Assembly: GCF_023273855.1 (NCBI RefSeq)
Contig: NZ_CP096884.1
Span: 992,001-1,056,000 of the forward strand
Source: Seonamhaeicola sp. ML3
Lineage (GTDB): Bacteria > Bacteroidota > Bacteroidia > Flavobacteriales > Flavobacteriaceae
Direction of reading: 5' to 3'
Length of the DNA stretch: 64,000 nucleotides
Of this stretch, positions 1 to 64,000 are shown piece by piece. Every line of letters starts with the position of its first letter. Positions within the stretch are counted from its first letter, which is position 1. The translations under genes and the position numbers were made by a program. Under the pieces are notes generated by a model. The model was not told where the DNA came from. It did no database searches and saw only the letters and a program-made list of their open reading frames with translations.

Positions 1-869
1 TTAGTTTAGCAGCAGGAGATTACCCGGCCATTATTGGCTTCGATTTAGAGGGTTGGGAGCGCTGGGACACTTCAATCCCAATTGAGCGTTTTTTGTCTCG
101 ATGGGAAAGCGCTATAAAGAACGCCCATAATAATGGCAGTATAATTACGATAAGTTGGCATGCCTCGAATCCATTATCAGGGGGCGATGCCTTTGACAGG
201 ACAAAAGTTGTAGGTGAAATGCTAGAAGGCGGATCCGTAAGGAGTAGGTTTCTACGCTACTTAGAAGATATTGCTTTCTTTCTTAACGAGTTAAAAGACG
301 AGAATGGTCGCCCTATACCCGTTCTCTTTCGCCCATGGCATGAAATGAACGGGGATTTCTTCTATTGGGGCGAAGGTCTTAGAACAAACGAAGAGTTTAA
401 ACAGCTCTACAGGGATACCGTAACTATATTGAGTGAAACGTATAATGTACATAATGCTCTATATGTTTATTCGCCCAACATTGTAACCAACGCGGCTGAG
501 TACATGAAGAATTACCCAGGTGACGATTATGTAGATATGCTCGGTATAGACCTCTATGACTTTAGAAATGGTAATTTTCTCAATGATGCTATTCGGAATT
601 TAGATATCGTTGAAAATATAGCTCGTGAAAAAAATATGCTCTTTGCACTTACCGAAACTGGGATAGAGAATGTACCACAGAGCAACTGGTGGACCGATAA
701 TCTATATAGAGCTATAAGAAGTAGTTCAATAACTTATGTTATGATTTGGAGGAATGCCAGAAAAGACCACTTTTTCGGACCTTATGAAGGGCATCCTTCC
801 GAAGAGGATTTTAGAACCTTTGTATCCAAAGACGTTATCCTATTAAACAGTGATATACAAACGGAATAA
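1..869 (+). CDS. Glycoside hydrolase family 26 beta-mannanase, 5' end missing
   Basis: The frame is open from base 3, so the gene starts before the window; about 288 residues are present. GH26 enzymes are retaining endo-beta-mannanases that cut beta-1,4-mannan or glucomannan. The acid/base region reads RPWHEMNGDFFYWG, the classic GH26 signature with the catalytic Glu after His. A second Glu in FALTETGIE fits the nucleophile at the end of a later beta strand. The protein ends soon after the TIM barrel, with no binding module or type IX sorting domain. The signal peptide, if any, lies outside the window. The stop is only 3 bases from the stop of the convergent radical SAM gene. Family call is firm; substrate is inferred. 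Confidence 0.88.
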   Translation, partial: SLAAGDYPAIIGFDLEGWERWDTSIPIERFLSRWESAIKNAHNNGSIITISWHASNPLSGGDAFDRTKVVGEMLEGGSVRSRFLRYLEDIAFFLNELKDENGRPIPVLFRPWHEMNGDFFYWGEGLRTNEEFKQLYRDTVTILSETYNVHNALYVYSPNIVTNAAEYMKNYPGDDYVDMLGIDLYDFRNGNFLNDAIRNLDIVENIAREKNMLFALTETGIENVPQSNWWTDNLYRAIRSSSITYVMIWRNARKDHFFGPYEGHPSEEDFRTFVSKDVILLNSDIQTE

Positions 870-872
870 TGC

Positions 873-2819
873 TTAACGCCTCTTCTTCTTAGACCTAAAC
901 TTGGCTTTATTTTTTCTTTGATTAAAAGGCACGGCGTCATTAAAGGTATTCTTGGTTTTACCAGGTTTGTTTTTGCGCCATTTGTCGTTTTCTGGCAACA
1001 GCACTTTTAGTAGATCCTGTCTGCCCAACTTATCCAAGGTATTTTTAATCCAAGCCTTATTCTCATTTTTATACCAAAAGAAAAAACGGTGTTGTTCGTC
1101 TTTTTCCTTTTGAGTCTTTGGTGTTTTAACCTTTTCCAGAGTATACGGGTGATAACCACTGTAATAAATCACGGTAGCCACGGTCATAGGTGTAGGCGTA
1201 AACCCTTGTACTTGTTCTAATTGAAAGCCCATGTCTTTGGTTTCAGCAGCCAGGTTGGCCATATCCTCAGCTTCACAGGCCGGATGATTCGAAATAAAAT
1301 AAGGTATTAATTGAAGTTTCAGCTTATGCTTTACATTGATTTTATCAAATCGATCCTTGAATTTATGAAAATATTTAAACGAAGGTTTTCGCATCAATTT
1401 TAAAACGGGATCGCTAGTATGTTCAGGTGCTACTTTTAATCTACCTGAAACATGCTTGGTCATGACCTCTTCGGTATAATCATCAAGTTCTTTGGCATCG
1501 GCATTTTTATTGAATTCGGGTACTAACATATCATGACGAATACCACTACCAATAAAAGACTTTTTCACCTTTGGATGACTATCAACCGCTTGATATAGCT
1601 GCGTTAAAGGTTTATGAGATGTATCTAGATTACTACATATAACAGGCGAAATACAAGAAGGCGCCACACACTTATCGCATATAGATTGAATCTTACCTTT
1701 CATTTTGTACATGTTGGCACTAGGCCCACCAATATCTGATAAATATCCTTTAAAATCAGGCATATTAGCCACTTTATCAACTTCTTTCAATACCGATTCC
1801 TGACTTCGCGAAGCAATAAATTTCCCTTGGTGGGCTGATATGGTACAAAAACTACATCCGCCAAAACAGCCTCTGTGAACATTTATAGAGAACTTGATCA
1901 TTTCAAAAGCAGGTATAGGACCGCGCTTATTGTATTTAGGGTGTGGTAATCTGGTGTAGGGCAAATCAAACGAAGCATCAATCTCATCCTCTGTCATCGT
2001 TGGATACGGCGGATTAATCATCAATGTTTTATCACCAACTTTTTGAAAAATTCGCCTAGCATACAACTTATTGGATTCCTGCTCTATGATTTTAAAGTTG
2101 GATGCGTAGGTTTTTTTATCCTGTAAACAAGTTTCATGTGATGCTATTTCTACATCTTCCCAATTACTGTTTTTTGGAATTTTATCGTCTTCATTGAGTA
2201 GAACGGCCGTTTGCTTTACCGTATTAATACTGCTAAAAGGCACCCCTTTTTGCAACAATCTAACCACCTCACGTAAAGGTTGCTCTCCCATACCATAAAC
2301 CAGCATATCGGCTTTAGAAGTTTCTAAGATAGTTGGCAACAACTTATCGCTCCAATAATCATAATGGGTTACACGTCTTAATGAAGCCTCTATACCTCCA
2401 ATAAGCACAGGAACATCAGGCCATTTTTCTTTTAAGATTTTAGTGTAAACCGTGGTGGCATAATCGGGTCTAAATCCAATATCACCATTGGGTGTGTAGG
2501 CGTCTTTTTTACGGCGTTTCTTGTTGGCGTTGTAATTACTGATCATGGGGTCCATACACCCGCCGGTAACACCAAAGAATAATTTGGGTGCTCCCAACTT
2601 TACAAAATCCTGAAGATTATCATTAACATTGGGCTGGGGTACAATGGCCACTCTTAACCCATAACTTTCCAAAATACGACCAATAACCGCAGGACCAAAA
2701 GACGGATGATCCACATAGGCATCGCCACTAAACAATATAACGTCTAGTTCCTCCCAACCACGAATTTTCACTTCTTTATTAGTGGTTGGCAACCATGCTG
2801 ATAACCTTAACTCCTCCAT
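873..2819 (-). CDS. ygiQ: YgiQ-family radical SAM protein
   Basis: 648 residues, the normal size for YgiQ. The radical SAM cluster motif is CFGGCSFC (Cys-x3-Cys-x2-Cys) in the middle of the chain, after an N-terminal region that resembles a cobalamin-binding/UPF0313 domain. The Lys/Arg-rich C-terminal tail fits the DUF3362 extension of this family. A second Cys-rich patch (CDKCVAPSCISPVIC) follows the core. The reaction is not established; the fold implies SAM-dependent radical chemistry in the cytoplasm. The ATG at 2819 directly follows a Bacteroidota -7 box. The gene is monocistronic, divergent from tsaC and convergent with the mannanase. Confidence 0.9.
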   Translation of the reverse strand: MEELRLSAWLPTTNKEVKIRGWEELDVILFSGDAYVDHPSFGPAVIGRILESYGLRVAIVPQPNVNDNLQDFVKLGAPKLFFGVTGGCMDPMISNYNANKKRRKKDAYTPNGDIGFRPDYATTVYTKILKEKWPDVPVLIGGIEASLRRVTHYDYWSDKLLPTILETSKADMLVYGMGEQPLREVVRLLQKGVPFSSINTVKQTAVLLNEDDKIPKNSNWEDVEIASHETCLQDKKTYASNFKIIEQESNKLYARRIFQKVGDKTLMINPPYPTMTEDEIDASFDLPYTRLPHPKYNKRGPIPAFEMIKFSINVHRGCFGGCSFCTISAHQGKFIASRSQESVLKEVDKVANMPDFKGYLSDIGGPSANMYKMKGKIQSICDKCVAPSCISPVICSNLDTSHKPLTQLYQAVDSHPKVKKSFIGSGIRHDMLVPEFNKNADAKELDDYTEEVMTKHVSGRLKVAPEHTSDPVLKLMRKPSFKYFHKFKDRFDKINVKHKLKLQLIPYFISNHPACEAEDMANLAAETKDMGFQLEQVQGFTPTPMTVATVIYYSGYHPYTLEKVKTPKTQKEKDEQHRFFFWYKNENKAWIKNTLDKLGRQDLLKVLLPENDKWRKNKPGKTKNTFNDAVPFNQRKNKAKFRSKKKRR

Positions 2820-2826
2820 TGCTTTG

Positions 2827-2834
2827 CAAAAATA
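2827..2834 (-). promoter_or_regulatory. Candidate -7 element of ygiQ
   Basis: Read on the minus strand this is TATTTTTG, matching TAnnTTTG, 8 bases before the start codon. No good TTTG box is seen about 19 bases upstream, so a very short leader is predicted with modest confidence. Confidence 0.4.
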
Positions 2835-2925
2835 GCTAAAAAATCACGGTTTGGTGCCTAATAGTTTATTATGATTGATAATTACACTGAAATCATAAGA
2901 AGCACAAGAAAATAAAAAAAGAGTG

Positions 2926-2933
2926 TATTTTTG
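2926..2933 (+). promoter_or_regulatory. Candidate -7 element of tsaC
   Basis: TATTTTTG matches the Bacteroidota TAnnTTTG box and lies 19 bases before the ATG at 2953. No clear -33 box is seen. Confidence 0.45.
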
Positions 2934-2952
2934 CACTTCCTTATTTTAAGAC

Positions 2953-3915
2953 ATGAGCATCATTTCAAAAGATATAGAAAAAGCTGCAGCTATTTTAAGT
3001 GCAGAAAAACTGGTGGCCATACCTACAGAAACCGTGTATGGCTTGGCTGGCAATATCTTTAGTGAAAAAGCGATAAAATTAATTTTCAAGACAAAGCAAA
3101 GACCACTTTTTAATCCGCTTATTGTCCATATACCCTCAATTGAAAGATTAAAAGATATAGCGAGCCACATACCTCCCAAAGCACAGCAATTAGCTGAAAC
3201 GTTTTGGCCAGGCTCCATGACTTTAGTTCTTAAAAAACAGGAGACTATTCCAGATTTAGTAACTGCAGGAAAGGATACCGTTGCGGTAAGAGTTCCTAAT
3301 CACCCCGTAACTTTAGAATTATTAAAACAGCTTGACTTTCCTTTGGCAGCGCCTAGCGCTAACCCCTTTGGAAGCATTAGCCCCACCAAACCGGAACACG
3401 TTACGAGCTATTTTGAAGATAATATCGAACAGGTTTTAGATGGTGGTGCTTGTAAAAATGGTATCGAATCAACGATTATCGGTTTTGAAAATGAAGACCC
3501 TATCATATATCGTCTTGGGTCTTTGTCTATAGAGGACATAGAGAACGTTATCGGTCCTGTTAACTTAAAAAACAAAAAAGAAATAAAACCAGATGCTCCT
3601 GGGATGTTGGCTCGACACTATGCGCCCAATACTCGAACTTTTTTAACTGAAAATGTTTTAGAAGAGATAGAAAAGCATGTGAGCAAACGCATTGGCATCC
3701 TATCCTTTAAAACGCTATTCAAAGATAAACGTATTACCACTCAAATAGTGCTTTCAGAAAAAGGTGACATGGCAGAAGCTATGTCTAGATTGTATGCTTC
3801 CATGCATACTTTAGATGGTCAAAATCTAGATGTTATAATTGCACAACGCTTTCCAGATTACGACCTAGGAAAATCAATAAACGACAGATTGCAGCGTGCT
3901 ACTTTTAGCAGTTAA
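2953..3915 (+). CDS. tsaC: Threonylcarbamoyl-AMP synthase, long Sua5 type
   Basis: Makes threonylcarbamoyl-AMP from threonine, bicarbonate and ATP, the first step of the t6A modification of tRNAs that read ANN codons. The YrdC domain (about residues 5-190) shows IPTETVYGLAGN near the start, a KTKQRP Lys/Arg motif and PSANPFGSISPT. At 320 residues it is longer than TsaC of E. coli and has the Sua5 C-terminal domain, with the linker motif APGMLARHYAP at about residue 214. It stands alone between ygiQ (divergent) and the ribosomal operon. Confidence 0.93.
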   Translation: MSIISKDIEKAAAILSAEKLVAIPTETVYGLAGNIFSEKAIKLIFKTKQRPLFNPLIVHIPSIERLKDIASHIPPKAQQLAETFWPGSMTLVLKKQETIPDLVTAGKDTVAVRVPNHPVTLELLKQLDFPLAAPSANPFGSISPTKPEHVTSYFEDNIEQVLDGGACKNGIESTIIGFENEDPIIYRLGSLSIEDIENVIGPVNLKNKKEIKPDAPGMLARHYAPNTRTFLTENVLEEIEKHVSKRIGILSFKTLFKDKRITTQIVLSEKGDMAEAMSRLYASMHTLDGQNLDVIIAQRFPDYDLGKSINDRLQRATFSS

Positions 3916-3969
3916 TTTTTAATGCTTGCAGCTATCTGATTTTCAGCAAGAAAAAATCCCCAGCTTAGG

Positions 3970-4000
3970 TTTGTTAATCAAATATTTAATCGTAAATTTG
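3970..4000 (+). promoter_or_regulatory. Promoter of the rplM-rpsI operon
   Basis: TTTG at 3970-3973, 19 bases, then TAAATTTG at 3993-4000: an exact match to the Bacteroidota housekeeping consensus in sequence and spacing. The start codon of rplM follows 47 bases later. Confidence 0.8.
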
Positions 4001-4047
4001 CAAACTCTTTTTTGAAGAGGAATGTTTAATATATAAAAATAATTAGT

Positions 4048-4503
4048 GTGGACACATTAAGCTACAAAACGATTTCAGCAAACAAAGCTACTGTTAATAA
4101 AGAGTGGGTTTTGGTTGATGCTGAAGGTCAGACGCTTGGTCGTTTAGCTTCTAAAGTTGCAAAACTTTTAAGAGGTAAGCACAAGCCAAACTTCACACCA
4201 CACGTTGATTGCGGAGATAATGTAATTATTATCAATGCAGAAAAAATCAACTTAACTGGAAACAAGTGGACAGATAAATCATATATCCGTCACACAGGTT
4301 ACCCAGGAGGTCAAAGAAGTTTAACTGCTACTGAATTGTATGGAAAAGATCCAGCAAGAATAGTAGAAAAATCAGTAAAAGGAATGTTGCCTAAGAACAA
4401 ATTAGGGGCAGCTTTATTCCGTAACTTAACAGTTGTTGTAGGTGCTGAGCACAGTCATGAGGCTCAAAAACCTAAAACAATTAACTTAAACGAATTCAAA
4501 TAA
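4048..4503 (+). CDS. rplM: 50S ribosomal protein L13
   Basis: 151 residues, the standard length. L13 is an early-binding protein of the large subunit. It has the hallmark [20 protein letters not shown] stretch and a GMLPKNKLG motif toward the C terminus. The start is GTG at 4048, supported by the family N terminus (DTLSYKT) beginning right there. The stop TAA shares its last base with the ATG of rpsI (TAATG), so the two are translationally coupled, as in most bacteria. Confidence 0.98.
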
Positions 4504-4889
4504 TGGATGTAATTCACAAAATTGGCCGTAGAAAGACGGCTGTTGCTCGTGTGTATGTTGCCCAAGGAAAGGGAAACATAACTATTAACAAAAAAGACTT
4601 AGCGGATTACTTTACTACTGGAACACTTCAGTATAAAGTTAATCAACCTTTAGCTTTGACTAACAATGAAGGCAACTTTGATATTACAGTTAATGTATAT
4701 GGAGGTGGCATTACTGGCCAAGCCGAAGCTGTACGTTTAGCTATATCTCGTGCTTTATGTGAAGTGGATGCTGAAAACAGAGCTATCTTAAAACCAGAAG
4801 GATTATTAACTAGAGACCCAAGAATGGTAGAGCGTAAAAAATTCGGTCAGAAGAAAGCGCGTAAAAAATTCCAGTTCTCTAAACGTTAA
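4503..4889 (+). CDS. rpsI: 30S ribosomal protein S9
   Basis: 128 residues, full length. S9 contacts P-site tRNA through its basic C-terminal tail, here KKARKKFQFSKR ending in the invariant Lys-Arg. The N terminus has the family motif GRRKTAVARVYV. It overlaps the rplM stop by one base and forms the rplM-rpsI operon. A long stem-loop follows its stop. Confidence 0.98.
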   Translation: MDVIHKIGRRKTAVARVYVAQGKGNITINKKDLADYFTTGTLQYKVNQPLALTNNEGNFDITVNVYGGGITGQAEAVRLAISRALCEVDAENRAILKPEGLLTRDPRMVERKKFGQKKARKKFQFSKR

Positions 4890-4900
4890 AACCTTTTTTC

Positions 4901-4955
4901 GAAGTTTATTTGGATTTGCACTAAACTCAAGTTTAAGCTCATTCAAATAAACTTC
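4901..4955 (+). other. Long stem-loop after rpsI
   Basis: GAAGTTTATTTG at 4901-4912 pairs perfectly with CAAATAAACTTC at 4944-4955. The stem continues three more pairs, including one G-U, to about 15 pairs. A smaller dyad (AAAC/GTTT) sits in the loop. No T-run follows on either strand, so it is not a standard terminator. It may protect the 3' end of the rplM-rpsI mRNA or be part of the rpsB leader. Confidence 0.5.
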
Positions 4956-5024
4956 AAATTAAAATTTAATTAAAAACAGTTATTGTTGTTCCTAGCCCTA
5001 AGGCAGGATTTAGTTTAGCATCTA

Positions 5025-5063
5025 AATGATTAAGGCGAATTAAAAAATGACCACTTAATCATT
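5025..5063 (+). promoter_or_regulatory. Hairpin in the rpsB leader
   Basis: AATGATTAAG at 5025-5034 and CTTAATCATT at 5054-5063 form a perfect 10-base inverted repeat 33 bases before the rpsB start. It is well placed for an autoregulatory S2-binding leader, as rpsB-tsf has in enterobacteria, but that role is inference. Confidence 0.4.
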
Positions 5064-5095
5064 GCTAATTCAACAGAACGTAAACTATTACAAAA

Positions 5096-5869
5096 ATGGC
5101 AGTAGAAGTAAAAGAATTACTTGAAGCAGGTGTACACTTCGGACACCTTACACGTAAGTGGGACCCAAACATGGCCCCTTACGTTTATATGGAACGTAAC
5201 GGTATCCATATTATCAACCTTTACAAAACAGCGGCTAAAATTGATGAAGCTGGTGCAGCTTTAGCAAAAATCGCAGCCTCTGGAAGAAAGATTTTATTCG
5301 TAGCAACTAAAAAGCAAGCAAAAGATATCGTTGCTGAAAAAGCAGGCTCTATTAACATGCCTTACATCACAGAAAGATGGCCAGGTGGTATGTTAACTAA
5401 CTTTGTTACTATCAGAAAAGCTGTTAAGAAAATGGCTTCTATTGATAGAATGAAAAAAGACGGTACTTTTAACACACTTTCTAAGAAAGAGCGTTTACAA
5501 GTAGACCGTTTAAGAGCTAAATTAGAGAAGAACTTAGGTTCTATTAGCGACATGACACGTTTACCAGGTGCGTTATTCGTAGTTGATATTAAGCGTGAGC
5601 ATATTGCAATTAAAGAAGCTCAAAAATTAAACATTCCAATTTTTGCAATGGTAGATACCAACTCAGACCCACGTCAAGTTGATTATGTTATCCCTGCAAA
5701 TGATGATGCTTCAAAATCAATAGACAAGATTTTATCATACGTAACAGATGCTGTTGCTGGTGGTTTAGCAGAACGCAAAGCTGAAAAGGATGCTGCTGCA
5801 GCTGAAAAAGATGCGCCTAAAGCTAAAGAAGCTCCAGCTAAGGCAGTAGTTGCTGAAGAAGAAGAATAA
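5096..5869 (+). CDS. rpsB: 30S ribosomal protein S2
   Basis: 257 residues. S2 joins late to the small subunit and is needed for docking of S1. The family motifs EAGVHFGHLTRKWDPNMAPY near the start, ERWPGGMLTNF, and DTNSDPRQVDYVIPANDDA are all present. The C-terminal 30 residues are an Ala/Glu/Lys-rich low-complexity tail, common in Bacteroidota S2. It is followed by tsf in the universal rpsB-tsf order, with a terminator-like hairpin between them. Confidence 0.98.
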   Translation: MAVEVKELLEAGVHFGHLTRKWDPNMAPYVYMERNGIHIINLYKTAAKIDEAGAALAKIAASGRKILFVATKKQAKDIVAEKAGSINMPYITERWPGGMLTNFVTIRKAVKKMASIDRMKKDGTFNTLSKKERLQVDRLRAKLEKNLGSISDMTRLPGALFVVDIKREHIAIKEAQKLNIPIFAMVDTNSDPRQVDYVIPANDDASKSIDKILSYVTDAVAGGLAERKAEKDAAAAEKDAPKAKEAPAKAVVAEEEE

Positions 5870-5891
5870 ATAACATTAATAAAACATAAAT

Positions 5892-5940
5892 AAGTCGTTT
5901 GGTTCTTTTCTTTGCAGAAATAAATTAAACGACTTTTTTA
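5892..5940 (+). terminator. Intrinsic terminator or attenuator between rpsB and tsf
   Basis: AAGTCGTTT at 5892-5900 pairs perfectly with AAACGACTT at 5927-5935, followed by a T-run to 5939. The loop is 26 bases. Being inside the rpsB-tsf operon, it probably lets only part of transcription reach tsf. Confidence 0.65.
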
Positions 5941-5953
5941 AATTAAAAATACT

Positions 5954-6928
5954 ATGAGTACTACAGTAAAAATAACAGCCCAAGAGGTTAATAAACTTAG
6001 ACAAGCTACAGGTGCAGGAATGATGGACTGCAAAAAAGCTTTAGTAGAAGCTGAAGGTGATTTTGATAAAGCAATTGAAGTTTTACGTAAAAAAGGACAA
6101 AAAGTTGCTGCCAAGAGAGCAGATCGTGAATCTAGCGAAGGTGCTGCTGTAGCAAAAGTAAATGCTGACAATACAGTTGGTGTTGCAATTGTATTAGGAT
6201 GTGAAACCGATTTTGTTGGTAAAAACGAAAACTTTTTAGCACTTGCTAGTCAGTTAGGTGATATCGCTTTAAACACGGCTTCTAAAGAGGAGTTTTTAGC
6301 TGCTGACTTTGACGGAATGACCGTTGCAGATAAATTAGTTGAGCAAACGGGTGTAATTGGTGAGAAACTAGACATCAAAGCGTTTGAAAAAGTTGAAGCT
6401 GCTTACGTTGGTTCTTATGTTCACATAAACAAAATTGCTGCTGTTGTTGGTTTCTCTAGCGTAGTTGATAATGCTGAGACATTGGCTAAAGATGTCGCTA
6501 TGCAAATCGCCTCTATGGGAGCTACTACATTATCTTACAAAGATTTCGACCCAGCTTATGTTGCTTCTGAAACTGAAGCTAGAATTGCTGCAATCGAAAA
6601 AGATAATGAAGAGTTAGAGCGTTTAGGAAAAACACTTAAAAACGTACCAAAATATATCTCTCAATTACAATTAACTGATGAGGCCATAGCACAAGCTGAA
6701 GAGGAAGCCAAAGCTGAATTAAAAGCTGAAGGTAAACCAGAGCAAATTTGGGATAGAATTTTACCAGGTAAAATGCAACGTTTCATTTCTGATAACACAA
6801 CTTTAGATCAGGAACAATGTTTATTAAACCAAAACTTTATTAAAGACGAGAAGAAAACTGTTGAAGCTTACGTTTCTTCTTACGGTGAGGTTGAAATTAC
6901 AGGTTTTAAACGTGTTACTTTAGGATAA
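5954..6928 (+). CDS. tsf: Translation elongation factor Ts
   Basis: 324 residues. EF-Ts is the guanine nucleotide exchange factor for EF-Tu. The N-terminal UBA-like domain carries VNKLRQATGAGMMDCKKAL, and the core has the TDFVGKN motif of the family. It is longer than E. coli EF-Ts (283), as is usual for flavobacteria. Start ATG at 5954. It is followed by two hairpins, the second a strong terminator, so it ends the ribosomal block. Confidence 0.97.
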   Translation: MSTTVKITAQEVNKLRQATGAGMMDCKKALVEAEGDFDKAIEVLRKKGQKVAAKRADRESSEGAAVAKVNADNTVGVAIVLGCETDFVGKNENFLALASQLGDIALNTASKEEFLAADFDGMTVADKLVEQTGVIGEKLDIKAFEKVEAAYVGSYVHINKIAAVVGFSSVVDNAETLAKDVAMQIASMGATTLSYKDFDPAYVASETEARIAAIEKDNEELERLGKTLKNVPKYISQLQLTDEAIAQAEEEAKAELKAEGKPEQIWDRILPGKMQRFISDNTTLDQEQCLLNQNFIKDEKKTVEAYVSSYGEVEITGFKRVTLG

Positions 6929-6932
6929 GCTA

Positions 6933-7009
6933 ATTTCTGCTTTCGCAGAAATCTTAATATCATAAAAAACCATCATTCTAAATTGTTAGAATGATGGTTT
7001 TCTTTTTTT
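6933..7009 (+). terminator. Terminator of the rpsB-tsf unit
   Basis: A small hairpin (ATTTCTGC, loop TTTC, GCAGAAAT at 6933-6952) is followed by a strong intrinsic terminator. AACCATCATTCTAA at 6968-6981 pairs perfectly with TTAGAATGATGGTT at 6986-6999 over a 4-base loop, then comes a T-run to 7009. Confidence 0.85.
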
Positions 7010-7061
7010 AAAAACTTTAATTTACTGTTTGAAAGATATTTTTACCAATTAAGAATATCAT

Positions 7062-7069
7062 TATATTTG
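7062..7069 (+). promoter_or_regulatory. Candidate -7 element of pyrH
   Basis: TATATTTG matches TAnnTTTG and lies 21 bases before the ATG at 7091, which predicts a short leader for pyrH-frr. The -33 box is weak. Confidence 0.5.
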
Positions 7070-7090
7070 CACAACTTCATAAAACATTCA

Positions 7091-7798
7091 ATGAAATACA
7101 AAAGAATACTCCTCAAACTATCTGGCGAAGCCTTAATGGGAAATCGTCAATACGGCATTGACCCAGACCGACTTGCAGAATACGCTAAAGACATAAAAGA
7201 CATAACAGATAAAGGTGTTGAAGTAGCCATAGTTATTGGCGGCGGAAACATATTTAGAGGGCTTTCTGGAGCCAGCAAAGGTATGGATCGTGTGCAGGGA
7301 GACCACATGGGCATGTTGGCTACTGTAATAAATGGATTGGCACTTCAAGGCGCTATGGAAGATGCAGGTATTGAAACCAGGTTACAAACAGCCATTAAAA
7401 TAAATGAAGTAGCAGAGCCTTTCATTAGAAGACGTGCCATGAGACACCTAGAAAAAGGACGTGTTGTTATTTTTGGTGGTGGCACAGGTAATCCTTATTT
7501 TACTACAGATTCCGCAGCCGTTTTAAGAGCCATTGAAATTGAAGCAGACGTTATCTTAAAAGGAACTCGTGTGGATGGCATTTACACTGCAGACCCAGAG
7601 AAAGACAAAACAGCTATAAAATTCAATAATATTTCTTTTGATGAAGTTCTAAGCAAAGGACTCAAAGTAATGGATACTACAGCCTTTACACTTAGTCAAG
7701 AAAACGAATTACCTATTATTGTTTTCGATATGAACAAAAAAGGTAATTTACTAAAAGTTGTTTCAGGAGAGGAAATCGGAACCGTTGTTAATGTTTAA
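7091..7798 (+). CDS. pyrH: UMP kinase
   Basis: Phosphorylates UMP to UDP in pyrimidine synthesis; bacterial PyrH is a hexamer of the amino-acid-kinase fold. Counting from the ATG at 7091 gives 235 residues, the family norm; the longer frame from the TTG at 7067 would run through the promoter. Motifs: [14 protein letters not shown] at the start, [11 protein letters not shown] for substrate binding, [16 protein letters not shown] and the Asp in [12 protein letters not shown]. It is followed 46 bases later by frr, the usual pyrH-frr pair. Confidence 0.97.
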
Positions 7799-7844
7799 TT
7801 TGGCGTAATTTTTGTTTAATTACGTTCTAATAAATTAAAAAACC

Positions 7845-8402
7845 ATGAACGAAGACATACAATTTATATTAGACAGTGCTAAAGAGTCTATGGACAATGC
7901 ACTTAAGCATTTAGAAAAACAATTGGCCAATATTAGAGCAGGAAAGGCAAGTCCTGCTATGCTAGGCAGCGTTATGGTAGATTATTATGGTTCTCAAACC
8001 CCTTTAAACCAAGTGGCCAATGTTAACACCCCAGACGGTAGAACGATTACCGTTCAGCCATGGGAAAAAAACATGCTTCAAGAAATTGAACGCGCCATTA
8101 TGATTGCCAACTTAGGTTTTAATCCAATGAATAACGGTGAAAGTATCATTATCAATGTTCCACCGTTAACAGAAGAACGTAGAAGAGATTTATCTAAACA
8201 AGCAAAGTCTGAAGCTGAAGATGCCAAAGTTGGTATTAGAAATGCGAGAAGAGATGCCATGCATGAGATTAAAAAATTAGAGGATGCTTCTGAAGACCTT
8301 AAAGGGAATGCCGAAATTGACATACAAGAAATGACCGATTCTTACGTTAAGAAAGTGGATGATATTTTCGTAAAGAAAGAAACAGAAATTATGACAGTAT
8401 AG
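7845..8402 (+). CDS. frr: Ribosome recycling factor
   Basis: 185 residues, full length. With EF-G it splits the post-termination ribosome. The three-helix bundle and small beta domain are recognisable: ANIRAGKASPAML early, TPLNQVANVNTPDGRTITVQ in the beta domain, then PPLTEERRRDLSKQAKSEAE. The long helical region is Ala/Glu/Lys-rich as expected. Last gene of the translation block; a palindromic repeat follows. Confidence 0.97.
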   Translation: MNEDIQFILDSAKESMDNALKHLEKQLANIRAGKASPAMLGSVMVDYYGSQTPLNQVANVNTPDGRTITVQPWEKNMLQEIERAIMIANLGFNPMNNGESIIINVPPLTEERRRDLSKQAKSEAEDAKVGIRNARRDAMHEIKKLEDASEDLKGNAEIDIQEMTDSYVKKVDDIFVKKETEIMTV

Positions 8403-8421
8403 TTTTTACTATAACTACACT

Positions 8422-8508
8422 GTCATTCTGAACTCCTGCAAAGCAGGAGAGTTATTTCAGAATCTTATCGGTTTACATAAATAGAATCTGAAACGAGTTC
8501 AGATTGAC
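8422..8508 (+). repeat. GTCAT-ended intergenic palindrome, copy 1
   Basis: The outer ends GTCATTCTGAAC (8422-8433) and GTTCAGATTGAC (8497-8508) are inverted with one mismatch. Inside are a 7-base hairpin (CTCCTGC, AAA, GCAGGAG) and a second arm pair (TTTCAGAATC and GAATCTGAAA). Elements of this style are scattered through many Bacteroidota genomes. A related variant lies at 41453-41533. Confidence 0.6.
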
Positions 8509-8557
8509 AAAACACTTGTTTTTTTCAGAGTTACTATTGCAAACTCTTATAGTTTTT

Positions 8558-9817
8558 ATGTTGAGACATTGTTTTTTTATTTTTTCATTTCTTTGTTTTA
8601 ACATAACCTATGGTCAACAACCCAAAGAAACCTCTCAAGACTCTACTCAAAAAAAAGCCTTTATCCGGCATCTTGGCAACGGTTATTTACCAACCAAATA
8701 TTTTAACTTCGACCTTAGATACCTTATAAAATTCAACCAATATGAAGGTGTTAGAACAGGTTTGGGAGGTACAACAAACCAAAATTTTTCAAAAAACTTA
8801 AAATTTCATGGCTACACCGTTTATGGATTTAGAGACGACCAATTTAAGTTTAGTGCCGCCACTTCAATTAGATTAGCACCTAAGACCAATACCTGGATCA
8901 ACTTATCTTATACCGATGATTTACAAGAAACGGGAAGCACTACATTTTTAACCGACGGCAGGTTTTTTCAGTTTTTTGAACCACGTTTACTAAATATAGA
9001 TTTGTTCCATCAACACATTACAAAATCGTTCTCAATAGAGCATCAATTATTTAGACAAGTAAATACCAAAACTGAATTTTCAGTTAGCAAAATAAAACCT
9101 ACTTATACCTACAACTTCAATTCTAATGGCACCTCATTAAGCAACTTTAGAATTAGCATGGCTAAAATTGCTTTTCAATGGAGTCCGTTTAGTGAATTTA
9201 ATCGAACAGAGGAGGGTTTTAAAGAGGTGCAATCGGGTTATCCTAAATTTACACTTCAATATTCAAAAAGTTTAAAAAATGTATTTGAGAGCAACTTCAA
9301 TTTTTCAAAAATAGACTTTAAGGCCATCCAAAAATTTATAAAAACAGAAGACAATTACACAGAGATTACATTAGTATCTGGGCTAGCCAATGGGGATGTT
9401 TCTTTAACGCATCTATATCATGCTTATCCCAATAACATTACTAAGGAAACCATTTTACAGCGATTCTCTGTGGCTGGCCTAAATAGTTTTGAAACCATGT
9501 ACTTTAACGAGTTCTTCTCAGATAAGTTCGTAACCTTTCAGTTAAAACGTGCGTTTAAACCTTTTTTAATTTCAGAAAGATTTAAACCCCAACTGGTATT
9601 AATAACAAGATATGCTCTTGGTGATATGGAATCTCCAGAAAGACATGAAAATATCACCTTTAATTCGCTTAAAAAAGGGTATACCGAGTCTGGTATAGAA
9701 CTTAATAAATTACTGTTTGGTTTTGGCTTGAGCTTCACCTATCGCTACGGTGCTTATTATTTACCCTCTTTCGCAGATAATATAGCCTTAAAGTTCACAT
9801 TTAACGTGAGTTTGTGA
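8558..9817 (+). CDS. DUF5686-like outer-membrane barrel protein
   Basis: 419 residues from the ATG at 8558. The longer frame from TTG 8504 begins inside the repeat and is less likely. A signal peptide ends near a Gly-Gln pair (NITYGQQ). The mature part resembles the C-terminal barrel half of DUF5686 proteins: KYFNFDLRYLIKFNQYEG, then many alternating aromatic/polar strands ending in Leu, as outer-membrane proteins do. Full DUF5686 proteins are around 800 residues and begin with a carboxypeptidase-regulatory-like domain, which is absent here. Function unknown; outer-membrane location inferred. Confidence 0.65.
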   Translation: MLRHCFFIFSFLCFNITYGQQPKETSQDSTQKKAFIRHLGNGYLPTKYFNFDLRYLIKFNQYEGVRTGLGGTTNQNFSKNLKFHGYTVYGFRDDQFKFSAATSIRLAPKTNTWINLSYTDDLQETGSTTFLTDGRFFQFFEPRLLNIDLFHQHITKSFSIEHQLFRQVNTKTEFSVSKIKPTYTYNFNSNGTSLSNFRISMAKIAFQWSPFSEFNRTEEGFKEVQSGYPKFTLQYSKSLKNVFESNFNFSKIDFKAIQKFIKTEDNYTEITLVSGLANGDVSLTHLYHAYPNNITKETILQRFSVAGLNSFETMYFNEFFSDKFVTFQLKRAFKPFLISERFKPQLVLITRYALGDMESPERHENITFNSLKKGYTESGIELNKLLFGFGLSFTYRYGAYYLPSFADNIALKFTFNVSL

Positions 9818-9845
9818 GGTAATACCGCTGATTTTTCTACCTTTG
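9811..9845 (+). promoter_or_regulatory. Candidate promoter of the MMPL exporter
   Basis: TTTG at 9811-9814 and TACCTTTG at 9838-9845 are separated by 23 bases, wider than the usual 19. The -7 box lies 20 bases before the ATG at 9866. Confidence 0.4.
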
Positions 9846-9865
9846 CGCAGCTTTCATAAAAAGGG

Positions 9866-12268
9866 ATGTTTAAACTATTCAGCAAAGGCTTTTGGGATGT
9901 TATAGCAAGACTGATTTTACGTAATAAAATTGGTATTTTATTAGCTATAATTGTTGCTACTTATTTTTTTAGCCTGCAGTGGGATAACATGAGGTTCACC
10001 TATACCGAGGCTAACCTCTTACCTGATGACCATGAAGTAAATATTTCCTATAATAATTTCTTAGATACCTTTGGAGAAGAGGGGAATCTCATTGTACTAG
10101 GCGTAAAAGATAGCAGCCTATTCACAATTGATAAACTGAACGCTTGGAATAAACTTTCTCATAGCTTTTTGGAATATGATGCCGTTGAAACCGTCATCTC
10201 CATTAAGGACCTTCAAAAGCTAGTTAAAGATACAGAGAATGAAAAATTCAATTTAGAGCCGTTTATAAAAGACTCCATAACTTCTCTAGAGCAAATTGAC
10301 AAACTTCAAAACGAACTCTTTCATAAATACCCTTTTTACGACAATTTCCTGTTTAATAAAGACACCAAAACCGTAAGAACGGCGATTTACATGAACAAGG
10401 AGATTGTAAATACCTCGGCCAGAAAGGATTTTGTTATTGATGTCTTAGCTGATAAAATAGAGGCTTTCGAAAAAGAGTACGATTTAGATGTGCGTGTTTC
10501 TGGAATGCCTTACATCAGAACACTTAACTCACAAGTAATTATCAATGAAATTAACTGGTTTGTCATTGCTGCTTTACTAGTTACTTCGATAATTTTCTTT
10601 TTCTTTTTTAGGTCTTTTAGAGCGACATTTATCTCGTTAATCGTTGTTTGTATCGGCGTGATGTGGACACTCGGGATTATTGGTCTATTCAATTATGAAA
10701 TTACAGTTTTAACAGCCTTAATACCGCCACTAATCATTGTAATAGGTATTCCAAACTGTATATTTTTAATAAACAAATACCAACATGAAGTGAAACTTCA
10801 TGGTAATAAGGTTAAGTCTTTACAGCGTGTTATTACCAAAATTGGTAATGCAACATTAATGACCAATGTTACTACCGCTTCTGGTTTTGCCACTTTTATT
10901 CTTACCGAGAGCAAACTTCTTAAAGAATTTGGTGTTGTGGCCTCTCTAAGCATTTTGGCCATTTTTATTTTATGCTTATTAATTATACCTATAATCTACA
11001 CCTTCTTGCCATTCCCAAAAGACCGACATTTAGAACACCTAAATAAACGTTGGATAGGTGGTTTCGTAAATTGGATGGAATGGATGGTAAAACAGCGCCG
11101 TATTGCAATATATAGTATCTCTGTATTACTTCTTGTAGTTAGTATGATTGGTATTTATCAAATTAGAATCTCTGGAAGTTTAGTTGAGGACATGCCCAAA
11201 GAAGCTGAGTTTTTTAAAGATATTCGCTTTTTTGAAGAAGAGTTTAATGGTATTATGCCCTTAGAGTTTATGGTTGACACCAAACGCAAAAAGGGGGTAA
11301 TGAAGCTGTCTACACTAAAACGTATGGACGATTTGGAAGATTTAATAATTGAAATTCCTGAATTATCTAAACCCATTTCGGTAGTTAGCTTAGTTAAATA
11401 TTCTAAGCAAGCCTATTATAACGGCAACCCTAAATATTATCAGTTACCAACATCCCAGGAAAATAATTTCATTTTATCGTATGCCAAAAACTCGTCATCG
11501 AACGTGGACCTACTCAATAATTTTGTAGATAGCACTGGCCAATATGCTAGAATAACAACGTTCATGAAAGATGTAGGCACAGATAAAATGGAGCGTATAG
11601 AAGAAGATCTTCAAAATAAAATTGATAAGGTTTTCCCAAAAAAACGTTACGATGTAACTATGACCGGAAAAGCACTAGTATTTCAGAAAGGCACCAAATA
11701 CCTAGTGAAAAACTTAGCCATTTCATTATCCTTGGCAATTCTTCTCATCTCCTTATTTATGGCCTATATGTTTAGGTCTGGAAGAATGATTATCATCTCC
11801 CTAATTCCAAACTTACTACCCTTACTGGTTACTGCAGGCTTAATGGGGTATTTAGGAGTTCCCATCAAACCCTCTACCATTTTAGTGTTTAGTATAGCTT
11901 TTGGTATTTCGGTAGACGATACAATTCATTTTCTAGCAAAATACAGACAGGAATTACAAGCTAATAATTGGAAGATTAAAGTTTCTGTTTACGGTGCGTT
12001 AAAAGAAACTGGTGTGAGTATGTTCTATACCTCCATTGTGCTTTTCTTTGGATTCTCTGTTTTTACGATTTCTAGTTTTGGAGGCACTGTGGCTCTTGGA
12101 GCCTTAGTTTCAGCAACACTCTTGTTCGCCATGTTATCGAATTTATTATTACTTCCCTCTCTATTATTATCACTAGAACGCAACATTGCAAATAAGGAAG
12201 TTTTAAGAAAACCTCCAATAAATATTATCCCAGAAGAAGATGACAAGGAAGAGAATTTCAAAAACTAA
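9866..12268 (+). CDS. MMPL/RND-family membrane exporter
   Basis: 800 residues with the duplicated RND layout: one N-terminal membrane helix, a soluble loop, five or six helices (about residues 225-375), a second helix near 410, a second loop and a final helix bundle (about 635-780). The second bundle has the SVDDTIHFLAKYR motif at its fourth helix, typical of the MMPL/Patched group rather than HAE1 drug pumps. It probably exports lipids or hopanoid-like molecules using proton force, but the substrate is unknown. No adaptor or TolC gene is next to it. Asp-Asp in the helix fits proton relay residues. Confidence 0.85.
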   Translation: MFKLFSKGFWDVIARLILRNKIGILLAIIVATYFFSLQWDNMRFTYTEANLLPDDHEVNISYNNFLDTFGEEGNLIVLGVKDSSLFTIDKLNAWNKLSHSFLEYDAVETVISIKDLQKLVKDTENEKFNLEPFIKDSITSLEQIDKLQNELFHKYPFYDNFLFNKDTKTVRTAIYMNKEIVNTSARKDFVIDVLADKIEAFEKEYDLDVRVSGMPYIRTLNSQVIINEINWFVIAALLVTSIIFFFFFRSFRATFISLIVVCIGVMWTLGIIGLFNYEITVLTALIPPLIIVIGIPNCIFLINKYQHEVKLHGNKVKSLQRVITKIGNATLMTNVTTASGFATFILTESKLLKEFGVVASLSILAIFILCLLIIPIIYTFLPFPKDRHLEHLNKRWIGGFVNWMEWMVKQRRIAIYSISVLLLVVSMIGIYQIRISGSLVEDMPKEAEFFKDIRFFEEEFNGIMPLEFMVDTKRKKGVMKLSTLKRMDDLEDLIIEIPELSKPISVVSLVKYSKQAYYNGNPKYYQLPTSQENNFILSYAKNSSSNVDLLNNFVDSTGQYARITTFMKDVGTDKMERIEEDLQNKIDKVFPKKRYDVTMTGKALVFQKGTKYLVKNLAISLSLAILLISLFMAYMFRSGRMIIISLIPNLLPLLVTAGLMGYLGVPIKPSTILVFSIAFGISVDDTIHFLAKYRQELQANNWKIKVSVYGALKETGVSMFYTSIVLFFGFSVFTISSFGGTVALGALVSATLLFAMLSNLLLLPSLLLSLERNIANKEVLRKPPINIIPEEDDKEENFKN

Positions 12269-12322
12269 TATTTTTTTAATTTTTAGTTATAGAATTTTAT
12301 TTTTTAGTTGTTTTAAACTTGT

Positions 12323-12341
12323 AAGCCGAAAGGCTTTTTTT
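12323..12341 (+). terminator. Intrinsic terminator after the MMPL gene
   Basis: AAGCC, GAAA tetraloop, GGCTT, then a run of T. Short but well formed; it separates the exporter from asnS. Confidence 0.65.
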
Positions 12342-12368
12342 ATATTTACGTAATAAATCCAGATATTA

Positions 12369-13802
12369 ATGCAACAATTTACCGTTTTAGAATTATTATC
12401 TAAAGATATTTCCTTAACAGAAGTTGAAATAAGAGGCTGGGTTAGAACTTTTAGAGCCAATAGGTTTATTGCCTTAAACGATGGCTCAACTCTAAAAAAC
12501 ATTCAATGTGTTGTGGACTTTGAAAGCCTAGATGAAGATGTCCTGAAACGCATCACTACAGGAGCCGCAATACATGTTACAGGTAATTTAGTAGAAAGCC
12601 AAGGTAAAGGTCAAAGCCTAGAAATTCAGGTTAAAACTCTCGAGATTTTAGGAGATTCAGACCCTGAGACCTATCCAATACAACCTAAAAAACACTCCTT
12701 CGAATTTTTAAGGGAAAACGCTCACTTAAGAACCAGAACAAATACTTTTAGTGCTGTTATGCGCCTTAGATCTGCATTATCTTATGCCATACACCGCTAC
12801 TTTAATGAAAACGGATTCTACTACATGCATGCTCCTATTATTACTGGTAGTGATGCAGAAGGAGCCGGTGAAATGTTTAAAGTAACAAGTTTAGATGTAA
12901 ATAATTTACCAAAAAATGGAGGCAACAAAGTTGATTATTCCAAAGACTTTTTCGGAAAGGAAACTAACTTAACGGTTTCTGGGCAGCTAGAAGCCGAAAC
13001 ATACGCCATGTCTTTAGGTAAAGTTTATACCTTCGGCCCCACTTTTAGAGCCGAAAATTCCAATACGTCTCGTCACTTAGCAGAATTCTGGATGATTGAA
13101 CCCGAGGTTGCTTTTATGGATTTGGCTGGCAACATGGATTTGGCTGAAGATTTTCTGAAATATGTTATTAAATATGTTTTAGAAAATAACAAAGAGGACT
13201 TAGACTTTTTGGATAAGCGCCTACAAGATGAGGACAAAAGAAAACCGCAAGCGGAACGCAACGATATGACACTACTTGAAAAGCTCAAGTTTGTAACAGA
13301 TAATCATTTTAAGCGTGTAAGCTATACAGAAGCGGTAGATATCCTTAGAAACTCTAAGCCTAATAAGAAAAAGAAATTCAAGTACCTTATTGATGATTGG
13401 GGATCTGATTTACAGAGCGAACACGAGCGCTTTTTGGTAGAGAAACACTTTAAATGTCCTGTAATCTTATTCGACTATCCTGCGGATATTAAAGCTTTTT
13501 ATATGCGCCTGAATGACGATGGCAAAACGGTTAGAGCTATGGATATCCTATTCCCAGGCATAGGTGAAATAGTAGGTGGTGCCCAACGCGAAGAAAGATT
13601 AGATATTCTTAAAGAAAAAATGGCAGCTATAAATATCCCAGAAGAAGAACTTTGGTGGTACTTAGACTTAAGAAAATATGGAACAGCTGTGCATTCTGGA
13701 TTTGGTTTAGGCTTTGAACGTTTGGTTATGTTCGTAACTGGAATGAATAATATTCGTGATGTCATTCCTTATCCAAGAACACCTCAAAATGCCGAATTCT
13801 AG
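12369..13802 (+). CDS. asnS: Asparaginyl-tRNA synthetase
   Basis: 477 residues, class IIb. The N-terminal OB fold (residues 1-110) includes VEIRGWVRTFRANRFIALNDG. The catalytic domain has motif 2 near FRAENSNTSRHLAEFWMIEPE and motif 3 GFGLGFERLVMFVTGM near the end. The KRLDFL-type linker and a Lys-rich insert around residues 270-340 are seen in other Bacteroidota AsnRS. The Asn signature is favoured over Asp by the short length, about 110 residues less than bacterial AspRS. It has its own promoter region and is followed by rpoN. Confidence 0.95.
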   Translation: MQQFTVLELLSKDISLTEVEIRGWVRTFRANRFIALNDGSTLKNIQCVVDFESLDEDVLKRITTGAAIHVTGNLVESQGKGQSLEIQVKTLEILGDSDPETYPIQPKKHSFEFLRENAHLRTRTNTFSAVMRLRSALSYAIHRYFNENGFYYMHAPIITGSDAEGAGEMFKVTSLDVNNLPKNGGNKVDYSKDFFGKETNLTVSGQLEAETYAMSLGKVYTFGPTFRAENSNTSRHLAEFWMIEPEVAFMDLAGNMDLAEDFLKYVIKYVLENNKEDLDFLDKRLQDEDKRKPQAERNDMTLLEKLKFVTDNHFKRVSYTEAVDILRNSKPNKKKKFKYLIDDWGSDLQSEHERFLVEKHFKCPVILFDYPADIKAFYMRLNDDGKTVRAMDILFPGIGEIVGGAQREERLDILKEKMAAINIPEEELWWYLDLRKYGTAVHSGFGLGFERLVMFVTGMNNIRDVIPYPRTPQNAEF

Positions 13803-13924
13803 GCTAGCCTGAGCAAACGGTATCGCCAAACAATAGAAAAGTATATTCATCAGCGCATTATAAATTCACGTCTTTGCGAGTCACGTACGATTAAAAAAAT
13901 GAAATTTCTTTAGTTTGGTACGAC

Positions 13925-13955
13925 TTTGGCAAGCTCATTGCTTTTTTTATCTTTG
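13925..13955 (+). promoter_or_regulatory. Promoter of rpoN
   Basis: TTTG at 13925-13928, 19 bases, then TATCTTTG at 13948-13955: exact Bacteroidota consensus. The start codon of rpoN lies 23 bases further on. Confidence 0.75.
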
Positions 13956-13977
13956 ATTAACAACAAGCAACCAAATC

Positions 13978-15432
13978 ATGCTCAAACAACATTTACAGTT
14001 TAAACTGTCTCAAAAGTTATCTCCGCAACAGATTCAATTAATGAAATTGATCCAGTTGCCCACTCAAGCCTTTGAGCAAAGGCTAAAACAAGAATTAGAA
14101 GAAAATCCAGCATTAGAAGGCGGAAAAGAAAATAAGGATGAATTTGATTCTGAATTCGACAATAGCGAAGATTACAACGATAGTGATACCATTAACGCCG
14201 ATGATATTAATGTAGATGAGTATTTAAGCGACGATGAAATTCCTGATTATAGAACACAAGCTAATAATTATAGCAGTGATGATGAAGAAAAAACCATCCC
14301 TTATGCGGCAGGAGTATCTTTCACCCAGCATCTTGTAAATCAATTAAATACTTACAGGTTAACAGAAGAAGAAAGAGATATCGCCGAATTTTTAGTTGGA
14401 AGTGTTGATGAAAGTGGCTATATAAGAAGAACCTTATCTGATATTATGGATGATTTGGCTTTTACTCAAAATGTTTATACTACAGAAAGTGATATTGAAA
14501 ATGTATTAAAAGTAGTTCACCAACTAGACCCGGCCGGTGTTGGCGCAAGAAATTTACAAGAGTGCTTGAGTATTCAGTTACATAGAAAAGAAAAAACACC
14601 AGATACTGATTTGGCCATAAACATCATTGATAAAGCTTTTGAACAGTTTATAAAAAAGCATTACAAAAAATTGATTCAGAAATTCGATATCTCTGAAATT
14701 CAATTAAAAGATGCTATTTCAGAAATAGAACACCTTAACCCAAAACCTGGGGGGTCGTATTCAGGAAACAATAGAATAGTTGAACATATTATTCCCGATT
14801 TCGCTATTAAAATCGTAGACGGAGAATTGGAACTTACCCTGAATGGAAGAAATGCACCAGAACTTCACGTTTCCAGAGAATACAATAATATGCTTAAGGG
14901 CTACAAAGATTCTAAAGACAAATCTAAATCCCAGAAAGACGCCGTAATATTCATTAAACAAAAATTAGATGCCGCCAAGTGGTTTATTGAAGCTATTAAA
15001 CAACGGCAGCAAACCCTTTTTGTTACTATGAGCGCTATTATGCACTATCAAAAAGAGTATTTTTTGAGTGGTGATGAGCGCAATTTGAAACCTATGATTT
15101 TAAAAGATATTGCCGATGAGATTTCCATGGATGTATCTACGGTCTCTAGAGTTGCTAATAGTAAGTATGTAGACACGCCTTATGGCACTAAACTTATTAA
15201 GGACTTCTTCTCTGAGTCTATGAAAAACGATCAAGGTGAAGATGTGTCTACTCGAGAAATTAAAAAAATACTGGAAACCGTAATAGAAGAGGAAGATAAA
15301 AAGAAACCTCTAACTGATGAAACACTTGCAGGTATTCTTAAAGAGAAAGGCTATCCTATTGCTAGACGAACAGTAGCTAAATATAGGGAGCAACTGGATA
15401 TCCCTGTTGCCAGATTACGTAAAAAAATATAA
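13978..15432 (+). CDS. rpoN: RNA polymerase sigma-54 factor
   Basis: 484 residues. The Gln-rich activator-binding region I (QKLSPQQIQLMKLIQLPTQA) is at the N terminus. An acidic region II (residues about 50-105) follows, then the core-binding domain and a helix-turn-helix region. The C terminus carries the RpoN box ARRTVAKYRE, which contacts the -24 promoter element. No enhancer-binding activator is seen nearby. The stop shares one base with the next start (TAATG), so the small membrane protein is translationally coupled. Confidence 0.97.
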   Translation: MLKQHLQFKLSQKLSPQQIQLMKLIQLPTQAFEQRLKQELEENPALEGGKENKDEFDSEFDNSEDYNDSDTINADDINVDEYLSDDEIPDYRTQANNYSSDDEEKTIPYAAGVSFTQHLVNQLNTYRLTEEERDIAEFLVGSVDESGYIRRTLSDIMDDLAFTQNVYTTESDIENVLKVVHQLDPAGVGARNLQECLSIQLHRKEKTPDTDLAINIIDKAFEQFIKKHYKKLIQKFDISEIQLKDAISEIEHLNPKPGGSYSGNNRIVEHIIPDFAIKIVDGELELTLNGRNAPELHVSREYNNMLKGYKDSKDKSKSQKDAVIFIKQKLDAAKWFIEAIKQRQQTLFVTMSAIMHYQKEYFLSGDERNLKPMILKDIADEISMDVSTVSRVANSKYVDTPYGTKLIKDFFSESMKNDQGEDVSTREIKKILETVIEEEDKKKPLTDETLAGILKEKGYPIARRTVAKYREQLDIPVARLRKKI

Positions 15433-16037
15433 TGGATTATATTTTAAGAGGTATATCATTTATATTTCACCCCTTGCTAATGCCTCTTCTTGGAGTGGTA
15501 TTTTACTTTTCCAAATCACCTAGATTTATTCCAAATGAGATAATTTGGGCAAAAATACTATCTATTAGCATTTTAACTATAGCGCTGCCAATATTACTCT
15601 ATTATCTATTAAAGACGCTAAGGCGTGTAAAATCCATATACCTGAAGACCACTAAAGAGCGTATTGTACCTTTGGCGCTTAATTGTGTTGTGATACTGAT
15701 TGTTATTAAACGAATTGTAACTCCTGCTCAAATAATAGAATTATACTATTTCTTTGTTGGCATTTTAATTTCAAACATGGCCTGTCTACTTTTCGCATTG
15801 TTAAAATTCAAAGTCAGTATTCATATGATTGCTGTTTCTGGCGTCTTTATGTTCTTCATAGCCCTTAGTATTCACTTCAGTATTAATATAAATGGTACTT
15901 TGGCCTTAATGGCTTTAATTCTTGGTGCTGTAGCAACCTCACGATTACATGTAAACGCACATACATTTAAAGAATTAATCATAGGAACCTTAATAGGCGC
16001 GCTTCCTCAATTAATATTACTCTCTTATTGGTTATAA
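15432..16037 (+). CDS. PAP2-like integral membrane protein
   Basis: 201 residues with about six hydrophobic helices. The C-terminal stretch SRLHVNAHTFKELIIGTLIG resembles the last PAP2 phosphatase motif (Ser-Arg near a conserved His), but the first PAP2 motif is not clear, so catalysis is uncertain. It is coupled to rpoN by a one-base overlap. Its 3' end overlaps by 6 bases the 3' end of the convergent barrel gene. Function unknown; the conserved link to rpoN is only positional. Confidence 0.6.
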   Translation: MDYILRGISFIFHPLLMPLLGVVFYFSKSPRFIPNEIIWAKILSISILTIALPILLYYLLKTLRRVKSIYLKTTKERIVPLALNCVVILIVIKRIVTPAQIIELYYFFVGILISNMACLLFALLKFKVSIHMIAVSGVFMFFIALSIHFSININGTLALMALILGAVATSRLHVNAHTFKELIIGTLIGALPQLILLSYWL

Positions 16038-16724
16038 AAAGTAAAATATAAGTCCGATTTTTAAAGTTCTTATATCTAAACTTTCATTATTCAATGTAGC
16101 ATCTTCTGTAAATATTGGACTTAACCCATAGTAGAAATACAAGTTCCAAGTAGCATATCCCGCAGAAAGTGTTAGACCGTATTGAAATTTATTAAAATCT
16201 TCTAAATCACTCAGTTTCCGATTTCCTAAAACTCCTTGATACTTGGCTGTATTTGCAATTAAATACCCCAATTTCATTCCCGCATATATACGCCAAAAAT
16301 TATAATCTGCAGCAGTGGAAGTTCGCCATCTAAACTCAAAAGGGACTTCGGCATAGTGCGACGAAAATTTGTTTTTTGAAAAGCTATTAGCATCCAATAC
16401 ACTAAAGCTTAATGTACCAGTAGAAACTCTATCGATTAGAATATTCTGGTTAAACGAATTTGTAGAATACCCTAGTCCTAAAGCCAATGCTAAATTTCTT
16501 CCTTTATTTATTGGCATGTCTTTGATAAAGCCTAGTTGAAATCCCAAAGAAAATCCGCTCTGAGAAACTTCAGTAGGTTTTTCTCCAAATAAATTATAAG
16601 TAACACCTAAATAAAACTGATCTTCCTTATATAGGGAGTCTAAGGCTTTAACATTAGTATTATCCTGAGCACAGACAACACAGGGCAGAAATAAAAACCA
16701 CAAAATTAGGAGTATCTGTTTCAC
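16032..16724 (-). CDS. PorT-family outer-membrane beta-barrel protein
   Basis: 230 residues with a signal peptide ending at VVCAQ. The mature chain has alternating strands and ends in Phe-Tyr-Phe-Leu, as barrels do. The start of the mature part (YLGVTYNLFGEKPTEVSQSG) and the EVPFEFRWR strand resemble the PorT family. PorT/SprT proper belongs to the type IX secretion system, but paralogues are common, and nothing here shows that this is that component. It lies downstream of the ExbB/ExbD operon but beyond that operon's terminator. Confidence 0.65.
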   Translation of the reverse strand: MKQILLILWFLFLPCVVCAQDNTNVKALDSLYKEDQFYLGVTYNLFGEKPTEVSQSGFSLGFQLGFIKDMPINKGRNLALALGLGYSTNSFNQNILIDRVSTGTLSFSVLDANSFSKNKFSSHYAEVPFEFRWRTSTAADYNFWRIYAGMKLGYLIANTAKYQGVLGNRKLSDLEDFNKFQYGLTLSAGYATWNLYFYYGLSPIFTEDATLNNESLDIRTLKIGLIFYFL

Positions 16725-16760
16725 TTAAGATAACTATTGATTAGTAGAAGGGTTGACTCT

Positions 16761-16798
16761 AAAAAACAAAAGGCGTTCTGAAGTTTCAAAACGCCTTT
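16761..16798 (-). terminator. Terminator of the exbB-exbD operon
   Basis: AAAGGCGTT (16769-16777) pairs with AACGCCTTT (16790-16798), with an inner TGAA/TTCA stem. On the minus strand it is followed by TTGTTTTTT. It separates the energiser operon from the PorT-like gene. Confidence 0.75.
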
Positions 16799-16818
16799 AT
16801 ATATAACTAAGATTAAGA

Positions 16819-17292
16819 TTATCTTCCTAACGGACTACCTTTCTTGGTAGTGTAATTAATTTTAAGCGCATTAACCTTACGTAACTCTTGCTTAATATCT
16901 CCGATTGTTCCCATATTGGCCTCGCTATCAACTTTTAAAGCTGTAGTAAGAAATGGAATCAATTCTTCTCTTTTAGAAGCTCTCTCTGCTGCAATAAACG
17001 CCGCAATATCTTTTACATCTGCAAAATCGTCGTTCAACTGAATTCTAGTTTCAGTACCAAATTGCTTGTAATTTTCACTTGGCTTACCTGCATAAATATA
17101 CATTACCAAATCTTTCTTATCAAGCTTTTCCAACTGATCTGCAAAAGGTAAGTTATTTTCAATCTTTAAGGTGTTCTCACGCATAACCGTAGCCACCATA
17201 AAAAAGAATAATAACATGAAAACGATATCTGGCAAAGATGCTGTAGATATAGCTGGTAATGCACCGCTTTTTTTCTTTTTAAATTTAGACAT
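16819..17292 (-). CDS. ExbD/TolR-type proton-channel subunit (second copy)
   Basis: 157 residues. One N-terminal membrane helix (PAISTASLPDIVFMLLFFFM) with the conserved Asp that carries protons in ExbD/TolR, then a periplasmic domain. A basic KFKKKK patch precedes the helix, giving cytoplasmic N terminus topology. It lies 22 bases after the other ExbD gene in the order exbB, small membrane protein, exbD, exbD. It probably drives an outer-membrane transporter through a TonB-like protein, which is not encoded here. Confidence 0.9.
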   Translation of the reverse strand: MSKFKKKKSGALPAISTASLPDIVFMLLFFFMVATVMRENTLKIENNLPFADQLEKLDKKDLVMYIYAGKPSENYKQFGTETRIQLNDDFADVKDIAAFIAAERASKREELIPFLTTALKVDSEANMGTIGDIKQELRKVNALKINYTTKKGSPLGR

Positions 17293-17314
17293 ATTATTGA
17301 ATGTTAAATTAAAA

Positions 17315-17902
17315 TTATTGTACCTCTGAAAGCTTTTGAGGATATTCCAACTTAATTTGGTCTATCTTCTCTTTTAACCTTTCTTTATTTCCTGGCCAGT
17401 TAACGTCTTTATGATTTGCCTGCATTTCTGTGAAAGACTTCCCATAAAGAGCTTGTGCTCTTTTGTTTCTTAAGTCATTATAAGCTGCTACCAATTCATT
17501 CTGAACTGCTATATACATCTTATAAGACGTTTCTCTTTCATTTTTTAAAGAAATGATGGCCTTATCAGGATTGTCAGATGAAGCGGGGTCTTTTTTTCCG
17601 CTACAATAGTTACATGAACCATCTCCTCCATTGTCCAAAAATTCAACAGCAGCTGCTCTCAAATCTTTCAATTCCATTATTTCGTCTTCAACAAGCAATT
17701 GATCTTTACCATTAAGTAAAACCGTAAAGATATTTTTTTGCTTGATGATTACATCCTCTTCAGACTCTTCCATTGGCGGTAACTTTCTGTTAATTCCAGA
17801 ATCTACCTCAATAGTAGTTGTTACAAGGAAAAATATCAATAATAAGAAGGCAATGTCGGCCATGGAGCCCGCATTTACTTCTGGTGCTGCTCTTTTTGCC
17901 AT
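17315..17902 (-). CDS. ExbD/TolR-type proton-channel subunit (first copy)
   Basis: 195 residues. The helix GSMADIAFLLLIFFLVTTTI carries the channel Asp. The periplasmic part is longer than usual and contains a CNYC pair in a low-complexity loop (about residues 98-115), which could form a disulfide or bind metal. It lies five bases after the upstream small membrane protein gene. Two ExbD proteins with one ExbB is a common Bacteroidota arrangement; they may mix in one complex. Confidence 0.9.
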   Translation of the reverse strand: MAKRAAPEVNAGSMADIAFLLLIFFLVTTTIEVDSGINRKLPPMEESEEDVIIKQKNIFTVLLNGKDQLLVEDEIMELKDLRAAAVEFLDNGGDGSCNYCSGKKDPASSDNPDKAIISLKNERETSYKMYIAVQNELVAAYNDLRNKRAQALYGKSFTEMQANHKDVNWPGNKERLKEKIDQIKLEYPQKLSEVQ

Positions 17903-17907
17903 AATTA

Positions 17908-18339
17908 TTATTTATTAAATATTTTTTTAACTCCAGAGTATGCCATTGAAGCTATAGCTAATATTGCTAACACGTAAAAAGCATAAAGCCCTGCTCCAAC
18001 ATTCTTTGATGTTGCCTCTGTTACATCTTGTCCTTTTTCAACAAAAGGTTGTAAATCTAAATCTGTTCCTGAAGATATTCCATAAGACACCAATATGATG
18101 GCTAAAAACGCTCCAACAGACATTAAGGTCTTCTTGATATTTCCAGCAAACAAGCCCTTTAGAACGAAAATAATAACGAACCCTAATATTAAGGCGAGTA
18201 TTACATAGGAAACGTATAACAGATTACCCCCCATGCTACTTGCTGTATCTTCATCACCAAACCATATCATGAACACAAAAATTGCGCCAAGAATAGCTAG
18301 TGCGAAGGCTACTATTTTTAAAATTTTATGTAAACCCAT
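17908..18339 (-). CDS. Small four-helix membrane protein of the ExbB/ExbD operon
   Basis: 143 residues with four hydrophobic segments (about residues 8-25, 40-62, 75-92 and 118-137) and no catalytic motif that I recognise. It sits between exbB and exbD with gaps of 20 and 5 bases, so it is surely co-transcribed. Proteins of this kind are found in Bacteroidota ExbBD operons; a role in assembly of the channel is inference only. Confidence 0.65.
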   Translation of the reverse strand: MGLHKILKIVAFALAILGAIFVFMIWFGDEDTASSMGGNLLYVSYVILALILGFVIIFVLKGLFAGNIKKTLMSVGAFLAIILVSYGISSGTDLDLQPFVEKGQDVTEATSKNVGAGLYAFYVLAILAIASMAYSGVKKIFNK

Positions 18340-18359
18340 ATTCTTTCTATTTATTTATA

Positions 18360-19136
18360 TTACTTTTTATTCTTAACCAATAAATCCATTAACGTGATAG
18401 AAGCATCTTCCATGTCGTTAACGATACTATCGATTTTTGCAATAATATAATTGTAAAAAATCTGAAGAATAATAGCTACAATAAGACCGAATACCGTTGT
18501 TAAAAGTGCTACTTTAATACCACCTGCAACTAACGAAGGCTGCATGTCTCCTGCTGCTTCAATCTTATCAAATGCTTGAATCATACCAATTACCGTTCCC
18601 ATGAACCCTAACATTGGTGCCAATGCGATAAATAATGAAATCCAAGATACATTTTTCTCTAATTGCCCCATTTGAACACCACCGTAAGCTACAACAGCTT
18701 TTTCAGCAGCTTCGATGTCTTCGTCTGCTCTATCAAGTCCTTGATAGAAAATAGAAGCGATAGGCCCTTTAGTATTTCTACAAACTTCTTTTGCTGCCTC
18801 TACACCTCCAGAAGCTAGAGCATCCTCAACGCTTTGCGTTAATTTCTTTGTGTTTGTAGTAGAAAGATTTAAAAAGATAATTCTCTCTATGGCAATTGCT
18901 AAACCTAGAATTAAACATAACAATACAATCCCCATAAATCCAGGACCTCCTTCAATAAATCTTTTCTTTAATTCTTGATGAAAGCTTTCACTGTCAGCAT
19001 CAGCTGCAGCAGCTCCTTCTTCCTGAATTGTAGCAGCAACTGTTGTCGCTGTAGTTGTAGTTGCAATTGTACTTGCGTTAGCTGTTCCAAATACCATCAT
19101 TCCAGTTATGGCAAGGATAGAAAATAATCTTTTCAT
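18360..19136 (-). CDS. MotA/TolQ/ExbB proton-channel protein
   Basis: 258 residues. An N-terminal hydrophobic leader and a Thr/Ala-rich stretch precede the first helix (FMGIVLLCLILGLAIAIERI). The two later helices hold the family core GFMGTVIGMIQAFDKI and GIKVALLTTVFGLIVAI. It forms the pentameric stator around ExbD. It is the first gene of the operon, followed by the small membrane protein and two exbD genes. The leader with an Ala-x-Ala site (TANAS) suggests processing, seen in other Bacteroidota homologues. Confidence 0.9.
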   Translation of the reverse strand: MKRLFSILAITGMMVFGTANASTIATTTTATTVAATIQEEGAAAADADSESFHQELKKRFIEGGPGFMGIVLLCLILGLAIAIERIIFLNLSTTNTKKLTQSVEDALASGGVEAAKEVCRNTKGPIASIFYQGLDRADEDIEAAEKAVVAYGGVQMGQLEKNVSWISLFIALAPMLGFMGTVIGMIQAFDKIEAAGDMQPSLVAGGIKVALLTTVFGLIVAIILQIFYNYIIAKIDSIVNDMEDASITLMDLLVKNKK

Positions 19137-19210
19137 GTCTCGATCTTAATTTTATTAGTTAAAGTGTTAAAGATAAAAAAAATAAGTAACTAATCTCTTA
19201 AAAACAACAG

Positions 19211-19298
19211 CAGAGAGGAAGGGATTCGAACCCTCGATACCCTTTTGAGGTATACACACTTTCCAGGCGTGCGCCTTCGACCACTCGGCCACCTCTCT
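19211..19298 (-). tRNA. tRNA-Ser(GGA)
   Basis: 88 bases, class II with a long variable arm. The acceptor stem is AGAGAGG/CCTCTCT with discriminator G at 19211. The T arm contains GGTTCGAATCC. The anticodon loop CTGGAAA has anticodon GGA (complement of 19262-19264), reading UCC and UCU. CCA is not encoded. It lies between exbB and ansA, with 74 bases before exbB. Confidence 0.95.
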
Positions 19299-19379
19299 AT
19301 AGTTTATTTCAATCGTATTAATTACGGGGGATGAAATAACAAAAAATTCTTTAAATCTTAAAATTTTAAAGGGTTAATT

Positions 19380-20408
19380 TTAGGTCATTTCTCCTCTTAA
19401 AGGCTTTTCATAAGTTGTTTTAAAAATTTCACTCGATATATTACACCCCAATAGGTGCATTAACTTAGTAACGGCAGCTTCTGTAGTAATATCTTTGCCC
19501 GAAATTACTCCAATTTCCTTAAGGCTATTACTCGTTTCGTAATGCCCCATAATAACACTACCTTTAGAGCACTGCGTGATGTTCACAATGTGGACCCCAT
19601 TTGTTATCCTGTCTTCTAATAAATTGATAAACCAAGATTCTGTTGTACAATTTCCCGCTCCGTAAGTTTCTAAGATAACTGCTCTTAAATTTGGCGTATC
19701 AAAAACACTCTGAATAACACCTTTGGTTATACCCGGAAATAATTTAATAAGGGCAATATTGCTATTAAGGTTTTTATGAACCTTAAATGGTTTATTAACG
19801 TGTGGATTGAACAAATACTTTTTATTCACTTTTAAATGCACCCCAGACACAGCAAGTTCATTATAATTGGGAGAAGCAAACGCTTCAAAATGCTCCGCAT
19901 TCATCTTTGTTGTTCGGTTACCACGATAGAGTTTGTATTCGAAATACAAGCAAACCTCCTGAATTACAGGAATTCCATCTTTTTGTAAAGAAGCAACTTG
20001 AATTGAGGTAATGAGATTTTCCTTGGCATCGGTTCTTAAATCTCCTATTGGTAATTGCGAACCAGTAAAAACAACAGGTTTTGCTAAATTATCTAACATG
20101 AAGCTTAAAGCAGAAGCTGTATAACTCATCGTATCACTTCCATGAAGTACCACGAAACCATCAAACTTATCATAATTAGTCTCAATCAATTCGGCAATTT
20201 CCACCCAATATTCGGGGTTCATATTACTCGAATCAATTGGTTTGTTGGAAACCGTTTCAATATTACAGTCTAACAATTGTAACTCGGGAATTTTGTCCAA
20301 AAGCGTTTTAAAATCGAATGCCTTTAAAGCACCGGTTTTAAAATCCCTTATCATACCAATGGTTCCACCGGTATAGATAAGTAATATATTAGGTTTTGAT
20401 TCACTCAT
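19380..20408 (-). CDS. ansA: Type I (cytoplasmic) L-asparaginase
   Basis: Hydrolyses asparagine to aspartate and ammonia. 342 residues without signal peptide, so type I. The first catalytic Thr lies in IYTGGTIGM near residue 15; the second set is in VLHGSDTMSYTASAL, followed by GSQLPIGDLRTDAKENL. A C-terminal domain ends the chain normally. It begins 3 bases after the stop of tatD, so the two form an operon with tatD first. Confidence 0.93.
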   Translation of the reverse strand: MSESKPNILLIYTGGTIGMIRDFKTGALKAFDFKTLLDKIPELQLLDCNIETVSNKPIDSSNMNPEYWVEIAELIETNYDKFDGFVVLHGSDTMSYTASALSFMLDNLAKPVVFTGSQLPIGDLRTDAKENLITSIQVASLQKDGIPVIQEVCLYFEYKLYRGNRTTKMNAEHFEAFASPNYNELAVSGVHLKVNKKYLFNPHVNKPFKVHKNLNSNIALIKLFPGITKGVIQSVFDTPNLRAVILETYGAGNCTTESWFINLLEDRITNGVHIVNITQCSKGSVIMGHYETSNSLKEIGVISGKDITTEAAVTKLMHLLGCNISSEIFKTTYEKPLRGEMT

Positions 20409-20411
20409 AAA

Positions 20412-21179
20412 TTAAACCCCAAATACCTCTTTTGAGTTTTGCGTTGTAATGGCTGCAATTTCTTCAATTGGTAAGTTATAAATTTCGGAAAGCTTATCCA
20501 ACACCTTTAATATATATATACTCTCATTTCGTTTTCCTCTATAAGGCACAGGTGCTAAATAAGGCGAATCTGTTTCCAATACAATATGCTTTAAATCTAT
20601 TTCATTTAAAAACTTGTCAATCTTCCCATTTTTAAAAGTAGCCACACCACCAATACCCAATTTCATATTATAGGACAGAGCTTGATGCGCTTGTTCCAAA
20701 GTTCCTGTAAAGCAATGAAATATTCCAAACAGCCCATCATGTTTAACCTCTTCTAAAACTTCAAAAATCTCATCAAAGGCTTCCCTACAATGAATCACAA
20801 TTGGTAATTTATGTTTTTTAGCCAGTTCTATTTGATATTTAAATGCTTCCTGTTGAATACCAAGTGTTGTTTTATCCCAATACAGATCTATCCCAATTTC
20901 GCCTACGGCATAAAACTGCCTTTTGGACAACATCTCTTCTACGTGTAGTAACTCTTCTTTGAAATTCTCCTTGACATGTGTTGGGTGCAATCCCATCATT
21001 AAAAACACATTATCAGGAAAATCTTGTTCCAATTGCAACATAGATTCTGTATAAGTTGAATCGATAGCGGGAATAAAAAATCGTGATATATTCTGCTCGA
21101 TGGCACGTTGAATCATCTCATACCTATCTCCATCAAAAGCTTCGCTGTATAAATGTGTATGCGTATCAGTAATTGTCAT
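20412..21179 (-). CDS. tatD: TatD-family metal-dependent hydrolase
   Basis: 255 residues, TIM-barrel amidohydrolase fold. Metal ligands are visible in DTHTHLYSEAFD at the N terminus, Glu in AVGEIGIDLYWD, His in IVIHCREA, His in IFHCFTG and Asp in LETDSPYLAP. TatD proteins are exonucleases/DNases, and some act as D-aminoacyl-tRNA deacylases. It is the first gene of tatD-ansA. A TATTTTCG just before the start is close to the -7 consensus. Confidence 0.93.
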   Translation of the reverse strand: MTITDTHTHLYSEAFDGDRYEMIQRAIEQNISRFFIPAIDSTYTESMLQLEQDFPDNVFLMMGLHPTHVKENFKEELLHVEEMLSKRQFYAVGEIGIDLYWDKTTLGIQQEAFKYQIELAKKHKLPIVIHCREAFDEIFEVLEEVKHDGLFGIFHCFTGTLEQAHQALSYNMKLGIGGVATFKNGKIDKFLNEIDLKHIVLETDSPYLAPVPYRGKRNESIYILKVLDKLSEIYNLPIEEIAAITTQNSKEVFGV

Positions 21180-21215
21180 GCTGCGAAAATAAGGAAGAAG
21201 GTAGTATAATAAAAG

Positions 21216-21246
21216 GACCTGTCAGGTTTTTGAAACCTGTCAGGTC
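21216..21246 (+). repeat. ACCTGTCAGGT palindromic repeat
   Basis: GACCTGTCAGGTTT (21216-21229) and AAACCTGTCAGGTC (21233-21246) are inverted with one mismatch, and the 11-base ACCTGTCAGGT also repeats directly. It resembles short palindromes scattered between genes in Bacteroidota. It lies between the tatD start and the anti-sigma-like gene stop and may end that transcript. Confidence 0.55.
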
Positions 21247-21260
21247 TTGAATTGAATGTA

Positions 21261-22007
21261 TCAATCTAATTTCTTAATTAACCTCTGCGCCACTTCATAA
21301 TCATCAGCATCTTCTGGAATGGCTCTTAAAATCTCCAAACAGGCATCATATTCTTTTTGTTTCAATTTACTTAATGCCAAATACCAAGTGGCTTTGTGTT
21401 TGTATGCTGAATTACTCTTTCTTAATATTTCTAACAGTTCCTCTGCTTTATTATATTGATTAGTTTCAATAAGTGTAATAGCGATATAATACTGTATTTC
21501 AGAATTTGAAGTATCATCTTTGTAAATTTCATTAAACAATGCCAAAGCGTTTTCAAATTCTTTCGAATTAAAGGCATTTTCTGCATCTTTCAATTTTGAA
21601 TTTTGCTCTCCTCTCATCATTAAACTAATAGTATCATGGTCTGCAAAATCACTATAGGCTGGTGTTGAAAATTGTTGAAATGTAAAAATCCCAAATAACA
21701 AGACAATACTTGCTGCAATGGCATATTTGAATAATTTGAAAACTTTAGGTTTAGATTTACTTTCGGAAACAGCTTCATCTTTATTAAAGTGTTTTTCTGA
21801 AATATTTTTAAGATTAGCCTCGAAAGCTACTGAATCTTCTTCATTTTCAAACTTATTTCCTAAAAACGATGATAGTTCCTTATAGGTATTGAATGCTTGA
21901 TTAAATTCTGGTTCGGTTTCTAATCGTAACTCAAAAGCTGTTACTTCCTCTGGTGATATCTCACCAGTTAAGTAAGATTCAAATAGTATGTAATTTTTAT
22001 CCTCCAT
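21261..22007 (-). CDS. Membrane anti-sigma-like protein with periplasmic TPR repeats
   Basis: 248 residues. The N-terminal segment YLTGEISPEEVTAFELRLET matches the cytoplasmic start of many Bacteroidota anti-sigma factors. A single membrane helix lies at about residues 94-112. The outer part (about 130-245) holds TPR-like repeats (ALALFNEIYKDD, KAEELLEILRKSN, ACLEILRAIPEDA). It follows the sigma gene by 5 bases, as sigma/anti-sigma pairs do. Probable role: hold the sigma factor at the membrane until a periplasmic event releases it. It lacks a zinc-binding HxxxCxxC, so the binding mode is not of the ZAS type. Confidence 0.7.
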   Translation of the reverse strand: MEDKNYILFESYLTGEISPEEVTAFELRLETEPEFNQAFNTYKELSSFLGNKFENEEDSVAFEANLKNISEKHFNKDEAVSESKSKPKVFKLFKYAIAASIVLLFGIFTFQQFSTPAYSDFADHDTISLMMRGEQNSKLKDAENAFNSKEFENALALFNEIYKDDTSNSEIQYYIAITLIETNQYNKAEELLEILRKSNSAYKHKATWYLALSKLKQKEYDACLEILRAIPEDADDYEVAQRLIKKLD

Positions 22008-22012
22008 GACAA

Positions 22013-22594
22013 TTAACTTTTAAGTTGGTTAAATTCAGGCGACCCTTGAACCAGTTCCGTTAGTTTCCCAATGCATAAAGATTTCTTTTTTCGGGCATAA
22101 GCGTATGTTACCCCCAAGCTCTTAGCAACTTCTTCCATAGATTTAATTTTAAAAGTTGCCGTTAACAAATCTTTACAAGCCTTTCCCAGATTATTGAACA
22201 TTTCTGAAAACAATGCTCGCTTTTCACCAAAAACTGAGGTTTCAAAAGCTAGTTCTTGAGCCCCGTCATCTTTAGATAATACTTCCTCATTAATTGTTAC
22301 CTCTTTGTTAGAAGATTTTTTTAATTCATTCAGCCATTTTCGTTTACACAACAAAAAGAAGTAGGCATCAAACGGACAGGTTAATTGCAATTTCTTTTGG
22401 CTTGCTTGATTATAAATAGTTATTAAGGTGTCTTGAATAACATCTTGGGCTTCATCTGCGCTTCCACTATTCTGCTTAATATAATTCACCACTTTGGGCA
22501 CAAACTTGTCATAAATAGATTGGATAACAAACGAGTTATTCTGTAGTAATCCATCAATGTATTTCTGGTCTTCGTGAATTTTTTTTTCGCCCAT
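22013..22594 (-). CDS. ECF-like RNA polymerase sigma-70 factor
   Basis: 193 residues with sigma region 2 (residues about 20-95, core motif DEAQDVIQDTLITIY) and region 4 (about 135-185, helix-turn-helix SMEEVAKSLGVTYAYARKKKS). No regions 1 or 3, so it belongs to the extracytoplasmic-function group. It is paired with the TPR anti-sigma-like gene downstream. The gene is divergent, with 138 bases between, from the exported-protein genes starting at 22733, which are its likely targets. Confidence 0.88.
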   Translation of the reverse strand: MGEKKIHEDQKYIDGLLQNNSFVIQSIYDKFVPKVVNYIKQNSGSADEAQDVIQDTLITIYNQASQKKLQLTCPFDAYFFLLCKRKWLNELKKSSNKEVTINEEVLSKDDGAQELAFETSVFGEKRALFSEMFNNLGKACKDLLTATFKIKSMEEVAKSLGVTYAYARKKKSLCIGKLTELVQGSPEFNQLKS

Positions 22595-22639
22595 TAACCC
22601 TTGTATTTGCTACTAATGTAAAAAAAGTTTGAAAAAAAA

Positions 22640-22651
22640 GGGTAACAAATT
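22640..22651 (+). promoter_or_regulatory. GGGTAACAAATT motif upstream of the 22733 gene
   Basis: The 12-mer GGGTAACAAATT follows an A-tract here and recurs exactly at 23205-23216 before the lipoprotein gene. GTAAC-type boxes could serve as an ECF -35 element; no matching -10 is obvious. Candidate only. Confidence 0.3.
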
Positions 22652-22732
22652 TTATATGGTTTTGATATAAGGGTGTAACAGTCAAAAAATAAGACGAAAC
22701 AAAATTTACTAATCCATAAAAATTTAGAAATC

Positions 22733-23176
22733 ATGAGAAAATCAATTTTAATTATCGGAGCCGTAGTGTTATCAATATTAAATACAAACGCTACAAATGA
22801 AAACAAGACCCTTAACACTTCAAACGAAGTTGTAGAAATTACAAAAGATAACATTGCTCAAATTTTTGAGTGGAAAGTTGAAACTAACAAAAGTACCTAC
22901 TCAGGAACATCATTATCACTTGAGCAAGCAAAAAGAATGATGGCATTATCTAGTTCTGGTGAAATCGTAAAAGCAAAAGAAATTAAAAGTTATTTTGTTT
23001 TGAAATCTCAACTTAACAACGCTGAAAAAAGAAATTACTTCTGGGAAGTTGAGACAGCTACAGGTAACGCCAAAGGATATTCTTCAACCGAAGCCCATGC
23101 TAAAAAAATGATTGAATTAGTAGCCTCTGGTGATGCTATTGTGAACAAAATAATCATTAGTCAACCTCAACAATAA
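22733..23176 (+). CDS. Small exported protein with a duplicated domain
   Basis: 147 residues with a signal peptide (cleavage near NTNA-T, residue 21). The mature part is two copies of a roughly 40-residue unit: one begins WKVETNKSTYSGTSLSLEQA, the other WEVETATGNAKGYSSTEAHA. Both then share a K-[RK]-M-[MI] helix, a short S-G-[ED] turn and a strand of hydrophobic residues. No family recognised. It is the first gene divergent from the sigma factor and probably depends on it. Confidence 0.65.
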   Translation: MRKSILIIGAVVLSILNTNATNENKTLNTSNEVVEITKDNIAQIFEWKVETNKSTYSGTSLSLEQAKRMMALSSSGEIVKAKEIKSYFVLKSQLNNAEKRNYFWEVETATGNAKGYSSTEAHAKKMIELVASGDAIVNKIIISQPQQ

Positions 23177-23199
23177 TTAAAAAAAAGAAAAAAATCAAA

Positions 23200-23229
23200 A
23201 AACGGGGTAACAAATTCGTTGCCCCGTTT
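23200..23229 (+). other. Hairpin between the 22733 gene and the lipoprotein gene
   Basis: AAACGGGGTAAC (23200-23211) pairs with GTTGCCCCGTTT (23218-23229), with one G-U pair. No T-run follows on the plus strand, but long A-tracts precede it, so on the minus strand it would look like a terminator. It contains the second GGGTAACAAATT. Confidence 0.45.
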
Positions 23230-23263
23230 ATATAAACTCGAATAACAATTAAAAATTAATATT

Positions 23264-24307
23264 ATGAAAACTTATAACACTTTTAAAATCAACACAAAAA
23301 ACGTAATCGCTCAATTAAGAACCTTTACCTATTTATTTGGAACATTTTTTATTACGGCTTTATTACTTGCAAGCTGTTCAAACAACGATGACGGAGATGA
23401 TTTTCCAATTGAAGTTGCTACTCCTGAAGAATTCAAAGCTATTCAAGATGAAGTTCTTGAAGACTTAACACAATCATTTCAATTTAATGCCGAAGATGGT
23501 TGGGTAAACTTAACTTCAGAAAATGGCGTAAACATTGGTATCAACGCTGGATGTTTAACGCTTAACGGAAATGCTGTATCTGGTCAAATAGATTTGGACT
23601 TTGTAGAATTATTTGATAAAGGAAACATGTTATTAACTAACAAACCAACTATGGGAATGTTGCCTAACGGAGATAAAGCCATGTTGATTTCTGGTGGTGA
23701 GTTCTTTATTGAAGCCACTCAAAACGGCCAAGCTTTAGATACCAATTGTAGTATTCAAATGTCAATTCCTTCCGCTTTAACTGGAGGTACCGACAATGAT
23801 ATGACTTTATGGAATGGAATTATTGATGAAGACGGAAACTTAGCTTGGGAAGAAGCAAATCGTGAAGATGGTGCCGGAGGACCACAAGGCGAGGGTGGAC
23901 TATTTGTTGAAGGCAACCAATACTATACTTTTGTTCATGATTTTGGGTGGAGTAACGTAGATAGATTCTACAACGATCCAAGACCAAAAACAACCATTCT
24001 TGTTGATGCGCCAGATGGTTATGACAATACTAACTGCGCACTTTATTTATCATATGACGGTGAAGACACTGGGTTAGCAAATTTAGATACCTATAGTACC
24101 GAAACAGGATTATTCTCTGAACATTATGGGCAAATTCCAATAGGGTTAGAATGTCACGTCATCTTTGTAACCGAAGAAAACGGTAACTGGAAATACGCTA
24201 TAAAGGGAGTAACCATTGATGAAAACGAAACTATTGTGATTTCTGAAGATGACACCAATGTAGTTACAGAATCTCAATTGATGAATTTAATTAACGATTT
24301 ACCATAA
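23264..24307 (+). CDS. Exported lipoprotein of unknown function
   Basis: 347 residues. The lipobox LLLASC places the acylated Cys near residue 40, after an unusually long N region with no other ATG. It is followed by an acidic SNNDDGDD linker, as in Bacteroidota surface lipoproteins. The body contains TSENGVNIGINAGCLTLNG and FDKGNMLLTNKPTMG, a beta-rich pattern I have seen in other Bacteroidota lipoproteins without known function. Between the duplicated-domain gene and the PKD gene; same strand. A terminator follows at 24367. Confidence 0.7.
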   Translation: MKTYNTFKINTKNVIAQLRTFTYLFGTFFITALLLASCSNNDDGDDFPIEVATPEEFKAIQDEVLEDLTQSFQFNAEDGWVNLTSENGVNIGINAGCLTLNGNAVSGQIDLDFVELFDKGNMLLTNKPTMGMLPNGDKAMLISGGEFFIEATQNGQALDTNCSIQMSIPSALTGGTDNDMTLWNGIIDEDGNLAWEEANREDGAGGPQGEGGLFVEGNQYYTFVHDFGWSNVDRFYNDPRPKTTILVDAPDGYDNTNCALYLSYDGEDTGLANLDTYSTETGLFSEHYGQIPIGLECHVIFVTEENGNWKYAIKGVTIDENETIVISEDDTNVVTESQLMNLINDLP

Positions 24308-24366
24308 ACATAGCTTTTTTTTAAACCTACTTAATGGTTTGCCGTAAATGCTTAACCTATTTGTTT

Positions 24367-24396
24367 AAAGCCAGAAATGTAAGTTTCTGGCTTTTT
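24367..24396 (+). terminator. Terminator after the lipoprotein gene
   Basis: AAAGCCAGAAA (24367-24377), 6-base loop, TTTCTGGCTTT (24384-24394), then T. It splits the lipoprotein from the PKD gene transcriptionally. Confidence 0.75.
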
Positions 24397-24464
24397 CACT
24401 TCAATTGACCTTTACCACTTAATAATAAGTCTTTGTATATTTAAACACCTAAACATTATCTAAC

Positions 24465-26420
24465 ATGCCCAAGAGTTTAATTTTTTCAATGTTTCTTTTA
24501 CTGACTGTTTTCGGTTTTTCCCAACAAACTATTGAAAACGATACCATAAACAGAACGGCTACCATAAATCACAACACCCAAGGCAATGCTGTGGAGTTCA
24601 CTCCTGAAATCCCAACATTAAATCAAATTGCAGGAGCTCCAAAGGCATTTTACACCTATCATTGGGAGTTTGGTGACGGCAATTACAGTAAAGAAAAGAA
24701 CCCAAAGCACACTTATAAAAAGAAAGGCGAATACGAAGTAAAACTTTGGGCCACAAACAATTATGCCAACGGAAAACCACCAACAACAAGACCTAAAAAA
24801 GTAGCTATTAATAATGTTACCGAAGATTATGAAGATATAGCTTCTATGGATGACGATTTCACCTTAAAACGAAATAGAGAGCCTGTTCCTGACCAAGAAA
24901 TGGTTACCATTTTAAGTTACAAAAACACCAAAGACTATATCACCAACGGAAAGTTGTATTTGTTCTACAACGAACTTAAATATAAGAACGACAATTTCGA
25001 GTTAATTGAAACCAGAACACATCACAACGAAAAAGATATTTCTAATAGTGGTTTTGCCTACACCCATAATATTGATGACGACAGAACTTATATAGCATCT
25101 TTAAATGATGATTTAATTGAAAGTACCCTAACACTTCAAGATTCCACCGAAAAAATGAATTTACCTTTAACCATTCAGGAATCAAAAGGTATTTACAAAA
25201 ACTGGAGCTTACTGGAATTTGACAATATGCAACCTAATGAGGAACGCAATATATTTTTCAGTTTAAAAACTACTCCTGAGATGGTGAAAGACACCAGCGC
25301 TATCATTTCGGTTCGGGGTATTTATGTTCCTGATGCTAATTATGACAACCATAAAGTAAAAGATATGGAAATGGAGATTGTGACCTCTCACGACCCCAAT
25401 AAAATGTCTTCTAACGGAACGTTTATGAACTACAGATTTGTTCGGTTTAAAACCTTAAAATATAAAATCAAGTTTCAAAATAATGGTGAAGGTCCTGCCA
25501 GAACCATACGTTTGGAAACTGATATTCCTGAGATGTTAGATAAATCGACTTTAGAAGTCATGGACATGTATCCAAAATGTGATATTTGTCCCAAACGGGA
25601 AGTTTTATATAGTTGTCTCGACACTACTTTTACAGAGAATCAAGCCATATTCACTTTTAAAAATATTTACTTACCAGGGAGTGAACAGAAGAACGTTAAG
25701 GAATACGATTCTACAAAAGGTTTTGTAAAGTACAAGATAAAATTTGCCAAAGACTTTCATAAGAAGAAAACCAAAAGTAGAACAACCATTATTTTTGATA
25801 AAAACGAGCCTATTTTAACTAACTATTCTACTACAAGGTTTTTACCAGGCATCTCAGTCGGGATAAAAACGGGATATAACTCGTTTAGCGATTTAAATAA
25901 TTCCGAAAGTTATTTTATTGGGGCAACCTTGTCGCCTTATAAATCATATCGTTGGTATTGGCAGGTGGAACTGATGAACAATTTTCACAACTATGATTCG
26001 AGCACGAATGTCGTAGATGAAATTGTAGATGATGCTTCGGGCTTTAGGTTCCGGCAGCTAACTACCACCAATTCAAGTTTTGAAAATATAGATTGGGATA
26101 TCCCCATATTACTAAAATACAACGTGAATAATTTCATAGGTCTTGGAGTCGGTTTACAGAACACGATTTCAATAAGTGAAAACCAAAACCAAAACGTTTT
26201 AATAGAACAATTTGAAGGCGTTCAACCCGGTGCACCAGTTATTAATATTATTGAAGATAGTTCTAGCAATTCAGACTCGTTCACCAACCTCAGAACAGGA
26301 TTCCTAGTTGAAGCCACCGCTGGTTTTTCTAGAATTGGCCCAAGTGTTGGTGCACGTTATATCATGAACTTTGAAGATAATTTTAATTATTGGCAGTTCT
26401 TTGCTATCTGGAAATTCTAG
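24465..26420 (+). CDS. PKD-domain exported protein with a DUF7619-like module and C-terminal barrel-like region
   Basis: 651 residues with a signal peptide (FGFSQQT). A PKD domain lies at about residues 45-110 (YHWEFGDG, then HTYKKKGEYEVKLWATN). Around residues 310-460 is a DUF7619-like module (SHDPNKM, LKYKIKFQNNGEGPARTIRL, TIIFDKNEPILTN). The last 190 residues alternate strands and end in FAIWKF, as outer-membrane barrels do. The combination suggests an outer-membrane protein with exposed adhesive domains. It may be transcribed with the CHAT gene 88 bases on. Confidence 0.7.
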   Translation: MPKSLIFSMFLLLTVFGFSQQTIENDTINRTATINHNTQGNAVEFTPEIPTLNQIAGAPKAFYTYHWEFGDGNYSKEKNPKHTYKKKGEYEVKLWATNNYANGKPPTTRPKKVAINNVTEDYEDIASMDDDFTLKRNREPVPDQEMVTILSYKNTKDYITNGKLYLFYNELKYKNDNFELIETRTHHNEKDISNSGFAYTHNIDDDRTYIASLNDDLIESTLTLQDSTEKMNLPLTIQESKGIYKNWSLLEFDNMQPNEERNIFFSLKTTPEMVKDTSAIISVRGIYVPDANYDNHKVKDMEMEIVTSHDPNKMSSNGTFMNYRFVRFKTLKYKIKFQNNGEGPARTIRLETDIPEMLDKSTLEVMDMYPKCDICPKREVLYSCLDTTFTENQAIFTFKNIYLPGSEQKNVKEYDSTKGFVKYKIKFAKDFHKKKTKSRTTIIFDKNEPILTNYSTTRFLPGISVGIKTGYNSFSDLNNSESYFIGATLSPYKSYRWYWQVELMNNFHNYDSSTNVVDEIVDDASGFRFRQLTTTNSSFENIDWDIPILLKYNVNNFIGLGVGLQNTISISENQNQNVLIEQFEGVQPGAPVINIIEDSSSNSDSFTNLRTGFLVEATAGFSRIGPSVGARYIMNFEDNFNYWQFFAIWKF

Positions 26421-26508
26421 TGCCTAGTGGCTAAGCCACTTTTGGCAGTTCACTCAAACTAAATACCCTGCAAGGATTAGTAAACCTTGTATATCTGTAA
26501 AAACATTA

Positions 26509-29046
26509 ATGAAAAAACTACTATTCTTTTTTATCCTTATCCATGGCTTTTGCTTTTCACAAGACCTTGAAGAATCGATTTATGTGGCGGCCGAAACCTT
26601 TATGGCTAATCCCAATGAGTCATCGCTTCAAACTTTAACACAACAAGAATTAGAATTTAAAACCCAAGTCAAAACTAAAGACGAACAATTGGCTTTGGTC
26701 TTTTTACAAAGTCATAAAGGCTATTATTTAGACACCTATTCCAGATTAAAGGAAGCCATTGCTACTTATGAAGATGCTGTGAAACGGTTTAATGATAACG
26801 ACCTTTCAAAATTATCTGACTTTGATATTATTGAAAGTTGTATGATTCCATTGGGGAATTTATATACTAAAACTGGCGACTTTACTAATGCCTTGAACAC
26901 TATCAATCAGTACGTGTTTCTAGCCGAACAACATAAAAACTTCCAGCATCAAATTAGTGGCGCTATTAATCTTTCAAAATTATACTATACTATTGGTGAA
27001 CATGATTTGGTAATAATCATAGTCGATAAGGCCTTAAAAATTCCTAATATTTCTAATCCGGAAAGGGAGCAATTGCTTTACATAAAGAACAACAGTCTTA
27101 TTAAATCAAATGAACTGGCAAGTTTTGAAGAAGAAGTAAATGCTCTTGATACCGAACAAACATACAAATTACATCTTACAACAGGCAACTACGAAAAAGC
27201 CTTAACTGAATTTCAAGAATACAAAAAGAAAATATTCACTAACAAAGAGTTGTCTAGACGGCAAATAGCTCAAGTATATATTGAAGAAGCCCAGGTTTAT
27301 TTTGTAAACAACAATTCAGTAAAAGCAAAGGAATTATTGCAACTAGCGCTTCGCACACTACTTCCTGATTTCAAGCTAAATCGCCTACCCGATAAAGCTC
27401 TACTTTACGAGGAAAACAAGTTCATTGATATTTTCGATTTGTATGCTGAAATTGAAACCAATCCAGAGGAGATTTTAAAAAGCTATGATTTGAGTTTTTA
27501 TGTTTCCGATTTACTAAAAAGCAATTGGACTACACAAAAGACAAAGACCTTAAACGAAAGCAATAACCGGATAAGAAGCGAAAAGTGTATCGATTTACTT
27601 TTCAATATGTTTCAAAAAACGAAAGATGCAACACTTTTAGTTAAAGCCTTTGAATATTCTGAAAACACCAAAGTATTTACCCTAAAAGAAACGTTTCAGA
27701 TGAAACAACGTTTAGAAAAACACCCAACAGACAGCTTATTAATTCTGGAATACCAACTTATAAAAAAGCAAGAGCGTATTACAAGTAAATTGGTTATTGA
27801 AGAACTTGAAAATAATAGAGCCTCTGAAATAAATAGGTTAAGCAAACAACTAAGCGACATTAGTTTAAAATTGAAATCCTTAAAACCTCCCATTTTAAAA
27901 AAGTACGGAGAGCTAGAAAGTTTTATTTCCATTACAGACCTACAAAAAAAATTACATGAAGACAATGCCGTTTTAGTCGAATACTTTTATGGTAAAAACA
28001 TGATTTATCAATTCATAATTTCAAGCTCCACAATTGAATTGAATGAGGTTGCAGAAACCAAAAACGCAAAAACTCCAATTTTAGAATTCATTCACCTTTT
28101 TGACGATGCGGCTGTTATTAATAATGATATTTCTAGCTACACCTCAAAGGCACATCAATTGTATAAACTACTCAAACTTGATGCTGTTTCAAAATGGAAA
28201 AATGTCATTATTGTCCCCGACAGTTTTCTCAATTTCATTCCTTTTGAAACGCTTTTAAGCGAGGAGACCAAAACCTCATCGTTTTCAAAAATGCCCTTTG
28301 TGGTAAAATCGCAAAACATCGTTTATAATTCCAGTGCTTGTTTTTACACAACTGAAATCACTCCAAAATCAAATGCTAATTTATTGGGTGTCTTTCCTGT
28401 ATTCGAAAACACGAATAGAGCATTAACCTTCTCGCTAAACGAAGCAGCGGTCATTCAAGATGAAACTACCTCTGATGTATTATTTAATGAAAACGCCACT
28501 AAACTAAACTTCCTCAAGAAAGCCCCAAACTATGGTCTACTCCATCTATCAACCCATGCCAGTTCTGGTACTTCTAGAAAGCCGGCAAATATAGAGTTCT
28601 ATGATAACACTCTTTATGTAGATGAATTATATGGGCTTGACCTTAACCCTAATCTAGTGGTTTTAAGTGCCTGCGAAACTGGTATTGGAAAACTTTATAA
28701 AGCCGAAGGCGCGATGAGCATCTCAAGAGGCTTTCAATATTCGGGAGCCAAGAATTTGTTGTTCTCGTTATGGCAAATAAATGATTTATCGACTTCACAG
28801 ATTATGCAATCGTTTTATAAAAACTTCGGAGACACGCAGTCGGCTTTTCTAGCCAACCAAAATTCTAAACTGGAGTATCTTCAAAATGAATCAATCAGTA
28901 ACTCTAAAAAGTCGCCTTACTATTGGGGGGCTTTTGTGTATTATGGTGACCTTTCGTATCCAGATTCCAGACCCTATCTGTGGTACGTAATCATATTCGG
29001 GTTAGTATTTTTTATTATAGTATTTTTACGTTCTAAATTTAAATAG
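26509..29046 (+). CDS. TPR-CHAT caspase-like protease, exported and membrane-anchored
   Basis: 845 residues. A signal peptide (ending near FCFSQ) is followed by TPR-like helices over about residues 50-340 and a coiled stretch to 480. The CHAT domain occupies about 480-815 and keeps both catalytic residues: His683 in LHLSTHASSG and Cys722 in VVLSACETGIG. A single helix at the very end (IIFGLVFFIIVFL) would anchor it in the inner membrane. With the signal peptide this puts the protease in the periplasm. CHAT domains belong to the separase/caspase clan. The stop is 4 bases before the aspartic protease gene, so they are one operon. Substrate unknown; the periplasmic TPR part of the anti-sigma-like protein at 21261 is an attractive guess. 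Confidence 0.88.
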   Translation: MKKLLFFFILIHGFCFSQDLEESIYVAAETFMANPNESSLQTLTQQELEFKTQVKTKDEQLALVFLQSHKGYYLDTYSRLKEAIATYEDAVKRFNDNDLSKLSDFDIIESCMIPLGNLYTKTGDFTNALNTINQYVFLAEQHKNFQHQISGAINLSKLYYTIGEHDLVIIIVDKALKIPNISNPEREQLLYIKNNSLIKSNELASFEEEVNALDTEQTYKLHLTTGNYEKALTEFQEYKKKIFTNKELSRRQIAQVYIEEAQVYFVNNNSVKAKELLQLALRTLLPDFKLNRLPDKALLYEENKFIDIFDLYAEIETNPEEILKSYDLSFYVSDLLKSNWTTQKTKTLNESNNRIRSEKCIDLLFNMFQKTKDATLLVKAFEYSENTKVFTLKETFQMKQRLEKHPTDSLLILEYQLIKKQERITSKLVIEELENNRASEINRLSKQLSDISLKLKSLKPPILKKYGELESFISITDLQKKLHEDNAVLVEYFYGKNMIYQFIISSSTIELNEVAETKNAKTPILEFIHLFDDAAVINNDISSYTSKAHQLYKLLKLDAVSKWKNVIIVPDSFLNFIPFETLLSEETKTSSFSKMPFVVKSQNIVYNSSACFYTTEITPKSNANLLGVFPVFENTNRALTFSLNEAAVIQDETTSDVLFNENATKLNFLKKAPNYGLLHLSTHASSGTSRKPANIEFYDNTLYVDELYGLDLNPNLVVLSACETGIGKLYKAEGAMSISRGFQYSGAKNLLFSLWQINDLSTSQIMQSFYKNFGDTQSAFLANQNSKLEYLQNESISNSKKSPYYWGAFVYYGDLSYPDSRPYLWYVIIFGLVFFIIVFLRSKFK

Positions 29047-29050
29047 CCTT

Positions 29051-29494
29051 ATGAACACTACTTTACAAGAATTTCTTTTGAATAAGGGTTATACTAAGAT
29101 AAAATTACACCTTACCAGAACCAATCACTTTGAGATTAAGGCTTCAATAAATGGACAAAAAGGTGTGTTTATATTAGATACAGGAGCTTCTAGCTCATGT
29201 GTCGGGTTTGAAAGTGTTGACACCTTTAAACTTACAACTGAGGATTCTGCCATAAAGGCTGCTGGAGCAGGTGCTATAGACATGGAGACTAAAATGTCTA
29301 AGAAAAATAAAGTCAAAATAGGCAAATGGCGTCATGATAAAGTAGTTTTGGTTCTATTTAACTTAACCCATGTAAATACTGCGTTGATTAATCACGATTC
29401 TAAACCTGTTGATGGTATTATAGGTGCAGACATTCTAAAAAAAGGGAAAGCCATCATAGATTATCAGAAGAAATATTTATATTTAAAATTATAA
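29051..29494 (+). CDS. Retropepsin-like aspartic protease
   Basis: 147 residues, one lobe only, so activity would need a dimer as in retroviral proteases. The catalytic Asp43 is in FILDTGASSS and the second conserved stretch is DGIIGADILKKGKAIIDY. No signal peptide or membrane helix is seen, so it should be cytoplasmic, unlike the CHAT partner. It lies 4 bases after the CHAT gene and 19 bases before the response regulator gene. Substrate unknown. Confidence 0.85.
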   Translation: MNTTLQEFLLNKGYTKIKLHLTRTNHFEIKASINGQKGVFILDTGASSSCVGFESVDTFKLTTEDSAIKAAGAGAIDMETKMSKKNKVKIGKWRHDKVVLVLFNLTHVNTALINHDSKPVDGIIGADILKKGKAIIDYQKKYLYLKL

Positions 29495-29513
29495 ATTTTC
29501 TATCTCTCCAAAC

Positions 29514-30146
29514 ATGAATACATCGATTGTTATTGCAGACGATCACCCATTAATGCTTAGAGGTTTAACCGATTTCTTAAACTCTAAAGGGTTTAATATA
29601 GTTGGTAGCGCCACAGATGGAAATTCAGCCTATAATCTTATCGTAAAATTAAAACCCGAGATTGCCATTCTAGATATTAGAATGCCTTACAAAACAGGAC
29701 TTGAAATAGCTGAAGATTGTATAAAGAATGATTTACCTACCAAAATTATTCTTATCACTTTTGACAAGGAAGAAGAACTTTATGAAAAAGCCAAGAGTCT
29801 TAATGTTTACGGTTATATTTTAAAAGATTTTGCTGTTGAAGAAATTGAAACTTGCATAGAACAAGTCATAAATAACAAACCTTATTTTAGTGAGGAGATT
29901 GTACAATCTCTCAACTCCAGCCCAATAAATAGTCACCTAGAAGAGCTCGAAAAACTTACTAGGTCGGAACTCAAAATAGTAAAGTTAATAGCAGAAAACA
30001 AAACAAGTCATTGCATTGCTGAAGAACTTTCAATTTCTGTTAGAACTGTTGACAAACATAGAAGTAATATTGTAGCTAAACTAGGTCTGGATAACAAGCC
30101 TACATCGCTTTCCATATGGGCTAATTTAAACAAAGAACACCTCTAA
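29514..30146 (+). CDS. Orphan NarL/LuxR-type response regulator
   Basis: 210 residues. The receiver domain (1-120) has the acidic pair ADDHP, phospho-acceptor Asp54 in ILDIRMP, the conserved Thr in ILITF and Lys in YILKD. The C-terminal HTH (about 145-205) reads LTRSELKIVKLIAENKTSHC then SISVRTVDKHRSNI. No histidine kinase is encoded next to it. It closes the CHAT-protease operon. A dyad suited to a dimeric regulator starts three bases after its stop codon, and a second lies at 30295, each before a candidate small RNA, which suggests direct targets. Confidence 0.93.
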   Translation: MNTSIVIADDHPLMLRGLTDFLNSKGFNIVGSATDGNSAYNLIVKLKPEIAILDIRMPYKTGLEIAEDCIKNDLPTKIILITFDKEEELYEKAKSLNVYGYILKDFAVEEIETCIEQVINNKPYFSEEIVQSLNSSPINSHLEELEKLTRSELKIVKLIAENKTSHCIAEELSISVRTVDKHRSNIVAKLGLDNKPTSLSIWANLNKEHL

Positions 30147-30172
30147 AATACGTAGAACTGCGTATTTTTTTT
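30145..30172 (+). terminator. Terminator of the CHAT-protease operon, overlapping a dyad
   Basis: AAAATACG (30145-30152) pairs with CGTATTTT (30161-30168), followed by T to 30172. It overlaps the regulator's stop codon. The same bases form the dyad described in the next entry, so DNA and RNA roles may be combined. Confidence 0.6.
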
Positions 30173-30195
30173 ACTTGTCGTAAAACTTATCTTTA
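30149..30195 (+). promoter_or_regulatory. Candidate regulator-bound promoter 1
   Basis: Dyad TACGTAGAACTGCGTA at 30149-30164 (half sites TACGTAG and CTGCGTA, 2-base spacer), then a T-tract, then TATCTTTA at 30188-30195 as a -7-like box 39 bases from the dyad start. No -33 TTTG is well placed, fitting an activator-dependent promoter. Confidence 0.5.
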
Positions 30196-30199
30196 CAAT

Positions 30200-30271
30200 G
30201 CTATTAATTAGTTCTTAGGGAGAATTAAGAGAGCTCTGGTATTTTAACAATCTGGAGCTCTCACTTTTTTT
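30200..30271 (+). ncRNA. Candidate small RNA 1 after the response regulator
   Basis: Predicted transcript of about 70 bases beginning near GCTATTAA (30200). Hairpin 1 pairs TTAGTTCT with AGAATTAA around a TAGGG loop. Hairpin 2 pairs GAGAGCTC (30229-30236) with GAGCTCTC (30255-30262), followed by ACTTTTTTT as an intrinsic terminator. No ORF. Similar order of parts occurs in the next unit at 30347. Confidence 0.5.
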
Positions 30272-30294
30272 GTCACCATATCAAATCTAAAAAT

Positions 30295-30341
30295 TACGTA
30301 CAAGTGCTTATTTTTTGTTTGAAACTTGAAACCTAATTTTA
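30295..30341 (+). promoter_or_regulatory. Candidate regulator-bound promoter 2
   Basis: Dyad TACGTACAAGTGCTTA at 30295-30310 matches the first dyad at 13 of 16 positions; the inner G/C pair has become C/G, so symmetry is kept. TAATTTTA at 30334-30341 is again exactly 39 bases from the dyad start. Confidence 0.5.
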
Positions 30342-30346
30342 TAAGC

Positions 30347-30426
30347 GCTATTAAGCTATTTATAATTCTTTTTTGAGAGATAGAATTATTGAACCAGGCT
30401 CTGCACTTTTAGTGCAGAGCTCTTTT
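30347..30426 (+). ncRNA. Candidate small RNA 2 after the response regulator
   Basis: Predicted transcript of about 80 bases beginning near GCTATTAA (30347). Hairpin 1 pairs ATAATTCT with AGAATTAT. Hairpin 2 is a perfect 10-base stem, GCTCTGCACT (30398-30407) and AGTGCAGAGC (30411-30420), followed by TCTTTT. Same layout as the unit at 30200. Read-through could reach the small ORF at 30442. Confidence 0.5.
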
Positions 30427-30441
30427 AAACTTTCGTGTAGA

Positions 30442-30555
30442 ATGACAAACTCAATGAGAAGAAAAACCGTGGTTTTACAGAAAATCTGTGTGGTTAGCCT
30501 TTTCATTCTAGTAGTAATTATTATTTCAATAAATATTATTATTTGTTTTAGTTAA
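30442..30555 (+). CDS. Possible 37-residue membrane peptide
   Basis: From ATG 30442 (or ATG 30454) the frame encodes a basic start (MRRKTVVLQK) and one long hydrophobic helix (VVSLFILVVIIISINIIICF). A charged N terminus plus a single helix fits a small membrane protein. No clear ribosome binding site and no homologue recalled. It sits after the second small RNA unit and before a bidirectional terminator. It may be chance in AT-rich DNA. Confidence 0.3.
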   Translation: MTNSMRRKTVVLQKICVVSLFILVVIIISINIIICFS

Positions 30556-30567
30556 TTGGATTAAAAC

Positions 30568-30604
30568 AAAAAAAGGGATGCTCGTAAGAACATCCCTTTT
30601 TTTT
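30568..30604. terminator. Bidirectional terminator
   Basis: AAAAAAAGGGATG (30568-30580) and CATCCCTTTTTTTT (30591-30604) form a stem flanked by A and T runs on both sides. It ends transcription from the left and the sucA-odhB operon from the right. Confidence 0.85.
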
Positions 30605-30618
30605 GAATAATAATACCC

Positions 30619-31830
30619 TTATAACTCTAATGCTTTTTTAACATCGTTGTTCATTAATATCTCTATTGGATTTTCTAAGGCTTCTTTAACTGCAACCAAG
30701 AAACCAACGCTTTCCTTTCCATCTATAATTCTATGATCATAAGATAAGGCTACGTACATAATAGGACGTATCTCTACTTTTCCATCTACCGCAACAGGAC
30801 GCTCAACAATATTGTGCATTCCTAAAATACCACTTTGTGGTGGATTAATAATTGGTGTAGATAACATACTACCAAACACACCTCCATTGGTAATAGTAAA
30901 CGTACCACCTGTCATTTCATCAACTGTAATCTGTCCGTCTCTTGCTCTAAGCGCTAAACGTTTTACTTCAGATTCAACACCTCTAAAACTAAGGTTTTCA
31001 GCATTTCTAATTACCGGCACCATAAGACCTTTAGGTCCAGAAACAGCTATGCTTATATCACAGAAATCGTAAGACAACATTTCTTTCCCATCTATCATAG
31101 AATTTACAGCTGGGAACATTTTCAAAGCACGAACAACTGCCAATGTAAAGAAACTCATAAACCCTAAACTAACACCATGCTTAGATTTAAACGTTTCTTT
31201 ATACTCGCTTCTTAAAGCGAAAATAGGCGACATATCAACCTCGTTGAATGTGGTTAGCATCGCTGTTGTATTTTTAGCCTCAACTAAACGCTCGGCTACT
31301 TTACGACGTAGCATAGACATTTTACTTCTAGAAGTACCTCGGCTTCCACCTGTTGGAGTACCCATTGAAGGAACCGCCTTAATAGCATCGTCTTTAGTAA
31401 CTCTGCCATCTTTTCCTGTTCCACTTACAGCAGCAGCATCAATACCTTTCTCCGCCAATATCTTTTTTGCAGCTGGACTTGCTGTTCCGGTTGCGTAAGT
31501 AGCTTCTTGTTTAGCTTGAGCAGGAGCCGCTTCTACCTTTGCAGGTTCTTCTTTTTCTTCAGGCTTGGCCGCTTCGTCACCCTCTGGCTTTTCAGCACTA
31601 GTATCTATAAGACAAACCACAGCACCTACCTCTACAGCATCACCTTCTTCTGCCTTTAATGTAATAGTACCACTAACTTCTGCAGGAAGCTCAAGCGTTG
31701 CTTTATCGCTATCTACCTCAGCAATGGCTTGGTCTTTTTCAACATAATCGCCATCTTCTACTAACCATGTAGCTATTTCTACTTCGGTAATAGACTCTCC
31801 TGGTGATGGTACTTTCATTTCTAAAATCAT
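30619..31830 (-). CDS. odhB: Dihydrolipoyllysine succinyltransferase (E2 of 2-oxoglutarate dehydrogenase)
   Basis: 403 residues. One lipoyl domain (1-75) with the lipoylated Lys in [13 protein letters not shown], an Ala/Pro/Glu linker, a peripheral-subunit-binding domain (about 115-150, [15 protein letters not shown]) and the acyltransferase core (about 175-403). The active site is [11 protein letters not shown]. It transfers succinyl groups to CoA in the TCA cycle. It follows sucA by 40 bases in one operon and ends at a bidirectional terminator. E3 is not in the window. Confidence 0.96.
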
Positions 31831-31870
31831 CCTGTAATAATTTTAATTGTAAATTTTTTTCTTTTTTTAT

Positions 31871-34609
31871 TTATATACTGAAAACGTCTTCTATAACTTT
31901 ACGTTGTCTTGCTTTATCTCTTGCACTAGAACCTGGTGCCGGTACCGAGTTATATGGTCTCGCACATACTTCAAGTTTAACGATATCCAATCTTTGCGCC
32001 ATGAAGCCCCAAGCCCCCATATTCTTAGGTTCTTCTTGAGCCCATATGTATTTCTCAGCATTTGGATAACTGTCAACAACCTTTTGAATCTTATCTAAAT
32101 GAAGTGGGAACAACTGTTCTATTCTAACTATGGCTAAGTCTTCTCTGTTTTGCTCTTCCCGTTCTGCAAGCAATTCATAATAGAACTTACCAGTACAAAA
32201 TACAACTTTCTTAACCTTATCTGGGTTTATAGTATCTGGTATAACTTCTTGAAATTCACCACCAGCTAAATCTTTTAAAGGTGAAACCGCTTTAGGATGT
32301 CTCAACAAACTTTTAGGGGTGAACACTATTAAAGGCTTCCTAAAATCGCGCTTCATTTGGCGACGTAATAAGTGGAAAAAATTTGCTGGCGTAGTACAAT
32401 CTGCAACAATCATATTATCGTTAGCACAAAGTTGTAAATAACGTTCCATTCTGGCTGATGAATGTTCAGAACCTTGCCCCTCATAACCATGAGGCAATAG
32501 TACTACAACACCATTTTGTGCTTTCCATTTATCTTCTGCTGCCGATAAGTATTGATCGAATATGATTTGGGCACCATTACTAAAATCACCAAACTGAGCT
32601 TCCCATATGGTTAATGTATTTGGATTGGCCATCGCATAACCATAGTCAAACCCTAATACCCCGTATTCTGATAAAAATGAATTGTAAATATACATTTCAC
32701 CTTTATTGTTTGGGTTGGTATTTAAAAGATTGATACGTTCTTCGGAAATTTCATCTCTTAGAATGGCATGACGGTGGCTAAATGTTCCACGCTCAACATC
32801 TTGTCCAGATATTCTAACATTAAAACCTTCCTCTAGTAAAGTACCATAGGCTAATGTTTCTGCCATTCCCCAATCTAAAGTATCGGTTTCAAAAACCATT
32901 TTTTCACGCCCTTGCAAGATACGCTCTGCCTTTCTTAAAAACTTCACGCCTTCTGGAACAGAAGAAACTACTTTTGATATGTTTTTTAAGCCGTCTTCAG
33001 AATATGTCGTATCGACAGTTTCAAGCATAGCATCTACACCTCTTCTTGTAAAATTGGTCCATCGCTCTTGCATAAACTCCCTTACTTTAGAAGCCTCTTG
33101 CTCTTTCGCCTTTTCGTACTGATTTTCTAGAGTATTCCTAAATTCACTCACAATACCATCAGAATAAGTCTTATCTATAGTGCCTTCAGCAATTAATTTA
33201 TCTGAATAGATTTTAAAAGGATTCGGGTGTTTTGAAATATTCTTGTATAACTTAGGTTGTGTAAACCTAGGTTCGTCACCTTCATTATGTCCATATTTTC
33301 TATACCCTAATAAGTCAATATATACGTCTTTTTTGAAACGCATTCTGTAGTCTAATGCCATTTCTATGGCATGCACCACGGCTTCGGCATCGTCTGCGTT
33401 TACATGCAATACTGGAGATAAGGTCACTTTGGCAACATCTGTACAGTAGGTACTAGACCTTGCATCTAAGTAATTCGTTGTAAATCCAATTTGGTTATTA
33501 ACTACAATATGAATTGTTCCTCCTGTTTTGTAACCATTCAGTTGACTCATTTGTGCCACTTCGTAAGCAATGCCTTGACCCGCGATTGCAGCGTCACCGT
33601 GCACTATAATTGGAAGAATCTTAGAGTCATCACCATCGTAGTCATCGTCTATTTTAGCTCTAGTGATACCCTCGGCAACAGGACCAACAGTCTCTAAATG
33701 CGAGGGGTTAGGCACTAAATTCATCTTTATATTCTTCCCGTTCTGGTAAGTCTTATCTAGAGTTAGCCCCAAATGGTACTTAACATCACCATCAATATTC
33801 TGATCTTCGAAATCCTTTCCTTCAAACTCACTAAAAAGTTCATTAAGTGGTTTCCTAAATATATTTACTAGAGTACTCAACCTTCCTCGGTGTGCCATAC
33901 CTAAAACACACTCTTTAACACCATAATTTTCTACAGAATAATACAGGGCGTTACTAATTGCAGGTATTAATGACTCTCCGCCTTCTAAAGAAAAACGCTT
34001 TTGACCAACATATTTAGTCTGTAAAAAGTTCTCGAAATTTACCGCTTGGTTTAGCTTAGATAGGATGTATTTTTTTGTTTCTGCTGAATAGGATGGGTGA
34101 TTATCGTTAACATTAAGCTTGTCCTGCCACCATTTAATAACCTCTGGGTTACGCAAATACATATACTCCACACCAATAGAATCGCAGTATATTAGTTCTA
34201 AATGATTAAGAATCTCTCTTAAAGTTAGCGCTTTTAAACCTAAAACCTCTCCCGCATTAAAAACGGTATCTAAATCGTTTTCGGAAAGTCCGAAATTTTC
34301 TAATTCTAGAGTTGGCTTGTAAGATCTTCTTTCTCTTACAGGGTTTGTTTTGGTAAACAAATGCCCACGCATTCTATAACCATCAATAAGTTTTACAACC
34401 TGAAACTCTTTTTGCAAGTGTTCCGGCATTTGGGTAGAAACCCCCTCTACAATCTCTCCATCGACACCATAATTTTCACTACCAAAATCGTATCCTTGAA
34501 AAAAAGCTCTCCAGCTAGGCTCTACACTATCTGGGTTTTGTAAATATTGTTCGTACAAATCAGCAAAGTATGCTGTATGTGCTGCGTTTAAAAAGGAATA
34601 TTTATCCAT
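31871..34609 (-). CDS. sucA: 2-oxoglutarate dehydrogenase E1 component
   Basis: 912 residues, the full homodimeric ThDP-dependent E1. It decarboxylates 2-oxoglutarate and passes the succinyl group to E2. Visible family motifs: FLNAAHTAYFADLYEQYLQN at the N terminus, GMAHRGRLSTL, IVHGDAAIAGQGIAYE (cofactor pocket) and VVLLPHGYEGQGSEHSSAR (C-terminal half). The first gene of sucA-odhB. A -7 box lies 39 bases before the start. Confidence 0.97.
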   Translation of the reverse strand: MDKYSFLNAAHTAYFADLYEQYLQNPDSVEPSWRAFFQGYDFGSENYGVDGEIVEGVSTQMPEHLQKEFQVVKLIDGYRMRGHLFTKTNPVRERRSYKPTLELENFGLSENDLDTVFNAGEVLGLKALTLREILNHLELIYCDSIGVEYMYLRNPEVIKWWQDKLNVNDNHPSYSAETKKYILSKLNQAVNFENFLQTKYVGQKRFSLEGGESLIPAISNALYYSVENYGVKECVLGMAHRGRLSTLVNIFRKPLNELFSEFEGKDFEDQNIDGDVKYHLGLTLDKTYQNGKNIKMNLVPNPSHLETVGPVAEGITRAKIDDDYDGDDSKILPIIVHGDAAIAGQGIAYEVAQMSQLNGYKTGGTIHIVVNNQIGFTTNYLDARSSTYCTDVAKVTLSPVLHVNADDAEAVVHAIEMALDYRMRFKKDVYIDLLGYRKYGHNEGDEPRFTQPKLYKNISKHPNPFKIYSDKLIAEGTIDKTYSDGIVSEFRNTLENQYEKAKEQEASKVREFMQERWTNFTRRGVDAMLETVDTTYSEDGLKNISKVVSSVPEGVKFLRKAERILQGREKMVFETDTLDWGMAETLAYGTLLEEGFNVRISGQDVERGTFSHRHAILRDEISEERINLLNTNPNNKGEMYIYNSFLSEYGVLGFDYGYAMANPNTLTIWEAQFGDFSNGAQIIFDQYLSAAEDKWKAQNGVVVLLPHGYEGQGSEHSSARMERYLQLCANDNMIVADCTTPANFFHLLRRQMKRDFRKPLIVFTPKSLLRHPKAVSPLKDLAGGEFQEVIPDTINPDKVKKVVFCTGKFYYELLAEREEQNREDLAIVRIEQLFPLHLDKIQKVVDSYPNAEKYIWAQEEPKNMGAWGFMAQRLDIVKLEVCARPYNSVPAPGSSARDKARQRKVIEDVFSI

Positions 34610-34647
34610 TGTTAATTTGTCCTAACTCTTGTTGAAAAAACATTCTT

Positions 34648-34655
34648 CAAAAATA
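34648..34655 (-). promoter_or_regulatory. Candidate -7 element of sucA-odhB
   Basis: Minus-strand TATTTTTG matches TAnnTTTG at a distance that gives a leader of about 30 bases. The -33 box is not clear. Confidence 0.45.
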
Positions 34656-34851
34656 CAATTTTTATAAAAATTAGATATTCTACATCTAAGAATTATACTT
34701 ACACAAATAACTTTTAATGAATACTACCTTTTAATTGTTAAATTTTTAATGATTTTTAAATATTTGCTGTTATTTTTTTCAATCGTTGAAAACGAATACT
34801 TAGAAAACTACGTATTTTATCAAATTTTAGCAATAAGAACCACTTAAACAC

Positions 34852-35283
34852 CTAAAGTGGCAGAAAGGATTTTCCTGTTATGATTTGATCTGCGGCATCC
34901 TTAATTTTCAAATTATTTAAATTTTTAAGTACTGTGTTTTTCGATGCGCTTAAAATATGATGCAGTGGGCAAGGTTTATTTTTATTACAGTTCTCCAGAC
35001 TCAACATACATGACAACAGTTTGTCATCGCCATCAATCGTCACTATAATGTCCATAATCGATGCTTCTAGGTTATTACTATTTAAATAAAAACCACCTTT
35101 TGGCCCCCTGGCTGAAGACACTATATCGGCATGTACCAATTGCTGTAACAGTTTTGCAATATAGGCTTGAGGAACATTTATTGGCTCAGCAATATCCTTT
35201 ACCATCACCTTGTACTCGCTAGTGGAATTAGCTGCCAAGTACAAAACAGCTTTAACCGCGTATTTTGAAGAATTTGAAAACAT
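34852..35283 (-). CDS. Rrf2-family regulator, probably iron-sulfur and NO-sensing
   Basis: 143 residues. Winged HTH of the Rrf2 family (YAVKAVLYLAAN, VPQAYIAKLLQQLV, ARGPKGGFYL). Three Cys at 92, 99 and 105 (C-x6-C-x5-C) match the cluster-binding pattern of IscR/NsrR regulators, with spacing closest to NsrR. It is divergent from a cytochrome c and a Ric repair protein, which fits a nitric-oxide response. Own and neighbour promoters share the 114-base gap with a dyad at 35333-35348. Confidence 0.85.
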   Translation of the reverse strand: MFSNSSKYAVKAVLYLAANSTSEYKVMVKDIAEPINVPQAYIAKLLQQLVHADIVSSARGPKGGFYLNSNNLEASIMDIIVTIDGDDKLLSCMLSLENCNKNKPCPLHHILSASKNTVLKNLNNLKIKDAADQIITGKSFLPL

Positions 35284-35332
35284 TTATTGTTAGGGATAAA
35301 TGGCGAATTTATAAGTTAAATATTATGTATTC

Positions 35333-35348
35333 CATGATCTTTATCATG
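35333..35348 (+). promoter_or_regulatory. Candidate operator in the Rrf2/cytochrome c gap
   Basis: CATGAT, CTTT, ATCATG: a perfect 6-base inverted repeat. The half TCATGTTT recurs at 35943-35950 before ric. It may be the Rrf2 site or that of a Crp/Fnr-type protein. Confidence 0.45.
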
Positions 35349-35397
35349 TTTAAAGGAAAATCTTATATTAGCTTTACAAACTCCAAACCGACATAAA

Positions 35398-35901
35398 ATG
35401 AGAACTATCTACGCAGTATTATTACTTTGTTTTGTCCTTTTTAACTGTGATAACAAATCGAAAAAAGAGGAAAAAGGGTTTACCTACGAAAACGAAACGA
35501 CCTCTACAGAATCTGAGAAATCTAAACAAGAGACAAGCACTCCTGAATCCATAGCAGTCGATATGTCTAATAAAGGCATTGGCCCAATACAGACGATGGA
35601 TATCTCTAAAAAAATTGATAAAAAATTGGCTAAAAACGGGAAAGAGACATTTTATAAACTCTGTACGGCTTGCCATAGACCTGATAAGAGGTTCATAGGC
35701 CCAGCTGTAGCTGGAATTTTAGACAGACGTTCTCCTGAATGGGTTATGAATATGATTTTAAACCCTGTTGAAATGATTCAAAAAGACCCCATAGCAAAAG
35801 CTTTAATGGTCGAGTATAATGGCGCACCGATGCCCAATCAAGGACTCTCTGAAGACGATGCAAGAGCTATCTTAGAGTATTTTAGAACCCTAAAACAGTA
35901 A
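35398..35901 (+). CDS. Class I cytochrome c, lipoprotein
   Basis: 167 residues. The N-terminal signal ends in VLFNC, a plausible lipobox, followed by a Lys/Glu/Ser-rich linker. The haem motif CTACH lies at about residue 93, and the sixth ligand Met is likely in GAPMPNQG (about 140). The chain ends with the usual C-terminal helix (ILEYFRTLKQ). It should sit on the periplasmic face of a membrane and carry electrons. Divergent from the Rrf2 regulator. Confidence 0.88.
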   Translation: MRTIYAVLLLCFVLFNCDNKSKKEEKGFTYENETTSTESEKSKQETSTPESIAVDMSNKGIGPIQTMDISKKIDKKLAKNGKETFYKLCTACHRPDKRFIGPAVAGILDRRSPEWVMNMILNPVEMIQKDPIAKALMVEYNGAPMPNQGLSEDDARAILEYFRTLKQ

Positions 35902-36022
35902 AACCTTACTCCTAGAATAAATTATTGGCAACCTAACAAATGTCATGTTTTCTACTTGAAATGAAGTCTACTTTTGAGTTTCCTTAAAAGAAGACAAAAA
36001 TATCCTTTATTATAAAAACGCA

Positions 36023-36739
36023 ATGAATACAATAGAAAACAAAACCGTAGCCGATATCGTTTCTCAAAATATAAAAACAGCACATATCTTTAAAAAATAT
36101 GGTATCGACTTTTGTTGTGGTGGCGGCATAACCATACAAAAGGCATGTGAGAAAAAAGACTTAGACTACAATCTTTTAGCTAAAGAACTTTTAGAAGTTG
36201 ACACGCCCTCTAAAGCATACGACTATAACTCTTGGGAATTAGATTTTTTAATTGATCATATTATTAATATCCACCATAGTTATGTAGAAGAATCCATTCC
36301 TTTAATTTTGGGGTATTCTAATAGAGTTGCTAAAGTGCATGGTCATCATTACACCGAGGTCGTTGAAATAAATAAACTATTTACCGAAGTTGCAAATGAA
36401 TTAGCTGCGCATCTAAAAAAAGAGGAATTGATATTATTTCCACACATAAAAAAGCTGTTAAAACTAAAAACACAAAACGCCGCTGTAGAGACACCTCCAT
36501 TTAAAACAGTAAACAACCCAATACAAATGATGGAGGAAGAACATGAAACTGCAGGCGATATTTTTAAAACCATAGCAGAACTAACCAACAACTATACCCC
36601 ACCAGAAGGTGCTTGCAATACTTTTAAAGCGCTCTATGCCAAACTTGAGGAGTTTGAACAGGATTTGCATCAGCATATTCATTTAGAAAACAATATTCTG
36701 CACAGAAAAGCAAAAGCTCTAGAATTAAGCTTTAATTAA
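36023..36739 (+). CDS. ric: Di-iron repair protein Ric (YtfE/ScdA)
   Basis: 238 residues. An N-terminal ScdA_N (DUF542) domain with the Cys-Cys motif KYGIDFCCGGG, then a hemerythrin-like four-helix domain with repeated His and Glu iron ligands (HIINIHHSYVEESIP, KVHGHHYTEV, AHLKKEELILFPHI, EEEHETAG, HIHLENNIL). Ric restores iron-sulfur clusters damaged by NO or oxidants. The Rrf2 neighbour and cytochrome support that role. Confidence 0.94.
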   Translation: MNTIENKTVADIVSQNIKTAHIFKKYGIDFCCGGGITIQKACEKKDLDYNLLAKELLEVDTPSKAYDYNSWELDFLIDHIINIHHSYVEESIPLILGYSNRVAKVHGHHYTEVVEINKLFTEVANELAAHLKKEELILFPHIKKLLKLKTQNAAVETPPFKTVNNPIQMMEEEHETAGDIFKTIAELTNNYTPPEGACNTFKALYAKLEEFEQDLHQHIHLENNILHRKAKALELSFN

Positions 36740-36776
36740 ACACCAGTAAATAAGAGGTGTTCGTATAACGAAAAGG

Positions 36777-37124
36777 TTAATAGCAATTGCGAAACCAGAC
36801 TTTCTGCCATTCGCGCCTTAAGATTAAAAACGACACCTCTTCTGCTAGTTTTATAGTATCGTCTCCTTGTAAAGATTTTATAGCTTTTTCAGGAACATCA
36901 ATTATGTACAATAAGTTCAAATAATCGGCAAATTTCTCTTGAATGAGTTTGTAGACGGCTTCATGAAGTAGTAGTTTTAAACTGGATGGTAAAATATCCT
37001 CATGAAAGTCTAAATCTAAGTTAGCCAACAAGAAGTCTTTGTTCAGTTGGTGCACTAACTTTTTATATAAATTTAGATGGTTGGCTTCTTCTACTAAAGC
37101 ATCAAAAGTTGAGGGTAATTGCAT
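36777..37124 (-). CDS. Conserved hypothetical protein coupled to polyprenyl synthase
   Basis: 115 residues, all helical in appearance, without signal peptide or known motif. It begins on the last base of the upstream stop (TAATG overlap), so translation is coupled to the polyprenyl synthase. It looks like a small cytoplasmic protein with a conserved place next to this gene in flavobacteria. Function unknown. Confidence 0.6.
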   Translation of the reverse strand: MQLPSTFDALVEEANHLNLYKKLVHQLNKDFLLANLDLDFHEDILPSSLKLLLHEAVYKLIQEKFADYLNLLYIIDVPEKAIKSLQGDDTIKLAEEVSFLILRREWQKVWFRNCY

Positions 37125-38107
37125 TATACACTTCTACGCATTAATCCGTTCCCAAAATCTATGAGTAACTGTTTTTTGTCTTTAGAAATATTCAAATGTT
37201 CTAAAGCAGCAAATGCTTTTTTGGTATAATCCTCAACCGCTTGTTTAGTGGCTTCACTGGCTCCTGTAGTCTTAAAAAGCTCTTTAACTACAAAAACTTT
37301 TTCATCTGTCTTATCTGTTTCAGAATTAAATAGTTTAACGAGCCTTGAGCGTTCATTTTCAGATGCAAACTCTAGAGCCTTGAGATATAGATAGGTTTTT
37401 TTGTTTTCAATAATATCACCCCCAACTTGTTTACCAAAGGTTTCGGGATTACCAAAAGCATCCAGATAATCATCTTGCAATTGAAACGCAATACCTAAAT
37501 GTCTTCCAAATTCATAAATGTAATCTTGGTCTTGCTCTGAAGCACCAGCAATAATGGCTCCCATTTTCATTGCGGCCGCCACTAAAACAGATGTTTTGTA
37601 TTCAATCATTTTAAGATACTCGGGGATGGTAACATCGTTTCTGTTCTCGAAATCGACATCGTATTGTTGCCCTTCACATACCTCGATAGCCGTTTTACTT
37701 AACAATTTGCTTAATGCCTTATAAACACCAGGCTCGTAATCCTCTAATAACTGATACGTAAGGATAAGCATGGTATCACCCGATAAAATTCCCGTATTTA
37801 TATCCCATTTTTCATGCACAGTGGTATGACCTCGGCGAAGCGGGGCATCATCCATAATATCGTCATGCACAAGTGTGAAATTATGAAAGACTTCCACACT
37901 AGCTGCAGCGGGAAGGGCCTCTTTATGATGTCCGCCAAAAATATCGGCGGTCATTAAAGTTAAAACAGGACGTAGCCGCTTACCTCCTAGATTTAAAATA
38001 TAGGCTATGGGTTCGTATAATCCTTTGGGTTCTTTGGCAACAGAAGATTTGGTGTACGCGTTCAAGAAAGACAAAAACGCTTCTTGGTATTTTTCTATAG
38101 ATAGCAT
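37124..38107 (-). CDS. Trans-polyprenyl diphosphate synthase
   Basis: 327 residues from the ATG at 38107. The longer frame from a TTG at 38125 adds an unlikely N terminus. The first Asp-rich motif is LVHDDIMDDAPLRRG and the second QLQDDYLDAFG, which bind magnesium-diphosphate. GGKRLRP is the usual basic motif. Makes geranylgeranyl or longer prenyl diphosphates for quinones or carotenoids; chain length cannot be read with certainty. Confidence 0.93.
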   Translation of the reverse strand: MLSIEKYQEAFLSFLNAYTKSSVAKEPKGLYEPIAYILNLGGKRLRPVLTLMTADIFGGHHKEALPAAASVEVFHNFTLVHDDIMDDAPLRRGHTTVHEKWDINTGILSGDTMLILTYQLLEDYEPGVYKALSKLLSKTAIEVCEGQQYDVDFENRNDVTIPEYLKMIEYKTSVLVAAAMKMGAIIAGASEQDQDYIYEFGRHLGIAFQLQDDYLDAFGNPETFGKQVGGDIIENKKTYLYLKALEFASENERSRLVKLFNSETDKTDEKVFVVKELFKTTGASEATKQAVEDYTKKAFAALEHLNISKDKKQLLIDFGNGLMRRSV

Positions 38108-38181
38108 TAAACAAAAATAAAGCAATTCAATGTATTAAAATACTATAAGGTAAACTAAGTGTTAAAAAAACGTAAAACTTA

Positions 38182-38221
38182 GGAAACTTTTTTTGTTTTA
38201 TAAGTTTCCGCTCTATATTTG
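38182..38221 (+). promoter_or_regulatory. tetR promoter with an inverted repeat in the spacer
   Basis: TTTG at 38192-38195, 18 bases, TATATTTG at 38214-38221. GGAAACTT (38182-38189) and AAGTTTCC (38202-38209) are a perfect 8-base inverted repeat spanning the -33 box and spacer, the right place for TetR autorepression. Confidence 0.6.
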
Positions 38222-38231
38222 CACCCTGATT

Positions 38232-38837
38232 ATGAGAGAAAAGATAATACACAAGGCAGCCGATTTATTTTTAAATTTTGGATTTAAAAGTGTTACCATG
38301 GATGATATTGCCAACGAAATGGCCATATCCAAAAAAACCATATACGTACACTTTGCCAACAAAACAAAACTAGTCGAGGCCGTAACTTTTTCAATTTTTG
38401 AAAATGTGTGCGAGGGAATTGATGGTATTTGTAATACTTCAGAAAACCCTATACAGGAGCTTTACGATATAAAAATGTTTGTGTTACATTATTTAAAGAA
38501 CGAGAAAAGCTCACCCCAGTTTCAATTAAAAAAGTATTATCCGCAAATACATACTCAACTTACATTAAAGCAATTCGATAAAATGTATGGCTCGGTTAAA
38601 GACAGCCTGCAAAATGGTATAGATACAGGCTTGTTTAGACAGGCTATTGATGTGGACTTTATTGCTAGGATGTATTTTAACGGAATGACCGGTATTAAAG
38701 ACCAAACTATTTTCCCTTTAGACAGATTTGACATGGAATACCTAATCGAAAGTTATTTGGAATATCATTTAAGAGCCATTGTTACCGATAAGGGACTGGA
38801 AATACTAAATACGTTTACTAAAGAAAATCAATCATAA
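38232..38837 (+). CDS. TetR-family regulator of the efflux operon
   Basis: 201 residues from ATG 38232, which follows the -7 box by 10 bases. The longer frame would begin inside the promoter. N-terminal HTH: KAADLFLNFGFKSVTMDDIA, then MAISKKTIYVHFANKTKLVE. The ligand domain is typical in size. It lies 61 bases before the TolC gene and most likely represses the pump genes and itself; the inducer is unknown. Confidence 0.9.
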   Translation: MREKIIHKAADLFLNFGFKSVTMDDIANEMAISKKTIYVHFANKTKLVEAVTFSIFENVCEGIDGICNTSENPIQELYDIKMFVLHYLKNEKSSPQFQLKKYYPQIHTQLTLKQFDKMYGSVKDSLQNGIDTGLFRQAIDVDFIARMYFNGMTGIKDQTIFPLDRFDMEYLIESYLEYHLRAIVTDKGLEILNTFTKENQS

Positions 38838-38898
38838 AACAAAGCCATAATGAGCATATCATTTTGGTAATGTGGAACTATTAAATCAAAATCAAAAC

Positions 38899-40245
38899 AT
38901 GAAAAACAAACTAATTTTAACACTTAGTTTATTTTGCACACTCTTTGTCTTTTCTCAGGAAAGTACCCATAGTTTTACTCTAGAAAAAGCTGTTGACTAT
39001 GCCTTAGAGCATAATAGAAATGCTAAAAATGCTTCTTTAGATATACAAGCTGCAGAGAAGCAAAAATGGGAAGCCACAGCAACCGGACTACCGCAAATAA
39101 GTGCAAGTATAGACTATCAAAACTTTTTAAAGCAACCGGTTTCTGTTATTCCTGCCGAATTTTTTGGTGGAAACCCCGGAGAGTTCGCTGAAGTCATATT
39201 TGGTACCCAACAAAACGTTAATGCCTTTGCTAAAATTGACCAGAAAATTTTTGACGGTTCTTACCTAGTTGGGCTTCAATCGGCCAAAGTGTTTTTAGAG
39301 ATTTCTAAAAATGCCAAAGAAAAAACAGATTTAGAAGTCCGTAAAGCAGTAATAAACGCTTACGGAAATGTTCTTCTTGCCGAGGAAAGCATCAAGATTT
39401 TAGAACGCAATATTAAACTTCTTAAGGAAAACCTAGATGAAACTACCAAGATTTACAAAAACGGTTTGGAAGAAGAAGAAAGTGTAGAACAACTACAAAT
39501 TACACTCTCTAGTGTTGAGAGTAATTTAAACAACACTTCTCGATTAAAGTCTTTAGCTTACCAAATGCTCAACATCACGTTAGGCCTTGATATTAATTCC
39601 AATACCATTTTAATGGATAACTTGGAAAGTTTAACGTCGCAACACATTAACTTATCTTTATTAAGCACCGAGGATAATATTGAAAACAGCGTAGACTATA
39701 GAATCGCCAAAAACGATGAAAAATCGAAAGAACTCCTCCTTAAATTAGAGAAGAGTAAAGCCTTACCTACGCTAAATGCTTTCTTAAACGGTGGTTATTC
39801 TTCTTTTAGTAATGAGTTCAATTTTACAGATAGCAATCAGCCTTGGTTTGGATCCTCGCTTTTGGGAATTAACATGCGCGTACCCATATTTAGTAGTTTA
39901 GGCAGAAGTGCCGCAACTCAGCGTGCTAAAATAAACCTTGAAAAAGCCAAACAAGATTTATCTGAAGTTGAGCAAAAACTAAAACTTCAAATTGCATCTG
40001 CAAAAAGTAACTATCAATTTGCAATCGAAGATTACGAAAACAAAAAAAGCAACTTAAACCTTGCCGAGCGTATAGAATCTAAAAACCAAACTAAGTTTTT
40101 TGAAGGCATAGCGTCAAGTTTTGAGTTAAGACAAGCACAAAATCAGCTCTACAGCTCACAGCAAGAATACTTGCAATCTATGCTCGATGTTATCAATAAA
40201 AAAGCAGAATTAGAAACTGTACTAAACACCGTTAATAATAACTAA
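38899..40245 (+). CDS. TolC-family outer-membrane efflux protein
   Basis: 448 residues from the ATG at 38899; the GTG at 38872 would put extra polar residues before the signal peptide (MKNKLILTLSLFCTLFVFSQ). Two repeats of strands and long coiled helices match the TolC fold; helices such as TQRAKINLEKAKQDLSEVEQ are clear. It forms the outer-membrane channel of the pump and lies 14 bases before the adaptor gene. Confidence 0.92.
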   Translation: MKNKLILTLSLFCTLFVFSQESTHSFTLEKAVDYALEHNRNAKNASLDIQAAEKQKWEATATGLPQISASIDYQNFLKQPVSVIPAEFFGGNPGEFAEVIFGTQQNVNAFAKIDQKIFDGSYLVGLQSAKVFLEISKNAKEKTDLEVRKAVINAYGNVLLAEESIKILERNIKLLKENLDETTKIYKNGLEEEESVEQLQITLSSVESNLNNTSRLKSLAYQMLNITLGLDINSNTILMDNLESLTSQHINLSLLSTEDNIENSVDYRIAKNDEKSKELLLKLEKSKALPTLNAFLNGGYSSFSNEFNFTDSNQPWFGSSLLGINMRVPIFSSLGRSAATQRAKINLEKAKQDLSEVEQKLKLQIASAKSNYQFAIEDYENKKSNLNLAERIESKNQTKFFEGIASSFELRQAQNQLYSSQQEYLQSMLDVINKKAELETVLNTVNNN

Positions 40246-40259
40246 ATATCAATCATAAA

Positions 40260-41435
40260 ATGAAAAAAATATATTCACTATTTATCGTTGCTACTTTACT
40301 AGTTTCTTGTGGAGGCGATAAAAACGTTTCAGTTGAAGACCTGATAACTTCAGGAGATTTAAAAGAAATAAGAGCTAAGAAAGCCGCTTTAGACGAAGAA
40401 CAAAAAACGCTTAGCGCTAATATTAAACTTTTAGAAGATAAAATAAAAGAACTGGACCCTCAGCAAAAAATACCTTTAGTGACCACTTTTAAAACTAACG
40501 AAGAAGTATTTACACACTTTGTGGAACTTCAAGGGAATGTAACCACCAAACAAAATGTAGTAATTAATGCTGAATTTGGAGGTGTACTAACCCAAGTTTA
40601 CGTAAAAGAAGGACAGCGTGTTTCCAAAGGACAATTGTTAGCCAAAATTGATGATGGCGGACTAAGCCAACAGCTCACTCAAATAGAAATCCAAAGAGAT
40701 TTAGCCAAAACAACTTTTGAACGCCAAGAAAGACTATGGAACCAAAAAATAGGTAGCGAACTACAATATTTACAAGCTAAAGCTAGCTACGAAGCTAAGC
40801 TACAAGCTGCAAAACAACTAAAACAGCAAATTGCCAAAACAAAAGTAACGGCCCCATTTACGGGTACAATCGATGATATCATTTCAGACCCAGGTACAGT
40901 AGTTGCTCCAGGGCAATCACCAATTTTTAGAATTGTTAATCTTAAAGATATGTATATCGAAACCGATGTTCCAGAAAGTTATATTTCTAGCATAACCAAA
41001 GGAAAAGAGGTTATCGTAGATTTCCCTATCCTCGGAAAAGAGATAGACACAAAAATACGTCAAGCAGGAAACTTTATAAATCCAGCAAACAGGACGTTTA
41101 AGATTCAAGTGCCTATAGATAATACAACAGGGTTAATCAAGCCAAACCTTACTGCAAAACTTAAAATAAACGATTATACCAGTGAAAAAGCCATACTTAT
41201 TCCTTTAAGTATTATTTCAGAAAATGCAAAGGGCGAGCAGTATGTATATACTATTATCGACAAAGCCAATAGTAAAGGTAAGGTTAAGCGCGTTATTATA
41301 ACTCCTGGTAAAACCCAAGGTGACGATATAGAAATTTTATCTGGACTTACTAGCAATATGGAAGTAATTAATGATGGTGCAAGGACTGTAAAAGACGGAC
41401 AAGAGGTAAAGGTTAAAGCCATGAATCAGGGATAA
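40260..41435 (+). CDS. Periplasmic adaptor of an RND efflux pump, lipoprotein
   Basis: 391 residues. Lipobox TLLVSCGG, so inner-membrane anchored by lipid. A Lys/Glu coiled coil at residues 35-70 precedes the HlyD-type barrel-sandwich halves (GGVLTQVYVKEGQRVSKGQL and KVTAPFTGTIDDIISDPG) around a helical hairpin. It links the RND permease to TolC. Same operon as tolC and the permease, with a palindromic repeat after it. Confidence 0.93.
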   Translation: MKKIYSLFIVATLLVSCGGDKNVSVEDLITSGDLKEIRAKKAALDEEQKTLSANIKLLEDKIKELDPQQKIPLVTTFKTNEEVFTHFVELQGNVTTKQNVVINAEFGGVLTQVYVKEGQRVSKGQLLAKIDDGGLSQQLTQIEIQRDLAKTTFERQERLWNQKIGSELQYLQAKASYEAKLQAAKQLKQQIAKTKVTAPFTGTIDDIISDPGTVVAPGQSPIFRIVNLKDMYIETDVPESYISSITKGKEVIVDFPILGKEIDTKIRQAGNFINPANRTFKIQVPIDNTTGLIKPNLTAKLKINDYTSEKAILIPLSIISENAKGEQYVYTIIDKANSKGKVKRVIITPGKTQGDDIEILSGLTSNMEVINDGARTVKDGQEVKVKAMNQG

Positions 41436-41452
41436 GACAAGCAACAAAATAG

Positions 41453-41533
41453 TTGTCATTCCTGCGAAGGTAGGAGTCTATAAAAGATTAACAATCAACA
41501 TAATGTGGATTCCCGCTTACACAGGAATGACAA
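41453..41533 (+). repeat. GTCAT-ended intergenic palindrome, copy 2
   Basis: TTGTCATTCCTG (41453-41464) and CAGGAATGACAA (41522-41533) are perfect inverted ends; similarity continues inward with mismatches (GGAGTC against GGAATC). It lies inside the efflux operon, between adaptor and permease. Related in its ends to the element at 8422-8508. Confidence 0.65.
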
Positions 41534-41546
41534 AAAAGATATAATC

Positions 41547-44500
41547 ATGAGCAAAAAGAAAAAAAACAATAAAAAGGTAGATAAGGAATTTGGCTTATCA
41601 TCATGGGCTATTGGTAACAAAACCACCATGTATGTTTTAATTGCCGTAATTCTTATTCTAGGTGCTGGCGCATATTTTGGTATGCCTAGAGAAAACTTTC
41701 CGGAAATAAAGGAAACTAAAATCTATATTAGTTCTGTTTATCCCGGGAATACTGCCGAAGATATAGAAAAACTAATCACAGACCCAATCGAAGACCGGCT
41801 TAAAACGGTGAGCAACGTTGTAGAAATAACCTCAACATCTCAAGAAGATTACTCTATAGTTGTCGTTGAATTCGATGAAGATATTTCGGTAGAAGCGGCC
41901 AAACAAAAAGTAAAAGACGAAGTTGACTCTGAAACAGCAAGCGAAGACTGGCCAACGTTTAATGGCGCAAAGGTAGAACCAAATGTTTTCGACCTTAGTA
42001 TGTCTGAAGAAATGCCTATTCTTAACATTAACATCTCTGGTGATTATCCCGTAGAAAAGCTGAAAGAATACGGTGAATATCTTGAGGAAGAAATTGAAGG
42101 GTTGCTTGAAATCAAACAAGTTGATATTCGTGGCGCTCAAGACAAAGAGGTTGAAGTCGCTGTAGATATCTACAAAATGATGGCGGCTAAAGTAAGTTTC
42201 GATGATATCATAGGTACGATAAGCCGTGAGAATATGACCATGTCTGCCGGCAACTTAATTGCGAGTGGCCAACGCAGAACAATTAGGATTATTGGCGAAA
42301 TAGAAGACCCTAAAGAACTTGAGAGTTTTGTTGTAAAATCAGAACACAATAACCCTATTTACCTAAAAGACATTGCCAAAGTCTCTTTTAGAGAAGAAGA
42401 CCGAACCACTTACGCCAGAGAATTTGGTCATCCTGTGGTTATGTTAGATGTTAAAAAACGTGCCGGTAAAAACATGGTTGCCGCCGCAGAACAAATTCAG
42501 GAGATTGTTAAAACAGCTATTGCAGAGGTTTTTCCTCCAGATTTAGAAGTTTCCATCTCTAACGATCAATCGTCTAAAACCATTGGTCAAGTTGATGATT
42601 TGGTAAACAATATCATATTTGGAATCTTACTTGTGGTTACTGTACTTATGTTCTTCCTTGGGTTCAAAAATGCCCTTTTCGTTGGTTTTGCAATTCCTAT
42701 GTCGATGTTCATGTCACTTATGATCTTAAGTTTTATGGGCTTCACCATGAATACCATGATTCTTTTTGGACTGATTATGGGACTTGGAATGCTTGTAGAT
42801 AATGGTATTGTTTTGGTTGAAAACGTTTATCGTCTCATGAGTGAGGAAGGCCTATCTAGAATCGAGGCCGCCAAAAAAGGGATTGGCGAAATTGCCTTTC
42901 CCATCATAATTTCTACCGCTACCACTGTGGCTGCTTTTATTCCTTTGGGAATGTGGCCTGGGGTTATGGGTGAATTCATGATTTATTTCCCAAAAACATT
43001 AGGTGTGGTACTTGGCTCGTCATTATTCGTTGCTATTTTCTTCAATTCGGTTTTGGTATCTCGCTACATGACAATCGAAGACAAAGAAATGCCGCTTAAG
43101 AACATCATCCAATTATCGCTTATTATTGGAGGTATAGGTTTGTTAATACTCCTTTTTGGAGGTAGCGCAAGAGGTTTGGGTACGGTTATGATTTTTACTG
43201 TTATTCTACTATGGCTGTACCGAATTGCCCTAAGAAATTGGGCTAACGGATTCCAGAATAAAGTCCTTCCAAAATGGGAAGCCTTTTATGAAAAAGTGTT
43301 ACGTGGTGCCTTTAAAGGCCGATGGCCAATTGCAATTACGGTTGGTACTTTCGCTTTGTTAATCATTGCCTTTATGGGCTTCGGAATGTCCATTGAAAGC
43401 CAGCGCACCAAAGTGGAATTTTTTCCAGACAATACACCTAACCAGATTATAGTATACATAGAATACCCCGAGGGTACAGATATTACTAAAACAAATGCCA
43501 TTACCAAGGACATTGAAAAGCAGGTTTATGAAATTATAAAGAGTTCGGAATATATGGACGGTAATTTTAATTTCTTAACCGAGAGTGCCGTATCTCAAGT
43601 TGGTGAAGGTGCTGGAAATCCGCAAACAGATGGTGGTTCGCAAGCTGAAATGCCTCATCGCAGTAAAATTACGGCTACTATGCGCGAGTACAAATTCCGA
43701 AAAGGTGCCGATAGTAATGAACTCCTTAAAAAAGTACAGGAAGAACTAAAAGACATTTATCCCGGTGTAGCGATTTCGGTCGAAAAAGACCCTATTGGTC
43801 CGCCTGTTGGATACCCCATAAATATAGAACTGGAAGGTGATGATTATTCCGAATTAATTGCAACCGCAGAGAAAATGCGAAACTTTATTAATTCCAAGAA
43901 TATTCAAGGTATCGACGAATTAAAAATCGATGTAAACAAGTCTAAACCTTCCATGCAAGTTGTGGTAGACCGCAAAAAAGCAGGGGAACTGGGCGTTAAT
44001 GCCGGACAAGTAGGACAGCAATTACGAAACTCTATTTTTGGAGCTAAAGCGGGTATCTATAAAGAAGATGGTGAAGACTACGATATTTATGTGCGTTTTA
44101 ATGAAGAAAACAGATATAATACCAGTGCGCTTTTCAACCAAAAAATTACGTTCAGGGATATGGCTACAGGGCAAATAAAGGAGATTCCTGTTTCTGCCGT
44201 AACCAAACAAAGCAATGCCTCTGGATATAATGCTATAAAGCATAGAGATGTTAAACGTGTGGTAACCTTATACTCTGCACTGGCTCCAGGGTTTACAGAT
44301 GCAGCGGCCATTGTTTCACAAATTCAGGCAGAAATGGATAATTTCACCGAGCAACCCGAAACTGTTAAAGTAGATTATACAGGGCAAATTGAAGAACAAG
44401 CAAAACAAATGAGTTTCTTAATGGGTGCGTTTTTCGCTGGCTTAGGTTTAATTTTCTTCCTATTGATTTTCCAATTTAACTCAGTATCAAAACCCGCTAT

Positions 44501-45074
44501 TATTATGCTCGCTATTTTCTTAAGCTTAATTGGTGTGTTTGGAGGATTGATCATTACCGGAAAACCATTCGTTATCATGATGACCATGATGGGAATCATC
44601 TCACTTGCAGGAATTGTTGTAAATAACGGTGTGGTACTTTTAGATTACACCCAACTATTAATTGATAGACGAAAACACAAACTGGATTTAGAGGACAATC
44701 AATATCTAGATACAGAAGATTTAATTGAAGCTATTGTTAAAGGTGGTAAAGCACGTTTACGTCCGGTTTTATTAACGGCCATAACCACAATTTTAGGGTT
44801 AATTCCGTTAGCAACAGGATTGAATATAAACTTCTTTACACTATTTAGCGACTTTAATCCTAACATTTATGTTGGTGGAGATAATGTTATTTTCTGGGGG
44901 CCTCTGGCTTGGACCGTAATATACGGCTTATTCATTGCTACCTTCCTAACATTAATAGTTGTTCCCATATTATTCTATTTGGTGACTAAAATTAAAATGC
45001 GTTTGTTTAAAAATAGAGCTGTACAAACAACAGCTGTAGTTGAGCAAGCCGAATTTAATATAGAAGGCGCTTAA
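41547..45074 (+). CDS. RND efflux permease, HAE1/AcrB-like
   Basis: 1175 residues from the ATG at 41547. The frame upstream of it runs through the palindromic repeat and is not coding. Two halves of the AcrB plan: helix 1 near residue 30, a large periplasmic loop, helices 2-6 (about 345-505) and the same again in the second half (from about 610). GLIMGLGMLVDNGIVLVENV carries the proton-relay Asp. The second half contains GIISLAGIVVNNGVVLLDYT. Lys-rich N terminus. Third gene of the pump operon; ends at a strong terminator. Confidence 0.94.
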   Translation: MSKKKKNNKKVDKEFGLSSWAIGNKTTMYVLIAVILILGAGAYFGMPRENFPEIKETKIYISSVYPGNTAEDIEKLITDPIEDRLKTVSNVVEITSTSQEDYSIVVVEFDEDISVEAAKQKVKDEVDSETASEDWPTFNGAKVEPNVFDLSMSEEMPILNINISGDYPVEKLKEYGEYLEEEIEGLLEIKQVDIRGAQDKEVEVAVDIYKMMAAKVSFDDIIGTISRENMTMSAGNLIASGQRRTIRIIGEIEDPKELESFVVKSEHNNPIYLKDIAKVSFREEDRTTYAREFGHPVVMLDVKKRAGKNMVAAAEQIQEIVKTAIAEVFPPDLEVSISNDQSSKTIGQVDDLVNNIIFGILLVVTVLMFFLGFKNALFVGFAIPMSMFMSLMILSFMGFTMNTMILFGLIMGLGMLVDNGIVLVENVYRLMSEEGLSRIEAAKKGIGEIAFPIIISTATTVAAFIPLGMWPGVMGEFMIYFPKTLGVVLGSSLFVAIFFNSVLVSRYMTIEDKEMPLKNIIQLSLIIGGIGLLILLFGGSARGLGTVMIFTVILLWLYRIALRNWANGFQNKVLPKWEAFYEKVLRGAFKGRWPIAITVGTFALLIIAFMGFGMSIESQRTKVEFFPDNTPNQIIVYIEYPEGTDITKTNAITKDIEKQVYEIIKSSEYMDGNFNFLTESAVSQVGEGAGNPQTDGGSQAEMPHRSKITATMREYKFRKGADSNELLKKVQEELKDIYPGVAISVEKDPIGPPVGYPINIELEGDDYSELIATAEKMRNFINSKNIQGIDELKIDVNKSKPSMQVVVDRKKAGELGVNAGQVGQQLRNSIFGAKAGIYKEDGEDYDIYVRFNEENRYNTSALFNQKITFRDMATGQIKEIPVSAVTKQSNASGYNAIKHRDVKRVVTLYSALAPGFTDAAAIVSQIQAEMDNFTEQPETVKVDYTGQIEEQAKQMSFLMGAFFAGLGLIFFLLIFQFNSVSKPAIIMLAIFLSLIGVFGGLIITGKPFVIMMTMMGIISLAGIVVNNGVVLLDYTQLLIDRRKHKLDLEDNQYLDTEDLIEAIVKGGKARLRPVLLTAITTILGLIPLATGLNINFFTLFSDFNPNIYVGGDNVIFWGPLAWTVIYGLFIATFLTLIVVPILFYLVTKIKMRLFKNRAVQTTAVVEQAEFNIEGA

Positions 45075-45096
45075 AAGCCACCAAAAAAACCATACC

Positions 45097-45137
45097 AAAA
45101 GGAGCCACAATTTATCATGTGGCTCCTTTTGTTTTTT
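45097..45137 (+). terminator. Terminator of the efflux operon
   Basis: AAAAGGAGCCACA (45097-45109) pairs with TGTGGCTCCTTTT (45118-45130), then GTTTTTT. Confidence 0.9.
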
Positions 45138-45194
45138 ACAAGTCCTATTGCACAACAAATACCAAGTAAATACCATAGTTTTTACAAAAAACAT

Positions 45195-45202
45195 TAAATT
45201 TG
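45195..45202 (+). promoter_or_regulatory. Candidate -7 element of pheS
   Basis: TAAATTTG matches TAnnTTTG, 46 bases before the ATG. No clear -33 box. Confidence 0.45.
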
Positions 45203-45248
45203 CCCTCTATTTGAGGTACTGAACCAAATTCAGCATATAACGAATATC

Positions 45249-46268
45249 ATGATTGATAAATTAAAAGAACTCATAGCCGAAGCCGAAGCATTTTCTGCAC
45301 AAACGAAAGATGAAGTAGAAGCCTTCCGTATTAAATACCTTGGTAAAAAAGGGCTATTAAACGACTACTTTGCCGAGTTTAAAAATGTAGCAAACGAGCA
45401 AAAGCGTGAGTTTGGACAAACTATTAATCAGTTAAAGAAAACAGCCGAAGACAAAGTAAAAGCCTTAAGAGATGAGCTTGAAAGCAAGGAAGAAGTTAAA
45501 GGTATTTACGGCGATTTATCGCGCCCTGGTGAGCCTATTCAAATAGGTGCACGCCACCCTATTTCTTTAGTAAAAAATCAGATTATTGATATTTTTTCGC
45601 GTATTGGTTTTAATGTAAGCGAAGGGCCAGAAATTGAAGACGACTGGCACAACTTTACCGCATTAAACTTGCCAGAATACCATCCGGCTCGCGATATGCA
45701 AGACACCTTTTTTATTCAAACAGATCCAGATATTCTACTAAGAACACACACCAGTTCTGTTCAGGTGCGTTATATGGAAAACAATAAGCCGCCTATTAGA
45801 ACGATTTCTCCCGGAAGAGTGTATAGAAACGAGGCCATATCGGCACGTTCGCACTGCTTTTTCCATCAGGTGGAAGGACTTTATATTGACAAGGATGTTA
45901 GTTTTGCCGACTTAAAACAAACCCTTCAGTATTTTACGACTGAAATGTTTGGAAAATCTGAGATACGTTTACGCCCATCGTACTTCCCGTTTACAGAGCC
46001 TAGCGCCGAAGTTGATGTGTATTGGGGCCTAAAAACAGAAACCGATTACCGTATTACCAAAGGTACCGGTTGGTTAGAGATTATGGGCTGTGGTATGGTA
46101 GACCCTAATGTTTTAGAAAACTGTGGTATCGATTCTAAGGAATACTCTGGTTTTGCCTTCGGGATGGGCATAGACCGTATTGCCATGCTACTACACCAAA
46201 TTGGAGATATTCGCTTATTGAGTGAAAACGACGTACGCTTTTTAGAGCAGTTTAAGAGCGCTTTGTAA
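45249..46268 (+). CDS. pheS: Phenylalanyl-tRNA synthetase alpha subunit
   Basis: 339 residues, full length. An N-terminal coiled coil (1-85) that binds tRNA, then the class II core: motif 1 near HPISLVKNQIIDIFSRIGF, motif 2 RTISPGRVYRNEAISARSH, FTEPSAEVDVYWG, and motif 3 GFAFGMGIDRIAMLLHQI. The beta subunit (pheT) is not next to it, as often in Bacteroidota. Confidence 0.97.
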   Translation: MIDKLKELIAEAEAFSAQTKDEVEAFRIKYLGKKGLLNDYFAEFKNVANEQKREFGQTINQLKKTAEDKVKALRDELESKEEVKGIYGDLSRPGEPIQIGARHPISLVKNQIIDIFSRIGFNVSEGPEIEDDWHNFTALNLPEYHPARDMQDTFFIQTDPDILLRTHTSSVQVRYMENNKPPIRTISPGRVYRNEAISARSHCFFHQVEGLYIDKDVSFADLKQTLQYFTTEMFGKSEIRLRPSYFPFTEPSAEVDVYWGLKTETDYRITKGTGWLEIMGCGMVDPNVLENCGIDSKEYSGFAFGMGIDRIAMLLHQIGDIRLLSENDVRFLEQFKSAL

Positions 46269-46323
46269 AATTCTTTTTTTGCAGTTTTTGGTTAGATAGG
46301 CTACTCTAGTAGGTTAGATATTT

Positions 46324-46779
46324 TTATTCCTTTTTTTTCATTTCCATTGGGTCAAATCCGTACATAAATTTATTCAACTGTCCGTTCGAGCTTTCCAATC
46401 CAACTATATCCATCAATTGCTCAATATAAACACAAACCATTTCTCGATCTTCTGTGTCTAATTCCAGATCGTTTTCTCTAAATCTTGAAAGTCCAATTCT
46501 AATCTGTTTTTGATAATCTTTGTCAGTCGCATTTTCAGATTCCGCAACGGTTTTAAAGTCAGATGCAATTTGATTAATTTTCTTTGTAAAAATTGGTCGC
46601 AATTTTTCGTCTGTAATTCCTGGGTAATAATTCGGATAGGGTTGAGCAACAAATTTTTTCTTTGCAATGAATTCCGCAAATTGCTCATTAGCATTTTCAG
46701 GTGTTTTCATTTCAGTTGCTTTTTGTCCACAAGCAGATAAGGTTAAAAAAAATATGAAAATTTGGATGTACTTCGTCAT
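46324..46779 (-). CDS. DUF4844-like lipoprotein
   Basis: 151 residues. Lipobox LTLSACGQ at the start. The body (FIAKKKFVAQPYPNYYPG, CVYIEQLMDIVGLESSNGQL) resembles DUF4844, a family of unknown function. It is the last of three minus-strand hypothetical genes (46324-48273) that are separated by long imperfect inverted repeats instead of operon-like gaps. Probably a lone accessory gene. Confidence 0.65.
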   Translation of the reverse strand: MTKYIQIFIFFLTLSACGQKATEMKTPENANEQFAEFIAKKKFVAQPYPNYYPGITDEKLRPIFTKKINQIASDFKTVAESENATDKDYQKQIRIGLSRFRENDLELDTEDREMVCVYIEQLMDIVGLESSNGQLNKFMYGFDPMEMKKKE

Positions 46780-46792
46780 TTCTCAAATTGTA

Positions 46793-46863
46793 GCTAACGG
46801 TTCAGTATGACCATCAGTTAAGGGTTAATATGCGTTAATTTTCTGTTTAGAATTGTTGTTAGC
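46793..46863. repeat. Imperfect inverted repeat between hypothetical genes (cassette-like)
   Basis: GCTAAC (46793-46798) and GTTAGC (46858-46863) bound a 71-base foldable segment directly before the 151-residue gene. Size and place resemble an integron attC site, but the canonical core is not met. Confidence 0.35.
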
Positions 46864-46896
46864 AATTTTTTTATACGGTGTTGCCCAAAGTATTTT

Positions 46897-47406
46897 TTAT
46901 TGCGTTATTATTTCTTTTATTTTTTTCAGTCCGCTATCTGATAAGTTTCCCCATTTCATTGTTTTAGTCGATGGTGTGGAATAGGTTTGTCTTAAGTCAG
47001 AATCTAATTCCGTAATTCCAATTATATTTTTTTCGGAATCGTAAAATACGATTGTTTTATGTTTTACAAATGTTCCTATTTCTCCCCAACGATATGATGA
47101 TGAATCGTTTAGTATTTTAGTAAGTTTTTTAGCTTTAGTAGAATTCAGTTTTTGGTCTGCTGAAAAGAAGTTTCCAAAAATTTTAGCAGAATTCAATTCG
47201 GCTTTGGGGAATTCTATTCCGTTTGTTTTTTCTCTTAAAACGTCTGTATTGTATGTCAGTTTATCTTCGTCAGTTCCATTTTGAAAGTCAGAATACTTTT
47301 CTCTCAACTCGTTTCTTACTTTTTCAAAGTTCGGATAGGTGAAAAACCGGTATCCTAACAAGAATAAAACTCCGATTAATAAGTATTTAAGGTTTCTAAT
47401 TTTCAT
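46897..47406 (-). CDS. Hypothetical single-pass membrane protein
   Basis: 169 residues: a short basic start (MKIRNLKY), one hydrophobic helix (LLIGVLFLLGYRFF), then a soluble domain rich in Lys, Asn and Thr. Could be membrane-anchored on the periplasmic side. No family recognised. Flanked on both sides by long inverted-repeat DNA, like its two neighbours. Confidence 0.55.
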   Translation of the reverse strand: MKIRNLKYLLIGVLFLLGYRFFTYPNFEKVRNELREKYSDFQNGTDEDKLTYNTDVLREKTNGIEFPKAELNSAKIFGNFFSADQKLNSTKAKKLTKILNDSSSYRWGEIGTFVKHKTIVFYDSEKNIIGITELDSDLRQTYSTPSTKTMKWGNLSDSGLKKIKEIITQ

Positions 47407-47412
47407 ATTGTG

Positions 47413-47576
47413 GACAACGGTTTTGTGTATGGTTTCGATGCATGTTTGGTTACTAAGTTATTAGATATTACTGGTGTTAGTTCGGTACGAGGATTTTCCG
47501 AAAGGAAAATCAGAAGCCAGCAAATGAGCAACTAACTTTGATTTAGCTAAAACTAGCTATTTTTTTTAAACGTTGT
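47413..47576. repeat. Long imperfect inverted repeat with a perfect hairpin inside (cassette-like)
   Basis: ACAACG (47413-47418) and CGTTGT (47571-47576) bound the spacer. Inside, GATTTTCC, GAAA, GGAAAATC at 47492-47511 is a perfect hairpin. The gene at 47593 is itself bounded by GTTGTAGCC at 47575 and GGCTACAAC at 48285. Confidence 0.4.
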
Positions 47577-47592
47577 TGTAGCCAGTTTTTGT

Positions 47593-48273
47593 TCAATTTA
47601 ATTTCCACCATTTTGGTTTTTTCGATTTTTCCCAACGTTTAAATCTTTTGTCCAATATTGGCTTAAATTTTTCATAGTTCTCCCAATTATCCTGGATATG
47701 ATAAAGTGTTGGTAAATTGGTTCCTAATATTTTAGAATAGTCGTCTAAAAACTTTCCCTTTTGATAGTAGTAATAGCTGAATTCATTTCCCAATTCAGTC
47801 AAGTCATCGTCCATTAAAACACCGTCAAGATTCTCTTCAAAAAATTCAGCACCGGTCAATTCCTTTCTTTTTACTTTAGATATTTCTATGCTTAGATGGT
47901 CATCTCCATTTGTATCGAAAATTCCATTTTCAATAATCCAAGTTAAATAAAAACCTGTATGAACGTATCCTTGAAATATGTCAAGCTCATCGGGGAATTC
48001 TCCTCTAAAATGCCATTTTGCTTTATCATAAACCCCATTAAAATCACTTGGTATTTGTTTTGATTTGACTTCAAAATATTTTTTATCGAGAAATTCCTGT
48101 TTTATCTTATTTGCTTCAATAATGGCATTTTCAATTGTTCCGCAATGCTTTCCCCATTTTGGCCCTCCATTTTTTTTAAGTTTTCCTTCTCGGACGTTCA
48201 AAATTTCTTTGTCAACTTCTATTTCTACAAAGTCTGTTGATACTCTATTTTTCTTTTCTAAACGAATTCTCAT
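47593..48273 (-). CDS. Hypothetical protein with WGR-like N part and DUF7832-like C part
   Basis: 226 residues, cytoplasmic. The first 68 residues (RLEKKNRVSTDFVEIEVDKE, then KWGKHCGTIENAIIEANKI) resemble a degenerate WGR domain. The rest (KAKWHFRGEFPDELD, GFYLTWIIENGIF, LGNEFSYYYYQKGKF) resembles DUF7832. Both are from memory and unverified. Function unknown. Flanked by GGCTACAAC-type ends in inverted orientation, suggestive of a cassette. Confidence 0.55.
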   Translation of the reverse strand: MRIRLEKKNRVSTDFVEIEVDKEILNVREGKLKKNGGPKWGKHCGTIENAIIEANKIKQEFLDKKYFEVKSKQIPSDFNGVYDKAKWHFRGEFPDELDIFQGYVHTGFYLTWIIENGIFDTNGDDHLSIEISKVKRKELTGAEFFEENLDGVLMDDDLTELGNEFSYYYYQKGKFLDDYSKILGTNLPTLYHIQDNWENYEKFKPILDKRFKRWEKSKKPKWWKLN

Positions 48274-48380
48274 TTAATTGGCTACAACATAAGAATATAC
48301 TCCCCAAGGAGTATATATCTATTATACACCATCAAATATACATAATTACCTACAAGAACCAGATAAATGAGAACAATAAA

Positions 48381-48833
48381 CTACAAACCGTAACTTTCTT
48401 TAGCACTTTTAATCTGTGCTTCTTCTGTAGTTTCAGGATACAAAACGTATCTAGGTGCTAAAATGGGTTTTGCGGTGTCTACGGTTATTTTAAAAATACT
48501 TGAAAACGGAAACTGGCCTTGTGTTATTTCTAGCAGTGGTTTTTCTAAAACTTCAAATTCGGTATCATGTTTAGAAACAACCTTAGCCTTCCCTTTCAAT
48601 TGATAGCCTTTTTGAACCAATACGTCAATAAAACTAAGGCAAACCATTGAGTTTTCATTGATGTTCTTTGCTGTTTGCGGAGAGGCAACATTTGCAATGA
48701 TAATAGTATCATCGCCATAAACCGTAAAAATTTCTTTGGGAGACACATTGGGGACGTTTTCTAAAGACGAGGTAGCCAACCAACAAAGTACACTGGCCTC
48801 TACATAATGTGTTATGTTTTCCGTTAGTTTCAT
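48381..48833 (-). CDS. Pyridoxamine 5'-phosphate oxidase-like flavin protein
   Basis: 150 residues with the split-barrel FMN-binding fold: LCWLATSSLENVPNVSPKEI, then IIIANVASPQTAKNINENSM and VCLSFIDVLVQKGYQLKGKA. Family members bind FMN or F420 and reduce diverse substrates; a haem-utilisation or general stress role is possible. Divergent from the 48937 gene. Confidence 0.85.
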   Translation of the reverse strand: MKLTENITHYVEASVLCWLATSSLENVPNVSPKEIFTVYGDDTIIIANVASPQTAKNINENSMVCLSFIDVLVQKGYQLKGKAKVVSKHDTEFEVLEKPLLEITQGQFPFSSIFKITVDTAKPILAPRYVLYPETTEEAQIKSAKESYGL

Positions 48834-48905
48834 TTTACGAGTTTTAACCTAAATAGCTTAAACGAATTTAGAGGATTTATTTCAAAACCAATTATTTAAA
48901 ACCCC

Positions 48906-48913
48906 TATTTTTG
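48906..48913 (+). promoter_or_regulatory. Candidate -7 element of the 48937 gene
   Basis: TATTTTTG matches TAnnTTTG, 23 bases before the ATG at 48937; the -33 match is poor. Confidence 0.45.
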
Positions 48914-48936
48914 CAAATCTAAATCAAGCGCATAAA

Positions 48937-49332
48937 ATGAAAAAGGATATTGAAATTCCGCAAGTTGAAGGAGTATACATTGCTGTAGTTAACGAATATA
49001 ACGAAGTTTACAAATCTCAAGATTGGAATGCTTACATAATTAATGATAAGGATGTGGATTTAGATATGGTGATTATTGTAACCAGTGGCTACTCCGAGAA
49101 TAAAACCACATCGGTTTTTAGAAAGCGATTGGACAAACTGCCTAAAAAAAGCTATGCTAAAATTGAGCTGATGCAGGAATCGCTGTTCGCTTTAAACAAC
49201 ACCTTTAAAGTCTCTTTTTTTGAGGACAACAAAATGTTCGATAAAACCTATCTCTTTAGAAAGAACACCATTAATTTAAGAGCCTTACAGCCCATCCCGT
49301 TAATGGCTGTTAAAGGTGTTTTGGTGAAGTAA
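48937..49332 (+). CDS. Conserved hypothetical protein of flavobacteria
   Basis: 131 residues, cytoplasmic, alpha/beta. Begins IEIPQVEGVYIAVVNEYN and has a VIIVTSGYSENKTTSVFRK stretch. No catalytic motif seen. It has its own promoter and is followed by a repeat cluster and the DUF559 gene. Function unknown. Confidence 0.65.
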   Translation: MKKDIEIPQVEGVYIAVVNEYNEVYKSQDWNAYIINDKDVDLDMVIIVTSGYSENKTTSVFRKRLDKLPKKSYAKIELMQESLFALNNTFKVSFFEDNKMFDKTYLFRKNTINLRALQPIPLMAVKGVLVK

Positions 49333-49346
49333 GTATTAGTTTTTAA

Positions 49347-49411
49347 CCCTTCCGACTTTATTACGACTTTAGGTCGCAATAAACCCACCTTACCTTAAAA
49401 AAGGGGAAGGA
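49347..49411 (+). repeat. Two-hairpin repeat, copy A
   Basis: Begins CCCTTCCGACTTTATT. Hairpin 1 pairs TTTATTACGAC with GTCGCAATAAA. A CCACCTT linker follows, then hairpin 2 around CCTTAAAAAAGG, ending GGAAGGAG. Same orientation as copy C. Confidence 0.7.
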
Positions 49412-49443
49412 GTTTCCTTTAAATCAATTTTTTATCTATATAT

Positions 49444-49506
49444 GGATTCTCCTCCTTAAAAAAGGAGGAGTGGCTTCAATTTTTTAAAAAATTGAAGTCG
49501 AGGTGG
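49444..49506 (-). repeat. Two-hairpin repeat, copy B (inverted)
   Basis: Read on the minus strand: CCACCTCGACTT, a perfect 24-base palindrome at 49474-49497 (CTTCAATTTTTT and its complement) as hairpin 1, GCCACT linker, then CTCCTCCTT/AAGGAGGAG as hairpin 2, ending GAATCC. It directly abuts the stop of the DUF559 gene. Confidence 0.7.
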
Positions 49507-49512
49507 TTGTAA

Positions 49513-49878
49513 TCATCTAAAACTATGGCTTATCTCCTGAAGCACAAAAGCCAAATCTTCGAATATCATTTTATTTTCGAATCGTATTACTTTGAATCCT
49601 AAATATTCTAATCGCCTTGTTCGTTCTAAATCATAATTCTGTTGAGCGAAATCTAAATGAACAGCACCATCTAATTCAATAATTAGTTTTTCCTGCGGAC
49701 AATAAAAATCGACTATAAAATGTTCGATACTGTGCTGTCGTCTGAATTTTCGACCTCCTAATTGTTTTAGCTGTAAATGTTTCCAGAGTGTTGCCTCTGC
49801 TGAAGTTAAGTGTTTACGGAGGTGTTTTCGGCGCTCTTCTAGCTGTTTTAGGTTGTGGATGTTTTTCATGATATTCAA
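49513..49878 (-). CDS. DUF559 (Vsr-like) endonuclease-fold protein
   Basis: 121 residues. DUF559 has the fold of very-short-patch-repair and PD-(D/E)xK nucleases. Likely active-site residues are in FIVDFYCPQEKLIIELDGAVH (Asp, Glu, Asp) with a His just after. The N terminus is Arg/Lys-rich (KQLEERRKHLRKHL). No cognate methylase is nearby. It is enclosed by copies B and C of a two-hairpin repeat in inverted orientation, with copy A beyond B, so the gene may be a mobile or repeat-associated unit. Confidence 0.85.
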   Translation of the reverse strand: MNIMKNIHNLKQLEERRKHLRKHLTSAEATLWKHLQLKQLGGRKFRRQHSIEHFIVDFYCPQEKLIIELDGAVHLDFAQQNYDLERTRRLEYLGFKVIRFENKMIFEDLAFVLQEISHSFR

Positions 49879-49896
49879 CTGTAAATATACACTTAT

Positions 49897-49959
49897 CCCT
49901 TCCGTCTTTATTCCGATAAAAATTGGGATAAAGCCACCTTCCCTTAAAAAGGGAAGGAA
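49897..49959 (+). repeat. Two-hairpin repeat, copy C
   Basis: Begins CCCTTCCGTCTTTATT. Hairpin 1 pairs CTTTATTCC with GGGATAAAG, where bases differ from copy A but pairing is kept. GCCACC linker, then CCTTCCCTT/AAGGGAAGG as hairpin 2. Lies 18 bases before the DUF559 start, on the side opposite copy B. Confidence 0.7.
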
Positions 49960-49973
49960 TTACTAAGCAAAAA

Positions 49974-50975
49974 TTAGTTCAGCTTTTCAGTTAATTTTTT
50001 GAAGACTTTTTTAGGGCTTTTCCCCTCGTATAAAATGGCATAAACCGCATTTATTATTGGTATGCGCGTTCTCTTATTATTTCTCTCGTATAGTTGATGC
50101 GCACTTTTGGTAGCGTAATAACCCTCGGCCACCATGTTCATTTCCATCTGTGCAGATTTTACGGTGTAGCCTTTTCCGATCATATTACCAAACATTCGAT
50201 TTCTCGAAAAGGTAGAATATCCTGTAACTAATAAATCGCCCAAATAAGCCGAATTATTAATGTTTCGTTTCATTTTATGGCGCTTCTTTATAAAACGGTT
50301 CATTTCACGAATGGAGTTGCTCATAAGTACACTCTGAAAGTTATCGCCATAGCCCAAACCATGAGCAATACCTGCTGCAATAGCATAAATATTCTTCAGC
50401 ATCACGGCATATTCCACGCCTATAACATCATCGCTTACCTTGGTATTAATGTAATTAGAGGCCAAACTCTTGGCTATTTTCTTGGCCTTATCAATATCTG
50501 AACACGATATGGTAAGATACGATAACCGCTCTAACGCCACCTCTTCGGCATGACAAGGCCCTGCAATTACCGCGATATTCTCATAGGGTAAATCATAAAA
50601 CTTATGGAAATGCTCTCCAACCAATAATCCCGACTCTGGCATGATACCCTTTACGGCAGAGACAATGGTTTTTTTGGATATATCTACTGTAAGTTTATCA
50701 AGTTCTGTATGAATAAATGCCGACGGAATAACAAAGAATAAAACATCGGCCCACTCGGCTATTTCATTAATGTCGTTACTTAGCTTTAACTGCTCTAGGT
50801 GAAACTCAACCGAACTTAAATAATTAGGGTTGTGCTGCTCTCTTAAAATGTGTTCTTTAGTATACACACTGCGCATGTACCAACCTACCTCATCTACATT
50901 TTCACATAGCATTTTTACTATGGCTGTTGCCCAACTTCCTCCACCAAAAACCGCATATTTCAAAGGTTTATCCAT
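49974..50975 (-). CDS. gpsA: NAD(P)H-dependent glycerol-3-phosphate dehydrogenase
   Basis: 333 residues. Reduces dihydroxyacetone phosphate to glycerol-3-phosphate for phospholipids. The Rossmann motif AVFGGGSWATAIVKML is at the start. IAGPCHAEEVAL, the catalytic Lys in EYAVMLKNIYAIAAGI, and GDLLVTGYSTFSRNRMFG are all present. Its stop lies 14 bases past the last base of repeat copy C. Confidence 0.95.
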   Translation of the reverse strand: MDKPLKYAVFGGGSWATAIVKMLCENVDEVGWYMRSVYTKEHILREQHNPNYLSSVEFHLEQLKLSNDINEIAEWADVLFFVIPSAFIHTELDKLTVDISKKTIVSAVKGIMPESGLLVGEHFHKFYDLPYENIAVIAGPCHAEEVALERLSYLTISCSDIDKAKKIAKSLASNYINTKVSDDVIGVEYAVMLKNIYAIAAGIAHGLGYGDNFQSVLMSNSIREMNRFIKKRHKMKRNINNSAYLGDLLVTGYSTFSRNRMFGNMIGKGYTVKSAQMEMNMVAEGYYATKSAHQLYERNNKRTRIPIINAVYAILYEGKSPKKVFKKLTEKLN

Positions 50976-51107
50976 AAAAACTATTCTCGTTTATGGCTCT
51001 AAAAGTACATAAAATTATTAAAGCCCTTAATCCAAAATTCTTCTAAAACCATTTTTTTGGCACGCGTTTTGAATTCCATAATGCAGAAACCCTAAAACAT
51101 GTAAGAT

Positions 51108-52049
51108 ATGAAGACTCTAAAACTATTTTTTGCATTTGCTTTATCTGCGACACTATTTACATCGTGTTATACAGAAGTTCTTGTTGATGATATTGTAGAT
51201 GAACCACGTATCTCTGTTAACCAATTACTTAGTTCTTATGAATTGTGGTACGTAGATATTGGAGCTACTCAGGGTTATGGCGAAACGCCTTTCTTGCAAA
51301 AAGCCTTTACGATATCATTTCGTGGTGGTATTGTTTACGCCAACAATAATATTGTAGGCCTTGGAAATAGTGGCGGTGGTTTTGGAATTGATGTTGCCGA
51401 GTATGATGCTTACGATATGATTCTTGATGTAAATCATGATTTAGATGGGTTTTCTACTTTCGATGTTTTTCAAGTAGACCATAATACCATTGAATTGTAT
51501 AACCCCGATAATGACACTTCCTACTTTTTAGATGGCTACCAAAGAAACGATTTTGATTACGATTTTGTTTTCTATGATAATATTCATTATTTCTTGCAGG
51601 AATACGAGGCTTGGGAAAAAGTTTATACCAGTGATTTTGGTGCGTTAAACGAGTTTGACAATGAAAACTTTTTGCAGTTTTTAGCTGGCGGAAATGATTC
51701 TGAATTTAGAAGTTCACAAGATGTAACGGGTACAAATGTAAACCGCCTTGTGTGGGATTATACAGGATTATACGGTGTTGGTAATGTCACCAATAATATG
51801 TACCTAAAAACTTTAACATTAGATTATGATTATTTCGACAATGAATATTTTGAATTGACCGTTATTGATGATGAAACCATAGAGTTATTTCACCCGGCGT
51901 CTGAGACCGTGTATGAATTTAAAGGTAGGGGCTACATACAGTTCCTCAAGAATGCTGACGCCAAAGGGAAAACAAATTCTAAAGTTGAAAAGAAACGAAA
52001 GTTTAAAAATAAAAGGGTAGACAACCCTAGAGAAAACACAAGAACATAA
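51108..52049 (+). CDS. Hypothetical lipoprotein
   Basis: 313 residues. Lipobox ATLFTSCYTE. Two similar halves are visible: LLSSYELWYVDIGATQGYGE with FDVFQVDHNTIELYNPDNDT, and FLAGGNDSEFRSSQDVTGTN with FELTVIDDETIELFHPASET. The shared DxxTIEL[YF][NH]P motif suggests an internal repeat of a lipocalin-like or beta-sandwich domain. A very basic C-terminal tail (KVEKKRKFKNKRVDN) follows. Function unknown. A terminator follows at 52079. Confidence 0.65.
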   Translation: MKTLKLFFAFALSATLFTSCYTEVLVDDIVDEPRISVNQLLSSYELWYVDIGATQGYGETPFLQKAFTISFRGGIVYANNNIVGLGNSGGGFGIDVAEYDAYDMILDVNHDLDGFSTFDVFQVDHNTIELYNPDNDTSYFLDGYQRNDFDYDFVFYDNIHYFLQEYEAWEKVYTSDFGALNEFDNENFLQFLAGGNDSEFRSSQDVTGTNVNRLVWDYTGLYGVGNVTNNMYLKTLTLDYDYFDNEYFELTVIDDETIELFHPASETVYEFKGRGYIQFLKNADAKGKTNSKVEKKRKFKNKRVDNPRENTRT

Positions 52050-52078
52050 TATTATTTGGTTGGTTATTTAGTTTGGGG

Positions 52079-52118
52079 ACCGTTTAAAGCAACTTCGCTT
52101 TAGGCGGTTTTCTTTTTT
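52079..52118 (+). terminator. Terminator after the 51108 lipoprotein gene
   Basis: ACCGTTTAAAGC (52079-52090), 6-base loop, GCTTTAGGCGGT (52097-52108) with two G-U pairs, then a T-run. Confidence 0.75.
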
Positions 52119-52223
52119 GTTTCCTTATCGATTCGTGTATGAAAAGTTGCGTATTTGCGCCCGAAGGTTCTTCGAAGGAAAATTAGAGTGTCCAATACGT
52201 ATTAACTTTTGATTTTGGTTAAA

Positions 52224-53027
52224 TTATACATTATTGGCCATAGTCTTTTCAATTTTTGATTTCAACTCTTCTATTTCATTTTCATTGTAGAAAAAATCTA
52301 TATTATCATTTAAAATTCTATTAAACAAAGGTTTAAATACAAAGTTGTCTTTTAGTTTTTTGTTGTTTTCGAATAAATAGTTTACAATTTTTTTAGCTTC
52401 ATCTGTTTGATTAATTTTCTGTAGTATTCTAACAATTGATAGCATATGTTGCCCTCCCATAATATTCTCTTCGTTTAGAAAGTCAACTGAGTTATTCTTT
52501 ATTTTTTCCAAATTGATTTTATCGAAGGGTAATGGGAAATTTGTAAAATTATTTAGAAAATTTAAAGCTTGATTGTTAAAAGCTTGTAATATATATTTAA
52601 TAGTTTCTATTGCCTCATTTTCACTATTGCCATAGTAAAAAATAGGGTTTTCATTTGGGAGCGTTATTCTTTTAACAAGAAAACAGTCATGGACTTTCAT
52701 TTTGTTAATATTCTTTTTTAACCAATATGATGCTGGTAAAAAATCAAGATGAACACCTACAAATATTTCACAGCCACCACCATATTTTGTAGCAGATAAT
52801 TCAAAAATATGAATATATCCATTGTCTAACTTTTTTATAAATTTAAACCCAGAACCTATAAATCCAAATTTTCTAATTTTTGGAGAAAGATGTTTGGTTA
52901 ATATCTTTTTAAATCCAGCAGTTTTTAAACTTAATGGCAGTATAAAATTAAAATAATTCATGTATTCTTCATGACTGCTCCATTCCTCTATTTTTAAGAA
53001 CCTTTTTGGTAAATTACTTGAATTCAT
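52224..53027 (-). CDS. DUF4304-like hypothetical protein
   Basis: 267 residues, cytoplasmic. The middle (ILTKHLSPKIRKFGFIGSG, then GYIHIFELSATKYGGGCEIF) resembles DUF4304, proteins of unknown function often found among accessory genes. The C-terminal part is helical and Asn/Lys-rich. Strongly AT-rich compared with neighbours and lone in orientation between foldable intergenic segments, so horizontal origin is likely. Confidence 0.6.
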   Translation of the reverse strand: MNSSNLPKRFLKIEEWSSHEEYMNYFNFILPLSLKTAGFKKILTKHLSPKIRKFGFIGSGFKFIKKLDNGYIHIFELSATKYGGGCEIFVGVHLDFLPASYWLKKNINKMKVHDCFLVKRITLPNENPIFYYGNSENEAIETIKYILQAFNNQALNFLNNFTNFPLPFDKINLEKIKNNSVDFLNEENIMGGQHMLSIVRILQKINQTDEAKKIVNYLFENNKKLKDNFVFKPLFNRILNDNIDFFYNENEIEELKSKIEKTMANNV

Positions 53028-53138
53028 TTGGTTACAGCTAATGTTTGGATATGAATCATTTTAATTATGTATATCTTGGTTCTTGCTTGTCAGAAGGCAA
53101 GAACGAACGTTATTGGAAATTTATATAAGAATAAGCGA

Positions 53139-53501
53139 TTAAAGCGCCCTGACCAATAATTCAGCAGTCGCAGGATTTGTAGCCAGAGGTACATTGTGTA
53201 CATCGCACAAGCGCATGAGCATGATTACATCTGGTTCGTGTGGGTGTTTCTCTAACGGATCTCTAAAAAAGATGACCATTTTACAGATACCTTCGGCTAC
53301 CCTTGCCGCAATTTGAGCATCACCACCCAAAGGTCCTGATAACATTTTAGTGACTTCAATCCCTGCATTCTCAACCTTTCCACCTGTTGTTCCTGTTGAT
53401 ATTATAGAGATGTTCTTTTCTTGTAATTTTTCTTTGTGTTGATTTAAAAACTGAACCATATCAGCTTTTTTACCATCGTGTGCAATTATTGCTATTTCCA
53501 T
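53139..53501 (-). CDS. mgsA: Methylglyoxal synthase
   Basis: 120 residues, shorter than E. coli MgsA (152) but typical of Bacteroidota. Converts dihydroxyacetone phosphate to methylglyoxal and phosphate. Motifs: IAIIAHDGKKADMVQF, STGTTGGKVE (phosphate binding), SGPLGGDAQIAA with the catalytic Asp, and FFRDPLEKHPHEPDV with the conserved His. It follows the TIM-barrel gene by 11 bases. Confidence 0.95.
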   Translation of the reverse strand: MEIAIIAHDGKKADMVQFLNQHKEKLQEKNISIISTGTTGGKVENAGIEVTKMLSGPLGGDAQIAARVAEGICKMVIFFRDPLEKHPHEPDVIMLMRLCDVHNVPLATNPATAELLVRAL

Positions 53502-53512
53502 TTCATTAAATT

Positions 53513-54418
53513 TTAACTTGTAAGACCTGTGTTAAATTCATTAACCATACTTTTAATAATAGCTTTGGTATCGCCTTCTTTTAAACTTTCAAAAGAGACG
53601 TAACCACGGTAATTACTCGCCTGAATAATTTGAGCTATTCGTTTTAAATCTGCAGGAACTTTAGTGCTATCCTTTTGTTTTACATGTTCTTTTACAAAAT
53701 AATAGTTGGCGTAGGGTGCGAGATTTTCAATTTCTTTATACGGGTCATCAGATGGGAGACTTCCACAGTCCAGTATTAACCCAAACCACTCTGAATTTAC
53801 CCTTTCTAACACGTCGATAACTTCAGAGCTAGTAAATAAAAATTCATCATGATTCTGTAGCCCTACTATCACACCGTTTTCCGCTCCATATTTAGCGCAA
53901 GTCTTAAAATCATCAATCATCCATTGCTTTATGTCCTCTTTAGGATATGCTTTACTTTTATCTCTCCCAGTAAACACTCTCATAATTGGAGAACCCAATT
54001 TAGAAGATACTTCAAGCCAATTTTTGATGAGCGCAATATCCTTGTTTCGGTTTTCAGTATTTGGTGTTGCAAAATCATTTCGAACGCCTGTCCAAGAAAT
54101 ATCTAGCCCCAAATTTAGTGCGTGTCTCTTTAACTTAAAAAGTTCCTCATTGGTAGGCTTCTCGGGGTAGGAATCAAAATAATAACCTGTTAAATCTACA
54201 GCATCCATACCAATTTCTGCTGCATAGTCCATCATATCGAAAAAAGTCATGGTGCCACTTCGCAATTCTGAATTAAACGAATACGCATTGATACTATACT
54301 GCAACCTTGATACTTTTCTTTTTGGAGAAGTTCCCGTATGTGCTAAAAGTCTATTGGCTCCTAAAACAATAGGGGTAAGCATTAAACCCCGTAAAAAATG
54401 TCTCCTTGTTTTATCCAT
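53513..54418 (-). CDS. Exported sugar phosphate isomerase/epimerase-like TIM-barrel protein
   Basis: 301 residues. A Tat-type signal (TRRHFLRGLMLTPIVLG) precedes an AP-endonuclease-2-like TIM barrel. Metal-ligand residues appear at Glu/His/Asp positions such as GLQNHDEFLFTS, LILDCGS and VSFESLKEG. Such proteins are usually sugar or inositol epimerases/isomerases; the substrate is unknown. Operon with mgsA, and possibly nadD 53 bases upstream. Confidence 0.8.
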   Translation of the reverse strand: MDKTRRHFLRGLMLTPIVLGANRLLAHTGTSPKRKVSRLQYSINAYSFNSELRSGTMTFFDMMDYAAEIGMDAVDLTGYYFDSYPEKPTNEELFKLKRHALNLGLDISWTGVRNDFATPNTENRNKDIALIKNWLEVSSKLGSPIMRVFTGRDKSKAYPKEDIKQWMIDDFKTCAKYGAENGVIVGLQNHDEFLFTSSEVIDVLERVNSEWFGLILDCGSLPSDDPYKEIENLAPYANYYFVKEHVKQKDSTKVPADLKRIAQIIQASNYRGYVSFESLKEGDTKAIIKSMVNEFNTGLTS

Positions 54419-54471
54419 AACTGTTGTTTTTGTGAACTTTAGATTCCCAAGGAAAAAATAAGAAATTCTAA

Positions 54472-55050
54472 CTACCTGTAAAAATTCATTTCATCTAAAT
54501 ATTCCCAAACAGGTAGCGGCAGCAAAGGTTTAATGTTTTTACCGTCTTTGATAGCATTTCTAATAAAGGTTGAAGAAATTTCCATGATTGGCGCCTCTAT
54601 AAAGTGAACCTTATCATGTTTATGTAGCTCGGTTTCTATCGCTACTTGTGATACTCTAGGATATACGTAGAGTTTATAATTTTCTAGAATTAACTCGGCA
54701 TTTTTCCACTTATGGAAGTGGTTTAAATTGTCCTCGCCCATTATTAAGGAAAAGCTGTAATCTGGATATTTTTCTTCCAGATGAACCAGTGTGTTTATGG
54801 TGTAATTTGGCTGTGGTAATTTAAACTCTATATCGCTTGGTTTTAATTTAGGGTAATCTTTTGTGGCGCGATAAACCATTTCTAAGCGTTGGTAATTATC
54901 CAACAAAGAACTTTTTTTCTTAAATGGGTTGTGTGGTGTAACTACAAACCAAACTTGATCCAGGTCACTATACTCGGCAAAATGATTAGCAATAACCAAA
55001 TGCCCAATATGAATAGGGTTAAAAGACCCAAAATACAACCCTATATTCAT
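54472..55050 (-). CDS. nadD: Nicotinate-nucleotide adenylyltransferase
   Basis: 192 residues. Adenylates nicotinate mononucleotide in NAD synthesis. GSFNPIHIGHLVIANHF carries the nucleotide-binding HxGH, and ISSTFIRNAIKDG is the C-terminal ISSTxIR motif. It begins 2 bases after the gmk stop, so nadD follows gmk in one operon. Confidence 0.95.
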   Translation of the reverse strand: MNIGLYFGSFNPIHIGHLVIANHFAEYSDLDQVWFVVTPHNPFKKKSSLLDNYQRLEMVYRATKDYPKLKPSDIEFKLPQPNYTINTLVHLEEKYPDYSFSLIMGEDNLNHFHKWKNAELILENYKLYVYPRVSQVAIETELHKHDKVHFIEAPIMEISSTFIRNAIKDGKNIKPLLPLPVWEYLDEMNFYR

Positions 55051-55052
55051 GG

Positions 55053-55640
55053 TTATGAGTTAATAAAATTTTTAACTAACACTTCAGCATCTTTAAAGGC
55101 ATTCTCTAGGTTGTCGTTTACAACAATTTCATCAAATAATGGCGCTGTAGCCAATTCAGCAGAAGCTTTGGCAACACGCATACTTATTTTTTCATCGCTT
55201 TCGGTCTTACGCTTTTTCAGTCGGATTTTAAGCTCATCTACACTTGGAGGTTTTACAAAAATTGCTAAAGTCTGTTCTGGAAATTTTCGTTTAATACGTA
55301 ATCCTCCAGATACGTCAATATCAAAAATAACATGTTTCCCTAAGGCCCAAATACGCTCAACTTCAGTTTTTAAAGTCCCATAGAAATTATCTCTATAAAC
55401 CTCTTCCCACTCTAAAAATTCTTCGTTTTTTATTTTGTTTTTAAACTCTGATGCTGAAAGAAAATAGTAGTCCTTACCATCTTCTTCTGTGCCTCGCTTT
55501 TCACGTGATGTGGCCGATATTGAAAACTCTAAGTTTAAATCTTCAATACCCAACAAGTGCCTTACTATGGTTGTTTTTCCAGAACCAGAGGGTGCCGAAA
55601 ACACTATGAGTTTACCTGGTTTATTTTCGTTGTTTGTCAA
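55053..55640 (-). CDS. gmk: Guanylate kinase
   Basis: 195 residues. Phosphorylates GMP to GDP. P-loop SAPSGSGKTTIVRHLL; GMP-binding SATSREKRGTEEDGKDYYF; HVIFDIDVSGG. Order yicC-gmk-nadD is common in flavobacteria. The 96-base gap from yicC contains a small CACTT/AAGTG palindrome. Confidence 0.96.
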   Translation of the reverse strand: MTNNENKPGKLIVFSAPSGSGKTTIVRHLLGIEDLNLEFSISATSREKRGTEEDGKDYYFLSASEFKNKIKNEEFLEWEEVYRDNFYGTLKTEVERIWALGKHVIFDIDVSGGLRIKRKFPEQTLAIFVKPPSVDELKIRLKKRKTESDEKISMRVAKASAELATAPLFDEIVVNDNLENAFKDAEVLVKNFINS

Positions 55641-55664
55641 AAGTTTTTAATTTTTTATTGATTG

Positions 55665-55684
55665 CACTTCGACTGCACTAAGTG
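55665..55684 (+). repeat. Small CACTT/AAGTG palindrome in the yicC-gmk gap
   Basis: CACTTCGACTGCACTAAGTG: a 5-base inverted repeat of a kind often seen between Bacteroidota genes. No T-run. Weak. Confidence 0.3.
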
Positions 55685-55736
55685 TGATTATTCAACACTG
55701 TTTACTGTGACATCCTAATGAACATTGATTACTGAA

Positions 55737-56594
55737 CTAAAGTACATTCAATAACTGTTCCTTAATTTTTTCAAGCTCATCTTTCATCTGTACAACCAAT
55801 TGTTGCATCGGGGCATAGTTACTCTTGGAACCTATGGTATTTATTTCACGACCTATTTCCTGACCTATAAAACCTAATTTTTTACCATTAGAATCTTGGG
55901 TATTTAAGGATTCAATAAAATAGTTCAGGTGATTTTTTAAACGGACCTTTTCTTCTGTGATATCGAACTTTTCAATATAATAGACCAACTCCTGTTCAAA
56001 ACGATTCTCATCGTATTTCTCTTTAAGTTCTTCCACACCCTTTAACAATCGTTCCCTAACAGCTTCGATACGTTCTGGATCTAAAGCAATGACTTTTTCA
56101 AGTAAGGTATCTATGTTTTCAATACGCTTTATGAAATCTAATTCCAGAACCTTTCCTTCGTCTTCTCTGTAAATACGCAACGCTGAAACCGCTTTATCTA
56201 TTTCAGATTGAATGACCTTCCACTCTTCCTCATCAATTTCTTCTCTTACGGTATTTAGAGCATCTGGAAACCTAACCGCCATTTTAAGCAATTCTATTTC
56301 GTTGCCATCTACAACATCTTTTAACTGATTTATATATTGCTCAACTACGGGTTTATTGATCTTAGAAGATGTATCCTCTCCAGTAACCTCCATGTAAATA
56401 GAAAAATCTACTTTTCCACGTACCAATGCATTAGCAAGTTGCTTTCTTATAACGAGTTCCTTTTCTCTGTAAACAGCTGGCATTCTTGCATTAAGATCTA
56501 GATTTTTACTATTAAGGGATTTTAACTCTATAGTAATTTTTTTAGTAGGTAATTGCAAAACAGATTTTCCGTAACCTGTCATTGAATATATCAT
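55737..56594 (-). CDS. yicC: YicC-family endoribonuclease
   Basis: 285 residues, normal for YicC/YloC. N-terminal MIYSMTGYGKS and the C-terminal GKKLGFIGQEIGREINTIGS motif are diagnostic. YicC proteins act on RNA (reported endoribonuclease, some link to sRNA decay). First gene before gmk and nadD; own promoter at 56616. Confidence 0.94.
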   Translation of the reverse strand: MIYSMTGYGKSVLQLPTKKITIELKSLNSKNLDLNARMPAVYREKELVIRKQLANALVRGKVDFSIYMEVTGEDTSSKINKPVVEQYINQLKDVVDGNEIELLKMAVRFPDALNTVREEIDEEEWKVIQSEIDKAVSALRIYREDEGKVLELDFIKRIENIDTLLEKVIALDPERIEAVRERLLKGVEELKEKYDENRFEQELVYYIEKFDITEEKVRLKNHLNYFIESLNTQDSNGKKLGFIGQEIGREINTIGSKSNYAPMQQLVVQMKDELEKIKEQLLNVL

Positions 56595-56615
56595 AAACTT
56601 ATGTCTTTAAGTTTA

Positions 56616-56645
56616 CAAAGGTAATCTATTTGCATTTTACTGCAA
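56616..56645 (-). promoter_or_regulatory. Promoter of yicC
   Basis: On the minus strand TTG (56643-56645), 19 bases, TACCTTTG (56616-56623). Good match; the start codon follows 21 bases later. Confidence 0.65.
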
Positions 56646-56656
56646 GAGTAGACATA

Positions 56657-58774
56657 TTATTCACCAAGAGTACCACAATGGCCACTGCCACCGCTACCAT
56701 AAACACGTTCTCCTTTACCATTATCGCATAATTTTGAGGGCCTTGTACCATTCTTACAACCCACAGAATACCACCAACCATTATGTACGGAATCCATTCT
56801 TAGAAAAGACACACCTGTTCCGCCAATATGTTCTGCAACCATAGAATTATTTTTCGAGACACTTACTCTTAAAAACGTATGTTCTTTTGGTATGGCTACC
56901 TGCAAACTTTGTCCAGGTGCTACGGCAACATACTCGCTTTTAGTATTAGTTTCTAAATTAAGGAACTTGCTATTGTTGTTTCTAAAAACCAAAACCTTGT
57001 TTTTATGTTGGCAGGTACCATTGTTTGAGTTATAAAGCGTTCCCTTAACCCAGCCTGTAGGAACATCTTTAGATGTGTTATTTTTAGCATTGTTCGGATT
57101 TTGTGGTAGTGCCGCTACCTCTTTTTCAAGTTCTTCCTGATGAAACGTTTCTCCGTTAAAAACAAAGCGAAGTTTATTTAGTTGGCCTTCCTTAAGAATC
57201 ACATTGCTTATTGCTTTGGTCTTGTAGTTATGCCTTAACGACAGAGTCATAGCAACATTAGCTTGTAAATCTGTTGATATTAACTCTGGTGTAGCCGTGT
57301 AACCATACGAAACAACCTTGTCATTTCTTTTAAACTCATACCCAAAATTTAAAAGTTTATTATTCTCATCGACAACCTCTAGCTGAACACGACCATAAGG
57401 GGTGAAAATTATATCACTGTTCATGAATGAAAATAACGGCGCTGATGGGATTGTAGCTTTTTCCATTCTAAAACCCTGTAATGAAGTGAGCTGATTTATA
57501 TCAATTTTATAAAGTCCCTCTGCAAGGTCAAAAGTCTTTTTATATCGTGTAGAACCTTTAAAAACCTCTTTGCCATCTGATAGCCTAACTATAGAAACAA
57601 ATGGAAAATACCGCTTGCCCAAACCATCATTAAAAACGAGCTTGTAGGGTTTCAATGGATTTTCACAAGACTCAACCCCTAGCCATGATTTATCAATTTC
57701 TTTACTAAACTTTGATAATAGAGGTTTATAATATTTTAGTCCACTAGAATAACTTGTTTTTTGGGATGGTGGATTGAACAGAGCATTCCTAGTAAAACGC
57801 TTTTTGCCAGCTTTACACTTTATACCCAAACCTCTAACACCGTCAAACCTGTTTTCTATTTCGTATCTAATGTCATCCAATTTGTCTAAAAGCTTAAAGT
57901 GATAATGATACCTGTTAAACAACTCCCCTTGAAAATCTTGATTGGTTTTTAATAGATCATCTAATTGCTTAATTTCCTCCTTTAATTTATTTTGCTCATC
58001 GGTTGCTACCAGGCCTAACAAATTCCCTATAGCGGCTGCCAACCCCCAAATGGTTGGGTTGTCTAGCTTGGCCAATCTTTCCATTTTGGTCATATCATTC
58101 CAACCAGAGGCGTATTCTTTAATCTCCTTGGCATTGACTATAGATTCTCTCAACCCCTCAAAGGCAGCTCTTAATTCGGTGTAATAATTATACGCGTTGG
58201 GATTACCAGAAACTTCATTAAGATAATTAGTTCCTGGATCTTCCTTAAAATACTTCATAATTATATCTAATGCTGAAAGCGCAACGTCAATTGTATCTAT
58301 GGCTCTATTCAATAACCCAATAAAGTTTTTTGATTTACCCGGATTTTTTATAGCATTTGCAATATTTACCACATCTAAAATAACAGAACCTGTATTGCTT
58401 AAAAGTTCAGAAGCCATAAGAACATACTCTGTTTGTAATTTAGTCTTTACGTTTTTAACATTCGTTTGGTAATACAATTCCCACTGCTTCTTATACAGGC
58501 CTTTTGCCCATTCCAGATAAAATTGGTAATGCTTTATATCTTCATTTAAATTATACAAAGCATTTTGATAACGTTCAATATTCTCGCAATTGACATTTAA
58601 ACATTCCTCATGGACCATTGGAGCTTGCTTTAATTTTTGGTGAAGTGTAACCAAGTCCTGCAAAGCAATGTACTCGGCCTCACTAAATAAAGATACTTTA
58701 TCATTTTGTGCCGAAACCGTTTTCAAAAATGAAAAAGCAAATACCAGAGTTAAAAAAAGAACTTTTTGTTTCAT
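56657..58774 (-). CDS. Large exported protein, family not recognised
   Basis: 705 residues from the ATG at 58774; the open frame extends 62 codons further but that part looks like noise, and the signal peptide MKQKVLFLTLVFAFSFLKTV starts here (cleavage near SAQN). The first half (about 25-330) is helical and rich in Lys/Glu/Leu with coiled stretches. The second half is beta-rich (VSIVRLSDGKEVFKG, AMTLSLRHNYKTK). It ends in a Gly/Cys-rich tail with CKNG, SKLCDN and GGSGHCG. No catalytic motif or sorting domain seen. Divergent from the LacI gene. Confidence 0.6.
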   Translation of the reverse strand: MKQKVLFLTLVFAFSFLKTVSAQNDKVSLFSEAEYIALQDLVTLHQKLKQAPMVHEECLNVNCENIERYQNALYNLNEDIKHYQFYLEWAKGLYKKQWELYYQTNVKNVKTKLQTEYVLMASELLSNTGSVILDVVNIANAIKNPGKSKNFIGLLNRAIDTIDVALSALDIIMKYFKEDPGTNYLNEVSGNPNAYNYYTELRAAFEGLRESIVNAKEIKEYASGWNDMTKMERLAKLDNPTIWGLAAAIGNLLGLVATDEQNKLKEEIKQLDDLLKTNQDFQGELFNRYHYHFKLLDKLDDIRYEIENRFDGVRGLGIKCKAGKKRFTRNALFNPPSQKTSYSSGLKYYKPLLSKFSKEIDKSWLGVESCENPLKPYKLVFNDGLGKRYFPFVSIVRLSDGKEVFKGSTRYKKTFDLAEGLYKIDINQLTSLQGFRMEKATIPSAPLFSFMNSDIIFTPYGRVQLEVVDENNKLLNFGYEFKRNDKVVSYGYTATPELISTDLQANVAMTLSLRHNYKTKAISNVILKEGQLNKLRFVFNGETFHQEELEKEVAALPQNPNNAKNNTSKDVPTGWVKGTLYNSNNGTCQHKNKVLVFRNNNSKFLNLETNTKSEYVAVAPGQSLQVAIPKEHTFLRVSVSKNNSMVAEHIGGTGVSFLRMDSVHNGWWYSVGCKNGTRPSKLCDNGKGERVYGSGGSGHCGTLGE

Positions 58775-58925
58775 CTTGCTATGTTTAAAATTCAAAATTG
58801 AAAGTAAAAGATAGTGGTTAAATGAGTAAATGCATAATTTAAAATCTATTTCCAATACACAACTCTTTATTCTTAACCACAAATAAATACTTAAATCTTT
58901 AGTTATTCGTAAAAAAATATATTGA

Positions 58926-58933
58926 TACTTTTG
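58926..58933 (+). promoter_or_regulatory. Candidate -7 element of the LacI gene
   Basis: TACTTTTG matches TAnnTTTG but is only 8 bases before the ATG at 58942, so a near-leaderless mRNA is predicted. The -33 box is weak. Confidence 0.4.
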
Positions 58934-58941
58934 TATAAATA

Positions 58942-59964
58942 ATGAGCAAAAGAATAACACTTAAACATATTGCAAGCGAATTTGACGTTTCTATCGCTAC
59001 GGTCTCTAAGGCCTTGAGCGATAGCTATGAAATAAGTGCAAAAACCAAAGAGAAAATTCAGCAGTATGCGAAGATGCACAACTATACCCCCAATAGTGTT
59101 GCGCTTAGTTTACTTAATAAAAAAACAAAGACCATTGGGGTTATTATACCCAATATTATGAATAACTTTTTTGCTAAGGTTTTTGTTGGGATTGAAGCCA
59201 AAGCTACCGAAAAAGGGTATAGTTTAATTTCTTGTATCTCTAACGAATCTTATGAGAAAGAGGTAAAAACTATGGAGCTCTTAAAGAATGGTACTTTAGA
59301 TGGTTTTATTTTATCCTTAGCTGAAGAAACCCAAGCCAAAGGGGCGTACCAACATTTAAAGAACACCATAAACGAAGGGGTGCCGATGGTAATGTTTGAT
59401 CGTGTAACCGATGCCATTGCATGCGATAAGGTAATTGTAGACGATTTTGAAGGTGCCCGACATGCTACCAATCACTTAATAAAAACAGGCTGTAAGCGTA
59501 TTGCATTAATTTCCGTAATCCATAATTTAAGCGTTGGAAAACTGAGAGCAGAAGGATACGAGCAGGCGCTTACCGAAAACCAAATAGACATAGATCAAAA
59601 ACTTATTGTTAAAATTGGTAAACGTGAAGATTTTGAAACAGCTATGAAAATTGTTCTAGCCGATAAATCTATAGATGGTTTGTTATGTTTGGAAGAGAGT
59701 TCTGCTGTTCAATCGCTTGAAATCATTAAAGGTATGGGTTTGAATATCCCTCAAGATATATCGATAATTTGCTTTACCAATGGGAAACTTCCCAAATACG
59801 TATCACCAAAAATTACGACTATAAGCCAACATGGTAAATACATAGGCGAAATGGCTGCCAATATACTCATAGATCGTTTAGAAGGCAACGCCGAGGCACC
59901 TTTTCAAACTAAGGTAATCAAGACCAGTTTAATTGAGCGGGAGAGTACGAAAACCTCTGACTAA
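58942..59964 (+). CDS. LacI-family transcription regulator
   Basis: 340 residues. HTH and hinge: ITLKHIASEFDVSIATVSKA then LSDSYEISAKTKEKIQQYAK. The periplasmic-binding-like ligand domain starts at TIGVIIPNIMNNFFAKVF and includes VDDFEGARHATNHLI. It very likely controls local sugar genes; candidates are the sulfatase (80 bases downstream, same strand) or the xylose genes on the other strand. The ligand is unknown. Confidence 0.92.
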   Translation: MSKRITLKHIASEFDVSIATVSKALSDSYEISAKTKEKIQQYAKMHNYTPNSVALSLLNKKTKTIGVIIPNIMNNFFAKVFVGIEAKATEKGYSLISCISNESYEKEVKTMELLKNGTLDGFILSLAEETQAKGAYQHLKNTINEGVPMVMFDRVTDAIACDKVIVDDFEGARHATNHLIKTGCKRIALISVIHNLSVGKLRAEGYEQALTENQIDIDQKLIVKIGKREDFETAMKIVLADKSIDGLLCLEESSAVQSLEIIKGMGLNIPQDISIICFTNGKLPKYVSPKITTISQHGKYIGEMAANILIDRLEGNAEAPFQTKVIKTSLIERESTKTSD

Positions 59965-60044
59965 AAACGTCTTTTAAACCTTTCCTTCCTTTTTGAATCC
60001 AATTAGTAAGCAATACTGCAAAAATTGAGTTCTAACACTTCATT

Positions 60045-61343
60045 ATGCAAAAAATATCCATTTTAATTCTAATTAAACTAATTGTTCTATTCCCATTTAT
60101 CACTGGCTTAACTAGTGGTAATGATCAAAACATCGACCATCCCAATGTTCTATTTATTATAGGAGATGATATGGGCGTTGATGCCCTGAGCATATACAAT
60201 ATTGGCAATCTTGATGCACAAACACCTAACCTCGACGAATTGAGTGCCAATGGCGTTAAGTTTAACAACGTCTGGTCAGCTCCAGTTTGTTCAGCAACAA
60301 GAGCTTCTCTCGTTACTGGTAAATATGGTATTAATAATGGGGTAAACTCCGTACCCGGGAATCTTAGTACAGAACATAAATCTATCTTCAAGGAAATAAA
60401 AGAGCAAACCAACGGACTGTACAAAACCTGCGTAATTGGAAAATGGCATTTAGGTAGAAGAAACAATTACCAACATCCCTTTGAGCATGGTGTGGATCAT
60501 TTTATGGGCATATTATCTTCTGGTGTTAAAGATTATTATAATTGGGAAAAGTATGAAAATGGCAAGATTGAATATTGCAATACCTATGCTACAAAATATT
60601 TCACAGACTATGCTATAGATTGGATTAATAATCAAAAACAACCATGGTTTATGTGGTTAGCCCATGCTGCTCCTCATGCCCCTTTTCAAATTCCACCTGA
60701 GGGGACGTATAGTAATGACAATACTGAGACCAACAAAGGAAAATACATTGCCATGATAGAGTCTTTGGATTATGAGATTGGCAGATTAATTAATGGCATT
60801 CCAAAAAAGGTATTGAAAAATACAGTGATTATTTTTCTTGGAGACAATGGTTCTCCAGGTAGAATGATGTCTGGTTTTCCAAGCGGAAGGGGTAAGAGTA
60901 CTACCTATGAAGGTGGGGTTAGAGTTCCCTTAATAATATCCGGAAATGGCGTAACACGATATAACGATGAAGAGCAGGCGTTGATAAACGTAAGCGATTT
61001 TTACACGACCTTTTCACAAATTGTAAATCCAAAAGCATTTCCTAATGGAAGCCATAATGATGGCATAAGCTTTAGACATTTACTAGACCATTCCGAAGGA
61101 AAAAACAGAACTTATAATTTCATGAGTATGGGTGCAAATAGAAGGGTAAAAAATACCACGTATGCCATCAGAAACGAATCTTATAAATTAATAGATAAAG
61201 GCGCAAATTATTTTGAGTTCTATGACCTCATTTCAGACCCTTTAGAAAAAAATAATCTTCTAAATTCTAATCACCTAACAGAACGTCAAAAAAATTCAAA
61301 AGATGAATTACTGGATTTAATTAATGATATTGTAAATAATTAA
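60045..61343 (+). CDS. Sulfatase of the S1 (arylsulfatase-like) family
   Basis: 432 residues with a signal peptide. The active-site motif is APVCSATRASLVTGKYG: Cys82 in a C-x-A-x-R form, to be oxidised to formylglycine by an anaerobic-type maturase. IIGDDMG binds calcium, and IGKWHLGR and APHAPFQIP are the usual later motifs; ILGDNGSPG-like FLGDNGSPGRM adds a metal ligand. In marine flavobacteria such enzymes desulfate algal polysaccharides. The substrate is not readable from sequence. Confidence 0.93.
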   Translation: MQKISILILIKLIVLFPFITGLTSGNDQNIDHPNVLFIIGDDMGVDALSIYNIGNLDAQTPNLDELSANGVKFNNVWSAPVCSATRASLVTGKYGINNGVNSVPGNLSTEHKSIFKEIKEQTNGLYKTCVIGKWHLGRRNNYQHPFEHGVDHFMGILSSGVKDYYNWEKYENGKIEYCNTYATKYFTDYAIDWINNQKQPWFMWLAHAAPHAPFQIPPEGTYSNDNTETNKGKYIAMIESLDYEIGRLINGIPKKVLKNTVIIFLGDNGSPGRMMSGFPSGRGKSTTYEGGVRVPLIISGNGVTRYNDEEQALINVSDFYTTFSQIVNPKAFPNGSHNDGISFRHLLDHSEGKNRTYNFMSMGANRRVKNTTYAIRNESYKLIDKGANYFEFYDLISDPLEKNNLLNSNHLTERQKNSKDELLDLINDIVNN

Positions 61344-61348
61344 AAAGA

Positions 61349-61371
61349 CCTTAACTGATTTTCAGTTAAGG
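61349..61371. terminator. Convergent terminator between the sulfatase and xyl genes
   Basis: CCTTAACTGA (61349-61358), loop TTT, TCAGTTAAGG (61362-61371). On the minus strand it is followed by TCTTTTT, so it best serves the sugar transporter gene. Confidence 0.7.
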
Positions 61372-61400
61372 CCTCAATTATTTTACTAAATTGTATATAT

Positions 61401-62813
61401 CTATTTCTTCCAAACACTTTCCATTTCCTCAAGGGTTTTACCTTTAGTTTCAGGAACAAACTTCCAAACTAATAACGCTGCAAGAACTCCCATAATACCA
61501 TAAATCCAATAAGCGAAACCGTGGTTAAATGTTTCCAACAGATAAGTGTTCTTATCCATCATAGGGAATGTCCATGACACCAAATAATTAGAAATCCATT
61601 GGGCAGCCACCGCTACGGCAAGAGCCTTGCCTCTAATTTTATTTGGGAAAATTTCAGATAGCAATACCCAACAAACTGGTCCCCAACTCATGGCAAAACC
61701 TGCAACATAAATCAACATAAATATTAGCGCTCCTATACCAACCGATTCCATATAAAAAGAGGTTCCCAATGAAAACATGGCGAATGCCATACCTACGGCC
61801 CCAATAATCATTAGCGGTTTTCTTCCATATTTATCTACGGTCATAATTGCCAATACAGTAAACAACAAGTTAACCGCTCCAACAATTATAGTTTGCAGTA
61901 AGGCAGCATCTGTTCCAGATCCCATACTCTTAAATATTTCTGGCGCATAATAAAGCACTACGTTTATACCAACAAACTGTTGAAAAACCGATAATAAAAC
62001 CCCTATTACAATGACTGGGACACCATAGGAGAACAATTTACCTGAGTGGCTAACCACAGTATTTTGAATTTCACCCAAAATCTTTTTAGCTTCCTCAACA
62101 CCATTCACTTTTGTTAATACATCCAGTGCTTTCTGAGGTTGAGATTTTAATACTAAAGACCTTGGTGTATCAGGAACCATCAACAACATTAACAAGAATA
62201 ATGTAGCCGGAATTGTTTCAGAAGCAAACATCCATCTCCAGCCAATGGTGTTTAACCAAGAATCGTCGCCTTGTTTTGCAATAAAATAGTTTACAAAATA
62301 AACCACCAGCATACCAAAAATGATAGCAAACTGATTCATTGAAACTAGTTTCCCCCTGATTTTAGCAGGTGCAATTTCAGCAATATATAAAGGTGAAAGC
62401 ATGGATGCGAGTCCAACACCAATGCCACCTATAATTCTATAAACAATGAAAATATAGATAAAAGTATGATTTGCCTCTCCTATAGGTTTAACGAGCATTT
62501 CTGGCATGGCAGAGCCTAAAGCAGATAGTAAAAATAAAATGGCTGCCAAGATTAATCCATTCTTACGACCAAATTTTTTACTTATTATACCTCCTGAAAG
62601 TCCACCAATGATACATCCTATTAATGCACTGGAAACAACTAAGCCTAAACGCGAATTTGCAGCTGTTTCTTCCAAACCAAATGGTAATACAAAGAAATGC
62701 TCTAATGAACTTACGGTTCCAGAGATAACAGCTGTGTCATACCCAAAAAGTAATCCACCCAAGGTGGCCACCAGGGTTAGTTTAATCAAATACTTAGAAT
62801 TAGTTGTTCCCAT
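61401..62813 (-). CDS. Sugar-proton symporter (MFS sugar porter)
   Basis: 470 residues with twelve predicted helices. Sugar-porter signatures: GLLFGYDTAVISGTV at helix 1, KKFGRKNGLI between helices 2 and 3, YIAEIAPAKIRGKLVS, DKYGRKPL in the second half and PETKGKTLEEME at the end. It lies 12 bases after xylA, so xylose is the probable substrate (XylE-like). The inner-membrane entry step for the xylose path. Confidence 0.93.
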   Translation of the reverse strand: MGTTNSKYLIKLTLVATLGGLLFGYDTAVISGTVSSLEHFFVLPFGLEETAANSRLGLVVSSALIGCIIGGLSGGIISKKFGRKNGLILAAILFLLSALGSAMPEMLVKPIGEANHTFIYIFIVYRIIGGIGVGLASMLSPLYIAEIAPAKIRGKLVSMNQFAIIFGMLVVYFVNYFIAKQGDDSWLNTIGWRWMFASETIPATLFLLMLLMVPDTPRSLVLKSQPQKALDVLTKVNGVEEAKKILGEIQNTVVSHSGKLFSYGVPVIVIGVLLSVFQQFVGINVVLYYAPEIFKSMGSGTDAALLQTIIVGAVNLLFTVLAIMTVDKYGRKPLMIIGAVGMAFAMFSLGTSFYMESVGIGALIFMLIYVAGFAMSWGPVCWVLLSEIFPNKIRGKALAVAVAAQWISNYLVSWTFPMMDKNTYLLETFNHGFAYWIYGIMGVLAALLVWKFVPETKGKTLEEMESVWKK

Positions 62814-62825
62814 AGTTTTAGTGTC

Positions 62826-64000
62826 TTATATGTATTGGTTGATAATATTTTCGAATAACTCTTGCTTACCACTGGTTAATGGTAATTCACCGTTTTCATT
62901 GGCAATATTGTAAAGCGCTTTCATATCCAACTTACCATCTTCAAAATCTTTACCTTTTCCAGAATCGAAAGAACTGTAACGCGCTGTTCTTAAATTTTCA
63001 TACTGTGACGAAGATATAATTTTATCGGCAGTAATTAAAGCACGTGCAAATGTATCGGCACCACCAATATGTGCGTGGAACACATCTTCCATATCGGTAG
63101 AATTTCTTCTAATTTTAGCATCGAAATTCACACCACCGCCTTGTAGACCACCAGCTTTTAGGAACACCAACATCGCCTCTGTAGTTTCTTGAATGTTATT
63201 AGGGAATTGGTCTGTATCCCAGCCATTTTGGTAATCGCCACGGTTAGCATCAATACTTCCTAACATACCAGCATTGGCAGAAACCTCTAATTCATGTTGG
63301 AATGTGTGTTGTGCCAACGTAGCATGGTTTACCTCAATATTCATTTTAAAATCTTTATCAAGACCGTACTCTTTTAAGAATCCAATGGCTGTAGCAGCAT
63401 CGAAATCATATTGATGTTTCATTGGTTCCATTGGTTTTGGCTCTATAAAGAACGTACCGTTAAACCCTTGTCCTCTAGCATAGTCTCTTGCCATGGTTAA
63501 CAATTGTGCCATGTGGTCTAACTCACGCTTCATATCGGTATTTAATAACGACATGTAACCTTCACGACCTCCCCAGAACACATAGTTCTCACCACCTAAG
63601 GCAATGGTAGCATCTAGAGCTAATTTTATTTGAGCTCCTGCTCTAGCCACCACATTAAAATCTGGGTTAGTAGAAGCACCGTTCATATACCTAGGGTTTG
63701 AAAAACAGTTAGCCGTTCCCCAAAGTAATTTTTTACCGTACTCACTTTGTTTTCCTTTAAGGTAATCAACAATAGTTGCCAATCGTTTTTCAGATTCTGC
63801 AAATGTTGCTCCTTCTTGAACTAAATCGTAATCGTGGAAACAATAGTAATCGAATCCCATTTTAGAAATGAATTCGAAAGCCGCATCAGCTTTATCCTTT
63901 GCTGCCTGGATAGGGTCTGCCGCTTTATCCCAAGCAAAATTTTGAGTTCCAGGTCCGAATGGATCCGAACCTTGTCCGCAGAACGTATGCCAATAAGCAA
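62826..64000 (-). CDS. xylA: Xylose isomerase, 5' end missing
   Basis: 391 codons to the window edge out of about 440. Converts xylose to xylulose. [12 protein letters not shown] has the catalytic His-Asp region. The metal/substrate residues lie in [36 protein letters not shown] and [12 protein letters not shown]. Visible upstream part ([18 protein letters not shown]) matches the family N-terminal half. Operon with the sugar porter; xylulokinase may lie beyond the edge. Confidence 0.96.

Follow-up and report, generated by a model that had tools for sequence, protein, structure and literature searches.

The REC-LuxR response regulator gene at 29514-30146 (+ strand) of the Seonamhaeicola sp. 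ML3 sequence analysed here is followed by two tandem copies of a very conserved predicted small-RNA family, the anatomy of which is conserved behind the orthologous regulator genes of relatives. The locus is fairly likely to be a feedback circuit, in which the regulator would activate small RNAs that limit the regulator's own translation. In the literature examined, descriptions of small-RNA control in Flavobacteriaceae seem few (one transcriptome study). The locus defines a family of RNAs found in dozens of genera, together with its probable activators, operators and a base-pairing target. Limited searches of the open-access PMC literature did not find this RNA family, or such a self-limiting circuit, described.

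Anatomy and conservation of the twin units

The stretch of 64,000 nucleotides that was analysed (hereafter the window, to which all bare positions refer) is part of a 3.47-Mb chromosome. In a protein search of GTDB contigs, from which the best 80 of 245 relatives were kept (65-87% identity), the closest named regulator loci were from Seonamhaeicola, Flavobacteriaceae. Both domains of the regulator, REC (Response_reg, 4.2e-22) and LuxR/GerE HTH (GerE, 1.2e-11), were over the Pfam cut-offs, which identifies it as a response regulator of the NarL/FixJ type; no AAA+ domain was found in it by the Pfam domain scan, and no kinase gene was found among its scanned neighbour genes. Directly 5' of the regulator lies a retropepsin-like aspartic protease gene (29051-29494, + strand; Asp_protease_2, 1e-11), a homologue of which was present upstream on the same strand in 80/80 loci, making it the regulator's constant neighbour. 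Genes for a TPR-CHAT protein and a PKD protein are also located upstream, and a convergent gene downstream is, from its sequence, presumably odhB-like. A link of the units to the whole upstream operon, drawn in the preliminary description of this DNA, was not upheld, as CHAT and PKD homologues occurred in just 26/80 loci (4 of the 54 negative loci hold less than 4 kb of upstream sequence). The TPR-CHAT and PKD/DUF7849 homologues, which span 24465-29046 in the window, were found in the same 26 loci and form an optional insert 5' of the protease-regulator pair.

Unit 1 begins with dyad 1 (30149-30164, + strand; TACGTAGAACTGCGTA), a class 1 operator (consensus TACGTAnnnnTACGTA) predicted from sequence and kept in relatives. 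A TAnnTTTA box follows at 30188-30195 (+ strand), 39 nt from the dyad start, and then a type A candidate small RNA (30200-30274, + strand) composed of a 5' tail, GCUAUUAA, a hairpin at 30208-30228 with the loop UUAGGGAG, and a terminator at 30229-30262 with a T-run. Unit 2 has the same order of elements on the same strand: dyad 2 (TACGTACAAGTGCTTA, 30295-30310), likewise a class 1 operator predicted from sequence and kept in relatives; a TAnnTTTA box at 30334-30341, again 39 nt from its dyad start; and a type B candidate RNA (30347-30426) with a GAGAGA-loop hairpin at 30362-30389 and a terminator-like hairpin at 30397-30421 carrying a short T-run. The box resembles the Bacteroidota -7 box. The coordinates given earlier for these elements were all correct on recheck of the window sequence, including the agreement of the two dyads at 13/16 bases, the boxes at 30188 and 30334, the occurrence of GCTATTAA at 30200 and 30347 (51 and 52 nt from the dyad starts), and the folding of each unit into a TTCT/AGAA hairpin and a terminator with GAGCTC. 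Where the dyads differ they had been said to keep their symmetry, which applies to positions 7 and 10, but the change at position 14 breaks a pair; 12/16 positions are self-symmetric in dyad 1 and 10/16 in dyad 2. Cross-pairing is possible between the terminator arms of the two units, as expected of related hairpins. A search of the own genome with dyad and box alone (up to 3 mismatches) returned 20 matches against 31 in the reversed control, i.e. not above control; the significance of the units comes from their conservation and the RNA core.

All 80 kept orthologue loci carried 1-7 units 3' of the regulator gene, 182 in total, and 57 of the 80 held two, in agreement with the pairing described earlier. 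By loop, 121 units were type A (AGGG), 45 type B (GAGAG-like) and 16 other. The total excludes dyad-plus-box sites lacking GCTATTAA within 2 mismatches (e.g. the last sites of loci L054, L102 and L104), as well as dyad-like matches within the regulator gene. Dyad-to-box spacing was 39 nt in 180/182 units and 38 nt in the other 2 with offsets of 38-40 allowed, and a wider scan of 34-45 gave 39 again for the units that follow the regulator gene, with two exceptions at 38. The offset from dyad to GCTATTAA was 51 in 163 units, 52 in 12, 53 in 5 and 50 in 2. Within the dyad, the two outer pairs were symmetric in 182/182 units, pair 3-14 in 156, 4-13 in 176 and 6-11 in 175; symmetry was weak at 5-12 (80 units), 7-10 (76) and 8-9 (23). 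A lack of dyad and spacing conservation in relatives had been named beforehand as an observation that would speak against the units; relatives with the same gene instead conserve them. In a second set, assembled by regulator similarity alone from 59 relatives, 15/21 homologues had a unit and 2 a divergent unit; in two others (L012, L016) the dyad was present and the RNA missing, with a peptide-like ORF next, and L020 and L021 were without a unit.

The dyad centre lies near -43 and adjoins the stretch where a -33 element would be expected. TTG was absent from that stretch in 171/182 class 1 units, which fits a promoter needing an activator. The position and conservation of the dyad agree with the earlier proposal that it is placed like an activator site linked to the regulator, and the regulator probably turns on the units. 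At locus L204 (G150:C1:2174300-2177400), the units come straight after the protease gene and retain most of the RNA core; neither a regulator ORF nor a dyad was seen in the stretch, a joint absence that was counted in favour of the circuit.

Two class 1 sites were also observed in front of other genes. At L111:1501-1546 (G000:C1:2789287-2789332), a perfect class 1 dyad and a correctly spaced box lie 5' of a gene for a long protein that looks secreted by eye, and the regulator may control this gene as well. A near-perfect dyad, TACGTGACGGTACGTA, and box (L113:1501-1546; G000:C1:1751292-1751337) precede a 240-aa ORF which resembles a DNA/RNA endonuclease by eye and is without an NCBIfam match.

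The RNA core and the downstream peptide

A 28-nt core, GCTATTAATTAGTTCTTAGGGAGAATTA, was exact in 67/121 type A units. Covariation was assessed in an alignment of 59 chosen type A sequences, comprising 58 of 97 non-redundant sequences and the window unit, with divergent ones excluded. Both hairpins hold across this alignment and double-sided changes were found in 17/22 pairs: hairpin 1 was 97% paired with three double-sided changes, and the terminator had them in all 14 pairs. The covariation score was 0.439 against 0.239 for shuffled alignments, and 0/500 shuffles scored as high. The small-RNA structure proposed in the preliminary description is supported by this covariation. With the covariance model (R1), unit 1, itself a row of the model's own alignment, scored 70 bits, and unit 2 was found weakly at 26.8 bits (E 0.009), the next match in the window, presumably due to chance, reaching 24.5.

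The core pattern GCTATTAATNNNTTCTTAGGGAGAA occurred in 64/299 genomes of the family, spread over 53/236 genera in a draw that took one or two genomes from most genera; the reversed control gave 0 matches. The covariance model matched 89/299 family genomes, some of its training rows being from the same genomes. With up to 1 mismatch the pattern was found in 0/286 genomes outside the family, and also in 0/8 further family members in that draw. No Rfam family, FopS included, reached its gathering threshold over the units, and the 22 weak Rfam matches over 30140-30620 were all under threshold. Elsewhere in the window, a match to Rfam snoR109 at 47472-47555 (34.1 bits against a threshold of 34, E 0.06) is probably due to chance, since snoR109 is an H/ACA snoRNA family.

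Unit 2 is followed by an ORF for a 37-aa peptide with a single membrane span (30442-30555, + strand; MTNSMRRKTVVLQKICVVSLFILVVIIISINIIICFS). NCBIfam gave no match to this ORF. A similar single-span ORF, mostly of 31-39 aa, followed the last unit in 77/81 loci by raw count, window included. The mean T-run was 4.2 for type B units, 2.7 for type C, 4.5 for last type A and 5.1 for inner type A units. The preliminary description had proposed two small RNAs; the paired units do have small-RNA structure, but unit 2 is usually the last before the peptide ORF and tends to a weaker T-run. On these grounds unit 2 may serve as leader to the peptide mRNA no less than as a free small RNA, and could do both. 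If the leader role is extended to all units, they would be leader- or attenuator-type elements of the peptide mRNA and not free small RNAs, in keeping with the frequent peptide ORF, with the T-runs of last units being shorter on average than those of inner units, and with loci such as L102 and L104 in which the peptide has a dyad and box before it but no hairpin. The longer T-runs of inner units argue against such an extension, as do the copies elsewhere in the own genome that are without peptide context (the next gene is convergent at L132, and a 152-aa ORF lies downstream at L193), and it is considered quite improbable.

The regulator mRNA as candidate target

Two roles had been suggested for the purine-rich loops, pairing with an mRNA start region or sequestration of a protein. 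Sequestration of an RNA-binding protein, in the manner of CsrB/RsmZ, would suit the AGGGA-type loops, the several copies in many loci and an activator of the NarL/GacA type. Each RNA has a single loop motif, however, the stem sequence is itself conserved, and the own genome gave no match to Hfq (PF17209; same search positive in 5/14 control genomes), CsrA (positive in 3/14 control genomes) or RRM_1. A decoy for these known candidate proteins was rejected on the latter result, and sequestration as such is regarded as highly improbable.

The pairing role was supported by antisense matches among the 80 loci, and the best-supported target, not named in the preliminary description, is the regulator's own mRNA, to which the RNA probably binds. 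When the core was tested against gene start regions in the surroundings of the 80 loci, the predicted duplex z for the regulator start region averaged -2.19, in contrast to -0.45 to +1.29 for other nearby gene families. The regulator leader often holds TTAATTAATAGC, the complement of the RNA 5' tail, and often CTCCC, CCCTAA or TCTCTC, which are complements of the loops. TTAATAGC was found upstream of the regulator in 31/80 cases against 2/789 other ORFs, and TAATAGC in 48/80 against 6/789, one of the six being an alternative regulator start. Perfect antisense runs of at least 9, 10, 11 and 12 nt were present for 47, 34, 20 and 14 of 80 regulators compared to 55, 15, 2 and 0 of 788 other genes, and the sense control gave 12, 2, 1 and 0 of 80 regulators. 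A tail site was found in 50/80 regulators and 18/788 other genes, a loop match of at least 7 nt in 46/80 and 205/788, and the two together in 26/80 and 2/788. By the looser test of a tail or 7-nt loop match, the numbers were 70/80 and 221/788, and 10/80 loci had neither site. Own RNA-mRNA pairs were also more stable than swapped pairs (-16.50 vs -15.47 kcal/mol; 0/5000 permutations, in a permutation that ignores kinship), the own pair being better than the row mean in 51/81 loci and the column mean in 50/81.

In the window, the complementarity lies with unit 2, whose loop segment GAGAGATAGAA (30375-30385, + strand) is an 11-nt perfect complement of TTCTATCTCTC in the regulator mRNA leader (29498-29508, + strand), 5 nt 5' of the ATG. 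Unit 1 has a longest match of 5 nt, and its core gave a z of -0.67 against the regulator mRNA. For unit 2 the regulator ranked second of 59 ORFs (z -3.36), another window gene having a z of -3.76. A site within a few nucleotides of the ATG favours repression over activation.

Several other candidates were rejected. Long perfect mRNA targets, searched as TTCTCCCTAAGAA with up to 1 mismatch, numbered 119 against 159 for the reversed control in 25 relatives, known RNA genes being included in the counts, and no perfect-complement target motif was above control in those relatives. The peptide mRNA gave a mean z of 0.06 over 76 loci. Other genes with sites in the fetched loci, screened with a first-12-residue filter and a regulator-like-start filter, amounted to three chance-like cases. 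A dedicated regulator promoter was considered from a TAnnTTTn box within 30 nt 5' of the tail complement in 38/50 loci versus 290/2406 random windows; this enrichment was not relied on because some boxes could reflect codon conservation in the protease gene.

The units could instead be regulator-activated small RNAs that act mainly on other mRNAs, with the regulator mRNA a minor target. The core also persists downstream of PAS-LuxR genes, and the mRNAs of these genes match it little, the class 2 and class 3 regulators' own mRNAs having been rejected as targets with runs of at least 9 nt in 1/28 and 0/8 cases, and genome G005 has a class 2 unit while its best match to the class-1-type regulator is weak (E 3.5e-23). 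No convincing second target was seen in the sequence examined, a minor fraction of the genomes, and action mainly on other mRNAs is held to be rather unlikely.

The feedback circuit that we infer, with its activation, transcription, pairing in the cell, repression and role for the peptide, would operate as follows. The REC-LuxR regulator would bind the dyad, whose centre is ~43 nt 5' of the presumed start, and switch on the TAnnTTTA promoter just 3' of it. The products would be type A small RNAs of ~75-80 nt together with the final unit (frequently type B), which perhaps doubles as leader of the peptide mRNA. The unpaired 5' tail and the purine loop (UUAGGGAG or GAGAGA) would then pair with the start region of the regulator mRNA, and this pairing would limit translation of the regulator.

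Related regulators and known systems

Two further copies of the same or a related core, not noted in the preliminary description, were found in the own genome besides the window locus. The copy at L132 lies behind a PAS-LuxR gene and has the dyad AATACTCAAATTGAGTATT (class 2). The copy at L193 has a type-B-like loop and the dyad TACGGAATCCCGTA (class 3); the gene before it encodes a REC-DUF5932 regulator and itself follows a HATPase kinase gene. Both Pfam matches of this regulator were just below the cut-offs. Among relatives, 10/10 PAS-LuxR homologues of at least 64% identity had a class 2 dyad followed by a GCTATTA start, nine as units and one in divergent form, and 4 more distant homologues were without it. 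For class 3, a clear unit was found in 5/26 cases and a degenerate one in 3/26, with L292 and L301, called weak by the script, counted as none because no dyad is present there. A fourth dyad type, AATACCTAAAAATAGGTATT, was observed beside a further GerE protein (L212), and by eye the class 1, class 2 and fourth-type dyads have the common frame AATAC...GTATT. As an exception, the unit at L195 has a class 2 dyad and a different ORF upstream, and some core copies (e.g. L134, L194, L197 and L217) are without a recognisable dyad or regulator nearby. One of these, L134, which is the same as L209 (G182:C14), is an exact core copy with a box, no recognisable dyad and no directly adjoining LuxR gene.

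The RNAs of these other LuxR-type regulators, which have the same or a closely related core, could also act on the class 1 regulator and on further targets. Runs of at least 9 nt between other-class RNAs and the same genome's class 1 regulator mRNA were found in 13/26 cases, all 13 of class 2, against 3/26 in the sense control; some runs fall outside the tail and loop, 2 of 28 planned cases gave no unit, and the cases come from genomes other than the window's own. These observations suggest that one RNA core can be common to several regulators. A broader reading, to which we give about equal weight for and against, is that the near-invariant core is a plug-in output module under at least three, probably four, LuxR-type regulators with similarly placed operators of their own, which could thereby act on a common set of targets, the mRNA of the class 1 regulator being the node where they meet, in an own genome with no detected Hfq, CsrA or RRM.

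Among known systems, Rfp18 of Flavobacterium psychrophilum is described as a conserved flavobacterial small RNA with at least 3 stem-loops and predicted metalloprotease targets, and the word LuxR is absent from the text (PMC9723704). By this description it appears different from the units. FopS/GibS of Bacteroides is a paralogous small-RNA family that pairs near start codons (PMC11697453), and so shares with the units the phylum, the paralogous small RNAs and the start-codon pairing. For GibS, the cited passages report a promoter motif for an unknown factor and mention no neighbouring regulator gene (PMC11697453). The units, unlike FopS, have no match to RF04319 in Rfam, and the own genome has no RRM_1 match.

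The closest likeness on the activator side is the GacA-Rsm system, in which a palindromic upstream site serves several small RNAs, RsmX/Y/Z, with GGA motifs (PMC2375449). The two share a NarL-type regulator, a palindromic site and several small RNAs; they differ in that the own genome here has no CsrA/RsmA match and the evidence points to mRNA pairing. GacA is a NarL-type regulator, and UvrY-CsrB is a comparable system. In contrast to the several GGA motifs of CsrB/RsmZ, type A units have one AGGGA, at the hairpin 1 loop, and in window unit 1 another GGA sits in the terminator stem.

The closest working likeness is LuxO-Qrr of Vibrio. The Qrr small RNAs are Hfq dependent, and their activation by LuxO, an NtrC-type regulator, is sigma-54 dependent. 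In this system the response regulator LuxO activates several related small RNAs that repress the regulator's own mRNA, giving negative feedback (PMC3262071). Own-mRNA repression is proposed here from antisense matches, which are strong by sequence among the relatives. In contrast to LuxO-Qrr, the regulator here is of the REC-LuxR type without an AAA+ domain found, several copies often stand in a row downstream of the regulator gene, and a core that is identical or related is also found with further regulators; the own genome gave no Hfq match. The units do not qualify as members of Qrr or Rsm: no Hfq or CsrA match was found in the own genome, and the activator type differs from LuxO. The comparison suggests that a Qrr-like feedback design arose separately in bacteria where Hfq is undetected.
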